A stretch of DNA of 64,000 nucleotides from Solibacillus silvestris (GTDB taxonomy: Bacteria; Bacillota; Bacilli; Bacillales_A; Planococcaceae): positions 594,001 to 658,000 of the forward strand of contig CP014609.1 of NCBI GenBank assembly GCA_001586195.1, in the 5' to 3' direction. Numbering within the stretch: the stretch's first letter is position 1; the number at the start of each line of letters is the position of its first letter. This document shows positions 1-64,000 of this stretch, one piece after another. The notes below the pieces were generated by a model, which ran no database searches, had not been told where the DNA came from, and saw nothing but the letters and a program-made list of their open reading frames with translations. A program made the translations under genes and the position numbers.

Positions 1-2
1 AA

Positions 3-344
3 CATGCATTATTAGTTTTAACAAAAACGGGGTATTCTTCTATTCCTGTACTTGATGTAAAGTATCGTTTAAAAGGTTTGTTAAGTACCAAAATGATAAC
101 AGAGTCTATTTTAGGCTTAGAGCGAATTGAATATGATAGATTAGCAGACATTCGTGTGGATGAGGTCATGAATCAGGAAGTTGTATATTTAAAAATTACG
201 GATACATTCCAACGTGCACTCGATCTAGTAATTAACCATGCCTTTTTATGTGTAGTCGATGAAGAAGGCACTTTTGTCGGTATTATGACGCGAAGAATTA
301 TTTTAAAACAATTAAAGAAATATATTTACCAACACAACGCTTAA
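3..344 (+). CDS. cbpB: CBS domain protein CbpB/DarB (YkuL), 3' part only
   Basis: The window opens inside this gene. The frame is open from base 3 and gives 113 residues to the TAA at 342-344, so roughly 35 N-terminal residues are missing compared with B. subtilis YkuL (about 147 aa). The visible part holds the end of one CBS motif (SSIPVLD) and a complete second one (VDEVMNQEVVYL, then AFLCVVDEEGTFVGIMTRR). In B. subtilis this small two-CBS protein binds cyclic di-AMP and, when unbound, contacts Rel and pyruvate carboxylase; pycA lies 34 kb downstream here. The next gene is ccpC, as in B. subtilis ykuL-ykuM, which supports the assignment. Confidence 0.85.
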   Translation, partial: HALLVLTKTGYSSIPVLDVKYRLKGLLSTKMITESILGLERIEYDRLADIRVDEVMNQEVVYLKITDTFQRALDLVINHAFLCVVDEEGTFVGIMTRRIILKQLKKYIYQHNA

Positions 345-353
345 AATAAAAGT

Positions 354-387
354 CGACAAAGTCCTAAAGGGATTTTGTCGTTTTTTT
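354..387 (+). terminator. Rho-independent terminator after cbpB
   Basis: The arms CGACAAAGTCC and GGATTTTGTCG pair over 11 bp with one G-U and a four-base loop, followed by seven T. It begins 10 bp after the cbpB stop and separates it from ccpC. Confidence 0.85.
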
Positions 388-417
388 AACCGTTCGGTCG
401 GAAAGGGAGGATTGTCA

Positions 418-1317
418 GTGACAATAACAGAAGCAGAAATTATTAAAGTGTTGGCAGAGGAAGGAAATATGCGAAAAGCGGCAGAGCGCCTTTTTTTAAC
501 GCAGCCGGCACTGTCACAGCGACTTCAATCAATCGAAAAAGAGTGGGGTGTACAATTGTTTATTCGTTCCCAGAAAGGATTAACACCAACTCCCGCGGGT
601 GAACTGGTCATTCAGTATTCGAACGATTTGCTTGTGAAGCGTGAAGAAATTTTTGAAACGATTCATTCGTTAAATACAAAAGTGCATGGCACATTAAAAA
701 TTGCCTGTGCATCGATTGTCGGTCAAAATTGGCTTCCGAAAGTATTAAAAGACTATGTAACAAAATATCCGGATACGAAAATTTCATTAATTACTGGATG
801 GAGCTCGGAAATCATTAAAGCCCTGTATGATGGGGAAGCGCATATTGGCATCGTCCGCGGGCAGGCAGAATGGAAGGGGAAGAAAATTCATTTGTTCCGC
901 GATACGATGTATTTAGTTGATAAAGAAATTCAGGATATGGAAGATATATTGACATCAGACCGCCCATTTATCCAATTTAAAAGTGATTCAAATTATTATC
1001 AGGAAATTCAGCAATGGTGGCAACGTCATTTCAACTACAATCCAAGACACCAAATTATTGTGGATCAAATTGAGACATGCAAGCAGATGGCGGTAAATGG
1101 TATCGGATATGCGATTTTACCATCCATCACACTGAACGGTGAGGAAAATGTTCATAAAATACCATTGGCGAATAATGGAAATGACGATGGACTAACACGG
1201 GATACATGGCTGATCGGATATGAATCAACATTCGAATTACGCCAAGTGGAGGCTTTTGTCGATTTAGTACAGGATCATGCACGCTGTCTGTATGATTATT
1301 CGAACGAAACGAACTAA
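418..1317 (+). CDS. ccpC: LysR-type regulator CcpC
   Basis: A 299-aa LysR-family protein. An N-terminal winged helix-turn-helix (MRKAAERLFLTQPALSQRLQ, about residues 16-35) is followed by a substrate-binding domain containing the strongly conserved LITGWSSE and VDQIETCKQMA stretches that I recognise from B. subtilis CcpC (YkuM). CcpC represses aconitase and citrate synthase genes and responds to citrate. I start at GTG 418, seven bases after the AAAGGGAGG Shine-Dalgarno at 402-410. An in-frame TTG at 412 lies too close to that site. The gene sits alone between the cbpB terminator and dapH. Confidence 0.88.
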   Translation: MTITEAEIIKVLAEEGNMRKAAERLFLTQPALSQRLQSIEKEWGVQLFIRSQKGLTPTPAGELVIQYSNDLLVKREEIFETIHSLNTKVHGTLKIACASIVGQNWLPKVLKDYVTKYPDTKISLITGWSSEIIKALYDGEAHIGIVRGQAEWKGKKIHLFRDTMYLVDKEIQDMEDILTSDRPFIQFKSDSNYYQEIQQWWQRHFNYNPRHQIIVDQIETCKQMAVNGIGYAILPSITLNGEENVHKIPLANNGNDDGLTRDTWLIGYESTFELRQVEAFVDLVQDHARCLYDYSNETN

Positions 1318-1392
1318 AAAATAGTTTTAATATTACTGAAAATTTAGTACAATTATTCATGTTAAAAAATCTAACACGCAGCGAGGTGTCAT

Positions 1393-2106
1393 ATGGAAAA
1401 ATTAAATGCACAGCAAATTATTGATTTTATTTCAGAAGCGAAAAAGGTTACACCAGTAAAAGTTTATGTAAAGGGAATTGGTGTTGCGGATTTATCATTT
1501 GGTACCGAAAGCAAAGTGTTTGGTGAAGGTAATAATGCGGTAGTGTTTGGCGAATGGTCGGAAATTGAAGCATCGTTGAAAAAATATGCAGATCTTATTG
1601 AAGACTATGTAGTAGAAAGTGATCGCCGTCATTCAGGTGTACCGCTCTTGGATACAAAAAAAGTAAATGCGCGAATCGAACCAGGTGCGATTATCCGTGA
1701 TCAAGTTACAATCGGTGACAATGCAGTCATTATGATGGGTGCCATTATTAATATTGGTGCTGAAATTGGTGCAAAATCAATGATTGATATGGGCGCGGTA
1801 TTAGGTGGTCGTGCAACAGTAGGAGAAAATTGCCATATTGGTGCGGGAACGGTTCTAGCAGGCGTAGTTGAGCCACCGAGTGCGTTGCCGGTTGTTGTGG
1901 AAGATGATGTTGTCATCGGTGCAAATGCTGTTGTATTGGAAGGTGTTCGCATCGGTAAAGGCGCGGTAGTAGCGGCCGGAGCAATCGTTATTAAAGATGT
2001 TGAGCCATATACAGTCGTTGCAGGCGTACCAGCTCGTCAAATTAAAGTATTGGATGAAAAAACAAAGTCGAAAACAGAAATTATCGATTCACTGCGTAAT
2101 CTATAA
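1393..2106 (+). CDS. dapH: Tetrahydrodipicolinate N-acetyltransferase DapH
   Basis: A 237-aa left-handed beta-helix acyltransferase. Hexapeptide repeats run from about residue 95 to 215 (for example [20 protein letters not shown] and the [20 protein letters not shown] segment). An N-terminal DapH domain precedes them ([18 protein letters not shown]). It acetylates tetrahydrodipicolinate in the acetylase branch of the diaminopimelate/lysine pathway in the cytosol. dapL follows 15 bp downstream, so the two most likely form one operon, as ykuQ-ykuR do in B. subtilis. The start has an AGGTG Shine-Dalgarno at 1383-1387. Confidence 0.95.
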
Positions 2107-2121
2107 AAAGGCGGGAACGAC

Positions 2122-3243
2122 ATGAGGCATCTTATTGAAGTAAGACGAGACCTACATAAAATTCCTGAAGTAGGCTTTAATGAATTTAAAACACAAAGCT
2201 ATTTACTCCAATTCATATCAAATCTAGATCAGCAGCATTTGCAAATAACGACTTGGAAAACAGGTATTGTTGTATTGATAAAAGGCACGAATCCGTCAAA
2301 GCTGATCGGTTGGCGTACAGATATAGATGCGCTTCCTGTACAAGAAGAGACGGGACTCCCGTTTGAATCGGAAGTTGACGGATTTATGCATGCATGTGGT
2401 CATGATTGTCATATGGCCATTGCGCTTGGCCTTGTTGAGACGTTTTCAAAACAGCCGCCTGTTCACAATGTCGTTGTCTACTTTCAGCCAGCCGAAGAAG
2501 GTCCGGGTGGAGCAGAGCCGATGCTGGAATGGCTAAAAGAAGAACAGCCGCATCTTGTTGCAGATGAGATTTATGCATTGCATATTGCCCCGGAATATCC
2601 GGTAGGTACGATCGCAACGAGACCAGGACTGCTGTTCGCCAATACTTCTGAGCTGTTTATTGACTTGAAAGGGATTGGCGGACATGCAGCCTATCCACAT
2701 AAAACGAGAGATATGACTATTGCAGCAGCCAATTTAGTTATGCAGCTGCAAACAATTATTAGCCGGAATGTTGATCCATTGGATAGTGCAGTCATTACAA
2801 TCGGGAAAATGACTTCCGGTACGGTTCAAAATGTCATCGCGGAAAATGCGCGTCTTGAAGGAACCATTCGGACGTTGAATGCACAGGCGATGGCAGAGGT
2901 AAAACGACGTATTGAAGCAATTTGCAAGGGCATTGAAGCCGCATTTGAATGCGCTATCGCTATCGATTACGGCTCGATGTATTATGAGGTAAATAATAAT
3001 GCAAATTGTGCCAATGCGCTGCTGGAGTTTGCTGAACAGTTTGACGGGACTACCGCTTATGAATGTCCTGCTGCAATGACAGGGGAAGACTTTGGCTATT
3101 TCATTAAGGACTTGCCAGGCGCTATGTTCTGGACAGGAGCCAATTCCAACTACGGCCTCCACCATGCAAAAATGGCACCGGATGAGTCGCTCATTCCTCT
3201 TAATTACCGCTTCGTCGAACAATTTATCCGCCAACTTGTTTAA
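2122..3243 (+). CDS. dapL: N-acetyldiaminopimelate deacetylase DapL
   Basis: A 373-aa M20-family metallohydrolase that removes the acetyl group from N-acetyl-LL-diaminopimelate, the step after the DapH branch. Family signatures are visible: ACGHDCHM around residue 92 (metal-binding HDxH), QPAEEGPGG around residue 122 with the catalytic glutamates, IGGHAAYPH in the lid domain, and MTGEDFGYF near the C-terminus. An AAGGCGGG Shine-Dalgarno precedes ATG 2122. The gene is the last in the dapHL operon and is followed at once by a strong terminator. Confidence 0.94.
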
Positions 3244-3250
3244 CATATGA

Positions 3251-3286
3251 AAAGGGCTATCCAATTTAATTTTGGATAGCCCTTTT
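3251..3286. terminator. Bidirectional terminator between dapL and the MFS gene
   Basis: A perfect 13-bp stem (AAAGGGCTATCCA and its complement TGGATAGCCCTTT) has T-runs on the + side and A-runs on the other side. It can end both the rightward dapHL transcript and the leftward MFS transcript. Confidence 0.88.
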
Positions 3287-3292
3287 TGATTT

Positions 3293-4480
3293 TTAAGAAG
3301 CAGCTTTCATTAAATGGGGTGCTTTTTTGACTGTCCATGAATAGGCAAGCATGAAACAGCCGACAAGTACACAAGTACCTAAAATGTATGGCGAATCAGG
3401 ATTCCAGTCAAATAGTACACCGGCAAGTGCTGGACCGAACATATTGCCAAGACTCATATAAGCATTGTTCATACCGGCAGCAAAGCCTTGTTCATTACCA
3501 GCAAGCTTAGAAATGAGTGTATTTACTGCAGGACGTATAAATGTTGTGGCAATCGAGAACAGTGTAGCGACAACTAAAATGATGAAGAAGCCACTAATGT
3601 AAATAACGAGCAGCATCATTGCGGCCGCCAACAATAAGTTGACTAAAATAACCTTCATTTCCCCGAAGCGTTTAAACAATTTGTTCACGACAAACATTTG
3701 CAGCACTACACCCGCAAACCCTCCGACTGTTAAAATTATGGCGATTTCTGATGGAGAATAACCGAATTTATGGTCTAAATAAAGTGTTAAAGTTGCTTGG
3801 AAATTGGAAATACCAAAACTGAATGTAAAGACGATGATTAAAAAGACAAAATAAGATGTCTTCACGGACTTGGCCAATTGCCTTGCTAATTTTTCCCTTG
3901 GTGCGATAACCTCACGAACATTTTTTATATTAGGTAAGTAAATGGCAGATAAAATGGCTGCAATATATGCTACAACCCCCGCTAAATAGAAAGGAAACGT
4001 CAGGTTGACTTCAGCTAGAAATCCGCCGATACCCGGACCGACCATAAAGCCTAAAGACATCGCAGCACCGATCATGCCCATCCCTTTTCCACGTTCTTCA
4101 TATGTCGTAATATCAGCTACAAATGCCATTATCGGAGCCATAATAAATGCCGCACCTGTTCCGCTTAAAAATCTCGCTAAAAACAATATCCATACTTCCG
4201 AAGCGAGACCGAATAATATTTGTGCAGAACCATAGACAATTAGCCCGCAAATAATAAACATTTTTCGTCCGTGACGGTCCGATAAGTCTCCTGCAATCGG
4301 AGAAAATAAGAACTGTGCGAGTGCGAAGCCTGCAACTAAGAAGCCCAGCACCTGCCCACCGACACCAAATACTTGTAAATAGGAAGGCATAACAGGAACA
4401 ATAATCCCGATACCGCCCATTGTAATGAACATATTAAACATTAATAAATAAAGCGCTAACTTATTGGATTTTTCTGTCAT
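3293..4480 (-). CDS. MFS drug:H+ antiporter family exporter
   Basis: A 395-aa membrane protein with about 12 hydrophobic segments. It has the major facilitator motif A between helices 2 and 3 (GDLSDRHGRKMFI) and the antiporter motif C in helix 5 (MSLGFMVGPGIGGFLAE), which place it in the DHA1 group with NorA, Bmr and Blt-type multidrug exporters. Substrate cannot be read from sequence. Start ATG 4480 has an AAAGGAAGG Shine-Dalgarno. It is transcribed alone, convergent with dapL, and is not part of the conserved ykuR-ykuV neighbourhood, so it is probably an accessory insertion. Confidence 0.85.
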   Translation of the reverse strand: MTEKSNKLALYLLMFNMFITMGGIGIIVPVMPSYLQVFGVGGQVLGFLVAGFALAQFLFSPIAGDLSDRHGRKMFIICGLIVYGSAQILFGLASEVWILFLARFLSGTGAAFIMAPIMAFVADITTYEERGKGMGMIGAAMSLGFMVGPGIGGFLAEVNLTFPFYLAGVVAYIAAILSAIYLPNIKNVREVIAPREKLARQLAKSVKTSYFVFLIIVFTFSFGISNFQATLTLYLDHKFGYSPSEIAIILTVGGFAGVVLQMFVVNKLFKRFGEMKVILVNLLLAAAMMLLVIYISGFFIILVVATLFSIATTFIRPAVNTLISKLAGNEQGFAAGMNNAYMSLGNMFGPALAGVLFDWNPDSPYILGTCVLVGCFMLAYSWTVKKAPHLMKAAS

Positions 4481-4609
4481 ATAATGCCAGCCTTCCTTTT
4501 AGATAATTCGATAATAGAAATATATATTTATAATGAATATCATACTCTAAAATTTTTGAAATTGCATTTATTCATACCGAATATAATTCCCATTTTGTGA
4601 TTACGAGTA

Positions 4610-4643
4610 AACCCCCTGCACATAATTCATTTATGCAGGGGGT
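4610..4643 (-). terminator. Terminator of the DsbA-like gene
   Basis: Arms AACCCCCTGCA (4610-4620) and TGCAGGGGGTT (4633-4643) pair perfectly over 11 bp. On the minus strand the hairpin lies about 20 bp after the stop of the DsbA-like gene. The T-tract is short. Confidence 0.65.
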
Positions 4644-4661
4644 TCATTATTCCGAATTAAT

Positions 4662-5591
4662 TTATTTATTCGCTGCAACTAAATAAGTTTCGCCAAGAAT
4701 TTCTTTTAACTCGTATTGATCTGCGGAAAGCTGCTGTTCAATAAAAGAATGAACATCCGATTTATCTAAATCGTACATCACTTCAATTTCTTTAGAAAAT
4801 ATCAGTTTTTCAGTTTCTAGAAACGCTGGTAAGGATGGCTGTTCTGCTGGTCGAAGTTCTTCTGTAATAATAACTTGTTTTAATCCGTCAATATACGCCT
4901 GTAATGGCTGACCACCAACAATTTTGACTCCTTTATTTTCCTTATTCACTATGATGATCGTTGGGAATCCTCTAACACCGAGTGTTTTAACAAGATCAAA
5001 ATCTTCATTTAATAACTGTTGTCCGATCGGTTGCTCTGCTTCACTTACAATTATTTCGCCATCAAGGCCAACCTGATTGACAAGCTCCACTAAAACGGAC
5101 CTTTCAGAAATATTCTCGTTAAATACAAAAAGTGCTTCTCTTGCACGACGCAAATATTCAGATGCGATTTTCTCGTTATAATTTTTTTGAAGTATTTTAA
5201 AAACATGAGATGGCGGATAGGATGATTGAACAGGATTGTCTACCATTAAAGATCCATCAATCGGCATTCTTGAATACTGCCCTACTTCACGCCAATGCCC
5301 TGCAACGTCAGCTGGCTTATATATTCCGTTTGCAGGATCAATAGGTCCATCATGCCATTTTTCCAGCAAGCCCCCCATTACTGTATGGAAGTTGAAATGC
5401 TTTCCATACTGTTTTACAAAACGTCCGATTACAGGTTCAATTGCCCAGCAATGCGAGCAAATAGGATCTGTTACATAATAAAGGTCCACTGATTTTTCCT
5501 GTTTGTTAAAATCAATTAGTTCCAATTCATTTTCCTCAGCCACACCACAAACCCCAGTTACTAAATCACAAACCATATTATTATTTTTCAA
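4662..5591 (-). CDS. DsbA-family thioredoxin-fold protein
   Basis: A 309-aa protein. The thioredoxin-like active site is TDPICSHCWAIEPV (CSHC, about residues 42-45), and a cis-proline loop is visible in VRGFPTIIIVNKENKG. Upstream of the fold there is an additional Cys pair in CDLVTGVCG. No signal peptide is present, so it should act in the cytosol. It resembles the DsbA-like group found in Bacillus rather than extracytoplasmic DsbA. The frame is open to 5705, but TTG 5591 has an AAGGGAGGA Shine-Dalgarno at 5599-5607, so I start there. It is divergent from a TetR gene, which may regulate it. Confidence 0.75.
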   Translation of the reverse strand: MKNNNMVCDLVTGVCGVAEENELELIDFNKQEKSVDLYYVTDPICSHCWAIEPVIGRFVKQYGKHFNFHTVMGGLLEKWHDGPIDPANGIYKPADVAGHWREVGQYSRMPIDGSLMVDNPVQSSYPPSHVFKILQKNYNEKIASEYLRRAREALFVFNENISERSVLVELVNQVGLDGEIIVSEAEQPIGQQLLNEDFDLVKTLGVRGFPTIIIVNKENKGVKIVGGQPLQAYIDGLKQVIITEELRPAEQPSLPAFLETEKLIFSKEIEVMYDLDKSDVHSFIEQQLSADQYELKEILGETYLVAANK

Positions 5592-5732
5592 TGTCAATTC
5601 CTCCCTTAAGTGATATCTTTGTTCTATAATGAATTGTAAAAGATACTCAATACATTGAATACCAATAGTTCCGGAGATATGTTGTATATTCAACACATTC
5701 GGCAATCTGTATAAAAAGTAGGAGGGATAACA

Positions 5733-6293
5733 ATGAAGGAAGTAAAAGTAGACCCTAGAATACGCCGTACACGTAAACTGATCATGGATGCTTTTATAGA
5801 GCTTTCAAGTCAGAAGGAATTTAAGGATATAACGGTTAAGGATATTACAGCTGAAGCTATGATTAACCGTGCCACTTTCTATTATCATTTTGAAGATATT
5901 TATGATCTGTTGGATAAATCATTATCGGAAGTACTATTAGTTAATTTAGATTGTGATACGTACAAAAGCAGTGAATTAAATGAAGAAGTGTTAAGCAGTA
6001 TTTTCAAAGTGATCACCGATTTCCAAATGTCACTATCTACTCGCTGCCATCGGGGGTATGAAGATACGATTGCTCGAATTATCAGGGAACAGCTTGAAAT
6101 TATTTTTTATCAAATGCTCCTTAAACAGCGTGCCAATGAAGATATGCAAGCATTAAAGCTTACAGCACTCATGTTGAGCTGGGGGATATACGGAGCTTCT
6201 GTGGAGTGGAAAAGAAGCGGTGAAAAAGTTGAACCGGAAACCTATATTAAATCAGTAATACCATATATCATGTCTGGAATTAGGCGCATGTGA
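5733..6293 (+). CDS. TetR/AcrR-family transcriptional regulator
   Basis: A 186-aa protein with a TetR-type helix-turn-helix at residues 11-55 (RKLIMDAFIELSS, then TVKDITAEAMINRATFYYHF). The C-terminal ligand domain is helical and not assignable. A GTAGGAGGG Shine-Dalgarno precedes ATG 5733. It is divergent from the DsbA-like gene, with about 140 bp between start codons that could carry an operator. Its stop codon abuts the Shine-Dalgarno of the Nudix gene, so the two are co-transcribed. Confidence 0.85.
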   Translation: MKEVKVDPRIRRTRKLIMDAFIELSSQKEFKDITVKDITAEAMINRATFYYHFEDIYDLLDKSLSEVLLVNLDCDTYKSSELNEEVLSSIFKVITDFQMSLSTRCHRGYEDTIARIIREQLEIIFYQMLLKQRANEDMQALKLTALMLSWGIYGASVEWKRSGEKVEPETYIKSVIPYIMSGIRRM

Positions 6294-6307
6294 AAGGGGA
6301 GGTATGG

Positions 6308-6769
6308 ATGAATTATAAATTTTGGACTGTTGTAATGATACAAAAAGAGGATCGTGTGTTATTGCTCAACCGCCAGCATGATCATTTCAAAGGCTATATT
6401 CCACCAGGTGGTAAAGTGGACTTTCCTGAAGGCTTTGCTGAAGGGGCAATCCGGGAAGTAAAAGAAGAGACAGGACTGGATGTACAGTCTTTAGTATTTA
6501 AAGGAATCTCCCATTATACAAATCCGGAACTGCACGATCATTTTATTATTTATAACTATTGGACGGATCATTTTACGGGCGAAGTTTTAGGCTCCTGCAA
6601 TGAAGGGGAGCTGGAGTGGGTAAAAATAAGCGAAGCCAGGAATTACCCGATGCAGGAAGACATTCAAGTGCGCTTCGATTTATTCTTTGAGCCAGGGACA
6701 TTTGAAATTCATACAATGTGGGATGAACGAAACAACCAAATCGATAAGCGAATCATACATAAGCTATAA
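6308..6769 (+). CDS. Nudix hydrolase (MutT-like)
   Basis: A 153-aa protein with a complete Nudix box at about residues 32-54: G, five residues, E, seven residues, then REVKEETGL, matching GX5EX7REUXEEXGU. This motif binds the metal that hydrolyses a nucleoside diphosphate linked to a variable group, and family members close to this one are often called 8-oxo-dGTP diphosphatases; the substrate is not proven. ATG 6308 is five bases after an AAAGGGGAGG site. An in-frame GTG at 6290 lies upstream of that site and is rejected. It follows the TetR gene in one operon. Confidence 0.85.
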   Translation: MNYKFWTVVMIQKEDRVLLLNRQHDHFKGYIPPGGKVDFPEGFAEGAIREVKEETGLDVQSLVFKGISHYTNPELHDHFIIYNYWTDHFTGEVLGSCNEGELEWVKISEARNYPMQEDIQVRFDLFFEPGTFEIHTMWDERNNQIDKRIIHKL

Positions 6770-6803
6770 AAAAGCGTGACCAAAAATTTTGGTCACGCTT
6801 TTG
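6768..6803. terminator. Bidirectional terminator between the Nudix gene and potD
   Basis: AAAGCGTGACCAAAA pairs with TTTTGGTCACGCTTT in a near-perfect 15-bp stem with T-runs in both directions, serving the convergent Nudix and pot operons. Confidence 0.88.
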
Positions 6804-6805
6804 TT

Positions 6806-7882
6806 CTATCTCAAACTCATCTTAAATTCAAGGAAGTATTCGTTATATTTACCTAACCATTCAAGGCCAAGGTTTTCATAAACTTCCAATGTTTCACGTT
6901 GGTCATGTGACGGATAGAAACGTTCGTCGTTAATAACTTCCTCGTCCATGAGTTCCCATGCTGCTTCATTCGGTGTTGAATAGCCGACATAGTCCGCGTT
7001 TTGCGCAGCATTTTCAGGATCAAGCATAAAGTTGATAAATTTATGGGCACCTTCAATATTTTGTGAAGTTTTTGGAATGACCATATTATCAAACCATAAG
7101 TTGGAGCCTTCTTGCGGTACGGCAAACTCCAATTCTTCATTTTCCCACATCATATCTGCGGCCTGACCGGAGAATGTTAATGCTACAGATGCTTCATTGT
7201 TTATCATAAGCGGAGTAATCTCATCGCCGATAATCGCTTTAATATTTGGTGAAAGCTCAATTAAGTGATCTGTCGCTTCACGCAATAAATCTTCATCTTT
7301 CACATTAAGCGATTCGCCGATTGAGTTCAGTCCCATCCCAATTACTTCACGTGAACCATCAACTAGAAATACTTTTCGTTTTAATGAAGGATCCCATAAG
7401 TCTTCCCAAGTTTCGAATGTTAAATGGTCTTCGATTAAATTCGGATTATAGACAACTCCAACTGTTCCCCAGAAATAAGGAATGGAGTATTCATTGCCCG
7501 GATCGAACGGCAGATCCATAAAGTCTGCATTAATATTTTTCAGATTGGGCACTAAACCGTGATCAATCGGAATGAGCAGGTCATCTTCCTTCATCGATTC
7601 GATTGTATATTCAGAAGGGACCGCAATATCATAGGCAGAACCGCCTTGCTGTACTTTCGTCAACATCGCTTCATTTGAATCAAATGTTTCATATGTTACT
7701 TTAATTCCTGTTTCTTCTTCAAACTTATCGATTAATTCCGGGTCGATATATTCCCCCCAGTTATAAACCGTTAAAGTATCTTTACTTCCTGCAGAACCAG
7801 ATGATTGCATACGGTCAACTGTAAAAAACAGTAGGGCACATACAATGACAATGGCAGCCGTTGCTTGTACTAATTCTCTCAT
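6806..7882 (-). CDS. potD: Spermidine/putrescine-binding protein PotD
   Basis: A 358-aa periplasmic-type binding protein of the polyamine ABC transporter. Family hallmarks are TVYNWGEYIDPE near residue 37, the YDIAVPSEYTIE segment, IPYFWGTVGVVYNP, and the late NFMLDPENAAQNADYVGYSTPN segment. The N-terminus has one hydrophobic segment (residues 7-22) containing a Cys but no convincing lipobox, unusual because Gram-positive PotD proteins are normally lipoproteins; it may be held by an uncleaved anchor. ATG 7882 overlaps the potC stop by four bases, so it is translationally coupled as the last gene of the operon. Confidence 0.92.
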   Translation of the reverse strand: MRELVQATAAIVIVCALLFFTVDRMQSSGSAGSKDTLTVYNWGEYIDPELIDKFEEETGIKVTYETFDSNEAMLTKVQQGGSAYDIAVPSEYTIESMKEDDLLIPIDHGLVPNLKNINADFMDLPFDPGNEYSIPYFWGTVGVVYNPNLIEDHLTFETWEDLWDPSLKRKVFLVDGSREVIGMGLNSIGESLNVKDEDLLREATDHLIELSPNIKAIIGDEITPLMINNEASVALTFSGQAADMMWENEELEFAVPQEGSNLWFDNMVIPKTSQNIEGAHKFINFMLDPENAAQNADYVGYSTPNEAAWELMDEEVINDERFYPSHDQRETLEVYENLGLEWLGKYNEYFLEFKMSLR

Positions 7883-8679
7883 CGTTGTCCCCCCGTTGCT
7901 ACTGATTTTGAACCTTTGTTAATAAAGTAGTAACCGATTACTATTAATACCGTTACAGCAAATACTAACCCGGAAATGGCATTGATAGTTAACGAAATGC
8001 CGGCACGGGCCATTGAGTAAATTTCTACAGATAATGTACTGAAGCCATTTCCTGTTACGAAAAATGTAACCGCGAAATCATCTAGAGAATAAGTCAACGC
8101 CATAAAGAATCCGGCAAAAATCCCTGGTGAAATATACGGTAAAATAACACGTGTTAATACATCGCGTTTCGTTGCACCTAAGTCTCGTGCAGCATCAATT
8201 AGGGAAGTGTTCATTTCAAGCAATTTAGGTAAAACCATGAGTACAACGATAGGTACACTGAACGCAATATGCGATACAAGTACAGAAGCGAATCCTAGTT
8301 TTACACCGATCATCGTAAATAAAATTAAGAAGCTTGCACCGATGACAACGTCAGGTGAAACAATCAAAACATTATTTAACGAAAGCAATGTATTGCGCAT
8401 CTTTTTGTCTTTCAGTGATACAATACCGACTGCTCCGAGCGTTCCGATAATCGTTGCAATTAAACCTGATAAAAGGGCAACGAGTACTGTATTCAGCAAA
8501 ATAATAATTAATCGTGAATCATCAAATACAGCCGCATAGTGCTCAAGTGTGAATGATTCGAAATTATTCATGCTGCCGCCACTATTAAAGGAGTAGAAAA
8601 TTAAATAAAATATGGGTGCGTAAAGGATCGCGAATACGAAAAGTAAATATACTTTCGACATAGCGGACAACTTTTTCAT
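7879..8679 (-). CDS. potC: Spermidine/putrescine permease PotC
   Basis: A 266-aa inner-membrane permease with six predicted helices. The EAA loop that docks to the ATPase appears as LIDAARDLGATKRDVLTRVILPYISPGI (quoted only to locate it, near residues 155-182; key residues are the A-A-x-x-L-G core). It pairs with PotB to form the polyamine channel. A GGAGG Shine-Dalgarno lies 9 bases before ATG 8679, and the start overlaps the potB stop by one base. Confidence 0.92.
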   Translation of the reverse strand: MKKLSAMSKVYLLFVFAILYAPIFYLIFYSFNSGGSMNNFESFTLEHYAAVFDDSRLIIILLNTVLVALLSGLIATIIGTLGAVGIVSLKDKKMRNTLLSLNNVLIVSPDVVIGASFLILFTMIGVKLGFASVLVSHIAFSVPIVVLMVLPKLLEMNTSLIDAARDLGATKRDVLTRVILPYISPGIFAGFFMALTYSLDDFAVTFFVTGNGFSTLSVEIYSMARAGISLTINAISGLVFAVTVLIVIGYYFINKGSKSVATGGQR

Positions 8680-9491
8680 CAGACACGTCCTCCTTTAGAT
8701 TTTTGTTTCGTGAACAGCATTGTGAGCACCATGAATAAAATTAAGAACACGGCAATTGTCGAACCCATACCCCAGTTTTGGGAAACGAGGAATTGTTGCT
8801 CGATCGCCGTCCCTAAAGTAATGACCTGGTTTCCGGCGATTAAACGTGTAATCATAAACAGTGACAGTGCCGGAATGAACGTTACTTGAATACCTGATTT
8901 TACGCCGTCGATTGTCAGCGGGAAAATGACACGGCGGAAAGTTGTCCATGCATTTGCCCCTAAATCACGTGAAGCATAAATAAGTGAAGGATTCATTTTG
9001 TCCAATGAATTGAAAATCGGAATAATCATAAACGGAATGAAAATATAGACCGATACAAATACGAAACTAAAGTCTGTAAATAAAATTTGCTTTGGATCAA
9101 AACCAAACACTTCGATCAGTGCATTGATCGGACCGTATAAACCGAAAATGCCGATAAATGCGTATGTTTTTAACAGCAGGTTAATCCAAGAAGGGATAAT
9201 AATCAGCATAAGCCATAGTTGTTTATGCTTCGTTTTTGTCAGTAAGTAGGCAGTAGGGTAGGCAAATAATAATGTGAATAATGTTATTAAAAACGCATAC
9301 CAGAAACTGCTCAATGTCATTTTCAAATAAACCGGTGTAAAGAACTTCGCATAGTTGGCCAATGTAAAGTTCCCGTTCAAATCAAGAACAGAATAATAGA
9401 CGATTAACGCAATTGGTGCGATAACGAATAAAATTATCCAAAATACGTAGGGGATTAACGGTCCTTTAGCTGTTTTATTCATGTTCTTCAT
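8679..9491 (-). CDS. potB: Spermidine/putrescine permease PotB
   Basis: A 270-aa permease with six predicted membrane segments and an EAA-type loop ([18 protein letters not shown]). It starts inside the end of potA. ATG 9491 is preceded by a GGAAG site; ATG 9482 and ATG 9518 are also in frame, and the sequence does not decide firmly among them. It forms the transmembrane pore with PotC. Either choice keeps an overlap with the potA stop at 9475, implying coupled translation. Confidence 0.9.
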
Positions 9492-10575
9492 CCCCATACG
9501 CTTCCAGACGTTTATCAAAATCTTCTTCCGTTTCGTTTAAACGCATTACGTGAATTGCTTCCGGATCAAAGTCCAGCCCAATTTCCGCTCCAACTTCCGC
9601 TTTTTTCAATGAATGGACAAGCCATTCATTGCCGTCTTTATCATATGTCGATAATTCGTAGTGTACGCCACGGAACAACTGTGTATCTACTGTTACGATC
9701 AGCTTACCGTTTTCAGGTGTTGTTATTTCCAAGTCTTCAGGACGAATGACAATATCGATTTTTTCATTCGGCTTCATCCCTGCATCGACACATTCAAACT
9801 CTTTTCCAGCAAATTTAACACGGTAATCTTCAATCATGATTCCGTCTACAATATTGGATTCACCGATAAAGTCCGCAACAAAACGGTTGATTGGCTCATC
9901 ATAAATATCAACAGGTGTACCGGATTGTTTAATTTCGCCTTGAGAAAGAACAAATATTTCATCACTCATCGCTAGCGCTTCTTCCTGGTCATGCGTAACA
10001 AATATAAATGTTTTGCCAAGACGCTGCTGCAGTTCGCGAAGCTCATATTGCATTTCTGTACGCAATTTTAAATCAAGTGCAGATAAAGGCTCATCGAGTA
10101 AAATTACATCCGGATCATTTACAATCGCACGCGCAATTGCAACACGCTGACGCTGACCACCAGACATTTCTGAAATTTCGCGGCTGCCGTAGCCTGCCAA
10201 GTTAACAAACTTCAGTGCTTCCTGCACACGTTCTTTCACTTCAGCTTCTTTCACTTTTTTGATACGTAAGCCGAATGCTACATTTTCAAAAACATTCAAG
10301 TGAGGGAAGAGCGCATAATCCTGAAATACTGTGTTTACTTGGCGTTCATTTGCAGGTACATCATTAATTCGTTTTCCATTGAAGAAAACATCCCCCGTAG
10401 AAGCATCGGTAAACCCAGCGATAATACGTAAAATTGTCGTCTTCCCGCACCCTGATGGTCCGAGTAATGTGTAGAATTTGCCTCGTTCCAATTCAAAGTT
10501 AATATTTTTTAATACTACTGTTCCGTCATCATATGATTTTGTGACATTTTCAAAGCGAATAATTGTGTTATCCAT
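9475..10575 (-). CDS. potA: Polyamine transporter ATPase PotA
   Basis: A 366-aa ABC ATPase that powers polyamine uptake. Walker A is GPSGCGKTT (about residue 37), the Q-loop is [10 protein letters not shown], the signature is [15 protein letters not shown], Walker B is [12 protein letters not shown], and the switch histidine lies in [12 protein letters not shown]-terminal TOBE domain follows from about residue 275. ATG 10575 has the very strong TTAGGAGGA Shine-Dalgarno. The frame is open to 10617, but the upstream ATG would overlap the regulator gene. Start lies 16 bp after the XRE gene in the same operon. Confidence 0.94.
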
Positions 10576-10591
10576 TTTGCATCCTCCTAAT

Positions 10592-11134
10592 TTATAAATA
10601 TGATTGTGTCGCGACAAGGAGCAATTTTGTTATGCCACTGTGCGCATTGAAAATTTGATGGTTGGAAGATGCTTCGTAATATACGGCATCACCTTCACTT
10701 GCTATGTATTCATCATTGCCCAAAACGACTCGAATCCGTCCATTTTGCACATAGATGAAGGTCTCTGCCAGTGACGGCTCAAATGCTTTAAATTCTGCAT
10801 CTTTTTGCAATGTAATGAAAACAGGCTCCATTTCTTTCTCGTTAGAAGTAGGAATAAGCCATTCAATTTCATATTTTTTATCCTGATCAATAAAGCATGT
10901 TTGATCATCTTTTGTGAAAACAATTTTTTCATTTTCTTGCGTATCATCAAAAAAGTCTCGCGGTGTACACCCGAGAACTTCCAGTAAGTTAAACAATGTT
11001 TCGATGGAAGGGGAATTTAAGTCTCGCTCAAGTTGAGAAATATAGCCCTTCGATAAATCTGTACGTTCTCCGAGCTCTTCCTGGGTTAACCCCTTTTTTA
11101 TGCGCAAGGCTTTAATTTTTGAACCAATTTGCAT
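10592..11134 (-). CDS. XRE-family regulator with cupin domain (polyamine operon)
   Basis: A 180-aa regulator with an XRE helix-turn-helix at residues 7-60 ([20 protein letters not shown]) and a C-terminal cupin barrel from about residue 100 ([14 protein letters not shown], then [11 protein letters not shown]). This architecture is shared with PuuR-type polyamine-responsive repressors. It is the first gene of the potABCD operon, so it most likely autoregulates the transporter in response to polyamines. ATG 11134 has an AAAGGGTG site. AGTTTAC repeats lie in the region upstream. Confidence 0.85.
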
Positions 11135-11165
11135 ATAGTCACACCCTTTATTTTAGTTCTCAAAT

Positions 11166-11224
11166 AGTTTACTGTTGATAAACCTTGAGTAAGGAAGTTT
11201 ACTTTTACATTACTTTAAGTTTAC
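11166..11224. promoter_or_regulatory. Candidate XRE operator: three AGTTTAC repeats
   Basis: AGTTTAC occurs at 11166-11172, 11196-11202 and 11218-11224. The first is also part of an inverted repeat GTTTA-N7-TAAAC (11167-11183). The cluster lies 30-90 bp upstream of the XRE-pot operon start and about 140-195 bp upstream of ykuV. The number of copies in so short a space suggests an operator for the XRE regulator; this is inference. Confidence 0.4.
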
Positions 11225-11360
11225 GAAAGCATTAATAATTATACATAATATCGCTGTATTTTCAAGGGTCTAAGCCAAATATGTATGGAAATACGTAAGG
11301 GATAATTTTTGTGGTACCGATAAAACCGTCAATACATATGTTACAACGAGGTGAGTATAA

Positions 11361-11789
11361 TTGAGGATTCGCACATTAATGCCATCGTTAAGTGGCGCGA
11401 CAAGAATATTAAATCGGAAAAATACTTACGAGGAAAGTGCTAAAGCAACATTGGTGTATTTTTGGTCAATGAGCTGTTCGGAATGTGCCCAGTCTATAAA
11501 GAACTTGAAGGAACTGGAACGTATATTTGGGGATCGGTTAACTGTTCACGCAATCCATATGCCCAGAGAGAAAGAGGACTATTCGGAAACCCTTGTAAAA
11601 GAAAAAATAAAGCAACTGGATATAATATACCCTGTTTATCTGGATAATGAACTAAAAATAAGCGACAGGTTTGGAAACAAATTTGTACCTGCATTCTATA
11701 TATTTGATCAGCAGCAGCAATTGCGCTTTTTTAAGGCGGGCTATTTTGCATTGAAATTATTGCAACAGAAAATAGAACGCATAATTTGA
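11361..11789 (+). CDS. ykuV: Cytosolic thioredoxin-like protein YkuV
   Basis: A 142-aa thioredoxin-fold protein of the TlpA/ResA class with active site FWSMSCSECAQS (CSEC, about residues 38-41), a conserved HAIHMPREKED segment and cis-Pro in NKFVPAFYIFD. I recognise it as B. subtilis YkuV, which shares the start (R-x-x-MP), the FWS-S-C-C site and the HMPR motif. It has no signal peptide, so it is probably a cytosolic thiol-disulfide oxidoreductase. The start is TTG 11361 with GAGGTGAG five bases upstream. Confidence 0.82.
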   Translation: MRIRTLMPSLSGATRILNRKNTYEESAKATLVYFWSMSCSECAQSIKNLKELERIFGDRLTVHAIHMPREKEDYSETLVKEKIKQLDIIYPVYLDNELKISDRFGNKFVPAFYIFDQQQQLRFFKAGYFALKLLQQKIERII

Positions 11790-11849
11790 TGACAATAACT
11801 GAATGTATGCGTTAAACTAGTGGCAACTGGATGTTCGGAGGAGAATAGT

Positions 11850-12512
11850 ATGAAAAAAGAATTCGTAGTAATAGGTCTTGGTCGTTTTGGAGGAAGTATT
11901 GTACGTGAACTCGTTAAACAGGGAGCCAATGTAATGGCCATTGATACAGATAGTGAACGTGTCGATGAATATGCCCGGATTGCCACACAGGCTGTAGTAG
12001 CAGATACGACAGAAGAGGAAACGATCAAATCACTCGGTTTATGGAATTTCGAACATGTCATTGTAGCCATTGGAGAAGATATCCAGTCGAGTATTTTAAC
12101 GACGCTTATTTTAAAAGAGCTCGGCGTTCCGCAAATTACAGTGAAGGCGCAAAACGACTACCATGAAAAAGTATTGCTGAAAATCGGTGCGGACTTTGTT
12201 GTGCATCCTGAACGTGATATGGGAATCCGGATCGCCAATAACATGATGTCAAATAGTGTTCTTGACTACTTGGAGATTTCGGGTGAACATTCCATCATGG
12301 AAGTTAAGGCAAACGAAAGTATTGCCGGCCAGTCGCTCATTGAACTCGATGTACGTGCAAAATACGGCTTGAATATCGTCGGCATTACGCGCGGAGAGGA
12401 AATTATGATTTCCCCAAATGCAACAGAACGCATTCAAGTAGGGGATGTCCTGCTCATTATCGGCGCAGATGTCGATATTAACCGGTTTGTAAAGAAGGTC
12501 ATTCAGAAGTAA
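11850..12512 (+). CDS. ktrC: Potassium uptake gating subunit KtrC
   Basis: A 220-aa RCK protein. An N-terminal Rossmann fold with GLGRFGGS (about residues 9-16) and the acidic ID at the end of the second strand binds nucleotide. The C-terminal RCK_C domain (from about residue 135) is where family members bind c-di-AMP. It gates a KtrB/KtrD-type K+ channel, which is not in this window. ATG 11850 is preceded by TCGGAGGAG; the frame upstream to 11820 lacks a good site. Position before the convergent rnjA matches ykqB in B. subtilis. Confidence 0.92.
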   Translation: MKKEFVVIGLGRFGGSIVRELVKQGANVMAIDTDSERVDEYARIATQAVVADTTEEETIKSLGLWNFEHVIVAIGEDIQSSILTTLILKELGVPQITVKAQNDYHEKVLLKIGADFVVHPERDMGIRIANNMMSNSVLDYLEISGEHSIMEVKANESIAGQSLIELDVRAKYGLNIVGITRGEEIMISPNATERIQVGDVLLIIGADVDINRFVKKVIQK

Positions 12513-12552
12513 GTTAGACTGTTGTAGAAGAAATTAAATGTAAACATAAAAA

Positions 12553-12590
12553 AATCCATCATCTTGCGAAGGCAAAATGATGGATTCTTT
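12553..12590. terminator. Bidirectional terminator between ktrC and rnjA
   Basis: AATCCATCAT (12553-12562) pairs with ATGATGGATT (12577-12586), with TGC/GCA extending the stem. Seven T follow on the minus strand (rnjA side) and CTTTAT follows on the plus strand. Confidence 0.82.
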
Positions 12591-12611
12591 ATATTGAGGA
12601 CTAGTGCCGTT

Positions 12612-14279
12612 TTATACTTCCATAATGATCGGTAAAATCATTGGACGACGTTTCGTTTTTTCGTATAAATATGGGCCTAATACATCGGTAATTTCATTTT
12701 TCAAATCATTCCATTGTGTATCTTTTTCCTGAATCGTGCTGTTTAAATGATGGTTCAGCATTTTTTGCGCTTCATTAATCATCATGCCCGATTCACGCAT
12801 ATACACAAAGCCGCGAGAAATAATATCCGGACCAGAAACAATTTTGTTTTTAGCCATATCGACACTTACGACAACGATGACTAACCCTTCTTCTGATAGA
12901 ATTCGACGATCGCGTAATACGATATTACCGATATCCCCGATTCCATTACCATCGATATATACATCGCCTGAAGGAATCCGTCCTGCAACATGTGCTTCAT
13001 TTGCACTTAATGCAAGAACATCCCCATTTTCCATAACGAATGAGTTTTCCAATGGAACTTCACAAGCCTCAGCTAATTCAGTGTGAATTTTCAACATGCG
13101 ATATTCACCATGAATCGGCATAAAGAATTTCGGTTTCATTAAACGAAGCATGAGCTTTTGTTCTTGTTGAGAACCGTGGCCTGATGTATGAATATTGTTT
13201 AACGCACCGTGGATAACTTCTGCACCAGCACGGAATAATAAGTTGATAATTTTGTTTACGCTCATCGTGTTACCAGGAACCGGAGAAGATGAGAAGACAA
13301 CCGTATCACCAGGCTGGATTTGAATTTGACGGTGTGTACCGTTAGCAATACGTGATAAAGCAGCCATTGGTTCACCTTGAGAACCAGTACATAAAATCAT
13401 CACTTCATTTGCAGGTAAGCGGTTTAAGCTTTGAATATCGACAAATGTTTCTTTAGGAGCTGTAATATAGCCTAATTCACGGCCGATTGTAATCGCATTA
13501 TCCATTGATCGACCAAACACAGCAACTTTACGGCCATATTTTACAGCTGCATCTGTTGCCTGTTGTAAACGGTGGATATTGGAAGCGAATGTTGCAAATA
13601 TAATACGTCCATCAACTTTACGGAAGATTTCGTCAATGCTTTTCCCAACTGTACGCTCAGACATTGTGAAATCAGGTTTTTCGGCGTTTGTACTATCCGA
13701 TAGTAAACAAAGAACGCCATCGCGGCCGATTTCCGCCATTTTCGTCAAGTTAGCAGGCTCGCCTACTGGAGTAAAGTCAAACTTAAAGTCACCAGTATGC
13801 ACAATATTACCCGGTGGTGTCTTGATGACAATACCATATGCATCTGGAATACTATGTGTTGTACGGAAGAAGCTAACAGCTGTTTTACGGAATTTAATGA
13901 CATCATTCTCTTTAAATTCAATCAGTTTTGTTGTACGTAATAAGCCATGCTCTTCTAATTTGTTGCGAAGTAGACCTAGTGCAAGTTTCCCTCCATATAC
14001 AGGAATGTTAACTTGACGTAATAAATAAGGAATACCACCGATATGATCTTCGTGACCATGTGTTATAAATAAGCCTTTGATTTTGTCTACGTTTCGAACT
14101 AAATACGTATAGTCTGGAATTACATAGTCAATGCCAAGCAAATCGTCTTCAGGGAACTTAATACCTGCATCTATTAGTATGATTTCATCTTGGAATTGTA
14201 CTGCATATGTGTTTTTGCCGATTTCGCCCAGTCCGCCGAGTGCGAATACAGCCGCTTGATCATTCTTAACGAATTTCAT
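12612..14279 (-). CDS. rnjA: Ribonuclease J1
   Basis: A 555-aa metallo-beta-lactamase/beta-CASP nuclease. The zinc motif HGHEDHIGG is near residue 74, with further ligands in [10 protein letters not shown] and VHTGDFKFD. The beta-CASP motifs and the C-terminal domain follow, and the length is the usual one. It is the 5'-3' exonuclease and endonuclease that drives mRNA decay in Firmicutes. It starts five bases after the rpoY stop, with GGAG inside the end of rpoY, forming the rpoY-rnjA operon known from B. subtilis ykzG-ykqC. Confidence 0.96.
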
Positions 14280-14284
14280 AACTG

Positions 14285-14494
14285 TTAAGCGTTCTCCAGA
14301 CGGAAATTCGGGCTATTTTGTTCATATTCTAAATAGTTGCCTTCTAGAAGTTGAACAAGTTCAATATTGTAGTTACGGTCTTTTAAATAGTGACGTACTT
14401 CACGTTCAGATGACGCCTCTAAATAAAGTGTTTTTGTGTTTTCGCGAACTGGAATCTCAGAAATGTTTTCTTGATAATAGACTTTGTAAATCAT
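14285..14494 (-). CDS. rpoY: RNA polymerase epsilon subunit
   Basis: A 69-aa protein beginning [19 protein letters not shown], which matches RpoY (YkzG, epsilon), the small auxiliary subunit that binds near the polymerase jaw. ATG 14494 has an AAAGGAG Shine-Dalgarno. It is first in a two-gene operon with rnjA, linking transcription and RNA decay factors. Confidence 0.93.
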
Positions 14495-14634
14495 AGTTAC
14501 TCTCCTTTAAGTACGAACATTATTACTGCACTTCTAACTTGTAGAAAAATGCATTTCCTTTATATTATCACGGGACTCCTTTAAAATAAAGAAAAGCCAT
14601 TCAAATTTCGTCAACATCAACGTGTTCACGAATC

Positions 14635-14669
14635 AAAAAAATGGCACGTCCTATAATCGGGCGTGCCAT
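14635..14669 (-). terminator. Terminator of the small cationic peptide gene
   Basis: ATGGCACGTCC (14641-14651) pairs with GGGCGTGCCAT (14659-14669) over 11 bp with one wobble. On the minus strand it is followed by six T (14640-14635). It lies 14 bp after the stop codon at 14683-14685. Confidence 0.85.
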
Positions 14670-14682
14670 TGTAAATGAAGTG

Positions 14683-14754
14683 TTAGGCAATTAATTTTTT
14701 TCCGAGGATGCCATTTAATCGTTTCCGCCATTTCTTTTTGAGACGCTTTAACAT
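14683..14754 (-). CDS. Predicted 23-aa cationic peptide, unrecognised
   Basis: The reading frame encodes 23 residues starting MLKRLKKKWRKRLNG and ending ILGKKLIA. Ten residues are Lys or Arg, none is acidic, and hydrophobic residues recur so that a helix could be amphipathic. The support is its setting: a TTTACA-17 bp-TATAAT promoter, a GAGGAG Shine-Dalgarno nine bases before ATG 14754, and an 11-bp terminator hairpin with six T just after the stop. The whole unit is about 170 bp. I do not recognise the product. It could be a small regulatory or membrane-acting peptide, a ribosome- or RNA-binding peptide, or the coding part of a dual-function sRNA. Confidence 0.6.
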   Translation of the reverse strand: MLKRLKKKWRKRLNGILGKKLIA

Positions 14755-14775
14755 AGGTCATCACTCCTCACACTC

Positions 14776-14804
14776 ATTATACTAAATATTCAGATTTTTG
14801 TAAA
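14776..14804 (-). promoter_or_regulatory. Sigma-A promoter of the small peptide gene
   Basis: On the minus strand the -35 TTTACA (14804-14799) and the -10 TATAAT (14781-14776) are separated by exactly 17 bp. The predicted start gives a leader of only about 15-20 nt carrying the Shine-Dalgarno. Confidence 0.8.
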
Positions 14805-14833
14805 GGGCTATAAAATAAAAGGAGTGTTATAAA

Positions 14834-15604
14834 TTGAAGAAAATATTATTTTTTGATGTAGACGGCACACTATACAATTCAGATAAAAAATTACCTGCTT
14901 CAGCAAAGGATGCTATATTTAAAGCACGAGAAAATGGTCACGAAATTGCGATTGCAACTGGACGAGCACCATTTATGATAAAAGATATAATGGAAGAACT
15001 GCAAATCGATACATATGTGACATTTAACGGGCAATATGTCGTTTATAAAGGTGAAGTCGTTTATACAGATCAAATCGACAATGAAACTTTAACGGAAATC
15101 CTGGAATTTGGTGCACAGCGAAATCATCCGTTAGTTTTCCTGAATGAAAAGGAAATGATCGCTAGTGAAAGCGATTATGAAAGTGTGGAAAGCAGTTTAG
15201 CAACACTTCAATATCCATATCCGCAAATTGATCCGCAATACTATTTGCATACACCGGTGTATCAAACGCTTGTATTTATAGAAGAAAAAGAGCAGCCGAT
15301 TTATGAACAGCAATTCCCTCAAGTCCAATTTATCCGTTGGCATCCTTTCTCATGCGATGTGCTGCCAGACGGTGGTTCAAAGGCAAACGGCATTCGAAAA
15401 TTGCTGGAACATATTGATGTACCGGTAGAGGATGTTATTACATTTGGCGATGGATTAAATGATATTGAGATGCTTTCAGAGTTTGGCTATAGTGTTGCAA
15501 TGGAAAATGGGCATGAGCGAGCGAAGGAAGTAGCTTCAATGATTACAGGACATGTGGATAATGACGGTTTAGCTGACGCAATGAAGAAGTTGAAATTGAT
15601 ATAG
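14834..15604 (+). CDS. ykrA: HAD-superfamily Cof-type phosphatase YkrA
   Basis: A 256-aa HAD phosphatase. Motif I is FFDVDGTLYNS (residues 5-15, nucleophile DxD), motif II Thr lies in IATGRAPF, and motif IV is ITFGDGLNDIEML with the acidic residues; the large C2B cap lies between. Cof-type members dephosphorylate sugar phosphates and cofactors; the natural substrate is unknown. TTG 14834 is nine bases after AAGGAG. The position between rnjA/rpoY and def matches ykrA in B. subtilis. Confidence 0.88.
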   Translation: MKKILFFDVDGTLYNSDKKLPASAKDAIFKARENGHEIAIATGRAPFMIKDIMEELQIDTYVTFNGQYVVYKGEVVYTDQIDNETLTEILEFGAQRNHPLVFLNEKEMIASESDYESVESSLATLQYPYPQIDPQYYLHTPVYQTLVFIEEKEQPIYEQQFPQVQFIRWHPFSCDVLPDGGSKANGIRKLLEHIDVPVEDVITFGDGLNDIEMLSEFGYSVAMENGHERAKEVASMITGHVDNDGLADAMKKLKLI

Positions 15605-15613
15605 GCAGGTTGA

Positions 15614-15650
15614 AAAGCGTTGTGAGAAGATTTTTTCGCAGCGTTTTTTT
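15614..15650 (+). terminator. Terminator after ykrA
   Basis: The hairpin arms CGTTGTGAG and TTTCGCAGCG pair with several G-U pairs and are followed by seven T. Confidence 0.65.
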
Positions 15651-15673
15651 GTTTTGAAAGATGGACGTGATTT

Positions 15674-15853
15674 TATTAGAACAATGTGAATGCTTATTGG
15701 AAAATCGGAAGCAGACATTAGAAAATAGAGAAAGGATTTTAAAATATGTAGCAGCCGTTTTAGCACAATTGGCAAGTATATTAGAAAATTTTAATTTTAT
15801 TAGACGGTTAAAAGGATATTAGAACAGTTGCAATTTTATTAGAACTTTTAAAA
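15674..15853. repeat. Degenerate tandem array of TATTAGAA-type units, 19-21 bp period
   Basis: Units beginning near TATTAGAAC, TATTGGAAA, CATTAGAAA, TTTTAAAAT, TTTTAGCAC, TATTAGAAA, TATTAGACG, TATTAGAAC and TATTAGAAC start at about 15674, 15695, 15716, 15737, 15758, 15779, 15798, 15817 and 15837. The first five intervals are exactly 21 bp and the last three are 19-20 bp, close to two helical turns. The array fills most of the 330-bp gap between ykrA and def. No ORF with a ribosome-binding site is seen in it. Confidence 0.6.
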
Positions 15854-15883
15854 GCTATGGCTACTTTCTTCTATAGTAACAGG

Positions 15884-15925
15884 TCAAAAAAAGACCCCAT
15901 TTTCGCTACTAACGTAAACGGGATC
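15884..15925 (-). terminator. Terminator of def
   Basis: On the minus strand GATCCCGTTTACG pairs with CGAAAATGGGGTC with a few wobbles, followed by seven T. It starts about 10 bp after the def stop. Confidence 0.75.
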
Positions 15926-15933
15926 TGCAGAAG

Positions 15934-16491
15934 TCAGTCTCTTCCGAATGGAATACTGTTTTCCAATTGGACAAACGGGTCTTTTTCATCGATACGATCG
16001 TAAAACATAACTCCGTTTAAATGATCTAATTCGTGCTGGAATGCGATTGCAGGAAGACCAGATAAACGCATTTTCTTTTCTTCTCCGTCCACTGTCATAA
16101 ATTTCACAGTGATACGTGCATAGCGATAGACATAACCGGGAATGGCGCGGTCTACAGATAAGCAGCCCTCACCACTTGTTATATAAGTCTGTTCAACGGA
16201 ATGGCTTACAATTTTAGGGTTAACCGCCACAAAGCTGATCAGTTCACCATTTTCATCTTCCAAATGCAATGCAAACATGCGTTTTAAACTGTTTACCTGG
16301 TTTGCAGCTAAGCCGATGCCGCCGCGTAAATTATATTTTTCAGCAATTTCAGGATTTTGGCTATTAATTAAATATTGCAGCATATCATCTGCGAGCTTTC
16401 GATCTTCTGCTGATAACGGAAAAGTTACTTCCTCCGCGCGGGTGCGTAAAGTAGGGTGTCCTTCACGGATAATATGTTCCATTAAAATCAT
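15934..16491 (-). CDS. def: Peptide deformylase
   Basis: A 185-aa metalloenzyme that removes the N-formyl group from new proteins. All three family motifs are present: GIGLAANQV (motif I, near residue 58), EGCLSV (motif II with the metal Cys) and QHELDHLNG (motif III with two metal His and the catalytic Glu). Length and the insertion between motifs I and II fit the Gram-positive type 2 class. ATG 16491 has AAAGGAAG six bases upstream. It is divergent from pdhA, as defB is in B. subtilis. Confidence 0.95.
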   Translation of the reverse strand: MILMEHIIREGHPTLRTRAEEVTFPLSAEDRKLADDMLQYLINSQNPEIAEKYNLRGGIGLAANQVNSLKRMFALHLEDENGELISFVAVNPKIVSHSVEQTYITSGEGCLSVDRAIPGYVYRYARITVKFMTVDGEEKKMRLSGLPAIAFQHELDHLNGVMFYDRIDEKDPFVQLENSIPFGRD

Positions 16492-17990
<1,499 letters not shown>

Positions 17991-17993
17991 GCC

Positions 17994-18971
17994 ATGGCAC
18001 AAATGACAATGATTCAAGCAATTACAGATGCATTACGTTGCGAATTAAAAAATGACGAGAACGTTTTAGTATTCGGTGAAGACGTTGGTGTAAACGGCGG
18101 GGTTTTCCGCGCAACAGAAGGTCTTCAAAAAGAATTCGGCGTTGATCGTGTATTTGATACGCCACTTGCAGAATCAGGAATCGGTGGTTTAGCAATTGGT
18201 TTAGCGTTAACTGGATACCGTCCAGTACCTGAAATTCAATTTTTCGGCTTCGTATTCGAAGTAATGGATTCAATCAGCGGGCAAATGGCACGTATGAAAT
18301 ATCGTTCAGGCGGTACGTATAATGCACCAGTAACAATCCGTTCCCCATTTGGCGGTGGTGTTCATACACCGGAAATGCACTCGGATTCTTTAGAAGGGTT
18401 AATGGCTCAATCACCTGGATTAAAAGTAGTTGTTCCATCAACACCGTATGATGCAAAAGGATTGCTAATAGCTTCTATTCGTGATGATAATCCAGTTATT
18501 TTCTTAGAGCATTTAAAACTTTACCGTTCATTCCGTGAAGAAGTTCCGGAGGAGTCATATACAATTGAATTGGGTAAAGCAGATGTGAAGCGTGAAGGAA
18601 AAGACCTTTCTATCATTGCTTACGGCTTAATGGTACACGAAAGTCTAAAAGCGGCAGAAGAGTTGGAGAAAGAAGGCTACTCAGTAGAAGTCATCGATTT
18701 ACGTACAATTCAGCCGTTAGATATCGAAACGATTATTGCATCTGTTGAAAAAACAGGCCGCGCAATTGTTGTTCAGGAAGCTCAAAAGCAGGCAGGTATT
18801 GCGGCAAATGTTGTCGCAGAAATTACAGAACGTGCAATTCTATCGTTGGAAGCGCCGGTATTACGTGTAGCTGCACCAGATACAATCTATTCATTCCCGC
18901 AAGCAGAAGGTGTATGGTTACCGACGTATAAAAATGTAATGGAAACTGCAAAGAAAGTCTTAACATTCTAA
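17994..18971 (+). CDS. pdhB: Pyruvate dehydrogenase E1 beta
   Basis: A 325-aa transketolase-like subunit that completes the E1 heterotetramer. Recognisable segments are [19 protein letters not shown] near the N-terminus, the [16 protein letters not shown] segment that contributes the TPP-activating Glu, and the C-terminal transketolase domain ([19 protein letters not shown]). Its ATG lies three bases after the pdhA stop, with AAGGAG inside the end of pdhA. Nothing is missing from the family pattern. Confidence 0.96.
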
Positions 18972-18989
18972 GAATTGAGGGTGAGATAA

Positions 18990-20369
18990 ATGGCATTTAC
19001 GTTTCGTTTACCAGATATCGGAGAAGGTATTCATGAAGGTGAAATCGTCAAATGGTTCGTTAAACCTGGCGATCAAGTAAAAGAAGACGATATTTTAGCA
19101 GAAGTTCAAAATGATAAAGCAGTCGTAGAAATTCCGTCACCAGTTGATGGTACAGTAGAAGAAATTTTCGTAGAAGAAGGAACGGTGGCGATTGTCGGGG
19201 ATGCCTTAATCCGCTTTGATGCACCAGGCTATGAAGATTTAAAACTAAAAGGTGATGACCACCACGAATCAAATGAATCAAATAAAACAGAAGCACAAGT
19301 ACAGTCTACTGCTGAGGCTGGCCAGGATGTGAAAAAAGAAGAAACTAAATCGGATAAAAATGCAGATACTGCTCAGCCGGAAGCTCCAGCTGAAACGGAA
19401 AAAGCTGCATCACCATCTGAATCAGAAACTTCAGGCAAACGCATTATCGCAATGCCTTCTGTACGTAAGTATGCTCGTGAAAAAGGTGTCGAGATTCAGC
19501 AAGTTTCTGGCACAGGCAAAAATGGCCGTGTGCTTAAAGAAGATATTGAAAGCTTCCTAAATGGAGGTCAACAGTCTGCTTCTGAAACAGAAGAAGTGAA
19601 AGAGACACAAGCAGAAGAAAAACAAGCAGCAACAAAACAAGCTGCACCAGTTGCACTTGAAGGGGAATTCCCTGAAACACGCGAAAAAATGAGCGGTATC
19701 CGCAAGGCAATTGCAAAAGCGATGGTTCATTCAAAACATACGGCTCCGCACGTAACGTTAATGGATGAAGTGGACGTAACAGAACTTGTTGCACATCGTA
19801 AGCAATTCAAAGATATTGCAGCAGAGCAAGGTGTTAAATTAACGTTTTTACCGTACGTTGTGAAAGCTTTAATCTCGACTTTGCGTAAATATCCTGAATT
19901 TAACCGTTCACTGGATGATGCAACACAAGAAATTATTCAAAAACATTACTATAATATTGGTATTGCAGCTGACACAGAAAGAGGTTTATTAGTTCCTGTT
20001 CTTAAGCATGCTGATCGTAAATCTGTATTCGGCTTATCACAGGAAATTAATGAATTGGCTGTAAAAGCACGTGATGGTAAGCTAGCACCGCATGAAATGA
20101 AGGGTGCGTCAATGTCGATTTCAAATATTGGTTCAGCTGGTGGACAATGGTTTACACCGGTAATTAACCATCCTGAAGTAGCGATCTTAGGAATTGGTCG
20201 TATTTCAGAGAAACCAGTAATAAAAAATGGTGAAATTGTAGCAGCACATGTGTTAGCATTATCATTGAGCTTTGATCATCGAATGATCGATGGAGCGACT
20301 GCACAAAACGCTTTAAATCATTTAAAACGTTTATTAAGTGAGCCGCAACTATTATTAATGGAGGCGTAA
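18990..20369 (+). CDS. pdhC: Dihydrolipoamide acetyltransferase E2
   Basis: A 459-aa E2 core subunit. One lipoyl domain (residues 1-80) carries the lipoylated Lys in [14 protein letters not shown] long Glu/Ala/Lys-rich linker (about 90-150) precedes the E1/E3-binding domain ([20 protein letters not shown]) and a second linker. The catalytic acyltransferase domain ends with [11 protein letters not shown], containing the active-site His and Asp. A single lipoyl domain is usual for Gram-positive E2. It follows pdhB by 18 bp in the operon. Confidence 0.96.
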
Positions 20370-20373
20370 AAAA

Positions 20374-21786
20374 ATGGTAGTAGGAGATTTTCCAATCGAA
20401 CTAGATACTCTTGTAGTAGGTTCTGGCCCTGGTGGCTATGTAGCAGCAATTCGTGCAGCACAAACAGGTCAAAAAGTAACAATCGTTGAACGTGGAGCAT
20501 TAGGTGGGGTATGTTTAAATGTAGGTTGTATCCCTTCAAAAGCTTTAATTTCTGTAGGTCACCGCTTTGAAAATGCCCAACATTCAGATGATATGGGTAT
20601 TACTGCATCTGAAGTGAAATTAGACTGGTCTAAAGCACAAGCATTTAAAGACGGCGTTGTTAAAAAATTAGTTGGCGGCGTTGAAGGCTTATTAAAAGGA
20701 AACAAAGTAGATATCGTAAAAGGTGAAGCATACTTCGTGGATGCAAACACTGTACGTGTTATCGACGGCGATAATGCTCAAACTTATACATTCAAAAATG
20801 CTATTTTAGCAACAGGATCTCGTCCAATCGAAATCCCAACATTTAAATTTACTAAGCGTGTAGTAAGCTCAACTGGTGCGTTATCTTTCCCTGAAGTACC
20901 AGGTAAATTAGTAGTTATCGGTGGCGGTTACATCGGTACTGAGCTTGGTTCTGCTTATGCTAACTTAGGTTCTCAAGTAACAATTATCGAAGGCGGTAAA
21001 GATATTTTAGCTGGCTTCGAAAAACAAATGACGCAAATCGTTAAAAAAGGTCTTAAGAAAAAGGGCGTTGAAGTTGTAGTAAACGCATCTGCTAAAGGCG
21101 TAGAAGAAAACGAAAACGGCGTTATCGTTACTTATGAAGCAGGTGGCGAAGAAAAAACTGTTGAAGCAGATTACGTATTAGTAACTGTAGGTCGTCGTCC
21201 GAATACGGATGAAATGGGCTTAGAAGAAGTAGGTATTAAATTCGCAGAACGCGGATTATTGGAAGTAGACAAACAAGGTCGTACTTCAGTATCGAACATT
21301 TATGCAATCGGTGATATCGTTGCAGGTCCACAACTTGCTCATAAAGCTTCTTATGAAGGTAAAGTTGCTGCAGAAGCAATCGCTGGTGAACCATCAGTAG
21401 TTGACTACTTAGCAATTCCAGCAGTATGCTTCACTGATCCAGAAATGGCAACTGTAGGCTACTCTGAAGAGCAAGCAAAAGCGGAAGGTTTAGAAGTGAA
21501 AGCTGCTAAATTCCCATTCGCTGCAAACGGTCGTGCATTAGCATTAAACGAAACAGAAGGCTTCGTGAAACTAGTAGCACGTAAAGAAGACGGCTTATTA
21601 GTCGGTGCTCAAATCGTTGGTGTTGGCGCTTCTGATATGATCGCTGAAATGGCAACTGCTATTGAAGGCGGCATGACTGCAGAAGATATCGCATTAACTA
21701 TCCATGCTCACCCAACTTTAGGTGAAATTACAATGGAAGCTGCTGAAGTTTTACTAGGCAACCCAATCCATATTGTAACTAAATAA
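20374..21786 (+). CDS. pdhD: Dihydrolipoamide dehydrogenase E3
   Basis: A 470-aa FAD flavoprotein disulfide reductase. The FAD-binding [12 protein letters not shown] is at residues 14-25, the redox disulfide is [14 protein letters not shown] (about 46-59), the NAD-binding motif is [15 protein letters not shown], and the C-terminal catalytic base is in HAHPTLGE. It reoxidises the lipoyl group of PdhC and makes NADH. ATG 20374 follows the pdhC stop by four bases with GGAGGCG as Shine-Dalgarno. It may also serve 2-oxoglutarate and branched-chain complexes. Confidence 0.96.
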
Positions 21787-21800
21787 TTTTATAAAATATG

Positions 21801-21832
21801 CACTGCCCATTATCAAATGGGCAGTGTTTTTT
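21801..21832 (+). terminator. Terminator of the pdh operon
   Basis: CACTGCCCAT (21801-21810) pairs perfectly with ATGGGCAGTG (21817-21826), followed by six T. Confidence 0.9.
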
Positions 21833-21977
21833 GATGGTATGAATAATGTGAGGTTCTCACAAGGAAAAAAGCTTTATAGAGGCTAGAAAATAATTTCCCT
21901 GCGTTTATTACTCAAGGTTTTTATATTGTGAAAAATGGTTAAATATAACCGGAAGAACGTTTAAAAAGTTAAATTAA

Positions 21978-22205
21978 CAAAGTGAAAAAAAGAAACTGCA
22001 AAGTAAATGGGCATCCTCTACAGTTGTATTATTAAGCGATTCAAATGAAAAGAAACATGAGGGTAAAACAGATCGTTTTGCCATAATTGATTTAGATATA
22101 TTAATAAGGAAACTGCTGGAAGTGCAAAAAGAAAATTTTACAAAAGACTCTTATGAGTTGTTACAGCGCGTCATAAGCGATGCTAACAATATGAAGTCTA
22201 ATTAA
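21978..22205 (+). pseudogene. Open but startless coding-like fragment
   Basis: After an in-frame stop at 21975-21977 the frame stays open for 75 codons to TAA 22203-22205. It reads like real protein (for example KTDRFAIIDLDILIRKLLEV and SYELLQRVISDANNMK) but has no usable start codon or Shine-Dalgarno near its beginning. Directly downstream, a second frame is open from 22195 into the 94-codon ORF at 22270. The simplest reading is a decayed gene whose 5' part is gone. I do not recognise the family. Bases 21833-21977 show no gene. Confidence 0.35.
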
Positions 22206-22269
22206 TATAGGGCAAGCTTGTGACGACCTGATAATAGCCGCCAGGATACTTCAAACAAAGCCTTTAATA

Positions 22270-22554
22270 ATGGAATTGCTTCCTCCGTATGAATATGTTA
22301 ATCGAGAAAACCCGGTTCAAAATGCCGAATCCGTTTTACGTAATACATTGCAGGCAATTTTATTCAATGTAAATCAATTTCCGTACATTGAAATGACAGA
22401 TGGATCTGTCTCACAATTAAAACAGACAATCCAATTTGCAAAAGAAGCAATTGCTGAAAATACAACTATACATGAACTGATTTTTGGTTTAAGAAGCGTT
22501 TTAGGATCACAGATGGATGTACAGCTAATAAAAAAAGATGAATTGAGTAATTAA
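22270..22554 (+). CDS. Hypothetical protein, 94 aa
   Basis: A soluble, mostly helical product starting MELLPPYEYVNRENP; no membrane segment, Cys pair or known motif is visible. There is no clear Shine-Dalgarno before ATG 22270, and the frame is open back to 22195, so the true start is uncertain. It may be the 3' remnant of the same decayed gene as the fragment at 21978-22205 or a small independent gene. A terminator follows 60 bp downstream. It lies between pdhD and lrgA, where B. subtilis has no clear counterpart known to me. Confidence 0.45.
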   Translation: MELLPPYEYVNRENPVQNAESVLRNTLQAILFNVNQFPYIEMTDGSVSQLKQTIQFAKEAIAENTTIHELIFGLRSVLGSQMDVQLIKKDELSN

Positions 22555-22615
22555 AGATATCGGAATTGGGAGCAGCGGGATATTGAAGGATATTTTAATT
22601 GAAAACTGCTGAACG

Positions 22616-22652
22616 AAGCTATCTTGTATAAATTTTAACAAGGTAGCTTTTA
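22616..22652 (+). terminator. Terminator upstream of lrgA
   Basis: GCTATCTTGT (22618-22627) and ACAAGGTAGC (22638-22647) pair with one wobble, followed by TTTTAA. It separates the hypothetical gene from lrgAB. Confidence 0.65.
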
Positions 22653-22754
22653 ACGTTTCTTTTAAAAGAAATAACCAAATTATAGTAGGAAAATAAAATA
22701 GACAGAAATTTCTAATGGACGTACAATTAATACTGTGTAAAGGGGGGTTAGCTG

Positions 22755-23168
22755 ATGGAGATTATCCGTACTATCGTTCAAATTGGTATTATCATTTTGT
22801 TTTATCTTGCTGGAGAATTTATTGTTTCGATTACTGGTATTATTATACCGGGAAGTATTATCGGGTTAGTGATATTATGGCTTGCTCTTTACTTTAAAAT
22901 TTTAAATGTGAAATACATACAAGATGGTGCCGGTTTTATGTTAGCGTTTTTAACATTGTTTTTTATCCCTTCAACAGTGGCAGTCATCAATTATCCTGAA
23001 CTGCTCACGGTTTCAGGAGGGCTATTTATTTTAGCTGTTATAATCAGTACAATTTTTACGCTCGTTATTACTGGAAAAATCAGCAAGTTAATAGAAAGAA
23101 AAGAGCGCAAAATGAAGGAGGAAGAGAATATTGCTGCATCTACTGTTAATTCTATTCATCATAAGTAG
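22755..23168 (+). CDS. lrgA: CidA/LrgA family holin-like protein
   Basis: A 137-aa membrane protein with four predicted helices and a charged C-terminal tail (KISKLIERKERKMKEEE). The helix 2 region IIIPGSIIGLVILWLAL is the family hallmark (PGxxxGxxxL). CidA/LrgA proteins are proposed holin-like factors that affect murein hydrolase release, and LrgAB/PftAB-type systems move pyruvate across the membrane in some Firmicutes. An AAAGGGGGG Shine-Dalgarno precedes ATG 22755. Its 3' end overlaps lrgB by 38 bases. Whether this pair is Cid-, Lrg- or PftAB-like cannot be told from sequence. Confidence 0.82.
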   Translation: MEIIRTIVQIGIIILFYLAGEFIVSITGIIIPGSIIGLVILWLALYFKILNVKYIQDGAGFMLAFLTLFFIPSTVAVINYPELLTVSGGLFILAVIISTIFTLVITGKISKLIERKERKMKEEENIAASTVNSIHHK

Positions 23169-23820
23169 CACCGTTCTTCTTTTTATATTACTGAATAGAC
23201 TGTACTTGAAAGTGGGTAACCCATTTTTATTGCCTATTTTAACGGCGACTATTATTACAGTCATTATTTTACTAGTATTTAATATTCCTTATGAGACATA
23301 CATGGAGGGGGGAGAGTGGATATCCAAAATGCTTGGTCCGGCTGTTGTAGCGCTCGCATTTCCTTTATACAATCAGCGGGAGCTTATATTTAAATACAAA
23401 TATTCTATTATTACAAGCATCATGGTCGCAATGCTTGCTGGTCTTATTAGCGTTATAGCTTTACTTTTACTATTTGGGGCAAGCAAAGACTTTATCCTCA
23501 CTTCTTTACCTAAATCATTAACAACACCCGTTGCGATGCAAGTAAGTGATATTGTTGGGGGGATACCGCCGCTCACTGCTGTAATGGTAATGGTAGCAGG
23601 GTTTACGGGTGCTATTTTAGGACCTGTACTATTTAAATTATTTAAAATTGATACGGCGATCAGTCGAGGGGTCGCTATGGGAAGTGCTTCACATGGTGTC
23701 GGATTGACAAAATTAAAGGAGTATAGTGAAGAAGATTTATCGATTGGCTCCCTGTCTATGGGGCTCAGTGCAGTTGTAGGGGCTTTCATTATTCCCCTTA
23801 TTTCGATTTATTTATTTTAA
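23131..23820 (+). CDS. lrgB: CidB/LrgB family membrane protein
   Basis: A 229-aa protein with seven or so hydrophobic segments and the typical LrgB signatures KSLTTPVAMQVSDIVGGIP, GFTGAILGPVL and GVAMGSASHGVGLTK. It works with LrgA. It starts at TTG 23131, eight bases after an AAGGAGGAAG site located inside lrgA, so it depends on lrgA translation. Its position right after the pdh operon is suggestive because LrgAB homologues have been tied to pyruvate transport, but no regulator of the LytTR or LysR type lies next to it. Confidence 0.85.
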   Translation: MLHLLLILFIISSTVLLFILLNRLYLKVGNPFLLPILTATIITVIILLVFNIPYETYMEGGEWISKMLGPAVVALAFPLYNQRELIFKYKYSIITSIMVAMLAGLISVIALLLLFGASKDFILTSLPKSLTTPVAMQVSDIVGGIPPLTAVMVMVAGFTGAILGPVLFKLFKIDTAISRGVAMGSASHGVGLTKLKEYSEEDLSIGSLSMGLSAVVGAFIIPLISIYLF

Positions 23821-23847
23821 AAAAGACAGACAGCATAGCTGTCTGTC
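23820..23847 (-). terminator. Terminator of speA
   Basis: GACAGACAG (23825-23833) and CTGTCTGTC (23839-23847) form a perfect 9-bp stem; the T-run is on the minus strand. It may also act on lrgB. Confidence 0.78.
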
Positions 23848-23854
23848 GGTAATA

Positions 23855-25324
23855 TTAATAAATCGCTTTACGCTCTTTAATAACACGAATATTTTGTAAT
23901 GTACTATCTTCAGGACCTTGAACAGGAAGACCTGCTTCAATATTCATCTTAATAAAATCTATGTTGCTTTGCGTAATTATTTCCCCGGGAATAAAAATTG
24001 GAATGCCCGGTGGATACACCATAATAAATTCTGCGCAAATATACCCTTCTGCCTGGGATAGGGGAATACTTTCTGTTTGTGCATAAAATGCATCGCGCGG
24101 TGTCATGGCAAGAGCAGGAATTTCAGGTATTTGAACATTTGTTTCAATAACCGATGCTTCCGATTCGAAATTTTTCGACATACGTGTCAAAGCATTTATA
24201 AGTAAATTAATTTCTTTTTTCGAATCTCCGATTGTTACTAAGCATAAAATATTGTATAGATCGGACAACTCTACTTCTAAGTTGGCGTTTTGACGTAACC
24301 ATTCTTCTGCAACATGTCCGGTAATACCTAAATCTTTAACGCTAATTAATAGCTTTAACGGATCCATATCGAATGTAGCAGAAGTTCCGAGTCTTTCGCG
24401 TCCTACACAATGTAGATGCGGAATTGCGTTAATTCGTTTACGGGCATCCTTTGCCAAGCGGATTGCTTCATCCAATAAATCATATCCGTGGACAGCAAGC
24501 TGGCGGCGTGCCGTATCTAAAGACGCCAGTAATGGATAGGAAGTCGATGTTGTTGTAAGCATTGAGAATACAGCCTGTACGCGTTTGGCTGTTACAAGGC
24601 CTTCTCTAACGTTTAATACAGAACTGCCTGTCATCGAGCCTCCAAGCTTATGTGTGCTCGTAGCGGCCATGTCTGCACCGGCTTGCATTGCGGATAGCGG
24701 CAATTCATCATGAAATTTAATATGAACGCCATGCGCTTCATCCACGATTACTGGAATATTACGTGCATGTACAATTTCGACAATGCGTTTTAAATCTGCA
24801 ACAAAACCAAAATATGTCGGGTTGATGACAAGTACGGCTTTTGCATCTGGATATGTCGTCAAAGCGCGCTCAACCGACTCAGGTGAAATACCGTGAGAAA
24901 TGCCGAGCTCACTGTCAACTTCCGGATGAATAAAAATAGGAATAGCACCTGCAAAAACAATTGCTGACATAATTGACTTATGTACATTCCGCGGTACTAT
25001 AATTTTATCGCCTGGGCCAACGACAGTCATAATCATCGTCATAATGGCGCCACTAGTACCTTGCACGGAAAAAAATGTATGGTCAGCACCAAAGGCTTCA
25101 GCAGCAAGGTTTTGTGCTTGCATAATCACACCTTTAGGAGCGTGTAAATCATCTAGTGGAGCAATATTAATTAAATCAATTGATAAAACGTTGTCGCCTA
25201 CAAATTCTCTGTAAGCTGGATCCATACCTTGCCCTTTTTTATGGCCTGGGATATGGAACTGGATAGGGTGTCTGTTGCGATGCTTAAGTAATGCATCAAA
25301 CAAAGGAGTCTCTAACTGTGACAA
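23855..25324 (-). CDS. speA: Arginine decarboxylase SpeA
   Basis: A 489-aa PLP-dependent decarboxylase of the Orn/Lys/Arg fold III-independent (alanine racemase-unrelated) type. The PLP lysine is in TSTHKLGGSMTGS, and HIPGHKKGQGMDP near the N-terminus and DEAHGVHIKFH are typical. It matches B. subtilis SpeA closely, including the start MSQ-ETPL. It makes agmatine, the first step toward putrescine and spermidine. I start at TTG 25324 behind GAGGTGG, rather than GTG 25336. The Pot transporter at 6.8-10.6 kb gives the cell a polyamine import route as well. Confidence 0.92.
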   Translation of the reverse strand: MSQLETPLFDALLKHRNRHPIQFHIPGHKKGQGMDPAYREFVGDNVLSIDLINIAPLDDLHAPKGVIMQAQNLAAEAFGADHTFFSVQGTSGAIMTMIMTVVGPGDKIIVPRNVHKSIMSAIVFAGAIPIFIHPEVDSELGISHGISPESVERALTTYPDAKAVLVINPTYFGFVADLKRIVEIVHARNIPVIVDEAHGVHIKFHDELPLSAMQAGADMAATSTHKLGGSMTGSSVLNVREGLVTAKRVQAVFSMLTTTSTSYPLLASLDTARRQLAVHGYDLLDEAIRLAKDARKRINAIPHLHCVGRERLGTSATFDMDPLKLLISVKDLGITGHVAEEWLRQNANLEVELSDLYNILCLVTIGDSKKEINLLINALTRMSKNFESEASVIETNVQIPEIPALAMTPRDAFYAQTESIPLSQAEGYICAEFIMVYPPGIPIFIPGEIITQSNIDFIKMNIEAGLPVQGPEDSTLQNIRVIKERKAIY

Positions 25325-25450
25325 CGCAGGTACCACCTCACTATATAGTATTTTTTAAAAACAAATGAATTATAGCACCTATTAAAGTTGCTGACTATAT
25401 AAATATTTTAATCAACTGAATTGACAGTTATTATTTTAGGAGGAATAACA

Positions 25451-26410
25451 ATGAAATGGCAAACAAAAGTAACTGAATTACTGCAAATTAATTATCCGAT
25501 TATTCAGGGCGGATTGGCATACCTGGCTTATTCTGAGCTTGCTGCAGCGGTTTCAAATGCAGGAGCCTTAGGGCAGATTACAGCGATGAGCCTATCGTCA
25601 CCGGATGCGCTAAAGGAAGAAATAAAAAAAGTAAGAGAAATGACAGATCGACCATTTGGAGTAAACTTTGCGATTGGGATGCATGGAAAAGGTTACGAAA
25701 AAATGATCGAGGTGGCTGGTGAAATGGATGTGCCCGTAGTCACAATAACGGGAGGAAACCCTGCACCGATATTCGACATATTAAAAGACGCATCATGTAA
25801 AAAACTCGTACTTGTCGCTGCGAAACGGCAGGCCCAAAAAGCTGAACAACTGGGAGCGGATGCAGTAATGGTTGTTGGGCAAGAAGGAGGCGGTCATTTA
25901 GGAAGAGATGACGTCGGAACTATGGTGCTAGTACCACAAGTTGTCGATAGCGTATCGATTCCGGTTATCGCTTCAGGAGGAATTGGAGACGGTCGTGGGT
26001 GGATGGCTGCACATGCATTAGGGGCTGAAGGAATTGAAATGGGGACACGCTTTATTGCAACAAAAGAATGTGTACATGCTTCTCTAGCATATAAGCAGGC
26101 GTTGATTGAAAGCGAAGAAACAGATACAACAATTATTAAACGGTCGATTGGTGCACCTGCCCGAGTAATCCGCAATGCATTCACAAATGAAATTTTAGGA
26201 GTGGAACAAAAAACGCCTACTTATGAAGCATTGAAATCATATATTAGCGGTGAAGCAAACAAAAAATTCATTTACGATGGAGATGCAACTAAAGGTTTTG
26301 GATGGGCTGGCCAAGTAACGGGATTAATTCAAGATGTACCATCAGTGGAAGAATTAATTCAGCGTATGGTTGTACAAGCGGAAAAAATCCGTTTAAAATG
26401 GGGACAGTAA
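25451..26410 (+). CDS. FMN-dependent nitronate monooxygenase family protein
   Basis: A 319-aa TIM-barrel flavoprotein. Family motifs are YPIIQGGLAYLA at the start, VNFAIGM, AVMVVGQEGGGHLGR with the phosphate-binding glycines, and IASGGIGDGRGWMAAHALGA. The family covers nitronate monooxygenases and FabK-like enoyl reductases; the short loop and GHLGR pattern favour the former, but function is not proven. ATG 25451 has the near-perfect TTAGGAGGA site; an in-frame ATG at 25421 has none. It is divergent from speA. Confidence 0.82.
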   Translation: MKWQTKVTELLQINYPIIQGGLAYLAYSELAAAVSNAGALGQITAMSLSSPDALKEEIKKVREMTDRPFGVNFAIGMHGKGYEKMIEVAGEMDVPVVTITGGNPAPIFDILKDASCKKLVLVAAKRQAQKAEQLGADAVMVVGQEGGGHLGRDDVGTMVLVPQVVDSVSIPVIASGGIGDGRGWMAAHALGAEGIEMGTRFIATKECVHASLAYKQALIESEETDTTIIKRSIGAPARVIRNAFTNEILGVEQKTPTYEALKSYISGEANKKFIYDGDATKGFGWAGQVTGLIQDVPSVEELIQRMVVQAEKIRLKWGQ

Positions 26411-26433
26411 TGATTAAAGGCAGGTAATAACTT

Positions 26434-26706
26434 ATGGAATATTCATACCCATTATCGACGGACTGGTCAACAGATGAAATGGTTGATGTCGTACGCTTTT
26501 TTGAAGTGGTGGAAATGGCATACGAAAAAGGGGCAAAGCGTGAATTAGTCATGGCGCGCTACAAACGTTTTAAAGAGATTGTACCTTCCCAGGCGGAAGA
26601 AAAAACAATCTTCCGTGAATTCGAGCAGGCAAGCTCATATGTACCATACCGCGTCGTGAAGCTGGCAAAGGAATTATCGGACGGTCAAATTGTAAGAATG
26701 AAATAA
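26434..26706 (+). CDS. yktA: UPF0223 protein YktA
   Basis: A 90-aa soluble helical protein starting MEYSYPLSTDWSTDEM, which matches the UPF0223 family (YktA). Its function is unknown. It follows the nitronate monooxygenase gene by 23 bp, with AGGCAGG as a modest Shine-Dalgarno. Location after speA and before the convergent yktB is as in B. subtilis. Confidence 0.88.
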   Translation: MEYSYPLSTDWSTDEMVDVVRFFEVVEMAYEKGAKRELVMARYKRFKEIVPSQAEEKTIFREFEQASSYVPYRVVKLAKELSDGQIVRMK

Positions 26707-26780
26707 AAACGCTGTGACAGAAATAGAAATTTATTGGATAAGGTAACACACTTATAAAAGAAACGAATTTTCGGTACAGC

Positions 26781-26824
26781 AGAAAGCAGCATTTTCTCAC
26801 AGAGAAAATGCTGCTTTTCTTTTT
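26781..26824. terminator. Terminator between yktA and yktB
   Basis: AGAAAGCAGCATTTTCTC (26781-26798) pairs with GAGAAAATGCTGCTTTTCT (26802-26820) over about 17 bp, followed by T-runs on the + strand. Confidence 0.88.
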
Positions 26825-26907
26825 AAAGATGAAACTTTTATAAATTATTTTTAAATTGTTGGAATGTTTAGCAGTCTTTTGTACATATTAATAATAAATG
26901 GTTGCAA

Positions 26908-27531
26908 TTAACCTTTGATGATTTCATAAACAGGGAGAAGCTCATCAAATGTTTGTTCAGCCAACTGCAAAAATTGTTCTGCAGACATTTTAATTGCCTC
27001 ATCTGCAGGTATACGACGCCCAACAAGAAATTCTCCTTTTTTTACATCACGCAGGCGTATAAGGAGCTGTTCAAGCTTTTCGGTGCGCGCTTCTTTTAAA
27101 GGGATTGTATCTGGTTGCATATGATTGCCGGAAAGTACGTAATCATCGGATAAATCTTTAATCACTTGCATATTTTTCAGTAAGCGCTGTGCCATTTCCT
27201 GTTTTTGCGGCGCTTCATAAATCACTGCAACAACGATGAAAAGATGCGTACCCCATAATCCAATCTGGAAATGCGGCAAAGCTTTATAACCACGCTTATA
27301 AGGAGCGAACGCAACCCAGGAGTCTTTTGGAGGGTTTACAGTACGGCGGGCATGTTTAGCTACATGACCGAAAAATTCTTCTCCTGTTTGTGCACTGAAA
27401 TACCCTGTAAACGTTTCTGAAAGCTCATTAAACTTTGGGCGAATAATAGTTGTTAAAGCTTCCATACGTTCATCTAGGCCGTCAATATCAAATACTTGAA
27501 AATCTTCTTTAGTCCATTTGACAATACTCAT
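26908..27531 (-). CDS. yktB: UPF0637 protein YktB
   Basis: A 207-aa soluble protein of the DUF1054/UPF0637 family, recognised by MSIVKWTKEDFQVFDIDGL, the HAKHARRTVNPPKDSW-type basic segment and GYKALPHFQIGLWGTHLF. The role is unknown; no catalytic motif is evident. ATG 27531 is preceded by AAAGGAATT. It is convergent with yktA, as in B. subtilis. Confidence 0.87.
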   Translation of the reverse strand: MSIVKWTKEDFQVFDIDGLDERMEALTTIIRPKFNELSETFTGYFSAQTGEEFFGHVAKHARRTVNPPKDSWVAFAPYKRGYKALPHFQIGLWGTHLFIVVAVIYEAPQKQEMAQRLLKNMQVIKDLSDDYVLSGNHMQPDTIPLKEARTEKLEQLLIRLRDVKKGEFLVGRRIPADEAIKMSAEQFLQLAEQTFDELLPVYEIIKG

Positions 27532-27707
27532 TTTTATAATTCCTTTCGATTTAATGTTTATTTTATTAATTTTTTGGGAAAAAATCTTGTAATAGAAACT
27601 TTATACCAATGGAAAATATCAAGGACGAGGCTATAAGTCTTAAGGAATTGCTCATATTATCCAGGTTGGTTAAAGTCTGAAAAATTATGATAAGGAAGTG
27701 ATTTATT

Positions 27708-27905
27708 ATGAAACAGATGATTAAGATTATACGCAAAGTTGATATTGAAAAGCAATACGAAGAGATTTTAATGTTGGAAATGGATTACGAACTAGCAACA
27801 CTCTACGCTGCGATGAATGACAAAAATCAATCTGAAATTGATAAATCTAAAAAACGCTTAACAGAAATTCAAGAGGAATTAAAAGGTCTACATGCATATG
27901 CGTAA
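27708..27905 (+). CDS. Small conserved hypothetical, YkzI-like by position
   Basis: A 65-aa helical, highly charged protein (KQYEEILMLEMDYELATLYAA) likely to form a coiled coil. ATG 27708 is preceded by AAGGAAGTG, and a strong terminator follows the stop, so it is a complete single-gene unit. It occupies the place of ykzI between yktB and suhB in B. subtilis; I name it only by position. Function unknown. Confidence 0.7.
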   Translation: MKQMIKIIRKVDIEKQYEEILMLEMDYELATLYAAMNDKNQSEIDKSKKRLTEIQEELKGLHAYA

Positions 27906-27925
27906 CAAAAAAATGTTTCCAAAAT

Positions 27926-27966
27926 AAAAAATCACTTGCCGACGTAAGAAAGCAAGTGATTTTTTG
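27926..27966 (+). terminator. Terminator after the YkzI-like gene
   Basis: AAAAAATCACTTGC and GCAAGTGATTTTTT pair perfectly around a 12-base loop, with a T-run on the + side. Confidence 0.88.
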
Positions 27967-28046
27967 TTATAATAAGGATACTTTAGAAAATGCTCAACAT
28001 ATTTACATAAATAAACTAGCGATTGTTGTCGGAAGGTGGATGAACG

Positions 28047-28841
28047 ATGGATATAAAACAACTGGATGAATTTGCAAAAGAAATTATTTTTGAAGCAGGG
28101 AAAAATATTCGAGCAGCATTTTCCTATAATATTGAAATCGAAACAAAGTCGAATCCCAATGATTTAGTAACGAATATAGATCGGGAGACAGAATTATTTT
28201 TCATTGAAAAAATAAAGGCATTTAATCCGGACCATCGTATTTTAGGTGAAGAAGGAATGGGCGAAACGGTTAACAATTTGAAAGGTGTTGTCTGGATTAT
28301 CGATCCGATTGACGGGACGATGAACTTTGTGAAGCAACATCGTCACTTTATGATTACGATTGGTGTTTATGTCGATGGTGTCGGAGTGTTAGGCTACATA
28401 TTTGATGTAATGCGAGAAGATTTATTTAATGCGATTGCCGGTGAAGGTGCATGGTATAATGATTCTCCATTGCGCAAATTGCAGCCGGTGAAAATCGAAG
28501 AGGCGGTAATCGGCATTAATGCAAACTGGGTTACACCGAATACTCGCATCAATCACGAAAAGATTATCGAACTTGTTCAAACGGTGCGCGGAACACGTTC
28601 TTACGGTTCGGCTGCGATGGAAATAGCTTTTGTTGTAAGCGGAAAGCTGGATGCCTATATGTCCATGCGTCTTGCACCTTGGGATATCGGCGGGGGAGTG
28701 ATCATTGCAAAAGAGGTTGGGGCGATTGCCACAAACTTGGACGGCAAAGATTTCGATTATTTATCGAAGGATACATTTCTAATTGCCAATCCTTCAATTC
28801 ATCAATTAATCCTGGATAAATATATTGAAGAAAAAAAATAA
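28047..28841 (+). CDS. suhB: Inositol monophosphatase family protein SuhB/YktC
   Basis: A 264-aa Mg2+-dependent phosphatase. The metal ligands lie in GEEGMGE (about residue 70), WIIDPIDGTMNFV (about 84-96) and APWDIGGGVIIA (about 212). B. subtilis YktC hydrolyses inositol 1-phosphate and related sugar phosphates. GGAAGGTGG precedes ATG 28047. It is a single-gene unit ending at a bidirectional terminator shared with ylaF. Confidence 0.9.
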   Translation: MDIKQLDEFAKEIIFEAGKNIRAAFSYNIEIETKSNPNDLVTNIDRETELFFIEKIKAFNPDHRILGEEGMGETVNNLKGVVWIIDPIDGTMNFVKQHRHFMITIGVYVDGVGVLGYIFDVMREDLFNAIAGEGAWYNDSPLRKLQPVKIEEAVIGINANWVTPNTRINHEKIIELVQTVRGTRSYGSAAMEIAFVVSGKLDAYMSMRLAPWDIGGGVIIAKEVGAIATNLDGKDFDYLSKDTFLIANPSIHQLILDKYIEEKK

Positions 28842-28875
28842 AAACTTCGGTGCATTATTGCACCGAAGTTTTTAT
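28841..28875. terminator. Bidirectional terminator between suhB and ylaF
   Basis: AAAAACTTCGGTGCA and TGCACCGAAGTTTTT form a perfect stem of 15 bp with a four-base loop, flanked by A and T runs. Confidence 0.9.
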
Positions 28876-28878
28876 TTT

Positions 28879-29094
28879 CTATAATAAACCTTGATCTCTG
28901 AATTTACGTTTTGTCTTAAATGCCATCCCGAAAATTCCACACATTACGATAACACCTAAAATAACACCGATCCAGCCGGTTGTTTCATACTTTGGCCCTG
29001 TCATAAAAACAAGTGAAAAGGCAAATCCAATGCTAATCATTGAAAGAATTGCCGCTAATGCGTAAATAAACATCACAAATTTTGCTTTATTCAT
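28879..29094 (-). CDS. ylaF: DUF5325 family membrane protein YlaF
   Basis: A 71-aa protein with two membrane helices (residues about 5-27 and 37-57) and a basic C-terminus (KTKRKFRDQ). It matches the YlaF/DUF5325 family by length, pattern and position next to typA. Start is ATG 29094 with TATGGAGGT; the upstream in-frame ATG at 29109 lies before that site. Function unknown. Confidence 0.78.
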   Translation of the reverse strand: MNKAKFVMFIYALAAILSMISIGFAFSLVFMTGPKYETTGWIGVILGVIVMCGIFGMAFKTKRKFRDQGLL

Positions 29095-29222
29095 CGTTCG
29101 TACCTCCATATACTTTTTATATGTGACAATAAATGTAATTAATTATTGTGAAAAGACATTTAATCTTTCATGTGCTATAATATCACAGTTAAACAATTGA
29201 AAAAAGAATATGGAGTGGAATA

Positions 29223-31073
29223 ATGACAAATTTACGTCAAGATATTCGTAATATCGCAATTATTGCTCACGTTGACCATGGTAAAACAACGTTAGTAGAC
29301 CAATTATTAAAGCAATCAGGTACTTTCCGTTCAAATGAACGTGTTGAAGAACGTGCAATGGACTCTGGTGATATAGAGCGTGAACGTGGAATTACAATTT
29401 TAGCTAAAAATACAGCAGTAGATTATAACGGTACTCGTATCAACATCCTTGATACGCCTGGACACGCAGACTTCGGTGGAGAAGTAGAACGTATCTTAAA
29501 AATGGTAGATGGCGTTTGTTTAGTTGTCGATGCGTATGAGGGTTGTATGCCGCAAACACGTTTTGTATTAAAGAAAGCGTTAGAACAACGCTTAACACCA
29601 ATCGTTGTAGTAAACAAAGTAGATAAAGACTCAGCTCGTCCACTAGAAGTAGTAGATGAAGTATTAGAGTTATTAATCGAGCTAGGTGCAGATGAAGATC
29701 AATTAGATTTCCCGGTTGTTTATGCTTCTGGTGTAAATGGTACAGCATCTTTAGATCCAGACCCAGCAAATCAAGAAGAAAACATGACTTGCCTATTCGA
29801 GAAAATCATTGAATCAATTCCAGCACCAATTGATAACTCGGACGAGCCTTTACAATTCCAAGTAGCATTACTTGACTATAATGACTTCGTTGGTCGTATC
29901 GGTATCGGTCGCGTATTCCGCGGTAAAATTTCTGTAGGTCAACAAGTTTCTCTTATGAAATTAGATGGCACAGTGAAGAACTTCCGTGTAACAAAAATCT
30001 TTGGTTTCTTCGGTCTTAAGCGTGAAGAAATCGAAACAGCTATTGCTGGTGACTTAATCGCGGTTTCAGGAATGGAAGATATCAACGTTGGTGAAACAGT
30101 TTGTCCAATTGATCATCAAGAAGCGTTAACACCATTACGTATTGATGAGCCAACATTACAAATGACATTCTTAGTAAACAACTCACCATTCGCAGGTCGC
30201 GAAGGGAAATGGGTAACTTCTCGTAAAATTGAAGAGCGTTTACTTGCACAATTACAAACAGATGTATCTCTACGCGTAGAAGATACAGATTCTCCAGATG
30301 CATGGACAGTTTCGGGTCGTGGTGAGCTTCACTTATCGATCTTAATCGAAAACATGCGTCGTGAAGGTTATGAACTACAAGTATCTAAACCACAAGTAAT
30401 CATCCGTAACATCGATGGCGTAAAATCTGAGCCAATCGAACGCGTTCAAATCGACGTACCAGAAGATTCTGTAGGTTCTATCATTGAATCAATCGGTACT
30501 CGTAAAGGTGAAATGTTAGATATGATAAACAACGGATCAGGACAAGTTCGTTTAATCTTTAACGTACCAGCACGTGGTTTAATCGGGTATACAACTGAGT
30601 TCATGTCTATCACAAAAGGTTTTGGTATGATGAACCATACATTCGATCACTACGCTCCAGTAGTAGCAGGTAAAGTTGGCGGCCGTCACCAAGGTGTATT
30701 AGTATCTATGGAAAACGGTAAAGCAACAACTTACGGTATGATGGGTGTAGAAGATCGCGGTACATTATTCATTGAGCCAGGTACTGAAGTATACGAAGGT
30801 ATGATCGTTGGTGAAAATACACGTGATGCTGATATTACTGTAAACATTACAAAACAAAAACAAAAAACAAATATCCGTTCGGCGAACAAAGACCAAACGA
30901 ATGTTATTAAAAAGCCTCGTATTTTATCACTTGAAGAAGCATTAGAATACTTAGGTGATGATGAGTATTTAGAAGTAACTCCAGAATCAATCCGTTTACG
31001 TAAACAGATCCTTGATAAAGGTGAACGTGAACGTGTTGCTAAAAAGAAAAAGAACGCTGAGTTAGAAGCTTAA
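29223..31073 (+). CDS. typA: Ribosome-associated GTPase TypA/BipA
   Basis: A 616-aa translational GTPase. G1 is AHVDHGKTT (residues 15-23), switch II is [16 protein letters not shown]4 is NKVDK, and the EF-G-like domains II, III and V follow, then the BipA-specific C-terminal domain ([19 protein letters not shown]). It binds the 70S ribosome and aids 50S assembly, especially in cold or stress. Codon use is noticeably biased, as in highly expressed genes. An extended -10 element (TGCTATAAT) is seen at 29172-29180. Confidence 0.95.
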
Positions 31074-31097
31074 TTGGCGTCATTAAGGAAAGGTTGA

Positions 31098-31496
31098 ATG
31101 ATGTTGAATATGATGGCTGTGTTTGGTAGCTATTTTAATTTAGTATTACTGGCAACTGTATCTACAAATGAAAGTGATTACGTGTTTAATCGTATGTCCG
31201 GAATTACAAGATATTTATACGAAAATTTACCTAGCTACGAAATAGCTGGCTATGCAACATTTGTTCTTGTATTCCTTATGTCGGCAATTGTATATAAACT
31301 AGGCTTTGCAAAAAAACTTTCATTCGGCAGAAATGTCATCATTTATACGTTCCTGTTTTTAGGATGTATGGTATTAACATTTTTGGCCCTATTCTTACCG
31401 ATGATTGAAGGTTTAATTGTAGCTGCGTTAATTCTGATCGTCTATAAATCACGTTTATGGCGTGAAAAACGAGAAGAAGCGAAACAAATAAATTAA
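31098..31496 (+). CDS. ylaH: YlaH-like membrane protein
   Basis: A 132-aa protein with three predicted membrane segments (about residues 4-19, 49-67 and 78-115) and a basic tail ending REKREEAKQIN. The second half (YKLGFAKKLSFGRNVIIYT) is the conserved YlaH part. It lies 24 bp after typA, as in B. subtilis, with AAGGAAAGG upstream. Two adjacent ATG codons at 31098 and 31101 could serve. Function unknown. Confidence 0.82.
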   Translation: MMLNMMAVFGSYFNLVLLATVSTNESDYVFNRMSGITRYLYENLPSYEIAGYATFVLVFLMSAIVYKLGFAKKLSFGRNVIIYTFLFLGCMVLTFLALFLPMIEGLIVAALILIVYKSRLWREKREEAKQIN

Positions 31497-31498
31497 TA

Positions 31499-31541
31499 GA
31501 GAGGGGAGTGTGTTAATTTGGACACATTCCCCTCTTTTTTT
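31499..31541 (+). terminator. Terminator of the typA-ylaH unit
   Basis: GAGAGGGGAGTGTGT pairs with ACACATTCCCCTCT with one wobble, followed by seven or more T. Confidence 0.88.
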
Positions 31542-31622
31542 AAGACAATTTAATTGAAAACGCTTTATTCGGAGCGTTATAATTCATAACTGGGGATAAT
31601 AACTAAAATGGAGTAGAGGAAA

Positions 31623-32261
31623 ATGCATCTTACTAAAAAGCAGATCTTTATCATTGTTGGATTAGCGCTAATTATTATATCTTGCGTTATTTTTATACCT
31701 GCAGTATTATCAGCAAAAAATGAAGATAATGCAGCAGCGGAATTAAGTGAAATTTATAATGACCAATTTGTTGTTACAAAGTCTACAGCACCTGCAATCG
31801 GGGACGATTTTGAAGTGACGGTCCAATCGGAAACTTCAAAAACAGTGTATGATTTTGATGTTAAAGACGGTAAATATTTTGGTGAATATTATGGTGAAAA
31901 TGTAAATATGCAAGTAAATGAACTGATTCAACCAATCGTTGGGGAAGAGATATTAGTGATGTCGAATGTATTCCAGAAAGACTTGGAAGAAGAGACAGCA
32001 CTTGAAGATGTGAAAGCGGAGAAAGCTACTGTGCACTTATTAGTGGACGAAGAAATTTCAGAAGCAACAGCACAGCAAATTGCAGATGCTTTAAAATCAC
32101 AATTCGGCGAAATTCCAGTAACTGTTGAAGCATATGTTGTTGATGAAGAACGTGTTTTTGAAGGGGTAAAAACAGAAGTATTAAACTTCTTCCAGTTAAG
32201 CAAAATTAACGGAAAAAGCTTTGTCGACTTTAAATTCCACGAACAGTCTTTTGAATATTAA
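31623..32261 (+). CDS. Hypothetical membrane-anchored protein
   Basis: A 212-aa protein with one N-terminal hydrophobic segment (residues 8-29) preceded by Lys residues, then an acidic, soluble extracytoplasmic part. A sequence resembling a lipobox (IISC, residues 18-21) occurs inside the hydrophobic stretch, but the residues after the Cys remain hydrophobic, so a plain anchor is more likely. It has its own Shine-Dalgarno (GGAGTAGAGG) and ends at a terminator. I do not recognise the family. In B. subtilis this spot holds ylaJ (a sporulation lipoprotein), but similarity to it is not evident. Confidence 0.65.
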   Translation: MHLTKKQIFIIVGLALIIISCVIFIPAVLSAKNEDNAAAELSEIYNDQFVVTKSTAPAIGDDFEVTVQSETSKTVYDFDVKDGKYFGEYYGENVNMQVNELIQPIVGEEILVMSNVFQKDLEEETALEDVKAEKATVHLLVDEEISEATAQQIADALKSQFGEIPVTVEAYVVDEERVFEGVKTEVLNFFQLSKINGKSFVDFKFHEQSFEY

Positions 32262-32263
32262 TA

Positions 32264-32301
32264 AAAATGCGACGAGCTCTTTATGAGCCCGTCGCATTTT
32301 A
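32264..32301. terminator. Bidirectional terminator before ylaI
   Basis: AAAATGCGACG-GCTC arms pair with GAGC-CGTCGCATTTT around TTTA, with A and T runs on the two sides. Confidence 0.85.
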
Positions 32302-32502
32302 AAATTCTTCATCAAATTTTGATGATGTTCGGAAAAAGCGGAATTTTCCTGTTGCTATTCTTGTATGTGTGTTTTCGGAAATACGTTCCGAACATTCTGT
32401 GCACATAAAAGTATGGATGGGACGATTGCGTAATTTTTTCGCTAAAGGTAAATCGTTTGGTAGTTCATGTAGTGTATCGCAAATGACACATTTTACACGC
32501 AT
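32299..32502 (-). CDS. ylaI: YlaI family zinc-ribbon protein
   Basis: A 67-aa protein of the DUF2197 family with two Cys pairs (CVIC near residue 5 and CTEC near 34) that probably hold one zinc. ATG 32502 lies behind ATAGGAGGA, which overlaps the stop of the preceding gene on this strand, so the two are co-translated. Function unknown. Confidence 0.82.
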   Translation of the reverse strand: MRVKCVICDTLHELPNDLPLAKKLRNRPIHTFMCTECSERISENTHTRIATGKFRFFRTSSKFDEEF

Positions 32503-32514
32503 GACGAAATCCTC

Positions 32515-33015
32515 CTATTGAATACGAATCGCACGCACATTTTTTATTGGATTTTCTACATTTGAACCATCAGCAAATAGCACATGTACTGGTCCATCTT
32601 CCAAAAGAGGTTTGCCATCCTGGCTGAATTTTAAAATGAAAGTTTCAGCCTGTTGTAATGGAAAAGCAAATTCCTCGCCTGTTGTACATTCAAAAACAAC
32701 TTCATTTGCACTATCAGCAATTTCGGCATTTTTCAGAAATGGTTTAATTTCCATTCCGAATGTACCTGTCATCATGCCTTTACGGTCAAACTTACGTTCA
32801 GTTTTTAATGTAGGCGGAAATACTGCACCTTCCATAATTTCACGTGACCAGTGTGCGCCCATCTCACGTAAATACTTTTCGTTATTTTCTTCAACTTTTT
32901 CTGAAACAAAATATGTATTCAGATCTAGTTTACGATCATCAAAAATCCATACAGTAGGATCTAATGTTAGTTCAAATTTAACCGCGCCTTTAATTGGAAT
33001 GATTGTTTCGGTCAT
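32515..33015 (-). CDS. Conserved hypothetical, 166 aa
   Basis: A soluble protein with no membrane segment or signal peptide, starting MTETIIPIKGAVKFELTL and containing WIFDDRKLDLNTYF. I remember similar proteins in Bacillales, some loosely named peptidyl-prolyl isomerase, but I see no rotamase signature and would not use that name. ATG 33015 has GAAGGGGGA seven bases upstream. The stop overlaps the ylaI Shine-Dalgarno, forming a two-gene operon. Confidence 0.7.
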   Translation of the reverse strand: MTETIIPIKGAVKFELTLDPTVWIFDDRKLDLNTYFVSEKVEENNEKYLREMGAHWSREIMEGAVFPPTLKTERKFDRKGMMTGTFGMEIKPFLKNAEIADSANEVVFECTTGEEFAFPLQQAETFILKFSQDGKPLLEDGPVHVLFADGSNVENPIKNVRAIRIQ

Positions 33016-33086
33016 TTTTCAGTCCCCCTTCACTATGTTCCTTCATAATTATAACGCGATTCCTCATAGAAAGAAATATAATTGAA

Positions 33087-33131
33087 TTGAATGTAAAACA
33101 TACAAAGACACTTGCATTTTTGAATGTAAAA
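33087..33131. repeat. 12-bp direct repeat TTGAATGTAAAA upstream of ylaN
   Basis: TTGAATGTAAAA occurs at 33087-33098 and again at 33120-33131, 33 bp apart. The second copy sits between the -35 (TTGCAT, 33112-33117) and -10 (TACACT, 33135-33140) of a possible ylaN promoter. It may be an operator; the partner factor is unknown. Confidence 0.45.
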
Positions 33132-33185
33132 AGATACACTTTACTAAGATAGAATCGAAGAAATATCATAGATGGGGGCGTCCTC

Positions 33186-33467
33186 ATGGATACGAAAGCA
33201 CAAGCTTCCTTTCAGGAAAAAGCATTAGAGCTGTTAACTGCGGATGCAGATAAAATTGCTCGATTAATTCGCGTACAAATGGATAATCTGACAATGCCAT
33301 CTTGTCCGTTATATGAAGAGGTTTTAGATACACAAATGTTTGGTTTATCGCGTGAAATTGAATTTGCCGCGAAACTCGGGCTGATCGAACGTGAACAAGG
33401 CAAGCAAATTCTCGATTCGTTAGAGAAAGAGCTTTCTTTACTACATGATGCGTATACAGACAAATAA
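33186..33467 (+). CDS. ylaN: YlaN (UPF0358), iron-linked small protein
   Basis: A 93-aa helical protein beginning [20 protein letters not shown], clearly YlaN. In B. subtilis and Staphylococcus aureus YlaN binds iron and acts with Fur, and it is essential or nearly so under iron limitation. A GGGGGCG site precedes ATG 33186. It lies directly upstream of ftsW with a terminator between, as in B. subtilis ylaN-ylaO. Confidence 0.93.
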
Positions 33468-33472
33468 AAGAA

Positions 33473-33509
33473 AACTCAAACGCAACAATGCGGTTTGAGT
33501 TTTTTTTTC
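33473..33509 (+). terminator. Terminator after ylaN
   Basis: AAACTCAAACGC pairs with GCGGTTTGAGTTT and is followed by nine T. The upstream in-frame ATG of ftsW at 33495 lies within this hairpin, supporting the later ftsW start. Confidence 0.9.
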
Positions 33510-33527
33510 AAAGATGAGGTTTTTAAC

Positions 33528-34700
33528 ATGAAACAATATTTTAAAAATTATTTTCGCAATTTTGATTATGGATTGTTGTTCGTTTACATTTTGTTAATGT
33601 TATTTGGACTTGTCATGATCTACAGTTCGAGTATTTGGGTATCTATTATTCAATATGATGCAAATCCGAACTTTTATTATAATCGCCAGCTCGTCAATAT
33701 AATTTTAGCGTTAATTTTGTTTACGGTCGCTGTCATTACGCCCTATAAAAGATTATCCAATAAATCTATATTAGGTCTTTTGCTGGCAGTTATGTTTATA
33801 CTAGAGTTATGGCTTTTAATAGCCGGTAATAGTGTTAACGGTTCTAGAAGTTGGATCAGCCTGTTCGGACTTATGAATTTCCAGCCGTCCGAATTTGCCA
33901 AACTCTTTATTATTATTTTCTTTGCGGGAACTTTTTACCGTAAAAGTGTGAACCGTGGTTCGATGCAGCTGTTAACATTTGATGATGTGTCGTATCCTCT
34001 AGGCATGTGGCTATTTATCGTACTTGTTGTCGGTTTTGAAACTGATTTAGGTGCACTTGTTATTATTGTTGCTATTGCGCTTGTTGTCGTTATTACGAGC
34101 GGACTTAGAGGTAAGACGCTCGGCAGAATTTTTGGACTGCTCTCAGCTCTAGGGGTTGTCGGAATGATCGGAATCTTAATTTTCAAATGGGACACGGTTT
34201 TTAACGCAAGTCGGAGAGGCCGGATTACTTCCTATTTAGATCCTTTCAGTGATCCGCTTAATTCCGGGTATCATGTTGTCAACGGCTATTATGCAATCGG
34301 AGCAGGGGGCTTGGAAGGTCGAGGGCTCGGTCAGTCGATTCAAAAGCTGGGATATGTACCTGAACCGCAAACCGATTTCATTATGGCGATTATTGCCGAA
34401 GAGTTAGGGATTTTTGGTGTATCAATTGTTATTCTTGGTTTAGGCTTTATTGTGATGCGCGGTTATTATATCGCGATGTCAACAAAAGATCCGCTTGCAC
34501 GAATGTTAGCGGCGGGCATTTCTACATGGATAGGATTACAGACTTTTATTAATTTAGGTGGATTATCGGGACTTATCCCGTTAACCGGAGTAACGCTACC
34601 TTTCATTAGCTATGGCGGTACTTCTATATTATTGCTCTCAGTGGCAATGGGGATACTTATTAATGTATCCACACATCACAAATTGGAAAAAAGAAAGTAA
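33528..34700 (+). CDS. ftsW: Peptidoglycan polymerase FtsW (SEDS family)
   Basis: A 390-aa protein with about ten membrane helices and SEDS signatures: NFQPSEFAKL, VGFETDLGA, GGLEGRGLGQSIQKLGYVPE and a late ISYGGTS motif. FtsW polymerises lipid II at the division site together with a class B PBP. The start at ATG 33528 has GATGAGG; the earlier in-frame ATG is inside the ylaN terminator. pycA follows 17 bp downstream, the same order as ylaO-pycA in B. subtilis. Confidence 0.92.
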   Translation: MKQYFKNYFRNFDYGLLFVYILLMLFGLVMIYSSSIWVSIIQYDANPNFYYNRQLVNIILALILFTVAVITPYKRLSNKSILGLLLAVMFILELWLLIAGNSVNGSRSWISLFGLMNFQPSEFAKLFIIIFFAGTFYRKSVNRGSMQLLTFDDVSYPLGMWLFIVLVVGFETDLGALVIIVAIALVVVITSGLRGKTLGRIFGLLSALGVVGMIGILIFKWDTVFNASRRGRITSYLDPFSDPLNSGYHVVNGYYAIGAGGLEGRGLGQSIQKLGYVPEPQTDFIMAIIAEELGIFGVSIVILGLGFIVMRGYYIAMSTKDPLARMLAAGISTWIGLQTFINLGGLSGLIPLTGVTLPFISYGGTSILLLSVAMGILINVSTHHKLEKRK

Positions 34701-34717
34701 TTGGGGGTTAAGGAGAA

Positions 34718-37700
34718 ATGAAGTCGATTCAAAAGATTTTAGTTGCAAACCGTGGCGAAATCGCCATCCGTATTTTACGCGCCTGTAATGAGTTACATAT
34801 TAAAACAGTGGCAATTTATTCTCGTGAAGATAGCGGATCTTATCACCGTTATAAAGCAGACGAGGCATATATCGTTGGCGTAGGGAAAAAACCGATTGAT
34901 GCTTATTTGGATATTGAAGGCATCATTAAGATTGCAAAAGAGGCCAACGTGGATGCGATTCATCCTGGGTACGGTTTTTTATCTGAAAATGTTGATTTCG
35001 CGCGTCGTTGTGAAGAAGAAGGTATTCAATTTATTGGACCGACTTCAAAGCATCTTGATATGTTTGGTGACAAAGTAAAAGCGCGTGAACAGGCAGTTTC
35101 TGCACAAATCCCGGTTATTCCTGGTACGGATGGTCCTGTAGCAAACTTGCAGGAAGTAGAACAGTTTAGTGATTCATATGGCTTCCCGATCATGATTAAA
35201 GCGGCTCTTGGCGGTGGCGGACGTGGAATGCGTTTAGTTAATTCCAAAGAAGAACTGCAATCGGCTTATGAGCGTGCAAAATCTGAAGCGAAAGCCGCAT
35301 TTGGCTCGGATGAAGTATATGTGGAGAAGGCGATTATTAAGCCGAAGCATATTGAAGTACAAATTATCGGGGATATACACGGTAATATTGTCCATCTCTA
35401 TGAACGGGATTGTTCGATTCAACGTCGTCATCAAAAGGTTGTGGAAATTGCACCGTCAAATTCCATTTCCGAACAGCTCCGTAATGATATTTGTGATGCG
35501 GCTGTGAAGTTGATGAAAAATGTCGGCTATATTAATGCAGGGACTGTCGAGTTTTTAGTTGCAGACAATCAATTTTATTTCATCGAAGTAAATCCGCGTA
35601 TTCAAGTTGAACATACGATTACAGAAATGATTACCGGTCTTGATATTGTGCATGCACAAATTAAAGTTGCAGAAGGACTTGACCTTCATTCAAAAGAAGT
35701 AGGAATCCCTGCGCAAGACAAAATTCCGCTGTTCGGTTACGCAATTCAGTCTCGTGTTACAACGGAAGACCCTGCGAATGACTTTATGCCGGATACAGGG
35801 AAATTAATGGTATACCGTTCAAGTGGCGGCTTTGGTGTTCGTCTGGACGCAGGAAATGGCTTCCAGGGTGCTGTTGTCACTCCATACTATGATTCCTTGC
35901 TTGTGAAAATCTCGACTTGGGGAATGACGTTTGAAGAAGCTGCGGCGAAGATGGACCGTAACTTACGTGAATTCCGTATTCGAGGTGTGAAAACGAATAT
36001 TCCGTTTTTAGGAAATGTTGTTTTACATGAAAAGTTCATAAAAGGCGAATTTGATACAAGTTTTATCGATACGACACCTGAATTGTTTGAATTCCCGGAA
36101 CGTAAAGACCGTGGAACGAAACTATTAAACTATATCGGGAATGTCACATTAAATGGATTCCCAGGTGTTGAAAAACGTACAAAGCCTATTTTTGTACAGC
36201 CAGATAAGCCAAAATTAGATATTCTTATTCCTTCTCCAGCAGGCACAAAGCAAATTCTTGATGCGCAGGGTGCAGATGGACTTGTGAAATGGATTAAAGA
36301 ACAAGAAGATGTTTTACTGACAGACACGACATTCCGTGATGCCCATCAATCATTGCTTGCAACGCGTGTACGTACGCAGGATATGCTTGAAATTGCAGAC
36401 GAAACTTCCCGTTTAATGCATGACTATTTCTCGCTTGAAATGTGGGGTGGGGCAACGTTTGATGTTGCATACCGTTTCTTAAGTGAAAATCCTTGGGACC
36501 GTTTGGAAAAACTTAGAAAGAAAATTCCGAATGTTCTGTTTCAAATGCTGTTACGCGGAGCGAATGCGGTGGGTTATACGAACTATCCGGATAATCTGAT
36601 TCGTGAATTTATTCAGGAATCCGCTTCTTCAGGTGTGGACGTTTTCCGAATTTTCGACTCGCTTAACTGGATTAAAGGAATGGAAGTAGCAATCGATGAA
36701 GTACGCAATAGCGGAAAAGTGGCGGAAGCGGCAATCTGTTACACTGGCGATATTTTAGATGACAGCCGAGCGAAATATACGGTTCAATACTACAAAGATA
36801 TGGCACGTGAACTAGAGGCGACGGGCGCACATATTTTAGCAATTAAAGATATGGCGGGACTACTGAAACCACAGGCAGCATACCGACTTATTTCCGAGTT
36901 GAAGGATGCGACAAGTCTGCCAATCCACTTGCACACACATGATACGAGCGGTAACGGAATTTTCTTATATGCGAAAGCAATTGAAGCGGGTGTTGATATT
37001 ATTGATACAGCACTAGGTTCAATGGCTGGTTTAACATCACAGCCAAGCGCAAACTCATTGTACTATGCAATGAAAGGTTCTGAACGTAATGTACGTGGAG
37101 ATATCGAAAGCCTGGAAAAATTGTCGTACTACTGGGAAGATGTTCGTAAATATTACGTTGATTTTGAAAGTGGCATGAATGCACCACATTCTGAAATTTA
37201 TGTACATGAAATGCCTGGCGGTCAATACAGCAACCTGCAGCAACAAGCAAAAGCAGTCGGTTTAGGCGATCGATGGGATGAAGTAAAGACAATGTATTCC
37301 CGTGTAAATCTAATGTTCGGTGATATTGTAAAAGTGACACCGTCATCTAAAGTCGTAGGGGATATGGCGTTGTTTATGGTACAAAATGATTTAACGGAAG
37401 ACAATATTGTTGAGCGTGGACAAACAATTGATTTCCCTGAATCTGTTATTGAATTTTTCCAAGGTTATTTAGGACAGCCGCATGGCGGATTCCCGGAAGA
37501 AATTCAAAAAGTTGTCTTGAAGGATCGTACGCCTATTACGGTTCGCCCAGGAGAATTATTGCCGCCTGTTGATTTTGATCAGCTGACAGCAGAATTGACT
37601 GAAAAGTATGGACGAGCACCATCTAAACAAGACGTATTGGCCTATGCGCTTTACCCGAAAGTATTTGAGCAATATATTGATGCTGTAAATGCATTCGGCG

Positions 37701-38152
37701 ATGTTTCTGTACTCGATACGCCTACATTCTTCTATGGATTGAAAATTGGCGAAGAAATTGAAGTAGAAATCGAAAAAGGTAAGACACTGATTGTTAAGCT
37801 CGTATCAATCGGCGAACCACAGCATGACGGAACACGTATTATTTATTTTGAACTGAATGGCCAATCTCGTGAACTGGTAATTCAAGACTTAACGGTTGAA
37901 GTTGACGGAAGCATTGCTTTGAAAGCCGATCCGTCCAACCCGAACCAAATTGGTGCAACAATGCCGGGTACTGTTCTAAAAGTTGTTGTTAATAAAGGAA
38001 GCACAGTAAAACGTGGCGAGCATTTATTAATTACTGAAGCGATGAAAATGGAAACAACAGTACAAGCGCCGAAAGACGGTATTGTAAAAGAAATCTATGC
38101 AAAAGCAGGAGATGCCATCTCGACAGGTGATCTGCTTATTGAATTAGAATAA
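34718..38152 (+). CDS. pycA: Pyruvate carboxylase
   Basis: A 1144-aa single-chain biotin enzyme that makes oxaloacetate. Domains in order are biotin carboxylase (1-450; ATP loop KAALGGGGRGMR, active site EVNPRIQVEHTITE), carboxyltransferase (about 530-800; DTTFRDAHQSLLATR, HLHTHDTSGNG metal site), the PYC/OADA domain, and the C-terminal biotin carrier with EAMKMETTVQ. Acetyl-CoA activation is typical, and in B. subtilis apo-DarB stimulates PycA. GGGGGTTAAGGAG precedes ATG 34718. It may be transcribed with ftsW. Confidence 0.97.
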   Translation: MKSIQKILVANRGEIAIRILRACNELHIKTVAIYSREDSGSYHRYKADEAYIVGVGKKPIDAYLDIEGIIKIAKEANVDAIHPGYGFLSENVDFARRCEEEGIQFIGPTSKHLDMFGDKVKAREQAVSAQIPVIPGTDGPVANLQEVEQFSDSYGFPIMIKAALGGGGRGMRLVNSKEELQSAYERAKSEAKAAFGSDEVYVEKAIIKPKHIEVQIIGDIHGNIVHLYERDCSIQRRHQKVVEIAPSNSISEQLRNDICDAAVKLMKNVGYINAGTVEFLVADNQFYFIEVNPRIQVEHTITEMITGLDIVHAQIKVAEGLDLHSKEVGIPAQDKIPLFGYAIQSRVTTEDPANDFMPDTGKLMVYRSSGGFGVRLDAGNGFQGAVVTPYYDSLLVKISTWGMTFEEAAAKMDRNLREFRIRGVKTNIPFLGNVVLHEKFIKGEFDTSFIDTTPELFEFPERKDRGTKLLNYIGNVTLNGFPGVEKRTKPIFVQPDKPKLDILIPSPAGTKQILDAQGADGLVKWIKEQEDVLLTDTTFRDAHQSLLATRVRTQDMLEIADETSRLMHDYFSLEMWGGATFDVAYRFLSENPWDRLEKLRKKIPNVLFQMLLRGANAVGYTNYPDNLIREFIQESASSGVDVFRIFDSLNWIKGMEVAIDEVRNSGKVAEAAICYTGDILDDSRAKYTVQYYKDMARELEATGAHILAIKDMAGLLKPQAAYRLISELKDATSLPIHLHTHDTSGNGIFLYAKAIEAGVDIIDTALGSMAGLTSQPSANSLYYAMKGSERNVRGDIESLEKLSYYWEDVRKYYVDFESGMNAPHSEIYVHEMPGGQYSNLQQQAKAVGLGDRWDEVKTMYSRVNLMFGDIVKVTPSSKVVGDMALFMVQNDLTEDNIVERGQTIDFPESVIEFFQGYLGQPHGGFPEEIQKVVLKDRTPITVRPGELLPPVDFDQLTAELTEKYGRAPSKQDVLAYALYPKVFEQYIDAVNAFGDVSVLDTPTFFYGLKIGEEIEVEIEKGKTLIVKLVSIGEPQHDGTRIIYFELNGQSRELVIQDLTVEVDGSIALKADPSNPNQIGATMPGTVLKVVVNKGSTVKRGEHLLITEAMKMETTVQAPKDGIVKEIYAKAGDAISTGDLLIELE

Positions 38153-38181
38153 GGTCAGAACATAATTAGTCCATTCAGCAG

Positions 38182-38216
38182 AACGAGAAATTGCACTATG
38201 CATTTTCTCGTTTTGT
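38182..38216 (+). terminator. Terminator of pycA
   Basis: AACGAGAAATTGCA and TGCATTTTCTCGTT pair with one mismatch around CTA, followed by TTTG. It starts 30 bp after the stop. Confidence 0.75.
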
Positions 38217-38344
38217 GCTTTTAAATATTTGGGAGTATACGTGAAAGGTAATATCATTTTTAAGTAATTAATACGTAATGAAAATTTATATACTTGAAAT
38301 TATGCAAGGTTCATTTTAAATAGAAAGATGATTTTTGTTCGTAG

Positions 38345-38505
38345 TGAAGGCGGCGAGTGCAACTGCCGGCTTCGCCTTTCGTTGCAGAACGAAGCGGATT
38401 CGGAGTAGTAACTCAACAGCTTCCTAGAGGACAAGCACGTGGGAGAGACTACAGGCTCGACCCGTGCCCCCTGGAAAGCGTCCGCCGTAGCGGAGAACAA
38501 TATAT
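38345..38505. repeat. Degenerate Bacillales intergenic repeat, copy A
   Basis: A GC-rich island in an AT-rich gap. Its left part GAAGGCGGCGA and right part GGAAAGCGTCCGCCGTAGCGGA resemble the ends of a repeat I know from many Bacillales intergenic regions (GAAGGCGGCGACTCCTG... to ...GGAAAGCGTCCGCC). The centre is strongly diverged. ORFs through it lack ribosome-binding sites. This accounts for most of the 437-bp pycA-ctaA gap; the rest is two terminators. Confidence 0.55.
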
Positions 38506-38517
38506 TCAACAGATAAA

Positions 38518-38563
38518 AATAAGACGTCCTAAACTTTAGAATTCAAAATTTGGGACGTCTTTT
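38518..38563. terminator. Terminator of ctaA
   Basis: AAGACGTCC (38521-38529) and GGACGTCTT (38553-38561) pair perfectly, extended by A/T pairs, with T-runs on both sides. Confidence 0.75.
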
Positions 38564-38589
38564 AATTTAAGATAATTTAATATAGGGTT

Positions 38590-39501
38590 TTATTTCGACC
38601 TTGAAACTAGCATAATCAAATAACATAATAAACCGAATAGAAGTGTTATTAATAACGAGTGCATTAATGAAACGAATAAGTGAAGTTTTAACAGGACTAC
38701 GAGCATGCCTGCAATCACTTGTAAAATAACAAGTGAAAGGGCGATTGTCCAGCCCCAGAAAATTATCCGCTGATTTTTGTAGTTTCTGATAACATGGATA
38801 GCAATATAGGCAATCCAAACAACAAAGATTAACACTGCAAAACGGTGCCCCATCTGAACCCACTCATACATATTGTACGGCATCGTCATTGGCTGATCGT
38901 TACGGCAGAACGGCCAGTCCGGACAAACAAGACTAGCATCGGTATGACGTACAAGAGCCCCTGTATAAACAACTACATATGAATATAAAGTAACGCAAAT
39001 AGTATGTATTCTTAATTTCCTGCTCATGTACAATCGATCGGCATCAAATTTTTTGTCGACTTCAAATACAATCAAGGTAAGCAGCAGTACAGCTGCAAAT
39101 GAGATTAATGAAATTCCGAAATGTAACGCTAAAATAAAGTCACCTTGTCCCCATAATACTTGGGCAGCTCCAATGAGTGCCTGAAGAGCAAGAAAGAACA
39201 ATGCCAAAAATCCTAAGAGCTTAACTTCACGAATATGGCCTAGTGCGCGCCATGTCCAAATAACAAGAATAAGAATAAAAATGGATACTGACCCTGTTAC
39301 AAGACGGTGAGAAAATTCTATTAATACTTCGGTAGTAATTTCTTTCGGTATTAATGAGCCGTTGCAGTCCGGCCAGTTTCTACCACAGCCCAATCCGCTG
39401 TCAGTCTTTGTAACTAGTGCTCCACCTTGAAGGATGAGCAACATGCCGAGGGTAGATAAAACAGCAAACCATTTTAAAAATTTGTAATATTTTTGATGCA
39501 T
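38590..39501 (-). CDS. ctaA: Heme A synthase CtaA
   Basis: A 303-aa protein with eight predicted membrane helices in two related halves. The first extracellular loop has the Cys pair in LGCGRNWPDCNG, the second in LVCPDWPFC, and each half has the conserved heme-ligand His residues (EFSHRLVTG, MGHRFAV). It oxidises heme O to heme A for the caa3 oxidase encoded next door. It is divergent from ctaC, as in B. subtilis, but the expected partner ctaB is not between them. A TAGGTGAG site precedes ATG 39501. Confidence 0.94.
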   Translation of the reverse strand: MHQKYYKFLKWFAVLSTLGMLLILQGGALVTKTDSGLGCGRNWPDCNGSLIPKEITTEVLIEFSHRLVTGSVSIFILILVIWTWRALGHIREVKLLGFLALFFLALQALIGAAQVLWGQGDFILALHFGISLISFAAVLLLTLIVFEVDKKFDADRLYMSRKLRIHTICVTLYSYVVVYTGALVRHTDASLVCPDWPFCRNDQPMTMPYNMYEWVQMGHRFAVLIFVVWIAYIAIHVIRNYKNQRIIFWGWTIALSLVILQVIAGMLVVLLKLHLFVSLMHSLLITLLFGLLCYLIMLVSRSK

Positions 39502-39837
39502 AAAATGAGCTCACCTACTTTAATTTTCGCTTCGCTACAAAGAGCGTCTCTAATTTTAGATAATAGCGAAAATATCTGAAAAATACAACCGTATTAAGGA
39601 TTGGATTGTAAACGCAACCATTTTTTCACAAATTGTTCATAAATTCGTCTCCTTGCATTCACAAATATTGGCAAAAAATACATTACTATATAGTTGTTGA
39701 TGTGGATTTCTGCATGTTTCGTCAAGTTTGAGATGAAGTAGTTTGAAATTTCATGAAACGTCTAGAAATCCTATCCAAATTTAGATATAGTTATGGTAAC
39801 GGAATATGCTTACAAATTTGAAAGGAGAAGTAAGTTA

Positions 39838-39897
39838 TTGGACTCTTTTACCAAAACCCGTCGAACTATGTATAATTTTAGCACAATTATTCTTTAA
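39838..39897 (+). CDS. Possible 19-aa leader peptide upstream of ctaC
   Basis: TTG 39838 is 10 bases after AAAGGAG (39821-39827). The frame encodes 19 residues, MDSFTKTRRTMYNFSTIIL, and its TAA falls inside the left arm of a 14-bp inverted repeat. It is either a leader peptide for transcription or translation control, or a chance ORF. No composition bias toward one amino acid is seen. Confidence 0.3.
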   Translation: MDSFTKTRRTMYNFSTIIL

Positions 39898-39956
39898 GTT
39901 TTCTTGCACTTATAAAGATTGAGATTGGTACTTCACATTAATGAAAACTTAAAGAA
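39890..39956. repeat. Perfect 14-bp inverted repeat
   Basis: TTCTTTAAGTTTTC (39890-39903) and GAAAACTTAAAGAA (39943-39956) are exact reverse complements with a 39-base spacer. No T-run follows, so it is not a simple terminator; it may be a regulatory hairpin or a protein site. Confidence 0.6.
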
Positions 39957-40393
39957 GAATTGAAGAATTCTAGAATTTTGCTTATTTTTCTAGCAAAATA
40001 GTTTAAACTATGAGTTAGTAGTGAATGGGATATAAGTAAAAATGTCTCAATAATTGAAAAATCCTACTTGTTTCGTAAGCGGATTTTTGTAACCGATAGC
40101 AGCGACTGCTGTCAGCATGTGAGGACTAATAATTTTCTAAGCCATATCATTTAAGCGAAACTTTACTCAAATATCTTAGAATTTTTCCAATCGATCTGGA
40201 ATTTTCGTTAATAGATTGGAAGAACAGGAGACTAATCAGTATTTGAATATAAAGTGAAGCAGCGATTATGGGCGGCTAATAAAATCGGGATTCTTTCCAG
40301 TATGGTATTGCACTGTACAAGAATTCACATAGACATAACCGCAGTCCTGGTTACACATTAAAATACAACAAAGAAAGAGGGGTTTATTAAGCT

Positions 40394-41461
40394 ATGATGA
40401 AAGGGCTTAAAAAATGGCGTTTATTCTCGTTATTAACAGTAATGACAGTATTCCTTTCAGCATGTGGTGAAGAGTATATTTCGACGCTTCGTCCATCTGG
40501 TCAAGTCGGTAAAGAGCAATTAAACATCTTATATTTATCCATAGCTATTATGGCATTAGTCGTAATTGTCGTATCGACAATTTATTTAGTTGCTTTCTTT
40601 AAATTCCGCCGTTCAAAAGTTGGCGAAGACCATATGCCGAAGCAAGTGGAAGGAAGCCATACTTTAGAGGTGATTTGGACAGTTATTCCGATTATTTTAC
40701 TACTTATCTTAGCTGTTCCAACACTGCACTATACGTATAAATTTTCAAATGTTGCTGCAATGGACAAAGTAGACGAAAGCGGTAACAATACAGCACTTAC
40801 AGTAAATGTTACGGCAAAATTATACTGGTGGGAATTTGAATATCCAAACCAAGGAATTATTACAGCACAGGAACTGGTTGTTCCTACAGGAGAAAAAGTA
40901 TACTTCAACTTAATCGCATCTGATGTGAAGCACTCATTCTGGATTCCGGCTATTGGCGGAAAAATGGATACGAACGTTGATGGTATCAACAAATTCTATT
41001 TACAGTTTGATAGAGAATCAGCCGGGTTAAACGATGGTGAAGGCGTATTCTACGGAAAATGTGCGGAGTTATGTGGTCCTTCACATGCTTTAATGGACTT
41101 CAAAGTAAAAGCACTTGAGCCGGAAGCGTTTAACGCGTGGGTAACAGCAATGCAGGCTACTGAAGGTGCTACAGCGGATAAAGAGTCATCTAATTTAGGT
41201 GAAGCGACATTTGCCAACTCTTGCTTAGGATGTCACGCAGTATCCGGAGTTGCAGGAAATGGATTAGGTCCTAACTTAACAACTTTCGGCGATCGTAACC
41301 GTGTTGCCGGTTACATGGAGCATACAGTAGAAAACACGGCAAACTGGATTTATTTACCTTCTGAATACAAACCAGGTAATACAATGCCGGATAAACTTGT
41401 GACAGAAGAAGAAGCACAAGCGATTGCTGACTATTTAATGACATTATCAGTTGAAAAGTAA
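40394..41461 (+). CDS. ctaC: Cytochrome caa3 oxidase subunit II with fused cytochrome c
   Basis: A 355-aa lipoprotein. The signal ends in the lipobox LSAC (about residue 23). Two membrane helices follow, then the cupredoxin domain with CuA ligands in HSFWIPAIGGKMD and CAELCGPSHALM (about 217-232), and a C-terminal cytochrome c domain with CLGCH (about 276) and the distal Met in GNTMPDKL. The fused heme domain marks a caa3-type oxidase that takes electrons from cytochrome c. ATG 40394 and the adjacent ATG 40397 share an AAAGAGGGG site. First gene of ctaCDEF. Confidence 0.95.
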   Translation: MMKGLKKWRLFSLLTVMTVFLSACGEEYISTLRPSGQVGKEQLNILYLSIAIMALVVIVVSTIYLVAFFKFRRSKVGEDHMPKQVEGSHTLEVIWTVIPIILLLILAVPTLHYTYKFSNVAAMDKVDESGNNTALTVNVTAKLYWWEFEYPNQGIITAQELVVPTGEKVYFNLIASDVKHSFWIPAIGGKMDTNVDGINKFYLQFDRESAGLNDGEGVFYGKCAELCGPSHALMDFKVKALEPEAFNAWVTAMQATEGATADKESSNLGEATFANSCLGCHAVSGVAGNGLGPNLTTFGDRNRVAGYMEHTVENTANWIYLPSEYKPGNTMPDKLVTEEEAQAIADYLMTLSVEK

Positions 41462-41499
41462 TTATACATTAGAGAGAAACATTGAAGGAGGTTAAAGGT

Positions 41500-43440
41500 G
41501 TGAGCTCTGTTACACAGAAAAAGGGCTTTGGAGCACATGTATGGGACTATTTAACAACGGTCGATCATAAAAAGATCGCGATCATGTATTTAGCAGCCGG
41601 TACTCTGTTCTTCGCAATTGCAGGATTTGAAGCGTTATTGATGCGTATTCAATTAATGTTCCCTGAAAGTACATTCATTTCTGCAGGCCTATTTAACGAA
41701 CTATTAACGATGCACGGCACAACGATGCTATTCTTAGCAGCAACACCAATAATATTTGCCTTTATGAATGCGGTTGTACCACTTCAAATTGGTGCACGTG
41801 ACGTTGCATTCCCATTTTTAAACTCATTAGGGTTTTGGTTATTCTTTATTGGAGCAGTATTCCTTCACCTTTCATTCTTTTTAGGTGGAGCACCTGATGC
41901 AGGTTGGACTTCTTATGCATCATTATCTTTATACTCACCAGGCCATGGTATTGACTTCTATATTCTTGGTCTGCAAATTTCGGGTGCAGGTACGTTAATT
42001 TCAGGTATTAACTTCATCGTAACAATCATTACGATGCGTGCACCGGGTATGACGTTCATGCGTATGCCTTTATTTACTTGGACGACTTTAGTATCAAGTT
42101 CATTAATTTTATTCGCATTCCCTCCACTTACAGGTGGATTGTTCTTAATGTTAGTTGACCGTATGTTTGGGGCAAACTTCTTTGATCATACAATGGGTGG
42201 TAATACAATTATTTGGGAGCACTTATTCTGGATTTTCGGTCACCCTGAAGTATACATTTTAGTACTGCCGGCATTTGGTTTATTCTCGGAAATTATTCCG
42301 GTTTTCGCTCGTAAACGATTATTCGGATACTCATCAATGGTATTCGCTACAATTTTAATCGGTTTCTTAGGGTTCATGGTATGGGCCCACCATATGTTCA
42401 CAGTTGGTTTAGGTGCTACTGCGAACGCTATTTTCGCTGTTGCTACAATGGCGATCGCTGTTCCAACAGGGATGAAAGTCTTCAACTGGATTCTGACAAT
42501 TTGGGGCGGTTCGATTAAAGTAACAGTGCCGATGCTTTATGCACTTGGATTTATCCCGTCATTCGTTGCGGGTGGGGTTACAGGAGTAATGCAGGCAACT
42601 GCACCACTTGATTATCAGCTGCACGATTCTTACTTTATCGTTGCTCACTTCCACTATGTAATCGTTGGTGGTATCGTAACAGGGTTATTCGGGTCAGCCC
42701 ATTTCTACTGGCCAATTATGTTTAACCGTGCATTAAATCCTAAACTGGGAATGATAACTTTCTGGATGTTCTTCATCGGGTTCCACTTAACGTTCTTCAT
42801 CCAGCATTTCTTAGGATTAATGGGTATGCCACGTCGTGTATTCACTTATATGGATGGTCAAGGTTGGGATTTATTCAACTTTATCTCGTCAATCGGTGCT
42901 ATTATGATGGGAATCGGGGTAGTATTGTTAGTAATCGATGCAATATTATCGATTAAATCAGAACCGGTTAACCGTCGTGATTACTGGGGCGATGGTCGTT
43001 CACTTGAGTGGGCGATTGAAACACCGCTGCCATTCTATAACTTTAAACAAACACCACTTATTCGTGGTTATGATCCGTATTGGATTGAAAAAGAAGAAGG
43101 CAACAAAGAAGGTATGGTCTATGCTGAGCCATTAGGTGAAATCCATATGCCAAACAATTCAATTCTGCCATTCATTATGTCAATTGGAATGATGATTGCC
43201 GCATTTGGTGCTCTATACAGCCCGTGGGGAGATCAAGTTCAGGCTGGTACAGCTACAGGAACAACACCAGCCATTTCTTTAGCATTAATTATTGGCGGTC
43301 TAGGATTAACAATTGCATGTATGATCACTCGTTCGTTCAAAGACGATTTAGGATTCCATGTAACAGTTGATGAAATTGAAAAAGTGGAAGCGGATTTAGC
43401 TCACTACCGTGCAACAGGTAATAAAGGGGGTATCAAGTAA
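41500..43440 (+). CDS. ctaD: Cytochrome caa3 oxidase subunit I
   Basis: A 646-aa heme-copper oxidase core with about 14 helices. The heme a His is in LTMHGTTMLF, the CuB site with cross-linked His-Tyr is WIFGHPEVYI, HH of AHHMFTVG are the other CuB ligands, and the heme a3/a His pair is in VAHFHYVIVGG. It reduces O2 and pumps protons. GTG 41500 lies eight bases after GAAGGAGG; the in-frame TTG 41482 precedes that site. Its stop overlaps ctaE by one base. Confidence 0.96.
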   Translation: MSSVTQKKGFGAHVWDYLTTVDHKKIAIMYLAAGTLFFAIAGFEALLMRIQLMFPESTFISAGLFNELLTMHGTTMLFLAATPIIFAFMNAVVPLQIGARDVAFPFLNSLGFWLFFIGAVFLHLSFFLGGAPDAGWTSYASLSLYSPGHGIDFYILGLQISGAGTLISGINFIVTIITMRAPGMTFMRMPLFTWTTLVSSSLILFAFPPLTGGLFLMLVDRMFGANFFDHTMGGNTIIWEHLFWIFGHPEVYILVLPAFGLFSEIIPVFARKRLFGYSSMVFATILIGFLGFMVWAHHMFTVGLGATANAIFAVATMAIAVPTGMKVFNWILTIWGGSIKVTVPMLYALGFIPSFVAGGVTGVMQATAPLDYQLHDSYFIVAHFHYVIVGGIVTGLFGSAHFYWPIMFNRALNPKLGMITFWMFFIGFHLTFFIQHFLGLMGMPRRVFTYMDGQGWDLFNFISSIGAIMMGIGVVLLVIDAILSIKSEPVNRRDYWGDGRSLEWAIETPLPFYNFKQTPLIRGYDPYWIEKEEGNKEGMVYAEPLGEIHMPNNSILPFIMSIGMMIAAFGALYSPWGDQVQAGTATGTTPAISLALIIGGLGLTIACMITRSFKDDLGFHVTVDEIEKVEADLAHYRATGNKGGIK

Positions 43441-44066
43441 TGGATCTTAATCAAAAATTTACTCCACAAACTTGGCCGAAACACCCTGAACAAGCTACTA
43501 TGGAAGGGAAAAACAAGTTAGTTGGACTTTGGATTTTCCTGGCATCGGATACAGTATTATTCGCGAGTGTGTTTGCTACATATATCGCGCTTAAAGATAG
43601 CGGTCCGGCAGGGATGGAATTCGCGGCAAAGGATCTTTATGAATTACCGTTGGCGTTTGTGATGACAATGTTATTATTAACATCTTCATTAACTTCTGTA
43701 TATGCGATGTACCATATGAGAAACTTTAACTATTCCGGTGTTCGTACTTGGATGGGCATTACAGTGTTATTGGGCTTAGGCTTCCTTGCACTGGAAATCT
43801 ATGAATTCCAGCACTACGTACACATCGGGTTTGGTTATACACAATCGGCGTTCTCTTCTGCGTTCTTTACGCTCGTAGGGATGCACGGTTTGCACGTTAT
43901 TATCGGTTTAGTTTGGATTACGGGATTAATCATCCGCAATAGTAGCCGTGGATTGAACTTATACAATGCACCGAAGTTCTTTGCAGCTTCACTGTACTGG
44001 CACTTCATTGACGTTGTATGGGTATTCATTTTCACGGTAGTCTATCTGATGGGAGTGGTTGGATAA
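43440..44066 (+). CDS. ctaE: Cytochrome caa3 oxidase subunit III
   Basis: A 208-aa membrane protein with five predicted helices, belonging to the COX3 family (KLVGLWIFLASDTVLFAS near residue 28, MHGLHVIIGLVW near 145, and SLYWHFIDVVWVFIF near the end). It stabilises subunit I and proton uptake. ATG 43440 shares its A with the ctaD stop and has GGGGG upstream. Confidence 0.94.
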   Translation: MDLNQKFTPQTWPKHPEQATMEGKNKLVGLWIFLASDTVLFASVFATYIALKDSGPAGMEFAAKDLYELPLAFVMTMLLLTSSLTSVYAMYHMRNFNYSGVRTWMGITVLLGLGFLALEIYEFQHYVHIGFGYTQSAFSSAFFTLVGMHGLHVIIGLVWITGLIIRNSSRGLNLYNAPKFFAASLYWHFIDVVWVFIFTVVYLMGVVG

Positions 44067-44067
44067 A

Positions 44068-44412
44068 ATGGGACACGAAACTCATGTAGAAGTACGTACT
44101 CAGGCACAATTCGAATATGACAGAGAACATGCCAAAGCGCATATGCGTAAACAAGTAGTAAACTTTGCGATCATGATTTTCCTGACTTTTATCGCATTTG
44201 CCGCTGTACTGGCTGATTTTGCTCCAACATTTATCATTCCGATTATTTTATTATTGGCTGGAGTACAGGTAGTACTGCAACTTTATGCTTTTATGCACTT
44301 GGAAGATCGCACAACTCATATGGTTGGTGTTATTGAGTTCTTCATCTGGAGTGCAGCCTTCATCGCGTTTACGTTCTTCCTGGCGTTTACGACAATTATT
44401 TGGTGGGGTTAA
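44068..44412 (+). CDS. ctaF: Cytochrome caa3 oxidase subunit IV
   Basis: A 114-aa protein with three membrane helices, of the COX4_pro family (VVLQLYAFMHLEDRTTH motif). ATG 44068 lies one base after the ctaE stop with GGGAGTGG nine bases upstream; the in-frame TTG 44059 directly abuts that site. It is the last gene of the ctaCDEF operon. Confidence 0.9.
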   Translation: MGHETHVEVRTQAQFEYDREHAKAHMRKQVVNFAIMIFLTFIAFAAVLADFAPTFIIPIILLLAGVQVVLQLYAFMHLEDRTTHMVGVIEFFIWSAAFIAFTFFLAFTTIIWWG

Positions 44413-44424
44413 TCGCATAACAAT

Positions 44425-44457
44425 GACGTCCTTAGCAAATGCTGGGGACGTTTTTTG
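44425..44457 (+). terminator. Terminator of ctaCDEF
   Basis: ACGTCCTTAGCA pairs with TGCTGGGGACGT with G-U pairs, followed by six T. It starts 12 bp after the ctaF stop. Confidence 0.82.
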
Positions 44458-44517
44458 TTTTTAAGGATGTTAGCAAATGCAATATTATATAGGTACATAG
44501 AAAATTTATTATATTAG

Positions 44518-44564
44518 GGTTTACCCGCAGAAAGCGTCCGCACGCAACGGAAATCAACGGACTA
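44518..44564. repeat. Partial intergenic repeat, copy B
   Basis: GTTTACCCGCAGAAAGCGTCCGC followed by ACGCAACGGAAATCAACGG (described in two parts) is the right-hand end of the same GC-rich repeat seen at 38345 and 59911. Only the end remains. The rest of the 393-bp ctaF-ctaG gap holds the ctaF terminator and the ctaG promoter. Confidence 0.55.
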
Positions 44565-44667
44565 TAATTAAAAGCTGAAATTGACTTTAGTCTATTTCTA
44601 TTTAAAGTAAAATCTAACCTGTATATAAAATACATGTTTGATTCAAGCAATTGTCATAGTTCTTTCA

Positions 44668-44696
44668 TTGATGTTGGAGAAATTGCCATCTATAAT
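44668..44696 (+). promoter_or_regulatory. Sigma-A promoter of ctaG
   Basis: TTGATG (44668-44673), a 17-bp spacer and TATAAT (44691-44696). It gives ctaG a leader of about 100 nt and shows that ctaG is transcribed apart from ctaCDEF. Confidence 0.7.
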
Positions 44697-44805
44697 AAGG
44701 TGAAACTACAATTAATGGGGGTTTTCTTTATCACTACTGATTGTTAGTTAAATCAAACGGGCTTTTACGGGATAAAACTACTGATGTTTAAAGGAGCATG
44801 GTCAT

Positions 44806-45717
44806 ATGCCAATAAGTATATTCGGTTTTCAAGCATTATGGAGCCCATATTTATTCGGGTTTTTATTACTCGTAATGGCATTCTATTTTTTATTGACTGT
44901 TACGTGGCGAGAAAAGTTTAAAGTTAGCGAGCCGTTAAAGAAAAGTGAAGCAGCATATTTTGTACTAGGTATCATTTCTTTTTATATAATTAAAGGATCT
45001 CCAATAGATTTGCTGGGTCATATTATGTTTACAATGCATATGACGCAAATGGCATTTTTATTATTATTAGTGCCGATATTCTTTATTAAAGGAATTCCAT
45101 GGTGGGTTTGGCAAGTAGTTGTGGAAGCACCGGTTATGCGAACAATTTTTAAAATTTTCACAAAACCGCTCGTTTCTATTATCGTCTTTATTGGCTTATT
45201 TTCGGTCTACCATTTGCCATCTGTATTTGACACGATAAAATTAAACGAAATTTACCACCTGGCATATACAGCAGTTCTATTTATTTCTGCTATTTTTATG
45301 TACTGGCCATTATTGAATAATGTTGAAGGTCAGCATGAAATGAAGAATATGACTAAATTGGCCTATATTGCCTCGAATGCAGTATTAATAACGCCTGCCT
45401 GTGCGCTCATCATATTTGCTTCAAGCCCAATGTACGGTACATACAGTGATAGTGATATGTGGCTGAAGGCAATGGAATTATGTGTTCCTTCCTCTACATT
45501 GTCGGGACTTACATTGTCAGGACCAGAATTGTTCTCAAGCATGGATTTATTGAGCGATCAGCAAGTTGGCGGCGTATTGATGAAAATCATCCAGGAAATT
45601 ATATTTGGTGTTATTTTATTTAAAATTTTCCGTAAGTGGTGGAATACAGAGCGCTCGAATCAGCAGGAAATTACGGATAATGCTTTAAAAGAGTTCCAAA
45701 ATAGAACACAGTACTAA
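44806..45717 (+). CDS. ctaG: Cytochrome c oxidase assembly factor CtaG
   Basis: A 303-aa protein with seven predicted membrane helices of the Caa3_CtaG family (GHIMFTMHMTQMAFLLLLVP and SVYHLPSVFD segments). In B. subtilis it is needed for an active caa3 oxidase, probably for copper insertion. AAAGGAGC lies nine bases before ATG 44806. It has its own promoter after the ctaF terminator. Confidence 0.93.
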   Translation: MPISIFGFQALWSPYLFGFLLLVMAFYFLLTVTWREKFKVSEPLKKSEAAYFVLGIISFYIIKGSPIDLLGHIMFTMHMTQMAFLLLLVPIFFIKGIPWWVWQVVVEAPVMRTIFKIFTKPLVSIIVFIGLFSVYHLPSVFDTIKLNEIYHLAYTAVLFISAIFMYWPLLNNVEGQHEMKNMTKLAYIASNAVLITPACALIIFASSPMYGTYSDSDMWLKAMELCVPSSTLSGLTLSGPELFSSMDLLSDQQVGGVLMKIIQEIIFGVILFKIFRKWWNTERSNQQEITDNALKEFQNRTQY

Positions 45718-45803
45718 TAAGGTGTTAAACTGTGTAAAAATGGAGCAATCAACATAGAAATGTTGTTCATATTGATAGATTAAGTAAGAATGGAGATTTG
45801 AAA

Positions 45804-46265
45804 ATGAATTTACCTATATTACCCACAATAAGCACGACGTTTATTGTCCTTAGTGCAGTGCTCGTAGCAATTGGCTGGGTATTGATCGCAAAGAAAAATG
45901 TGGAAGCACATAGAAAAGTAATGCTGGCAGCAGGTGTATCGGCACTGGCATTCTTTATCATTTATGTATCACGTACTGTGTTCATTGGCAATACAGCCTT
46001 TGGTGGACCGGATGAGCTGAAAATCTATTACACAGTCTTTTTAGTTTTCCATATTACATTAGCGACAGTTGGAGCAGTATTCGGTCTGACAAGTATAATT
46101 TCAGGTCTTAAATCCAATCTGAAATTACACCGCAAAATTGGTGCGATTACGAGTATTATTTGGTTCTTTGTAGCCATTACCGGGGTTATTGTTTATTCAC
46201 TGCTTTACGTTATTTATGAGGGCGGCGAAACGACGTCTGTCTTTAAAGCAATTTTAGGTTTTTAA
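45804..46265 (+). CDS. DUF420 membrane protein (YozB-like)
   Basis: A 153-aa protein with four predicted helices and His residues in VEAHRKVMLAAG, LVFHITLATVG and KLHRKIGAIT. These conserved His are typical of DUF420 proteins, which often sit beside heme-copper oxidase genes and may help their assembly. ATG 45804 is eight bases after GGAG; TTG 45798 is too close. It follows ctaG by 86 bp with no terminator between. Confidence 0.82.
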   Translation: MNLPILPTISTTFIVLSAVLVAIGWVLIAKKNVEAHRKVMLAAGVSALAFFIIYVSRTVFIGNTAFGGPDELKIYYTVFLVFHITLATVGAVFGLTSIISGLKSNLKLHRKIGAITSIIWFFVAITGVIVYSLLYVIYEGGETTSVFKAILGF

Positions 46266-46269
46266 ATTT

Positions 46270-46305
46270 GGGGGCTTCCTATACATTAGTATAGGGAGCT
46301 TTTTT
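46270..46305 (+). terminator. Terminator of the ctaG-DUF420 unit
   Basis: GCTTCCTATAC (46274-46284) pairs with GTATAGGGAGC (46289-46299) with one wobble, followed by six T. Confidence 0.88.
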
Positions 46306-46312
46306 GGCAAAT

Positions 46313-46344
46313 AAAAAAAGCTGGGTTGGAAGTTGCCAGCTTTT
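46313..46344 (-). terminator. Terminator of the YugN-like gene
   Basis: AAAAGCTGG and CCAGCTTTT form a 9-bp stem; T-run on the minus strand just after the gene stop. Confidence 0.75.
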
Positions 46345-46351
46345 AAAGGGA

Positions 46352-46708
46352 TTAAATACCGTATGCTGATAGCTCTCTGCGAACATCTGCCAGTACTTTT
46401 TCACATTCTTTTACGAGATGTCCCGGGAATACCTCATCTGTGTATTCAACACCGTGTGGATAATAGTATTTTCCAATTGCAGGTTTGTTGATATTTAAAG
46501 TTGCATTATGTGCTCCTACATCTCCTGATACTGCATTACAAAAAACACGTAAATAAAAACGACCTTCACGTACATCATAGCAGCGGTCAAATGTCATCCG
46601 GTCATAATCCCATGCACCGTGGCACTCTAAACCGAATTTGCCCATTACTGTCGTTAAAACTTCTTGATCAACTTTAACATGTTCGAGTTGTGTGTTTTCA
46701 AAATACAT
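46352..46708 (-). CDS. YugN-like family protein (YlbA position)
   Basis: A 118-aa soluble protein beginning MYFENTQLEHVKVDQEVL, of the YugN-like family, with no known function. The region GREFYLRVF-like (GRFYLRVFCNAVSGDVG) and YYYPHGVEYTDE are conserved. ATG 46708 has AAAGGGAGG; the frame is open to 46738 but without a site. It occupies the place of ylbA between ctaG and ylbC in B. subtilis. Confidence 0.75.
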   Translation of the reverse strand: MYFENTQLEHVKVDQEVLTTVMGKFGLECHGAWDYDRMTFDRCYDVREGRFYLRVFCNAVSGDVGAHNATLNINKPAIGKYYYPHGVEYTDEVFPGHLVKECEKVLADVRRELSAYGI

Positions 46709-46856
46709 TTCTATATCCTCCCTTTGCCTATCGTACATAAGTTTACGGTCATTCTAATAATAGAACAAAATGGTAATTGATGCAATGACAACATTGTGTC
46801 ATAGAGTCCAAAATTGGTATAATTATACTAACTGAAAATAATGTTGGAGGATTTTA

Positions 46857-47906
46857 ATGAAAGTTTTATTTCGCATATTAATTATTGCTACTTGTATCGG
46901 GATTATTATTTATTATTCAAATGGAGTGTCCTCTCAAACAGAATTATTGGAAGGTCCGCCGAGCATTACGAAACCGGTAGTGGAACTTGAACCTTCTATG
47001 CCGTCTGAACAGTTTCTTCCGCGGCCAGCTACCGGTATTTCTACATTAATAGGAAAAACATCGAAGGAAGTATTGGAAACATACAGTACCCCAAAACGAA
47101 TTGATCCATCAGAATATGGATATGAATGGTGGGTTTACGATACAGAGAATGGACTATTAATGGTCAGTATGAAGGGAAATCGGGTAAATCAGATTTATAC
47201 AAATAATAGCGAAATCGATATTGCACCGTTTTTAGTCGGGGAGCCACTGGACGATATATATCGTACGACAGTACTGGGGCAGGAGATAACGGTCGAAATC
47301 GGTGATAATATTTATATATTTGCAATGAATGAACAAGATTTACATGAACGTATTTTAGTAAAATATAATAATTTATATGCACAATTATACATAGATCATG
47401 AAACGAATCAATTACACAGTGTCCGTTTTCTGGATGGGGAAACACTCGTATTACATAAGCCATATGAAATGCAATTTATAGGGGAGCTATATGAAGCAAG
47501 CACGCCCTCCAGCTATATGCAAATTGACATCAATTTGGCGAATCGGAGACAATTGACGGATTTGGCAAATTCCTTGCGCGTAGAGTATGGGTTACCAAAA
47601 TTATTGCCTACAGACACGCTCGCTTCCTTGGCGGATTATAATAGTGAACATATGTTTTTGGAAATGATGGATTCTCAAATAACAAATGATGAATATGCGA
47701 TTGGAGACCAGTTGAATGAAGTACAGCAAAATTATGAGCGGCATGGTGTCAATGTTGCAACAAATTATAAAGATGCCATTGAGGTAATTCATGGCTGGAT
47801 GAACTCCAAAGAGCATCGGACATTGCTGATGGATGAGGAATTTACGCATATCGGTTCAGGAGCTTTTATGAATTACTATACTCAGCTGTATGTGAAACAA
47901 AAATGA
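46857..47906 (+). CDS. ylbC: CAP-domain protein YlbC
   Basis: A 349-aa exported protein. An N-terminal signal anchor (residues 4-22) is followed by a CAP-associated N domain (about 60-200, starting IGKTSKEVLETYSTPKRID) and a C-terminal CAP/SCP domain (about 220-345) with the HM of YNSEHMFLEMM and the EVIHGWMNSKEHRTLLM helix. The role is unknown; related CAP proteins act at the cell surface or in sporulation. GTTGGAGG precedes ATG 46857 and a terminator follows. Confidence 0.85.
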   Translation: MKVLFRILIIATCIGIIIYYSNGVSSQTELLEGPPSITKPVVELEPSMPSEQFLPRPATGISTLIGKTSKEVLETYSTPKRIDPSEYGYEWWVYDTENGLLMVSMKGNRVNQIYTNNSEIDIAPFLVGEPLDDIYRTTVLGQEITVEIGDNIYIFAMNEQDLHERILVKYNNLYAQLYIDHETNQLHSVRFLDGETLVLHKPYEMQFIGELYEASTPSSYMQIDINLANRRQLTDLANSLRVEYGLPKLLPTDTLASLADYNSEHMFLEMMDSQITNDEYAIGDQLNEVQQNYERHGVNVATNYKDAIEVIHGWMNSKEHRTLLMDEEFTHIGSGAFMNYYTQLYVKQK

Positions 47907-47921
47907 AATAAATTAAAAATT

Positions 47922-47951
47922 AAACGCTGCGAAATGTAGCGTTTTTTTTTT
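47922..47951 (+). terminator. Terminator after ylbC
   Basis: AAACGCT and AGCGTTT close a short hairpin around GCGAAATGT, followed by about nine T. Confidence 0.78.
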
Positions 47952-47982
47952 GTCTTCATAAAGTAGGGTAAGGAGTGAAACC

Positions 47983-49464
47983 GTGCAAATTGGAGAATTA
48001 ATTAAAGACTGGCCGTGCACTATGAAGGGCTCCATTAGAGTGGAAATAAAACGAGTGGAAGACGATGCGAATCTTATTTTACCTGGAGATGCTTTTATCG
48101 CCAGGAAGGGAAATAATTCGAGTGGTATTTCGTATATTGATAGCGCTTTGGAAAAGGGCGCAGCAGCAATTGTAGTAGATGATGAAAATTACTTTAATGA
48201 AGCGGATTTACCTGTACCGATTATTTGGGTACCGAACTGTTTAAGTTTTATTGCTTATGCAAGTGCAAAAATTTATAATTTCCCTGCCGAAGCATTAACC
48301 GTAATCGCAGTAACGGGAACAAACGGCAAAACAACTGTTACACATTTTATAGGACAAATTTTAAACCAGTTGGATAAGCGCGCTATGGTGATCGGGACAA
48401 ATGGTGTTTTTATCGACCGGGAAAAATGTTATCCGGAAATGGAAGCACTAACAACATTACAGGCGAAAAATATTCAATTTTTATTTAAAGAAGCAATCCG
48501 TCTTGATGTACCTTACGTTGTTCTGGAAGCTTCGTCCATTGGTCTGGAAAAGCACCGTCTGGATCATTGTGATATTGATATCGGTATTTTCTTGAATGTG
48601 ACAGAAGATCATATTGAAGACCATGGTAGTTTTGAACGCTACAAACTATCCAAACAGATTTTATCGACTTTGGCGAAAAAAAATATTATAAACAGTGATG
48701 ACAGTGTTTGTCGTTCAATCGGTTTAGCGACAAAAGGCAAGCGTATTTTTTTCGGCAAAGGGAGCCATGTCGACTACTTTTTCCAAACGCTAGTTGACGG
48801 ACCAGCATCAACGACTTGCTGTATTCAGCATAAGAAAGAGAAGCATATAGTGAACATCCCGTTAGTGGGAGACTATCAATGCAGCAATGTGCTTGCAGCG
48901 ATCAGCTGTATTGCACAACTTGATTTTCCGTTAAGTGACATCTGCAATACAATCGGAAATTTAGTATTGCCTGAAGGTCGTTTTGAGCATGTGGAAAATC
49001 AGTTAGGCTTATCGATCGTCGTCGATTATGCACATACACCGGATGCGATGAAAATGATTTTACAGACATTGAAAAAACATACAAAGCGCCGATTAATTGT
49101 CATGTTTAGTTGCGGCGGTAACCGAGACAAGGCAAAACGTCCAAAAATGGGAATGATTGCATCAATTTATGCGGATTATATTATTTTAACGACCGATAAT
49201 GCTCGTAACGAAAATCCGCAGCAGATCAATAAACAGATCCGCGAAGGCTTTTCTTCTACACAGGAGTATATTGAGTGCCTCAACCGAAAAGAAGCCATTG
49301 AGCATGCACTTAATTATGCGGAAAAAGGCGATACAATCGTACTGTTAGGTAAAGGTCATGAAAAAACACAACAAATTGGAGACAAACAAAAATACTTTTC
49401 CGATTTAGTATTTGTTCGGGAAATGATAAGACAATTGGAAAAACGTAGGTTGAACAATCATTGA
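47983..49464 (+). CDS. MurE-type Mur ligase paralogue
   Basis: A 493-aa ATP-dependent amino-acid ligase with MurE architecture: N-terminal UDP-binding domain, central ATPase with AVTGTNGKTTVTHFIG (about residue 107), the carbamylated-Lys/His region (EASSIGLEKHRLDHCD) and a C-terminal domain with VVDYAHTPDAM and FSCGGNRDKAKRP. The position that reads DNPR in DAP-adding MurE is DNAR here (TTDNARNENP), so the amino acid added is uncertain. It stands alone where B. subtilis has ylbD-ylbE, away from the division/cell-wall cluster that should follow bshC. GTG 47983 is behind AAGGAGTG. Confidence 0.8.
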   Translation: MQIGELIKDWPCTMKGSIRVEIKRVEDDANLILPGDAFIARKGNNSSGISYIDSALEKGAAAIVVDDENYFNEADLPVPIIWVPNCLSFIAYASAKIYNFPAEALTVIAVTGTNGKTTVTHFIGQILNQLDKRAMVIGTNGVFIDREKCYPEMEALTTLQAKNIQFLFKEAIRLDVPYVVLEASSIGLEKHRLDHCDIDIGIFLNVTEDHIEDHGSFERYKLSKQILSTLAKKNIINSDDSVCRSIGLATKGKRIFFGKGSHVDYFFQTLVDGPASTTCCIQHKKEKHIVNIPLVGDYQCSNVLAAISCIAQLDFPLSDICNTIGNLVLPEGRFEHVENQLGLSIVVDYAHTPDAMKMILQTLKKHTKRRLIVMFSCGGNRDKAKRPKMGMIASIYADYIILTTDNARNENPQQINKQIREGFSSTQEYIECLNRKEAIEHALNYAEKGDTIVLLGKGHEKTQQIGDKQKYFSDLVFVREMIRQLEKRRLNNH

Positions 49465-49512
49465 TTTTCCCTTCAATTCTGTTATGATAAAGTGAGATTG
49501 GAGGAATAAACA

Positions 49513-49959
49513 ATGCTCATGACTTCTGATTGGGTTTTTATTTTAGATGAGGTCGATGAATTAAATGCGATGATCCTTTCCTCTGAGCAAGCCGAAAACC
49601 TTCGTCTTGCGAAAAAGGCAGTCTACGAGGATGCGGAATTAAGCGCACAAATTATGGCCTTTCAACGATTAAAAGACCAATATGAGGATGTACAACGCTT
49701 TGGCAAATATCATCCTGATTACAATATAATTATGAAAAAAATTCGAACAGAAAAGCGTCTGATCGATATGAATGAACAAATCGCAGCACTGAAGGTCGCG
49801 GAAAATGATTTTCAGGATCTTCTCGATGAAATCAGCCTTCTCATTGGCCATTCCGTTTCGGAAGCTGTAAAAGTTCCGGTAAGCAATCCATTTTTCGCCA
49901 GCAGTTCTTCTTGTGGCAGTGGATGCGGTACAGGTGGCGGTTGTTCGTGTTCAGCTTAA
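49513..49959 (+). CDS. ricF: RicF (YlbF), Y-complex Fe-S subunit
   Basis: A 148-aa protein of the YlbF/YmcA family: a helical body (about residues 5-115) and a Cys-rich tail with four cysteines (SCGSGCGTGGGCSCSA). The tail is the part of B. subtilis RicF that helps bind [4Fe-4S] clusters in the RicA-RicF-RicT complex, which directs RNase Y processing and affects competence, biofilm and sporulation. TTGGAGG precedes ATG 49513. It pairs functionally with RNase J1 genes in the same window. Confidence 0.9.
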   Translation: MLMTSDWVFILDEVDELNAMILSSEQAENLRLAKKAVYEDAELSAQIMAFQRLKDQYEDVQRFGKYHPDYNIIMKKIRTEKRLIDMNEQIAALKVAENDFQDLLDEISLLIGHSVSEAVKVPVSNPFFASSSSCGSGCGTGGGCSCSA

Positions 49960-49966
49960 TGAAATA

Positions 49967-49998
49967 AAAAGAGCTCCCGAAAATTTCGGGAGCTTTTG
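49967..49998. terminator. Bidirectional terminator after ricF
   Basis: AGCTCCCGAAA and TTTCGGGAGCT form a perfect 11-bp stem flanked by A and T runs. On the minus strand it would end any transcript that runs from the GDPD gene through the hairpin element. Confidence 0.9.
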
Positions 49999-50015
49999 TT
50001 ATGGTTGCCGTCTAA

Positions 50016-50182
50016 GCTAAAGCGCCAACTCCTCGCACGAGGCCCCTCCGTGCAAAAGTGGTGGAACGTTTACTTTTGCGTCGGCTCTTCCAATGGCTTG
50101 GGCTCACACGATGTGAGTCATTGGAGGAATGCAACAAGGATGTGGGTGTTTTGCCCACTCGGAGTTAAACGGGCGCTTTAGC
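50016..50182. ncRNA. Structured multi-hairpin element, 167 nt, undescribed to me
   Basis: A perfect 11-bp closing stem GCTAAAGCGCC (50016-50026)/GGCGCTTTAGC (50172-50182) is extended by AACTCC/GGAGTT (50027-50032/50161-50166). Inside are CCTCG/CGAGG (50031-50042, competing for two bases), GCAAAAGT/ACTTTTGC (50052-50059/50072-50079), CTTCCAATG/CATTGGAGG (50087-50095/50119-50127) enclosing CTCAC/GTGAG (50103-50117), and GTGGG/CCCAC (50142-50158). The element is GC-rich relative to its surroundings. It lies between ricF and the GDPD gene, 6 bp past the latter's stop on the minus strand. It could be a 3'-UTR RNA, an independent RNA or a mobile palindromic repeat. Strand is undecided. Confidence 0.5.
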
Positions 50183-50188
50183 CCTTGG

Positions 50189-51097
50189 TTATTGCGATAC
50201 TTTTTGGATGAGCACTTCTGCGATATCCGGACGGTTTGTCACGATACCCATTGCTCCTTGTCGGATGACACGGTTCATTGTTACAAGATCATCAATGTCG
50301 CTGTAGATCGTCGGCACATTAAGTTCCGATAAAAACTTAACAAAGCGCGGTGAATCATAGTTGAAAACACCCTGTTTTAATGGAACGATGAACAAGTCTA
50401 CTTTTGGATGATACAAATGACCGAATTGACTTGTAAATGAAGTCATCGCCTTTTTGATGTCGCCTTCACCGGCACCAAGAGCGATGCGGTTTTGTGCATA
50501 CAGATTGAAGCGGTCGATTTGTTCGCTATAAGGACTTGTCACAATCACTTGATATTGAATATTCAATTCTTCGATTAACCGCCATAGTTTAGAAGGCATT
50601 AAACTACCTTCATATGTGTCTGGACTATCTTGGATGTTTACGATAAATAGTTTATCTGGATAAGTTTCAATTAATTGGCGTAATGTCACGGCCAGTACAT
50701 GCTGTTCTCTGTATGGGAAAGCACCTTCTAAATCTTCAAAGTTATAGCCGATATTGAGTTCTTCTAATTGTTCGAATGTAAAATCTTTAATAAAGCCAGA
50801 GCCATTAGTTGTGCGGTCTACCGTTGCATCATGAAAAGCGATAATTTCTTCATCTTTTGAAAGGCGGACACTTACTGTAAAGCCATCCACACCGATTTCC
50901 GCTGCTCGTTCAAAAGCAAGTAACGAATGTTCAGGTGCCAGACCCGCGCCTCCATGTTGTGCGATAATAATTGGACGTTCAAATTGTAATGCTTCTTTTG
51001 ATTCACGTTTTTGCGGCTTTGAAATCGCTTTTGTTCCTGCCCATGCCGCCGCACTAGCCGCCGCGATTGCTAAAGCTACTTTTGTCTTCTTACCCAT
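50189..51097 (-). CDS. GDPD-fold protein, probably catalytically inactive
   Basis: A 302-aa protein with an N-terminal membrane anchor (residues 5-22) and a glycerophosphodiester phosphodiesterase barrel. Key catalytic positions differ from the family: the HRGGAGLAPENT motif reads QHGGAGLAPEHS, the metal-binding E-x-D of the next strand reads T-V-S (DGFTVSVRLSKDE), and the later metal Glu position reads VNIQ. The FHDATVDRTTNG segment is kept. The fold seems intact but the catalytic His and metal ligands are lost, so I infer a non-catalytic or repurposed protein. AGAGGAGG precedes ATG 51097. Confidence 0.75.
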   Translation of the reverse strand: MGKKTKVALAIAAASAAAWAGTKAISKPQKRESKEALQFERPIIIAQHGGAGLAPEHSLLAFERAAEIGVDGFTVSVRLSKDEEIIAFHDATVDRTTNGSGFIKDFTFEQLEELNIGYNFEDLEGAFPYREQHVLAVTLRQLIETYPDKLFIVNIQDSPDTYEGSLMPSKLWRLIEELNIQYQVIVTSPYSEQIDRFNLYAQNRIALGAGEGDIKKAMTSFTSQFGHLYHPKVDLFIVPLKQGVFNYDSPRFVKFLSELNVPTIYSDIDDLVTMNRVIRQGAMGIVTNRPDIAEVLIQKVSQ

Positions 51098-51373
51098 TAA
51101 ATTCGTCCTCCTCTAACCGTACATTGTTTCGTTGAAAGCTATGTGCAATAAATGAGTGTAAAAAGCTTGAAATAGTATGAAGTGTATATCTCACTCTACT
51201 ATTTTCCATTATAACGGAAAAGAAGTGGAACTGTCTAAACTCTGTTGCTAACAATTTGCACATTTGGTATGCTTTTAGTGAAAAAGACGGCTTGAAACTG
51301 AGGTAATTTGAAGGAATTTGTTGCATGATTTGGCTGAATATAAATATTTTTATGAAGAAACGGGGAGTTTTCC

Positions 51374-51646
51374 ATGAATGAAAGACAAGGTTTAATTATA
51401 TACGTTCATCAATTAAAACATGCGAAGTCGTTAAGGAAGTATGGTCACGTAAATTTCATCTCCAGGAGATTAAAATATGTTGTAATTTATTGTAATCGGG
51501 ACGAGATCGAAACATTGAAAAATAAAATACAACGCCTTCCATTTGTGAAAGACGTTGTGGAATCATACCGTCCATTTGTTAAAAATGAATTTGAAAATGC
51601 AAAGCCGGATAAGGCTAAAGAATACGATTATAAAATAGGTTTATAA
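51374..51646 (+). CDS. ylbG: UPF0298 protein YlbG
   Basis: A 90-aa protein starting MNERQGLIIYVHQLKHAKSL, clearly YlbG (UPF0298). It has a ferredoxin-like alternation (RLKYVVIYCNRDEIETL, LPFVKDVVESYRP). Function unknown. ACGGGGAG precedes ATG 51374. In B. subtilis it directly follows ylbF; here the hairpin element and GDPD-like gene lie between. The 276 bp upstream show no other gene. Confidence 0.9.
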   Translation: MNERQGLIIYVHQLKHAKSLRKYGHVNFISRRLKYVVIYCNRDEIETLKNKIQRLPFVKDVVESYRPFVKNEFENAKPDKAKEYDYKIGL

Positions 51647-51654
51647 TTTTTCTT

Positions 51655-52044
51655 TTATTGCATTGGTGGTATGTATCGGTTTAATCTCAAAATACCAATT
51701 AAGTATTGATAATATTGATTTTTTTCCGAAAAAACAGATGAGTGTTTAATTTCAAGAATATTTTCTTGCTGCTTAACATCTTGAATCGTTTGTTTAAATA
51801 TCTCAATTCGCTTTGACAGTTTTTCCTCGTTATATGGAATCCCTTCGCGGCAAATATATATTGGCATGAATTTGCTTTCACCTGATGGTTTAAACGCCAC
51901 GGCTAGTGAAGCGACTGAATTGCCATCATGAGTTGCAGTGAAAATAAATGCGTTATGGAATCGATGCTCATTTGTTTTGACCAGTTCGCAAAGCTCATAT
52001 ATATCGCCATAGCCTTGACCGAGTTCGATAAATTGTTGAATCAT
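51655..52044 (-). CDS. Conserved hypothetical (DUF7147-type)
   Basis: A 129-aa soluble protein starting MIQQFIELGQGYGDIYELCE and containing PIYICREGIPYNEEKL, a pattern I recognise from an uncharacterised Bacillales family (DUF7147) that is often found beside ylbG and sometimes misnamed methylthioribose kinase. No kinase motif is present. ATG 52044 lies behind AAAGGATG; the upstream part of the frame overlaps the divergent gene. It ends nine bases past ylbG, convergent with it. Confidence 0.7.
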   Translation of the reverse strand: MIQQFIELGQGYGDIYELCELVKTNEHRFHNAFIFTATHDGNSVASLAVAFKPSGESKFMPIYICREGIPYNEEKLSKRIEIFKQTIQDVKQQENILEIKHSSVFSEKNQYYQYLIGILRLNRYIPPMQ

Positions 52045-52098
52045 TTTTTTAGCACATCCTTTCTTTATAATAGTAACATGATGCAGGAGGTCAGGCAC

Positions 52099-53508
52099 TT
52101 GAAAATTGCCGTTAGTATTTTTTCATTTTTAACGATACTAATCGGAACTATACTTTTTATGCAGTTCCAAGTTTATTCGGAGGAAGTGGATTCAGCTGAA
52201 AAAGGCTATCGTTATTCTCAGGAAATTGAAATTGTGTACCGAGACGAAAGCTTGGATATTCGTCAGCATTTTAAAAATTTACCGAATGAAGAATTGACGA
52301 TTGAATGGCCGAAAGCTTCCATCAATCCTGATTGTTTTATAGAAAATGAACATAGCTGTGCTCGACTAAGTGAAGACTCCACGAAGTTTAAAGCTGGAGA
52401 AACGAGGGCACAATCGATTTCCTATGTCATTCCATTAAAGGACGGCTTACAGTCTCGTCAGCTTATGAAAAATGTATTTGCTACATTAAAAAACGGTGAT
52501 GTTCAGTTTTCTACGGTTCATATTTCCACAGAAAAAGATGTGAAAGGACAGTGGGTAACGGGTTTGCCGTTAATCGGTGAGCAAAATTTATCACTTGTCA
52601 ACTATTCCATGTTCAGTGGGGAAGGCCCAGTGAAAGATCTGTTTTGGCAAGATGGAGACTTTGCGTTGCAAAATGAAATGGGTGCTGTCTCTATTTATTC
52701 AAGAACCCCATTGAAAGCTGCATTTTATGAAAAGCTTGAAAAAGTTAATTTTTTAAGCAATGAACATCTTGCCATCGTTAATGGAACAAATACAGATGGT
52801 ATCGATGGGTTCCGTATGATTTTTGTACCAAATGTGACAGTGGCAAAGGTGCAACAAAATGTCCTGCTTACACAACTGGAAGCAACCTATGATTTTGGTG
52901 ACAGTCCGCATTGGCTGAAAGAATTACTGGCATCCTTTTTAACGGGTACTGTATTTGGCGGCGAGAAAACAAAAGAAGTCGCTGCAACAATTACTGGCCA
53001 ATTAACGGACGGGCAACTGAAGGAGTGGCAAGAACGTTTACGGGCACTGGAAGGTAAAACGATCAGCGGAGAACTGCTCGACAAGGAGTTGTCTGAGGTA
53101 TTGGATGCTTCTACGAAATATATTTCGATGAATGCACAATCAGAAAAGTCCTATCCGTTTCTATATAATGACCCGCGTCAACTATATGTCAATTCGGAAA
53201 AGCAGCCTGCCGTTCAAGTCGTCTTAAAAGATGGTGAAGTATTGTACGGGGCAGATATACTGCTGGAATCGATCGGTTATGATGTAAGTATAGGAAAACA
53301 TGGGTATTATGTAGTGAGTGAAACACGTGAATTCAGATTTCCGAATGAACCGGGTTTTTATGTATTTAATCAGCGACGCTATGACACGGTATCTTTACCG
53401 GTTAAACAAGTTGCAGGCCAATATTTCATTGAGGAATCATGGTTGCAGCGTTTGTTTATAGTTGAAATTGAAAAAACGGAGGACCGAATTAATATTTCGG
53501 CTCCTTAA
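52099..53508 (+). CDS. Exported protein with C-terminal stalk-like domain, unrecognised
   Basis: A 469-aa protein with an N-terminal signal or anchor helix (residues 4-20) and an extracytoplasmic body. The last 100 residues (LYVNSEKQPAVQVVLKDG to INISAP) alternate short strands like the copper amine oxidase N-domain/stalk repeats found in Firmicutes surface proteins. I cannot assign the middle part. Start is TTG 52099, seven bases after CAGGAGG; an open frame reaches back to 51928 through the divergent gene. It lies between ylbG and rsmD, 39 bp before rsmD, and may share its transcript. Confidence 0.72.
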   Translation: MKIAVSIFSFLTILIGTILFMQFQVYSEEVDSAEKGYRYSQEIEIVYRDESLDIRQHFKNLPNEELTIEWPKASINPDCFIENEHSCARLSEDSTKFKAGETRAQSISYVIPLKDGLQSRQLMKNVFATLKNGDVQFSTVHISTEKDVKGQWVTGLPLIGEQNLSLVNYSMFSGEGPVKDLFWQDGDFALQNEMGAVSIYSRTPLKAAFYEKLEKVNFLSNEHLAIVNGTNTDGIDGFRMIFVPNVTVAKVQQNVLLTQLEATYDFGDSPHWLKELLASFLTGTVFGGEKTKEVAATITGQLTDGQLKEWQERLRALEGKTISGELLDKELSEVLDASTKYISMNAQSEKSYPFLYNDPRQLYVNSEKQPAVQVVLKDGEVLYGADILLESIGYDVSIGKHGYYVVSETREFRFPNEPGFYVFNQRRYDTVSLPVKQVAGQYFIEESWLQRLFIVEIEKTEDRINISAP

Positions 53509-53547
53509 AAATGTTAGATGATTTAGTAGGAAAGTTTGGTGGAAATC

Positions 53548-54600
<1,053 letters not shown>

Positions 54601-54602
<2 letters not shown>

Positions 54603-54650
54603 AAAAGAGCTTCTGTGTAAGGATTTTTCCTTACACAGAAGCTCTTTTTT
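54601..54650. terminator. Very strong bidirectional terminator after coaD
   Basis: A perfect stem of about 22 bp (AAAAAAGAGCTTCTGTGTAA start, loop TTTT, complementary arm ending CTCTTTTTT) starts right at the coaD stop. It can also end the convergent ylbJ transcript. Confidence 0.92.
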
Positions 54651-54688
54651 CATAAAGGAAATTGACGGAAGATAATAAAACCCTTCTC

Positions 54689-55621
54689 TTATAAAAACAG
54701 CAGGAAAAATAATATTGGGATGACGATACTGTAAACAATACGTATGAAAATATACGGACGAATTGCAATATTAGCAGAGCGGGCGATTACGATTACTTGC
54801 AGATGAATACTTAAACTTTGAGTCGTCAAGAATACAACTGTGAAAAAAATAAGCATGTCGCCATAGAGCTGCTGGTGGAGCAAATGTAATCCGTTCGTCA
54901 CTTCAAGAAAGCTGGCAATTCCAATTTCTAAATAGGTAGGAATTGATTCGAAAACAACTTCGACACTATGTAGAAACACTTGGTAAATCGTCGTAAAAAA
55001 AATGATTGTTGTTGCAACAATTAATATTGTCGGAGCACTTTCCTTAATACTTGACGTAAAAGGTGTCGGATCTTTTGGTGCTTTATGCACTTCTTTTGAA
55101 AGCGGAGGGCAAATTAAATATACGGCAACCAATAAAATGAATGAAAAGCTATGTAGTAAAATTAAATATTGCCAGCTGAATGTTGTAGAATTTAATAAGT
55201 CGCTTCCGACAAAGCCGAATAAAAAAAGCGGACTTGGACAATGGCAAATACCGAGCAAATAGGCAGCCTGCTGCTTTGTGATTGAATTACGTTTCACGAG
55301 TTGCGTAATTGTGGCAGCACCTGTAGGGTACCCTCCGACGGCACTAATTCCGTAAGTTTGCAAAAAAACGATAAATGGCGCACTGTTGTAAGAATGCGTC
55401 AATTTTAAAAGCCATGTTGTTAACACTAAATACGGCAGTAAATAGGGAAATAATGCTTCCATAAAAAGAGATACACCAATGTCTGCGCCTACATGTGTCA
55501 TTTCCGGAAAGAATAATAATAAACTAATTAATGTGATGCATAAAAGGATTGTCCAAATATTCTTCATCCTTTTCAATATTTTGTCATTCGCTCGTTCAAA
55601 TGCTACACTAATTGTATGCAA
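54689..55621 (-). CDS. ylbJ: Sporulation-type membrane protein YlbJ
   Basis: A 310-aa protein with eight or so hydrophobic segments. The conserved core GGYPTGAATITQLVKRNSI followed by CHCPSPLFLFGFVG matches YlbJ and related nucleoside-recognition (gate) domain proteins. YlbJ is needed for spore cortex formation in B. subtilis. It is shorter than B. subtilis YlbJ (about 400 aa), missing sequence mainly toward the C-terminus. The start is unclear: TTG 55621 and ATG 55567 both lack a well-spaced Shine-Dalgarno. Confidence 0.82.
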   Translation of the reverse strand: MHTISVAFERANDKILKRMKNIWTILLCITLISLLLFFPEMTHVGADIGVSLFMEALFPYLLPYLVLTTWLLKLTHSYNSAPFIVFLQTYGISAVGGYPTGAATITQLVKRNSITKQQAAYLLGICHCPSPLFLFGFVGSDLLNSTTFSWQYLILLHSFSFILLVAVYLICPPLSKEVHKAPKDPTPFTSSIKESAPTILIVATTIIFFTTIYQVFLHSVEVVFESIPTYLEIGIASFLEVTNGLHLLHQQLYGDMLIFFTVVFLTTQSLSIHLQVIVIARSANIAIRPYIFIRIVYSIVIPILFFLLFL

Positions 55622-55780
55622 TTGAAGATTAAATTAGTATTTCAACTAGCCGGAACATAATTTTAAAGGAACGAATTTTGACATTAAATCGTCTTTGTTA
55701 TTTGATCGCGGCTTACAAAAATTGGTCCTGATACAATTGCGCCAATGCGAAATTGATTAATTATAGAGGAGTTTAAATAC

Positions 55781-56830
55781 ATGGGGAATAAAGGAAAAAT
55801 AGCATTCGGCCTGTTTTTAGTTATATTAATGGGTTTGTCTTTTTATAGGTTGGATTATTATATTACAAAACCGGGTGGTACATATAATGTAAGCGATTTT
55901 CTGGCGATTCAGAATGGGGATCCGGACGATGAAGGTTCTTTTTATATGACGACCGTTGCAATGGGGCAGGCAACCCCGTTAACTTATGCGATGGCAGCTG
56001 TCGCGGATTATTATGATATTGTAAAATTAACAGATGTGCGACAAGAAGAAGAGGATGACGAAGAATATAATGTTCGTCAATTGAAATATATGACGGACTC
56101 CCAGTTTAATGCAACGTATGTAGCGTTCAATCGAGCGGGGCTTGATTATCAGGTGACATACAAAGGACTTTATGTATTGAATGTTCTTGCAGAAGGTGCT
56201 GCTGACGGGCATCTAAAACCGGGAGATGAGATTGTGGAAGTGGATAATGAGCGTATTGATAGTTTGGAAACGTTCGTTACCATCATTACACCGAAAGTAA
56301 AGGGAGATAAAATTAATCTAGTTGTAAAACGGGATGGAAAGCTCATTGACGAAACGCTGGAGATTAAAGAAATACCAGGCTCTGAAGGGCGTTTTGGCAT
56401 AGGTATCACCTATTCCGAAAGTAAATCAATCAAAACCGATCCAAAAGTGACTGTGAAAACAGAAGATATTGGCGGACCGTCTGCCGGGTTAATGTTTACA
56501 TTAGAGCTGTTAAATCAGCTAATCGATGAAGATCTGACAAAAGGCTATGAAATTGCAGGTACCGGTGAAATGCTGGAGGATGGAACGGTAGGCCGAATTG
56601 GCGGTATTGAGAAAAAGGTTGTTTCTGCTGATAAAGAAGGTGTTGATATTTTCTTTGCCCCTGATGATGAAATAACAAAAGAAATGCTTGAGTATAACCC
56701 AAGCATTACTTCAAATTATGAGGTGGCAGCTCAAACAGCAAAAGCCATTAATTCTGACATAAAAGTTATTCCTGTCAAAACAATTGATGATGCCTTAAAT
56801 TATTTAGATCAACTACAACCGAAAAATTAA
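55781..56830 (+). CDS. ylbL: Secreted/membrane Lon-like PDZ protease YlbL
   Basis: A 349-aa protein with a signal anchor (residues 6-22), a PDZ domain (about 120-205; GLYVLNVLAEGAADGHLKPG) and a Lon-type Ser/Lys protease domain. The catalytic Ser is in DIGGPSAGLMFTLE (about residue 232) and the Lys in GRIGGIEKKVVSA (about 275). In B. subtilis YlbL degrades the cell-division inhibitor YneA together with CtpA after DNA damage. TAGAGGAG precedes ATG 55781. Its end overlaps the end of tmcAL by four bases, convergent. Confidence 0.92.
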   Translation: MGNKGKIAFGLFLVILMGLSFYRLDYYITKPGGTYNVSDFLAIQNGDPDDEGSFYMTTVAMGQATPLTYAMAAVADYYDIVKLTDVRQEEEDDEEYNVRQLKYMTDSQFNATYVAFNRAGLDYQVTYKGLYVLNVLAEGAADGHLKPGDEIVEVDNERIDSLETFVTIITPKVKGDKINLVVKRDGKLIDETLEIKEIPGSEGRFGIGITYSESKSIKTDPKVTVKTEDIGGPSAGLMFTLELLNQLIDEDLTKGYEIAGTGEMLEDGTVGRIGGIEKKVVSADKEGVDIFFAPDDEITKEMLEYNPSITSNYEVAAQTAKAINSDIKVIPVKTIDDALNYLDQLQPKN

Positions 56831-58035
56831 TAGCGAATAGGCGGAGTTTTATAATCTTCGTCTATTTTTTTATTTGAAAATTGCTGGATGCCTAATTGGT
56901 ACATTTGGGTTGCGTGAAGATCGATGGCCAATATTGGATCACTGACAGCTGCAACTCGGCTGATGAGCGGCAATGAAAGGGACTTTTTAATACGTGAAAT
57001 ATATTGCTGTCCTGCTGATGTCATGCCCAATATCCGTATATATGTAGGGCTGGAATAAGCATGCAGCTGTTCTTTCGTGACTCCGGTATAAATATGTGTC
57101 AACATTCGCTGGAGTCTTGTCCATGTATAACGTTTCGATTTCATCGCATTCATAAATTCCACAAAGTTCGAACTTGATCTTGCATATTTAATAAGCGAGT
57201 TTTCAAGCCCTTCTGATACGTCTGCATACTGTTTCAACTGCTGTGGAGTATGTCTTAAAATAGCATACTGTAAAAGTGGCCAAAAGCTTTCCCAGCTTGC
57301 AAAACGCCCATGTTCTGCCTGCCAGTGACCAAGCTGCTCAATACTTGCTTCGGGTAAATACTGTGTTACCTGTTCAAGCGACTGGCCGCTAAACAATGCC
57401 TGACGAATCCCGGTAGCACTGGCAATTTCACTGTCTGTATCAATTGCATCATGATATCCCGCGGCAATTCGCTGAATGGTAGCAGGTCTCATAACTGTCT
57501 GAAGCTGCTCCATTGCTTCAACATAATGGAAGCCTAATATATTATTTGGTTGCCCTAAATCAATGTATGCATTCGGGGAAAGTTGTTTAAGCTGTTCATA
57601 TGCCGCAAAAAGAGCTTGCGGGTAGCTTTTGCCTTGCTGAATTGTTTCTTTAATGATGGCGTTATAGAGCGTCCGATTGCTTTCAATTAAGTGAAAAGTG
57701 TTTAGAAACGGCGTGATGCTTCCTTGTTCGCTCCCGAATGCCAATGTCGTGCACTGCATTGCTTCCAATAGTTGGACAGCACCAGAAGCAAAACCAGTTG
57801 CCTGAGCGGTACTGAAAATATAAGGAAGTTCAATTACAATGTCAACTTCGCTTGCGAGTGCCATCTTTGTCCGATGCCATTTGTCGACGAGTGCGGGCTC
57901 TCCTCGCTGTAAAAATTGACCGCTCATAACAGCAACTGCAACATCACTGTTCGTTGTGCGCTTTGCTTCATTTACGTGATGCAAATGACCATTGTGAAAC
58001 GGATTATATTCAACAACTATACCGACGGCTTGCAT
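56827..58035 (-). CDS. tmcAL: tRNA(Met) cytidine acetate ligase TmcAL
   Basis: A 402-aa nucleotidyltransferase-fold enzyme, formerly YlbM. MQAVGIVVEYNPFHNGHLHHV-type start (key residues YNPFHNGH, nucleotidyltransferase HxGH) and VAVMSGQFLQRGEPALVDKW follow. It uses acetate and ATP to make N4-acetylcytidine at the tRNA-Met wobble position. ATG 58035 has GTAAGGGGG; the frame continues to 58152 but without a site. Divergent from ylbN, as in B. subtilis. Confidence 0.93.
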   Translation of the reverse strand: MQAVGIVVEYNPFHNGHLHHVNEAKRTTNSDVAVAVMSGQFLQRGEPALVDKWHRTKMALASEVDIVIELPYIFSTAQATGFASGAVQLLEAMQCTTLAFGSEQGSITPFLNTFHLIESNRTLYNAIIKETIQQGKSYPQALFAAYEQLKQLSPNAYIDLGQPNNILGFHYVEAMEQLQTVMRPATIQRIAAGYHDAIDTDSEIASATGIRQALFSGQSLEQVTQYLPEASIEQLGHWQAEHGRFASWESFWPLLQYAILRHTPQQLKQYADVSEGLENSLIKYARSSSNFVEFMNAMKSKRYTWTRLQRMLTHIYTGVTKEQLHAYSSPTYIRILGMTSAGQQYISRIKKSLSLPLISRVAAVSDPILAIDLHATQMYQLGIQQFSNKKIDEDYKTPPIRY

Positions 58036-58161
58036 AAACTTCCCCCTTACGCTAAAATAGTTTTTTGTTCGCATCAATACATTCGAAATGAATGTATCTA
58101 TGCAATATGTTAGAATTAATTTGATTATAAGCACGTTTTGTAATAGTGACAAGAAATTATC

Positions 58162-58190
58162 TTGACATCTTTTTTTATGGGCTATATAAT
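58162..58190 (+). promoter_or_regulatory. Consensus sigma-A promoter of ylbN-rpmF
   Basis: TTGACA (58162-58167), exactly 17 bp, TATAAT (58185-58190): a full consensus match, fitting strong expression of the ribosomal protein operon. Confidence 0.92.
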
Positions 58191-58219
58191 AAACAGTGTT
58201 GTCTCGAGGTGATTAACGA

Positions 58220-58753
58220 ATGAAATGGTCAATTCATCAATTATCAAAGTTTCGAAAAGACGGAATGCCGATTGATACAGTTGTTCAGTTGGATGAAGTA
58301 AAAAATCGTAACACCGATATACGTAACGTTTCACCCGTTCATGTAAAAGGGCTTTGTACTTTTGGTGCATCGCAAATGACTTGTCAATTAACGATTAGCA
58401 CTACGTTGACGCTTCCATGTGCACGCACGTGGGAAGATGTTGAATATCCTGTGAACATTGAAACGGTAGAAGTTTTCAGCTGGACCGATGAAAGAAATCG
58501 CGGGGATGTTGAGAACGAAATCCATTATGTTGATGGTGACGTTGTTGATATGAAACCAGTCCTGGAGGAATTAATTCTTCTGGAAGTACCGATGCAAGTA
58601 TTCAAAGAGAATACCGAAGGACAAGTGCAAGGCGGTAAAGGCTGGGACTATTCAACGGATGAAGATGTAGAAAATGCTAAGGAAGTTGACGAACCAAAAT
58701 TGGATCCAAGACTGGCTGCTTTAGCTAAGTATTTTGATCAAACAGATGAATAA
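58220..58753 (+). CDS. ylbN: DUF177/YceD family protein YlbN
   Basis: A 177-aa acidic protein of the YceD family starting [11 protein letters not shown], with the conserved [19 protein letters not shown] segment and the C-terminal [16 protein letters not shown]. YceD is almost always linked to rpmF and is thought to help 23S rRNA or L32 metabolism, though its exact role is unclear. GAGGTGA precedes ATG 58220. rpmF follows 23 bp downstream. Confidence 0.92.
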
Positions 58754-58776
58754 ATATCTGTAAGGAGGTGCCATCA

Positions 58777-58950
58777 ATGGCTGTACCATTTAGAAGAACT
58801 TCTAAAACTGCAAAAAGAAAGCGTCGTACGCATTTCAAACTATCTGTACCTGGTATGGTAGCTTGCCCAAACTGTGGAGAAGCTAAACTATCTCACCGTG
58901 TTTGCAAAGCTTGCGGACAATACAAAGGTAAAGAAGTAGTAGCGAAATAA
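58777..58950 (+). CDS. rpmF: 50S ribosomal protein L32
   Basis: A 57-aa ribosomal protein with basic N-terminus ([18 protein letters not shown]) and a complete zinc ribbon (CPNCGE then CKACGQ). Four cysteines indicate the zinc-bound (C+) form. ATG 58777 follows AAGGAGGTG; the in-frame upstream ATG 58768 overlaps that site. Codon use is that of a highly expressed gene. Confidence 0.97.
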
Positions 58951-58971
58951 TTCAGTATTTGCGCTATATAA

Positions 58972-59012
58972 AGACTAGTTAAGAGACCATGGCTCTTAAC
59001 TAGTCTTTTTTC
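58972..59012 (+). terminator. Terminator of ylbN-rpmF
   Basis: GACTAGTTAAGAG pairs perfectly with CTCTTAACTAGTC around ACCATGG, followed by six T. Confidence 0.92.
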
Positions 59013-59105
59013 TGTTTTTGCATAGAAACATTGTCAAAACAATAGTGGTCAACTATTATTAGAATAGTTTGATATATTGAAATAATTACTAAAGGGGATG
59101 GGCAA

Positions 59106-59870
59106 ATGGATTACTTAATTCAGAATGAAGACGGGATTCTAACATTTACAATAAATCGCGAGGAAAAACGAAATGCCATAAACTATGCGGTGATGGATGG
59201 ATTAAAGGAAGTTATTACATACATAAAAGAACATAATGATGTGCGCTTTTTAGTTATTACAGGCGCTGGAGAAAAATCATTTTGCTCGGGCGGGGACTTG
59301 TCGGAATTTCATAGTTTGGAAACAGAAGAAGAAGCGTTTGGCATGCTGAGTAAAATGGGGCATATTTTATATGATTTAGCGACATTGCCAGTACCGACAA
59401 TTGCCTTAATAAATGGAGCGGCTGTAGGAGGAGGTTGTGAAATAGCGACGGCTTGCGATTTCCGCCTCATTTCTTCTCATGCAAAAGCCGGCTTTATCCA
59501 AGGGACGCTGGCAATTACATCCGGGTGGGGTGGCGGTACTTATTTATTTGAGCGCGGCCTGCGCCATGATCGTGCATTAAAAATGCTGATCGATGCTAAG
59601 CCGTATGACGCGCAAACATTATATGAAATTGGTTGGGCAATGCGTGTGTATATTGAAGGGACGAAAGAGCAGGCTCTCGCAGATTTTATAGAGCACATGG
59701 CGAAAATCCACCCTTCTGTCCATCAGGCATATAAAGAGATTGAATTACGAAAGTGGCGTGAGCGCAATATGTATGAGCGTGTAATGGAAGAAATAAAACT
59801 ATGCGCAAAACTGTGGGAATCCGAAGCGCACCACACTGCAGTACAGAACTTCCTCGAGAAGAAAAAGTAA
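59106..59870 (+). CDS. Crotonase-family protein, ethylmalonyl-CoA decarboxylase-like
   Basis: A 254-aa crotonase-fold protein. The oxyanion hole is formed by FCSGGDLS (about 62-69) and NGAAVGGGCEIATACDFRL (about 100-118), with the first catalytic Glu kept in GGCE. The second catalytic Glu of true enoyl-CoA hydratases is not seen; the segment reads GFIQGTLAITSGWGGGTYL, resembling the SWGG-T-L segment of ethylmalonyl-CoA decarboxylases. A clean-up role for carboxylated acyl-CoA side products is possible, and the biotin carrier and carboxyltransferase genes lie 0.8 kb downstream. AAAGGGGATG precedes ATG 59106. Confidence 0.75.
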   Translation: MDYLIQNEDGILTFTINREEKRNAINYAVMDGLKEVITYIKEHNDVRFLVITGAGEKSFCSGGDLSEFHSLETEEEAFGMLSKMGHILYDLATLPVPTIALINGAAVGGGCEIATACDFRLISSHAKAGFIQGTLAITSGWGGGTYLFERGLRHDRALKMLIDAKPYDAQTLYEIGWAMRVYIEGTKEQALADFIEHMAKIHPSVHQAYKEIELRKWRERNMYERVMEEIKLCAKLWESEAHHTAVQNFLEKKK

Positions 59871-59910
59871 TTCGTTAACAGACTGCTTAAAGAATAATTT
59901 ATAGGAAGTA

Positions 59911-60010
59911 CGTTGATTGGAGGGGAGGGGAGCAGAGCAGATTCATGCCTCAGTAGCACCGGCAACTGAGCAAAAGGAACAAAAGCCTCAACCCGCAATA
60001 GAAATCAACT
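59911..60010. repeat. Degenerate Bacillales intergenic repeat, copy C
   Basis: The stretch is bounded by GTTGATTGGAG and AGAAATCAAC, matching the inverted ends of the same repeat family as copies A and B. The inside is purine-rich and diverged. It lies in the 245-bp gap between the crotonase gene and ylbO, right before a terminator. Confidence 0.55.
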
Positions 60011-60016
60011 TCCCCT

Positions 60017-60054
60017 AGTTACGATGAAAACTATTTTTATCGTAACTTTTTTTG
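60017..60054 (+). terminator. Terminator after the crotonase gene
   Basis: AGTTACGATGAAAA pairs with TTTTTATCGTAACT and is followed by seven T. Confidence 0.82.
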
Positions 60055-60115
60055 TTTTTAAGTCTATTTTGTTCATCATGGCATATAGTAGTAAAAAATA
60101 TGAGGTGGTGCAACT

Positions 60116-60502
60116 GTGGAGCAAAAAAGAAGGAAAGATCAATGGACAATTGCAGACGATGAAAAGTTAGCTGAAATTGTGATTCAAACAGTTCAAAACG
60201 GACGTACACAACTAGAAGCTTTTGAACAGGCAGCACAGGAGTTAAACCGGACGAAGCAAGCTTGCGGCTTCCGATGGAATAAAACATTGCGAGCACAGTA
60301 TGGACAGGTTTTGAACAGTGTCAGAAAGCGTCCAAAACAATTAATGCGCAGTCACTTAAAGTTGGCGTTATCTAGTTTTGAAGAATTGACTGAAGCCTAT
60401 AATGAACTAGAAATGAAGTATTCGGAATTACAATCAGAGTACGACAAAATTTCGAAGTGGCTACAACAAGGGGTAGCCTTAACGAAGGGAAAACCGAGTT
60501 AA
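60116..60502 (+). CDS. ylbO: RsfA/YlbO (GerR) family sporulation regulator
   Basis: A 128-aa protein with an N-terminal Myb/SANT-like DNA-binding domain (RRKDQWTIADDEKLAEIV, then RTKQACGFRWNKTLR, about residues 5-60) and a C-terminal coiled coil (LTEAYNELEMKYSELQSEY). In B. subtilis YlbO/GerR is a SigE-controlled mother-cell regulator. This copy is shorter than B. subtilis GerR. GTG 60116 follows GAGGTGG. No SigE promoter could be named with confidence. Confidence 0.8.
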   Translation: MEQKRRKDQWTIADDEKLAEIVIQTVQNGRTQLEAFEQAAQELNRTKQACGFRWNKTLRAQYGQVLNSVRKRPKQLMRSHLKLALSSFEELTEAYNELEMKYSELQSEYDKISKWLQQGVALTKGKPS

Positions 60503-60636
60503 AGAAAAACTAGTTATAAATAGAAATAAAATAATTTTTCGAGAAAATAATTGTAATTAATTTTAAGGCTACTTACAATAGAAGTAGAAACAAAGCGCGA
60601 GTAGCGCAAATATCTTCTAACAAGGGGGCCTTTCGC

Positions 60637-60849
60637 ATGGCAGAAGTAAAAGCACAAATGGCAGGGACAGTATTTGAGGTAAGTGTTAAAGAAGGGGATA
60701 GTGTGACAAAAGGGCAGACACTCATCATTTTAGAATCGATGAAAATGGAAATCCCACATGAGGCAGAAACGGATGGGACAGTAGCAAAAATTACTGTTGC
60801 TGAAGGAGATTTTGTTGAAGAGAATGATATTTTAGTAGAATTAGCTTAA
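60637..60849 (+). CDS. Biotin carrier domain protein
   Basis: A 70-aa single-domain biotinyl carrier. The biotin lysine lies in ILESMKMEIPHE (about residue 36) and the flanking folds MAGTVFEVSVKEGDSV and GTVAKITVAEGDFV show the two symmetric halves. It resembles B. subtilis YngHB-type carriers. The carboxyltransferase gene starts 17 bp downstream, so the two form a carboxylase pair. No biotin carboxylase gene is present nearby. AAGGGGGCC precedes ATG 60637. Confidence 0.9.
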   Translation: MAEVKAQMAGTVFEVSVKEGDSVTKGQTLIILESMKMEIPHEAETDGTVAKITVAEGDFVEENDILVELA

Positions 60850-60866
60850 GTGATGGAGGGACGATA

Positions 60867-62405
60867 ATGACACAGCCTACTTATAACGAACACTTACAGC
60901 AAAAAATAGAAAAAATATACGCAGGCGGGCAACCAAAATATCACGAAAAGTTAAAAGAAACGAATAAACTTTTTGTCCGGGATCGCTTGAAGCAATTGTT
61001 TGATGATGGGGTTTATGAGGAAGACGCCCGTTTTGCAAATTATGAGGCCGGAGATTTGCCTGCAGATGGTGTTGTAACAGCTATCGGGCAAGTTGACGGG
61101 CAAACCGTTTGTGTTATGGCTAATGACTCTACAATCAAAGCGGGATCATGGGGTTCGCGCACAGTTGAAAAAATAATCCGTATTCAAGAGACTGCGGAAA
61201 AAATGCAAGTACCAATGCTTTACTTAGTCGATTCTGCAGGGGCACGCATTACAGATCAGCTGGAAATGTTCCCTGGGCGACGCGGGGCAGGCCGTATTTT
61301 CCATAATCAAGTACGTATGAGTGGGATGATTCCTCAAATATGTATTCTATTCGGTCCATCTGCTGCAGGGGGGGCCTATATTCCGGCCTTCTGTGACATT
61401 GTAATTATGGTGGACGGAAATGCTTCAATGTACTTAGGATCACCGAGAATGGCTGAAAAAGTAATCGGTGAAAAGGTTACGCTCGAAGAAATGGGCGGAG
61501 CACGCATGCACTGTACCGTTAGCGGATGTGGGGACGTATTGGCTGAAAACGAAGAACAGGCAATCCTTGAAGCGAGACGCTATATTAGTTATTTCCCTGC
61601 AAACTTTGCGGAATTCCCGCCAATTGATGAAACAAAGGCACCGAAAAGCGGGAGAACGCTGGAAGAGGTTATTCCAGAAAATCAGAATGCACCATTTGAT
61701 ATGTATGAGTGTATCGAACAGCTGATTGATGAAGGCAGCTTCTTTGAAATTAAAAAGCTATTTGCTTCTGAACTGATTACTGGACTTGCCCGCATTGATG
61801 GGCAAGTTTTAGGGATTATTGCCAATCAGCCGAAAGTAAAAGGCGGCGTACTGTTTATCGATTCTGCTGACAAAGCAGCAAAGTTTATTACGCTTTGTGA
61901 TGCGTTCTCCATACCGCTATTATTTTTAGCGGATGTACCGGGCTTTATGATCGGTACAAAAGTGGAAAAGGCGGGCATTATCCGACATGGGGCAAAATTT
62001 ATATCGGCGATGAGCTCGGCAACGGTACCGAAAATTTCGGTTATCGTTCGTAAAGCGTATGGAGCTGGCCTTTATGCGATGTGCGGCCCGGCATTCGAAC
62101 CGGATGCAGTCATTGCATTGCCGACTGCCCAAATTGCGGTAATGGGTCCGGAAGCAGCTGTAAATGCTGTTTATTCAAATAAGATCGAGGCGATTGAAGA
62201 TCCGAAAGAGCGGATTCAATTTGTGAAACAAAAAATCGAGGAATACAAAGAAGAAATCGACTTATATAAACTGGCTTCCGAAATGGTAATTGATGATATT
62301 GTCATGCCAAATCAACTGCGACATACATTAATTCAACGTTTTAATTACTATAATTCGAAACAAATTGCTTTACCATATCGAAAACATCCGGTATATCCAG
62401 TATAA
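60867..62405 (+). CDS. Acyl-CoA carboxyltransferase beta subunit
   Basis: A 512-aa member of the propionyl/methylmalonyl-CoA carboxyltransferase family (PccB, YngE, MmdA). It has both crotonase-like halves. Recognised segments are VYLVDSAGAR-like (LYLVDSAGARITDQ), FGPSAAGGAYIPAFCD, FLADVPGFMIGTKVE and RKAYGAGLYAMCGPAFEPD. It moves carboxyl groups between biotin on the small carrier and an acyl-CoA. Substrate (acetyl-, propionyl- or methylcrotonyl-CoA) cannot be fixed by eye. It follows the carrier gene directly with GGAGGGACG as Shine-Dalgarno. Confidence 0.9.
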   Translation: MTQPTYNEHLQQKIEKIYAGGQPKYHEKLKETNKLFVRDRLKQLFDDGVYEEDARFANYEAGDLPADGVVTAIGQVDGQTVCVMANDSTIKAGSWGSRTVEKIIRIQETAEKMQVPMLYLVDSAGARITDQLEMFPGRRGAGRIFHNQVRMSGMIPQICILFGPSAAGGAYIPAFCDIVIMVDGNASMYLGSPRMAEKVIGEKVTLEEMGGARMHCTVSGCGDVLAENEEQAILEARRYISYFPANFAEFPPIDETKAPKSGRTLEEVIPENQNAPFDMYECIEQLIDEGSFFEIKKLFASELITGLARIDGQVLGIIANQPKVKGGVLFIDSADKAAKFITLCDAFSIPLLFLADVPGFMIGTKVEKAGIIRHGAKFISAMSSATVPKISVIVRKAYGAGLYAMCGPAFEPDAVIALPTAQIAVMGPEAAVNAVYSNKIEAIEDPKERIQFVKQKIEEYKEEIDLYKLASEMVIDDIVMPNQLRHTLIQRFNYYNSKQIALPYRKHPVYPV

Positions 62406-62416
62406 TAAATTTAGCT

Positions 62417-62446
62417 AAAGGTCTGTCTTGAAGGCAGACCTTTTTA
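62417..62446 (+). terminator. Terminator after the carboxyltransferase gene
   Basis: AAAGGTCTGTC pairs with the GGCAGACCTTT arm around CTTGAA, followed by TTTT. Confidence 0.82.
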
Positions 62447-62474
62447 ATTCGAAATAAATTTGAGGTATAATATA

Positions 62475-63368
62475 ATGCGAATTGAAATCATTGGTGCAGG
62501 TGCAGTTGGTTTATTAGTAGCAAGCTATTTTGCTGAAAAGAATATGGATGTGTACATAGTCGGGAAACCTACGGGGGAAACAGTATGCGAGGACATACAG
62601 ATTGAAAGGACGAATGTAAATCAATCTGTTACTTCCGTCAATGTGAAATATATTTCGGCGCTTTCAAATAAAGCGAATCTAATCATTGTAGCTGTAAAAT
62701 ATGGACAACTTCATGAAGTGTATGCAAGTATGGAGCATGTAAAGGATTCTATTCCATTATTATTTTTGCAGAATGGTTTAGCCCATTATGAGGAAGCACT
62801 TGCATTAAGTAAAGCGCATATTGCATTTTGCTCGATTCAATTCGGGGCACTTAAACTTTCGGAGCATCATGTCGCCCATAAAGGGGAAGGTGTGATGAAA
62901 ATTGCGGTAGCAAAAGGAGCTAACGATGAGTTCAGTTTTTTAAACGGGCTTTCATCGGCTGGGCTTCCAATTGTATTCGAACAGGATGCCGAAAAAATGC
63001 TAATGGAGAAAGCACTGCTGAATTGTTTTATCAATCCGTTGACCGCGATTCTGCAAGTGAAAAATGGACAGCTAATTACACAAAGCCATACATTGCAATT
63101 ATTGAAAGATTTATACAACGAACTCATGACGGCATTTCCGCAATTTAAAGAAACATTCCATTTTAATCAGGTCATTGCACTTTGTGAAAAGACAGCGGAA
63201 AATACATCGTCTATGCTGGCTGATCGTCTTGCAAATCGCAAAACCGAGATTGATACAATAGCAGGTGCGATTTTGAAAAAAGCGGAGCAAAATGAGAAAA
63301 AATTGCCTGTTTTACAAACACTTTATTATTTAGTGAAAGCATTTGAAGAGAGCGGTGAACAAATGTGA
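62475..63368 (+). CDS. panE: 2-dehydropantoate 2-reductase
   Basis: A 297-aa NADPH-dependent reductase of pantothenate synthesis. The Rossmann motif is IIGAGAVGLLVA (residues 5-16), and the catalytic Lys/Asn region is EKALLNCFINPLTA (about 173-186). It turns ketopantoate to pantoate, feeding CoA synthesis, to which coaD belongs too. It corresponds to YlbQ of B. subtilis. ATG 62475 has a TTTGAGGT site; TTG 62460 is in frame but precedes it. Its stop overlaps the next start by three bases. Confidence 0.9.
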   Translation: MRIEIIGAGAVGLLVASYFAEKNMDVYIVGKPTGETVCEDIQIERTNVNQSVTSVNVKYISALSNKANLIIVAVKYGQLHEVYASMEHVKDSIPLLFLQNGLAHYEEALALSKAHIAFCSIQFGALKLSEHHVAHKGEGVMKIAVAKGANDEFSFLNGLSSAGLPIVFEQDAEKMLMEKALLNCFINPLTAILQVKNGQLITQSHTLQLLKDLYNELMTAFPQFKETFHFNQVIALCEKTAENTSSMLADRLANRKTEIDTIAGAILKKAEQNEKKLPVLQTLYYLVKAFEESGEQM

Positions 63369-63760
63369 TATTATTTTTTCAATATTTGGTGGCAACAATT
63401 ATTGTATGCCCGATTATTGCTTTTATCACTGTGCTGCTCATATGCCGTAAGCTTCGAATAAAAAAACATAAAGCGATTGGCTTGGCAGCGGATATTACAA
63501 CATTTCTTATGTTTTTTTCGATACCGATTGCGTTACAAGGACTATGGAATATTGGTATATTAATGCCGATGCTAATTGTTGTACTCGTAATCGCGATTGT
63601 TTTTACATATGTTGATTGGCGAACGAAAAAAGAAATTGAAGTAAAGCCATTACTAAAAAAAATTTGGCGCTTTTACTTTTTATTGTTCAGCATCACTTAT
63701 TTTATAATTTGGATTGTTGGAATTACCCATTCAGTTATGATGTTTATGATGGTTGATTAG
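63365..63760 (+). CDS. DUF3397 family membrane protein (YllA-like)
   Basis: A 131-aa protein with four predicted membrane helices (about residues 4-25, 38-60, 62-82, 100-125) and basic loops. It fits DUF3397, found directly upstream of bshC in B. subtilis (yllA). GTG 63365 overlaps the panE stop (GTGA), so translation is coupled. Function unknown. The 145 bp after it carry no terminator that I can see. Confidence 0.8.
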   Translation: MILFFQYLVATIIVCPIIAFITVLLICRKLRIKKHKAIGLAADITTFLMFFSIPIALQGLWNIGILMPMLIVVLVIAIVFTYVDWRTKKEIEVKPLLKKIWRFYFLLFSITYFIIWIVGITHSVMMFMMVD

Positions 63761-63905
63761 GTGGCTAAACTTTTCTTTTACTGTAAACTAGTATCCGGGA
63801 AAACATTAAGCTTTCAAGGCGGAAAATTAATACCCGTTAATGTGGGATAAAACAGTGATTAAGGTAATTTCAAAATTGAGTAAAGAGAAGTAGAGGAGAA
63901 TTTTC

Positions 63906-64000
63906 ATGGAGCTAGAACAAATAAATTCACCAGTAACGAATAAGCTATTAGCGGACTATTGGTCTGAGAATGCCGATATCCATTCGTTTTTTGAATATAA
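63906..64000 (+). CDS. bshC: Bacillithiol synthase BshC, 5' end only
   Basis: The first 31 codons are inside the window, beginning MELEQINSPVTNKLLADYW and reaching HSFFEY, which matches the N-terminus of BshC, the cysteine-adding enzyme of bacillithiol synthesis. GAGGAG lies seven bases before ATG 63906. The position after DUF3397 agrees with B. subtilis yllA-bshC, so the cell-division cluster (mraZ onward) is expected just past the edge. Confidence 0.85.
   Translation, partial: MELEQINSPVTNKLLADYWSENADIHSFFEY

Follow-up and report, generated by a model that had tools for sequence, protein, structure and literature searches.

A conserved 23-codon gene upstream of rpoY-rnjA, predicted to encode a basic amphipathic helix

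A 23-codon gene was located upstream of rpoY-rnjA in the window, a 64,000-nucleotide stretch of Solibacillus silvestris DNA to which all coordinates below refer, and was recovered at the same place in nearly all sampled genomes of the Planococcaceae, the family of the window, and in further Bacillales. Its reading frame is under selection at the protein level. With a probability of roughly 0.6, it represents a genuine small-protein gene whose product, a basic amphipathic helix, acts in trans on a partner that most likely belongs to the machinery of RNA synthesis or decay. A protein of 23 residues is kept at one place across many Bacillales, next to the genes for a small subunit of RNA polymerase and for an RNase that is quasi-essential. 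The gene offers an easy knock-out target for the coupling of RNA synthesis and decay, and it illustrates how length cut-offs in annotation can conceal conserved genes.

All parts of a short transcription unit described in the initial annotation (promoter, Shine-Dalgarno sequence, ORF and hairpin) were present on the minus strand of the window at the positions claimed. The -35 hexamer TTTACA (14799..14804, read as 14804-14799) is followed, after a 17-nt spacer, by the -10 hexamer TATAAT (14776..14781). The Shine-Dalgarno sequence GAGGAG (14764..14769) is contained in (A/G)AGGAGTGAT, a motif present in most family loci, and is separated by nine bases from the ATG at 14754. The ORF of 23 codons plus TAA stop (14683..14754) encodes MLKRLKKKWRKRLNGILGKKLIA, a peptide of 23 residues with ten Lys/Arg and no Asp/Glu. 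An intrinsic-terminator-like hairpin with T run (14635..14670) completes the unit. The promoter scored 11/12, the highest of 17 promoter-like sites within 13000-16500, compared with a mean of 11.8 sites of the listed kind in shuffles. The hairpin had been described as 11 bp with six T; its presence was confirmed, but the arms (14670-14640) consist of nine pairs, a one-base mismatch and two further pairs, and two of the seven T are paired, leaving five unpaired. Probably because of this mismatch, the hairpin was absent from the first terminator scan, and it was found using a script that allowed one mismatch. Folding of the 134-nt RNA yielded -33.5 kcal/mol (z -2.52), with 1 of 200 shuffles equally good. 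That such an arrangement would be unlikely by chance was borne out by its recurrence at the same place across the family: a promoter scoring at least 9/12 was present at the peptide gene in 43/43 loci (counted without a shuffled control), and a terminator-like hairpin in 40/43 loci versus 43/1290 shuffles (39/43 loci versus 72/860 shuffles with other settings). The unit in the window is more than chance.

Relatives were collected first within the family. In a search of 61 genomes, full-length matches of 23 codons with 100-57% identity were obtained in 36 of 37 family genomes, the exception being G023; the single match in another family (G043, E 0.13) was supported by its genomic place. When 250 family genomes were searched with a profile, 241 of them, from 18 of 19 genera, matched at E<=1e-5, each once, and the window's own genome contained a single match to the peptide at E<=10. 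ORF length was 23 codons in all 43 family loci. Among the nine genomes missed by the profile, G476 (L212) carries an ORF with an in-frame two-codon insertion, and rpoY was not found in G542 (90% complete, 640 contigs). No ORF was present in G023 and G423 (L210, L211), where a deformylase-like sequence lies next upstream (by eye), in G433 (L217), where the promoter is also gone (by eye), and in G424, G434, G450 and G457 (L213-L216), which kept promoter and terminator.

Selection on the reading frame was quantified by pooled pairwise counts, which are not tree-based. For the peptide ORF, pN/pS was 0.29 within the genus and 0.30 within the family (rpoY: 0.16 and 0.26), compared with 1.53 and 0.67 in the genus and 0.99 and 1.10 in the family for the shifted frames. 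Pooled dN/dS amounted to 0.25 (genus) and 0.15 (family), higher than the 0.12 and 0.11 of rpoY, and constraint on the peptide is therefore somewhat weaker than on rpoY. Entropies at the three codon positions were 0.58, 0.41 and 1.16. A23 and K20 are conserved while their codons differ, and stop codons vary too. Purifying selection acts on the protein frame, i.e. the ORF is protein-coding. The check proposed in the initial annotation, a search of relatives with attention to third codon positions, recovered the ORF across the family with most variation at position 3. The suggestion of a real small protein was upheld by selection on the protein, by an unchanging length, by the changes at third positions and by synteny.

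Beyond the family, 398 genomes of the class were searched with the profile. A match at E<=0.1 was obtained in 87, of which 76 were accepted. Of these, 67 matched at E<=4.1e-8; the other nine, at 1e-4 to 0.033, have tails that are longer or of another kind. The 11 matches dropped were partial and away from rpoY by coordinates, one of those genomes being without rpoY. All accepted genomes fall within the 175 class genomes having rpoY, and in 37/37 accepted genomes from outside the family the match adjoins rpoY; for the 39 accepted family genomes, the place of rpoY was listed for comparison in 37 (exceptions G328 and G397). The remaining 99 rpoY-bearing genomes had no accepted profile match, one of them (G324) having a diverged copy (L113). 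Matches beside a nusA-like gene, noted by eye in two genomes (L128, L129), were judged to be due to chance.

Named loci were taken as the best 80 of 275 stretches encoding relatives of B. subtilis RpoY. Within 800 bases upstream, a PSSM score >0 was reached in 73 of these best 80, the top score on the opposite strand being -2.3. Loci without such a score were L151, L197, L203, L204, L205, L207 and L208, so that by PSSM no like ORF was detected in the named Aerococcus (L207) and Enterococcus (L208) loci. Bearers included B. spizizenii, B. velezensis, Geobacillus, Anoxybacillus, Robertmurraya, two Metabacillus and Pseudalkalibacillus; the B. subtilis group was represented by close relatives of B. 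subtilis 168, such as L130-L135. The peptides of the 73 loci are mostly 23-27 residues long. In six of them (L142-L144, L181, L182, L190) the first residue is Leu or Ile, implying a start codon other than ATG or a misplaced start, and in L198 a Met follows one residue later. Outside the family, the ORF has 23 codons in 28/33 loci and 30-45 in the other five. A subfamily (L064, L068, L069, L070, L120, L121) with an (I/V)-P-T-T tail after the helix was observed, its members totalling 30-45 residues. In 21 loci from other lineages, a K/R-rich filter applied to the DNA ahead of rpoY (10 and 11 loci; 700 and 400 nt) detected no like ORF.

The initial annotation had placed the gene between rpoY-rnjA and ykrA, and both neighbours were confirmed in the window. 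Downstream lie rpoY, encoding the epsilon subunit of RNA polymerase (14285..14494, minus strand; PF07288), and rnjA, encoding RNase J1 (12612..14279, minus strand; RNase J domains); upstream and divergent lies a gene for a ykrA-like HAD hydrolase (14834..15604, plus strand). The latter is not always beside the peptide gene, and ykrA was not found in the DNA retrieved for several loci, e.g. L023, L027, L030, L045, L066 and L073. In 76/76 loci (43 family, 33 other), the ORF stop is succeeded on the same strand by the pair rpoY-rnjA at a distance of 19-563 nt. Matches away from rpoY, namely L034 (second match in G035), L039 (G048) and L067 (G139), were left out of the counts and are possible paralogues.

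The signals around the ORF were also compared outside the family, where a promoter of at least 9/12 was present in 16/33 loci and a terminator-like hairpin in 21/33 loci versus 30/990 shuffles (alternative settings: 18/33 loci versus 38/660 shuffles). Between the hairpin and rpoY, a probable own promoter of rpoY-rnjA was located at 14562..14590 on the minus strand (TTTATT-17-TAATAT, with TGA ahead of the -10). A region GGCTTTTCTTTATTTTAA-N10-TGATAATATAAAGGAAATG ahead of rpoY (14557-14598, minus strand) is similar across the family (L001-L037 without L034, and L073-L079). In many members the T run of the peptide-gene terminator coincides with the 5′ part of this region, so that this terminator and the rpoY promoter seem to overlap; the window's genus retains the 5′ part, though its own terminator sits further upstream.

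An ORF directly upstream of rpoY-rnjA in all 76 loci might also serve as a leader in cis. Read-through of the hairpin into rpoY-rnjA would then be set by translation of this ORF, or by a ribosome that pauses at its end, and the levels of RNase J1 and epsilon would follow translation or the peptide. In 39/43 family loci the hairpin begins 0-17 nt past the stop, where a terminating ribosome could cover its 5′ arm; in L064 and L068 (the latter with a TTG start) 19 and 21 nt separate the end of the ORF from rpoY, and no terminator could be found; and the clade L213-L216 retains promoter and terminator without the ORF. The distance from stop to hairpin, however, varies from 0 to 17 nt in the family and from 1 to 38 nt elsewhere, so the spacing to the terminator that would mark an attenuator leader peptide acting in cis is not kept, and terminator-like hairpins were not found in 3/43 family and 12/33 other loci. 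Stop codon and codon choice vary as well. Past the hairpin, the -10 motif of the rpoY promoter is present in 43/43 family loci, as scored with a pattern written only after inspecting the family sequences, and protein conservation over the whole length exceeds the need of a simple Lys/Arg-sensing leader. A leader role is accordingly considered unlikely, if the best-surviving of the alternatives. A short ORF upstream of a gene is likewise found in rbfL of S. aureus, a regulatory uORF/leader peptide according to the available part of PMC13009471; compared with that case, the peptide gene differs in being followed by a terminator-like hairpin and a second promoter motif and in the conservation of the whole protein.

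Composition and helix statistics were calculated for 68 distinct 23-mers, 15 of them taken from the named loci, with longer forms left out. Positions 2, 5, 9, 13, 16, 17 and 22 are hydrophobic, and positions 3, 4, 6, 19 and 20 basic, in 98-100% of the 68; A23 is kept in 67, and net charge ranges from +6 to +10. The mean helical moment at 100 degrees was 0.625 versus 0.301 for shuffles, exceeding the member's own 95th percentile in only 45/68, and the window peptide (0.506) lies below this mean. For a 32-residue relative (L069, 14-row alignment), AlphaFold2 returned a helix over residues 2-21 with a mean pLDDT of 71 and a pTM of 0.31; pLDDT was 88 for the first ten residues and 77 for the next ten. 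On these grounds, the product is predicted to be a cationic amphipathic helix.

In the preferred reading, the promoter, which is of the sigma-A type, would direct synthesis of a short mRNA (~130 nt) ending at the hairpin before the rpoY-rnjA promoter, and translation would yield a strongly basic amphipathic helix of 23 residues that acts in trans, as a protein. Its hydrophobic stripe (2, 5, 9, 13, 16, 17) and the conserved C-terminal K-x-I-A could form the docking surface for a partner, and the basic face may contact something anionic. The partner would most likely come from the machinery encoded next door, i.e. RNA polymerase with epsilon, RNase J1, or their RNA. This is the best guess because the gene stays next to rpoY-rnjA even in loci for which ykrA was not found, because it lies, in rare cases (L064 and L068), so close to rpoY, and because the helix is basic. 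A tie to transcription or RNA decay, raised as conceivable in the initial annotation, is thereby made probable, location being what points to the partner. For RNase J1, a 5′ exonuclease, a reported role in clearing stalled transcription complexes is mentioned in PMC8152036 and in the title of a reference cited by PMC8266666. More speculatively, and with a low probability, the peptide might be an ancient third member of an rpoY-rnjA module, its helix bridging RNA polymerase (epsilon side) and RNase J1 and helping to clear such complexes. By analogy, the closest precedent for the peptide gene is SR1P, whose gene lies at another locus. As described in the accessible part of PMC8152036, SR1P is a 39-residue protein of the B. 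subtilis sRNA SR1 that raises RNase J1 activity through GapA; it shares with the present peptide the small size of a Bacillales protein, a short transcript and an identical genomic location among homologues, but differs in its 39 residues and its origin from a 205-nt base-pairing sRNA. In the same part of that source, SR7P is a small protein with an RNA-decay partner, modulating enolase with RNase Y; it differs in being encoded by an antisense RNA. Both proteins are likened to the peptide by description, not by sequence.

The same helix could alternatively be membrane-active, as the initial annotation had also proposed, binding to the inner leaflet of the membrane and recruiting or modulating a membrane process there. 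SpoVM and the C-terminal helix of MinD are short amphipathic membrane anchors, and the high mean moment, seven near-invariant hydrophobic positions and positive charge suit membrane binding equally well. So high a charge, however, also fits RNA or acidic proteins, and a last residue that hardly varies, together with the constant length within the family, suggests a specific fit. The peptide gene differs from these anchors in its fixed C-terminus and its location, which points to RNA metabolism. Membrane binding as the main role is judged distinctly improbable.

The initial annotation had also raised a dual-function sRNA, and had named loss of the ORF with promoter and hairpin kept as the pattern speaking against a protein. 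This pattern was seen in one clade of four genomes: in genus g10, 4/8 genomes (L213-L216) group together with support 1.0 (FastTree, 1250 bases of rpoY-rnjA), and in these the ORF was lost while promoter, a short RNA (~80 nt) with a hairpin, and terminator were kept. The hairpin replacing the ORF is AUUAGC/GCUAAU in three of them and shorter in L213. As promoter and terminator outlive the ORF, the unit may have a further role besides the peptide, either through its RNA or in cis on the transcription of rpoY-rnjA; alternatively, the ORF-less unit is a relic. Since the ORF is missing in this clade and in three more family genomes (L210, L211, L217), the peptide gene is dispensable, and perhaps replaceable. 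A dual-function or purely regulatory sRNA with a secondary ORF would agree with the short promoter-terminator unit, with a weak consensus RNA structure in the genus (13 distinct sequences, z -2.27), calculated for the ORF together with 20 nt of leader, and with fewer synonymous differences there than in rpoY (pS 0.25 versus 0.36). Neither the 40 distinct family sequences nor the 27 from other families, however, yielded a consensus structure over the same region, and synonymous variation in the family is almost equal to that of rpoY (pS 0.64 versus 0.68). No Rfam match was found in the window at gathering thresholds, nor in 12 loci at E<=0.1. Such an sRNA is very unlikely as the main explanation. 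A chance ORF or artefact, to which 23 codons being short might point, is ruled out for practical purposes by the family-wide matches, the selection on the frame and the synteny.

Of 34 members searched, none matched NCBIfam at E<=1, and two one-member matches to Pfam (E 0.1 and 0.26) were judged to be chance. Solved structures gave no match at E<=10 and phage sequences none at E<=1. A type I toxin or mobile gene was thought unlikely because of the single match per genome and the fixed locus, together with the lack of a phage match. Among the matches listed for the main text of open-licence full texts, no publication naming the gene was found; given this scope, annotation of the gene, e.g. in B. 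subtilis 168, may exist. Gene names and sequence strings led to nothing on the locus; coverage by term extended to PMC2784878, PMC5521070, PMC4634765, PMC8208703, PMC2965389, PMC13009471, PMC11780869, PMC8216469 and PMC8266666. The conserved 23-residue gene seems to be undescribed even near the best-studied Gram-positive model.

In some lineages without the peptide, long rpoY leaders with recurring motifs were noted by eye (L086, L091, L127; L092, L096, L097; L110, L111). These leaders, of which those of L086, L092 and L111 gave no Rfam match, are possibly unrecorded cis-regulatory RNAs of rpoY-rnjA. The motif AGAC(A/G)AG(A/G)CTTTCTCTT recurs in the leaders of L086, L091 and L127, and CCCTAG...CTAGGGTTTT is present in that of L111.
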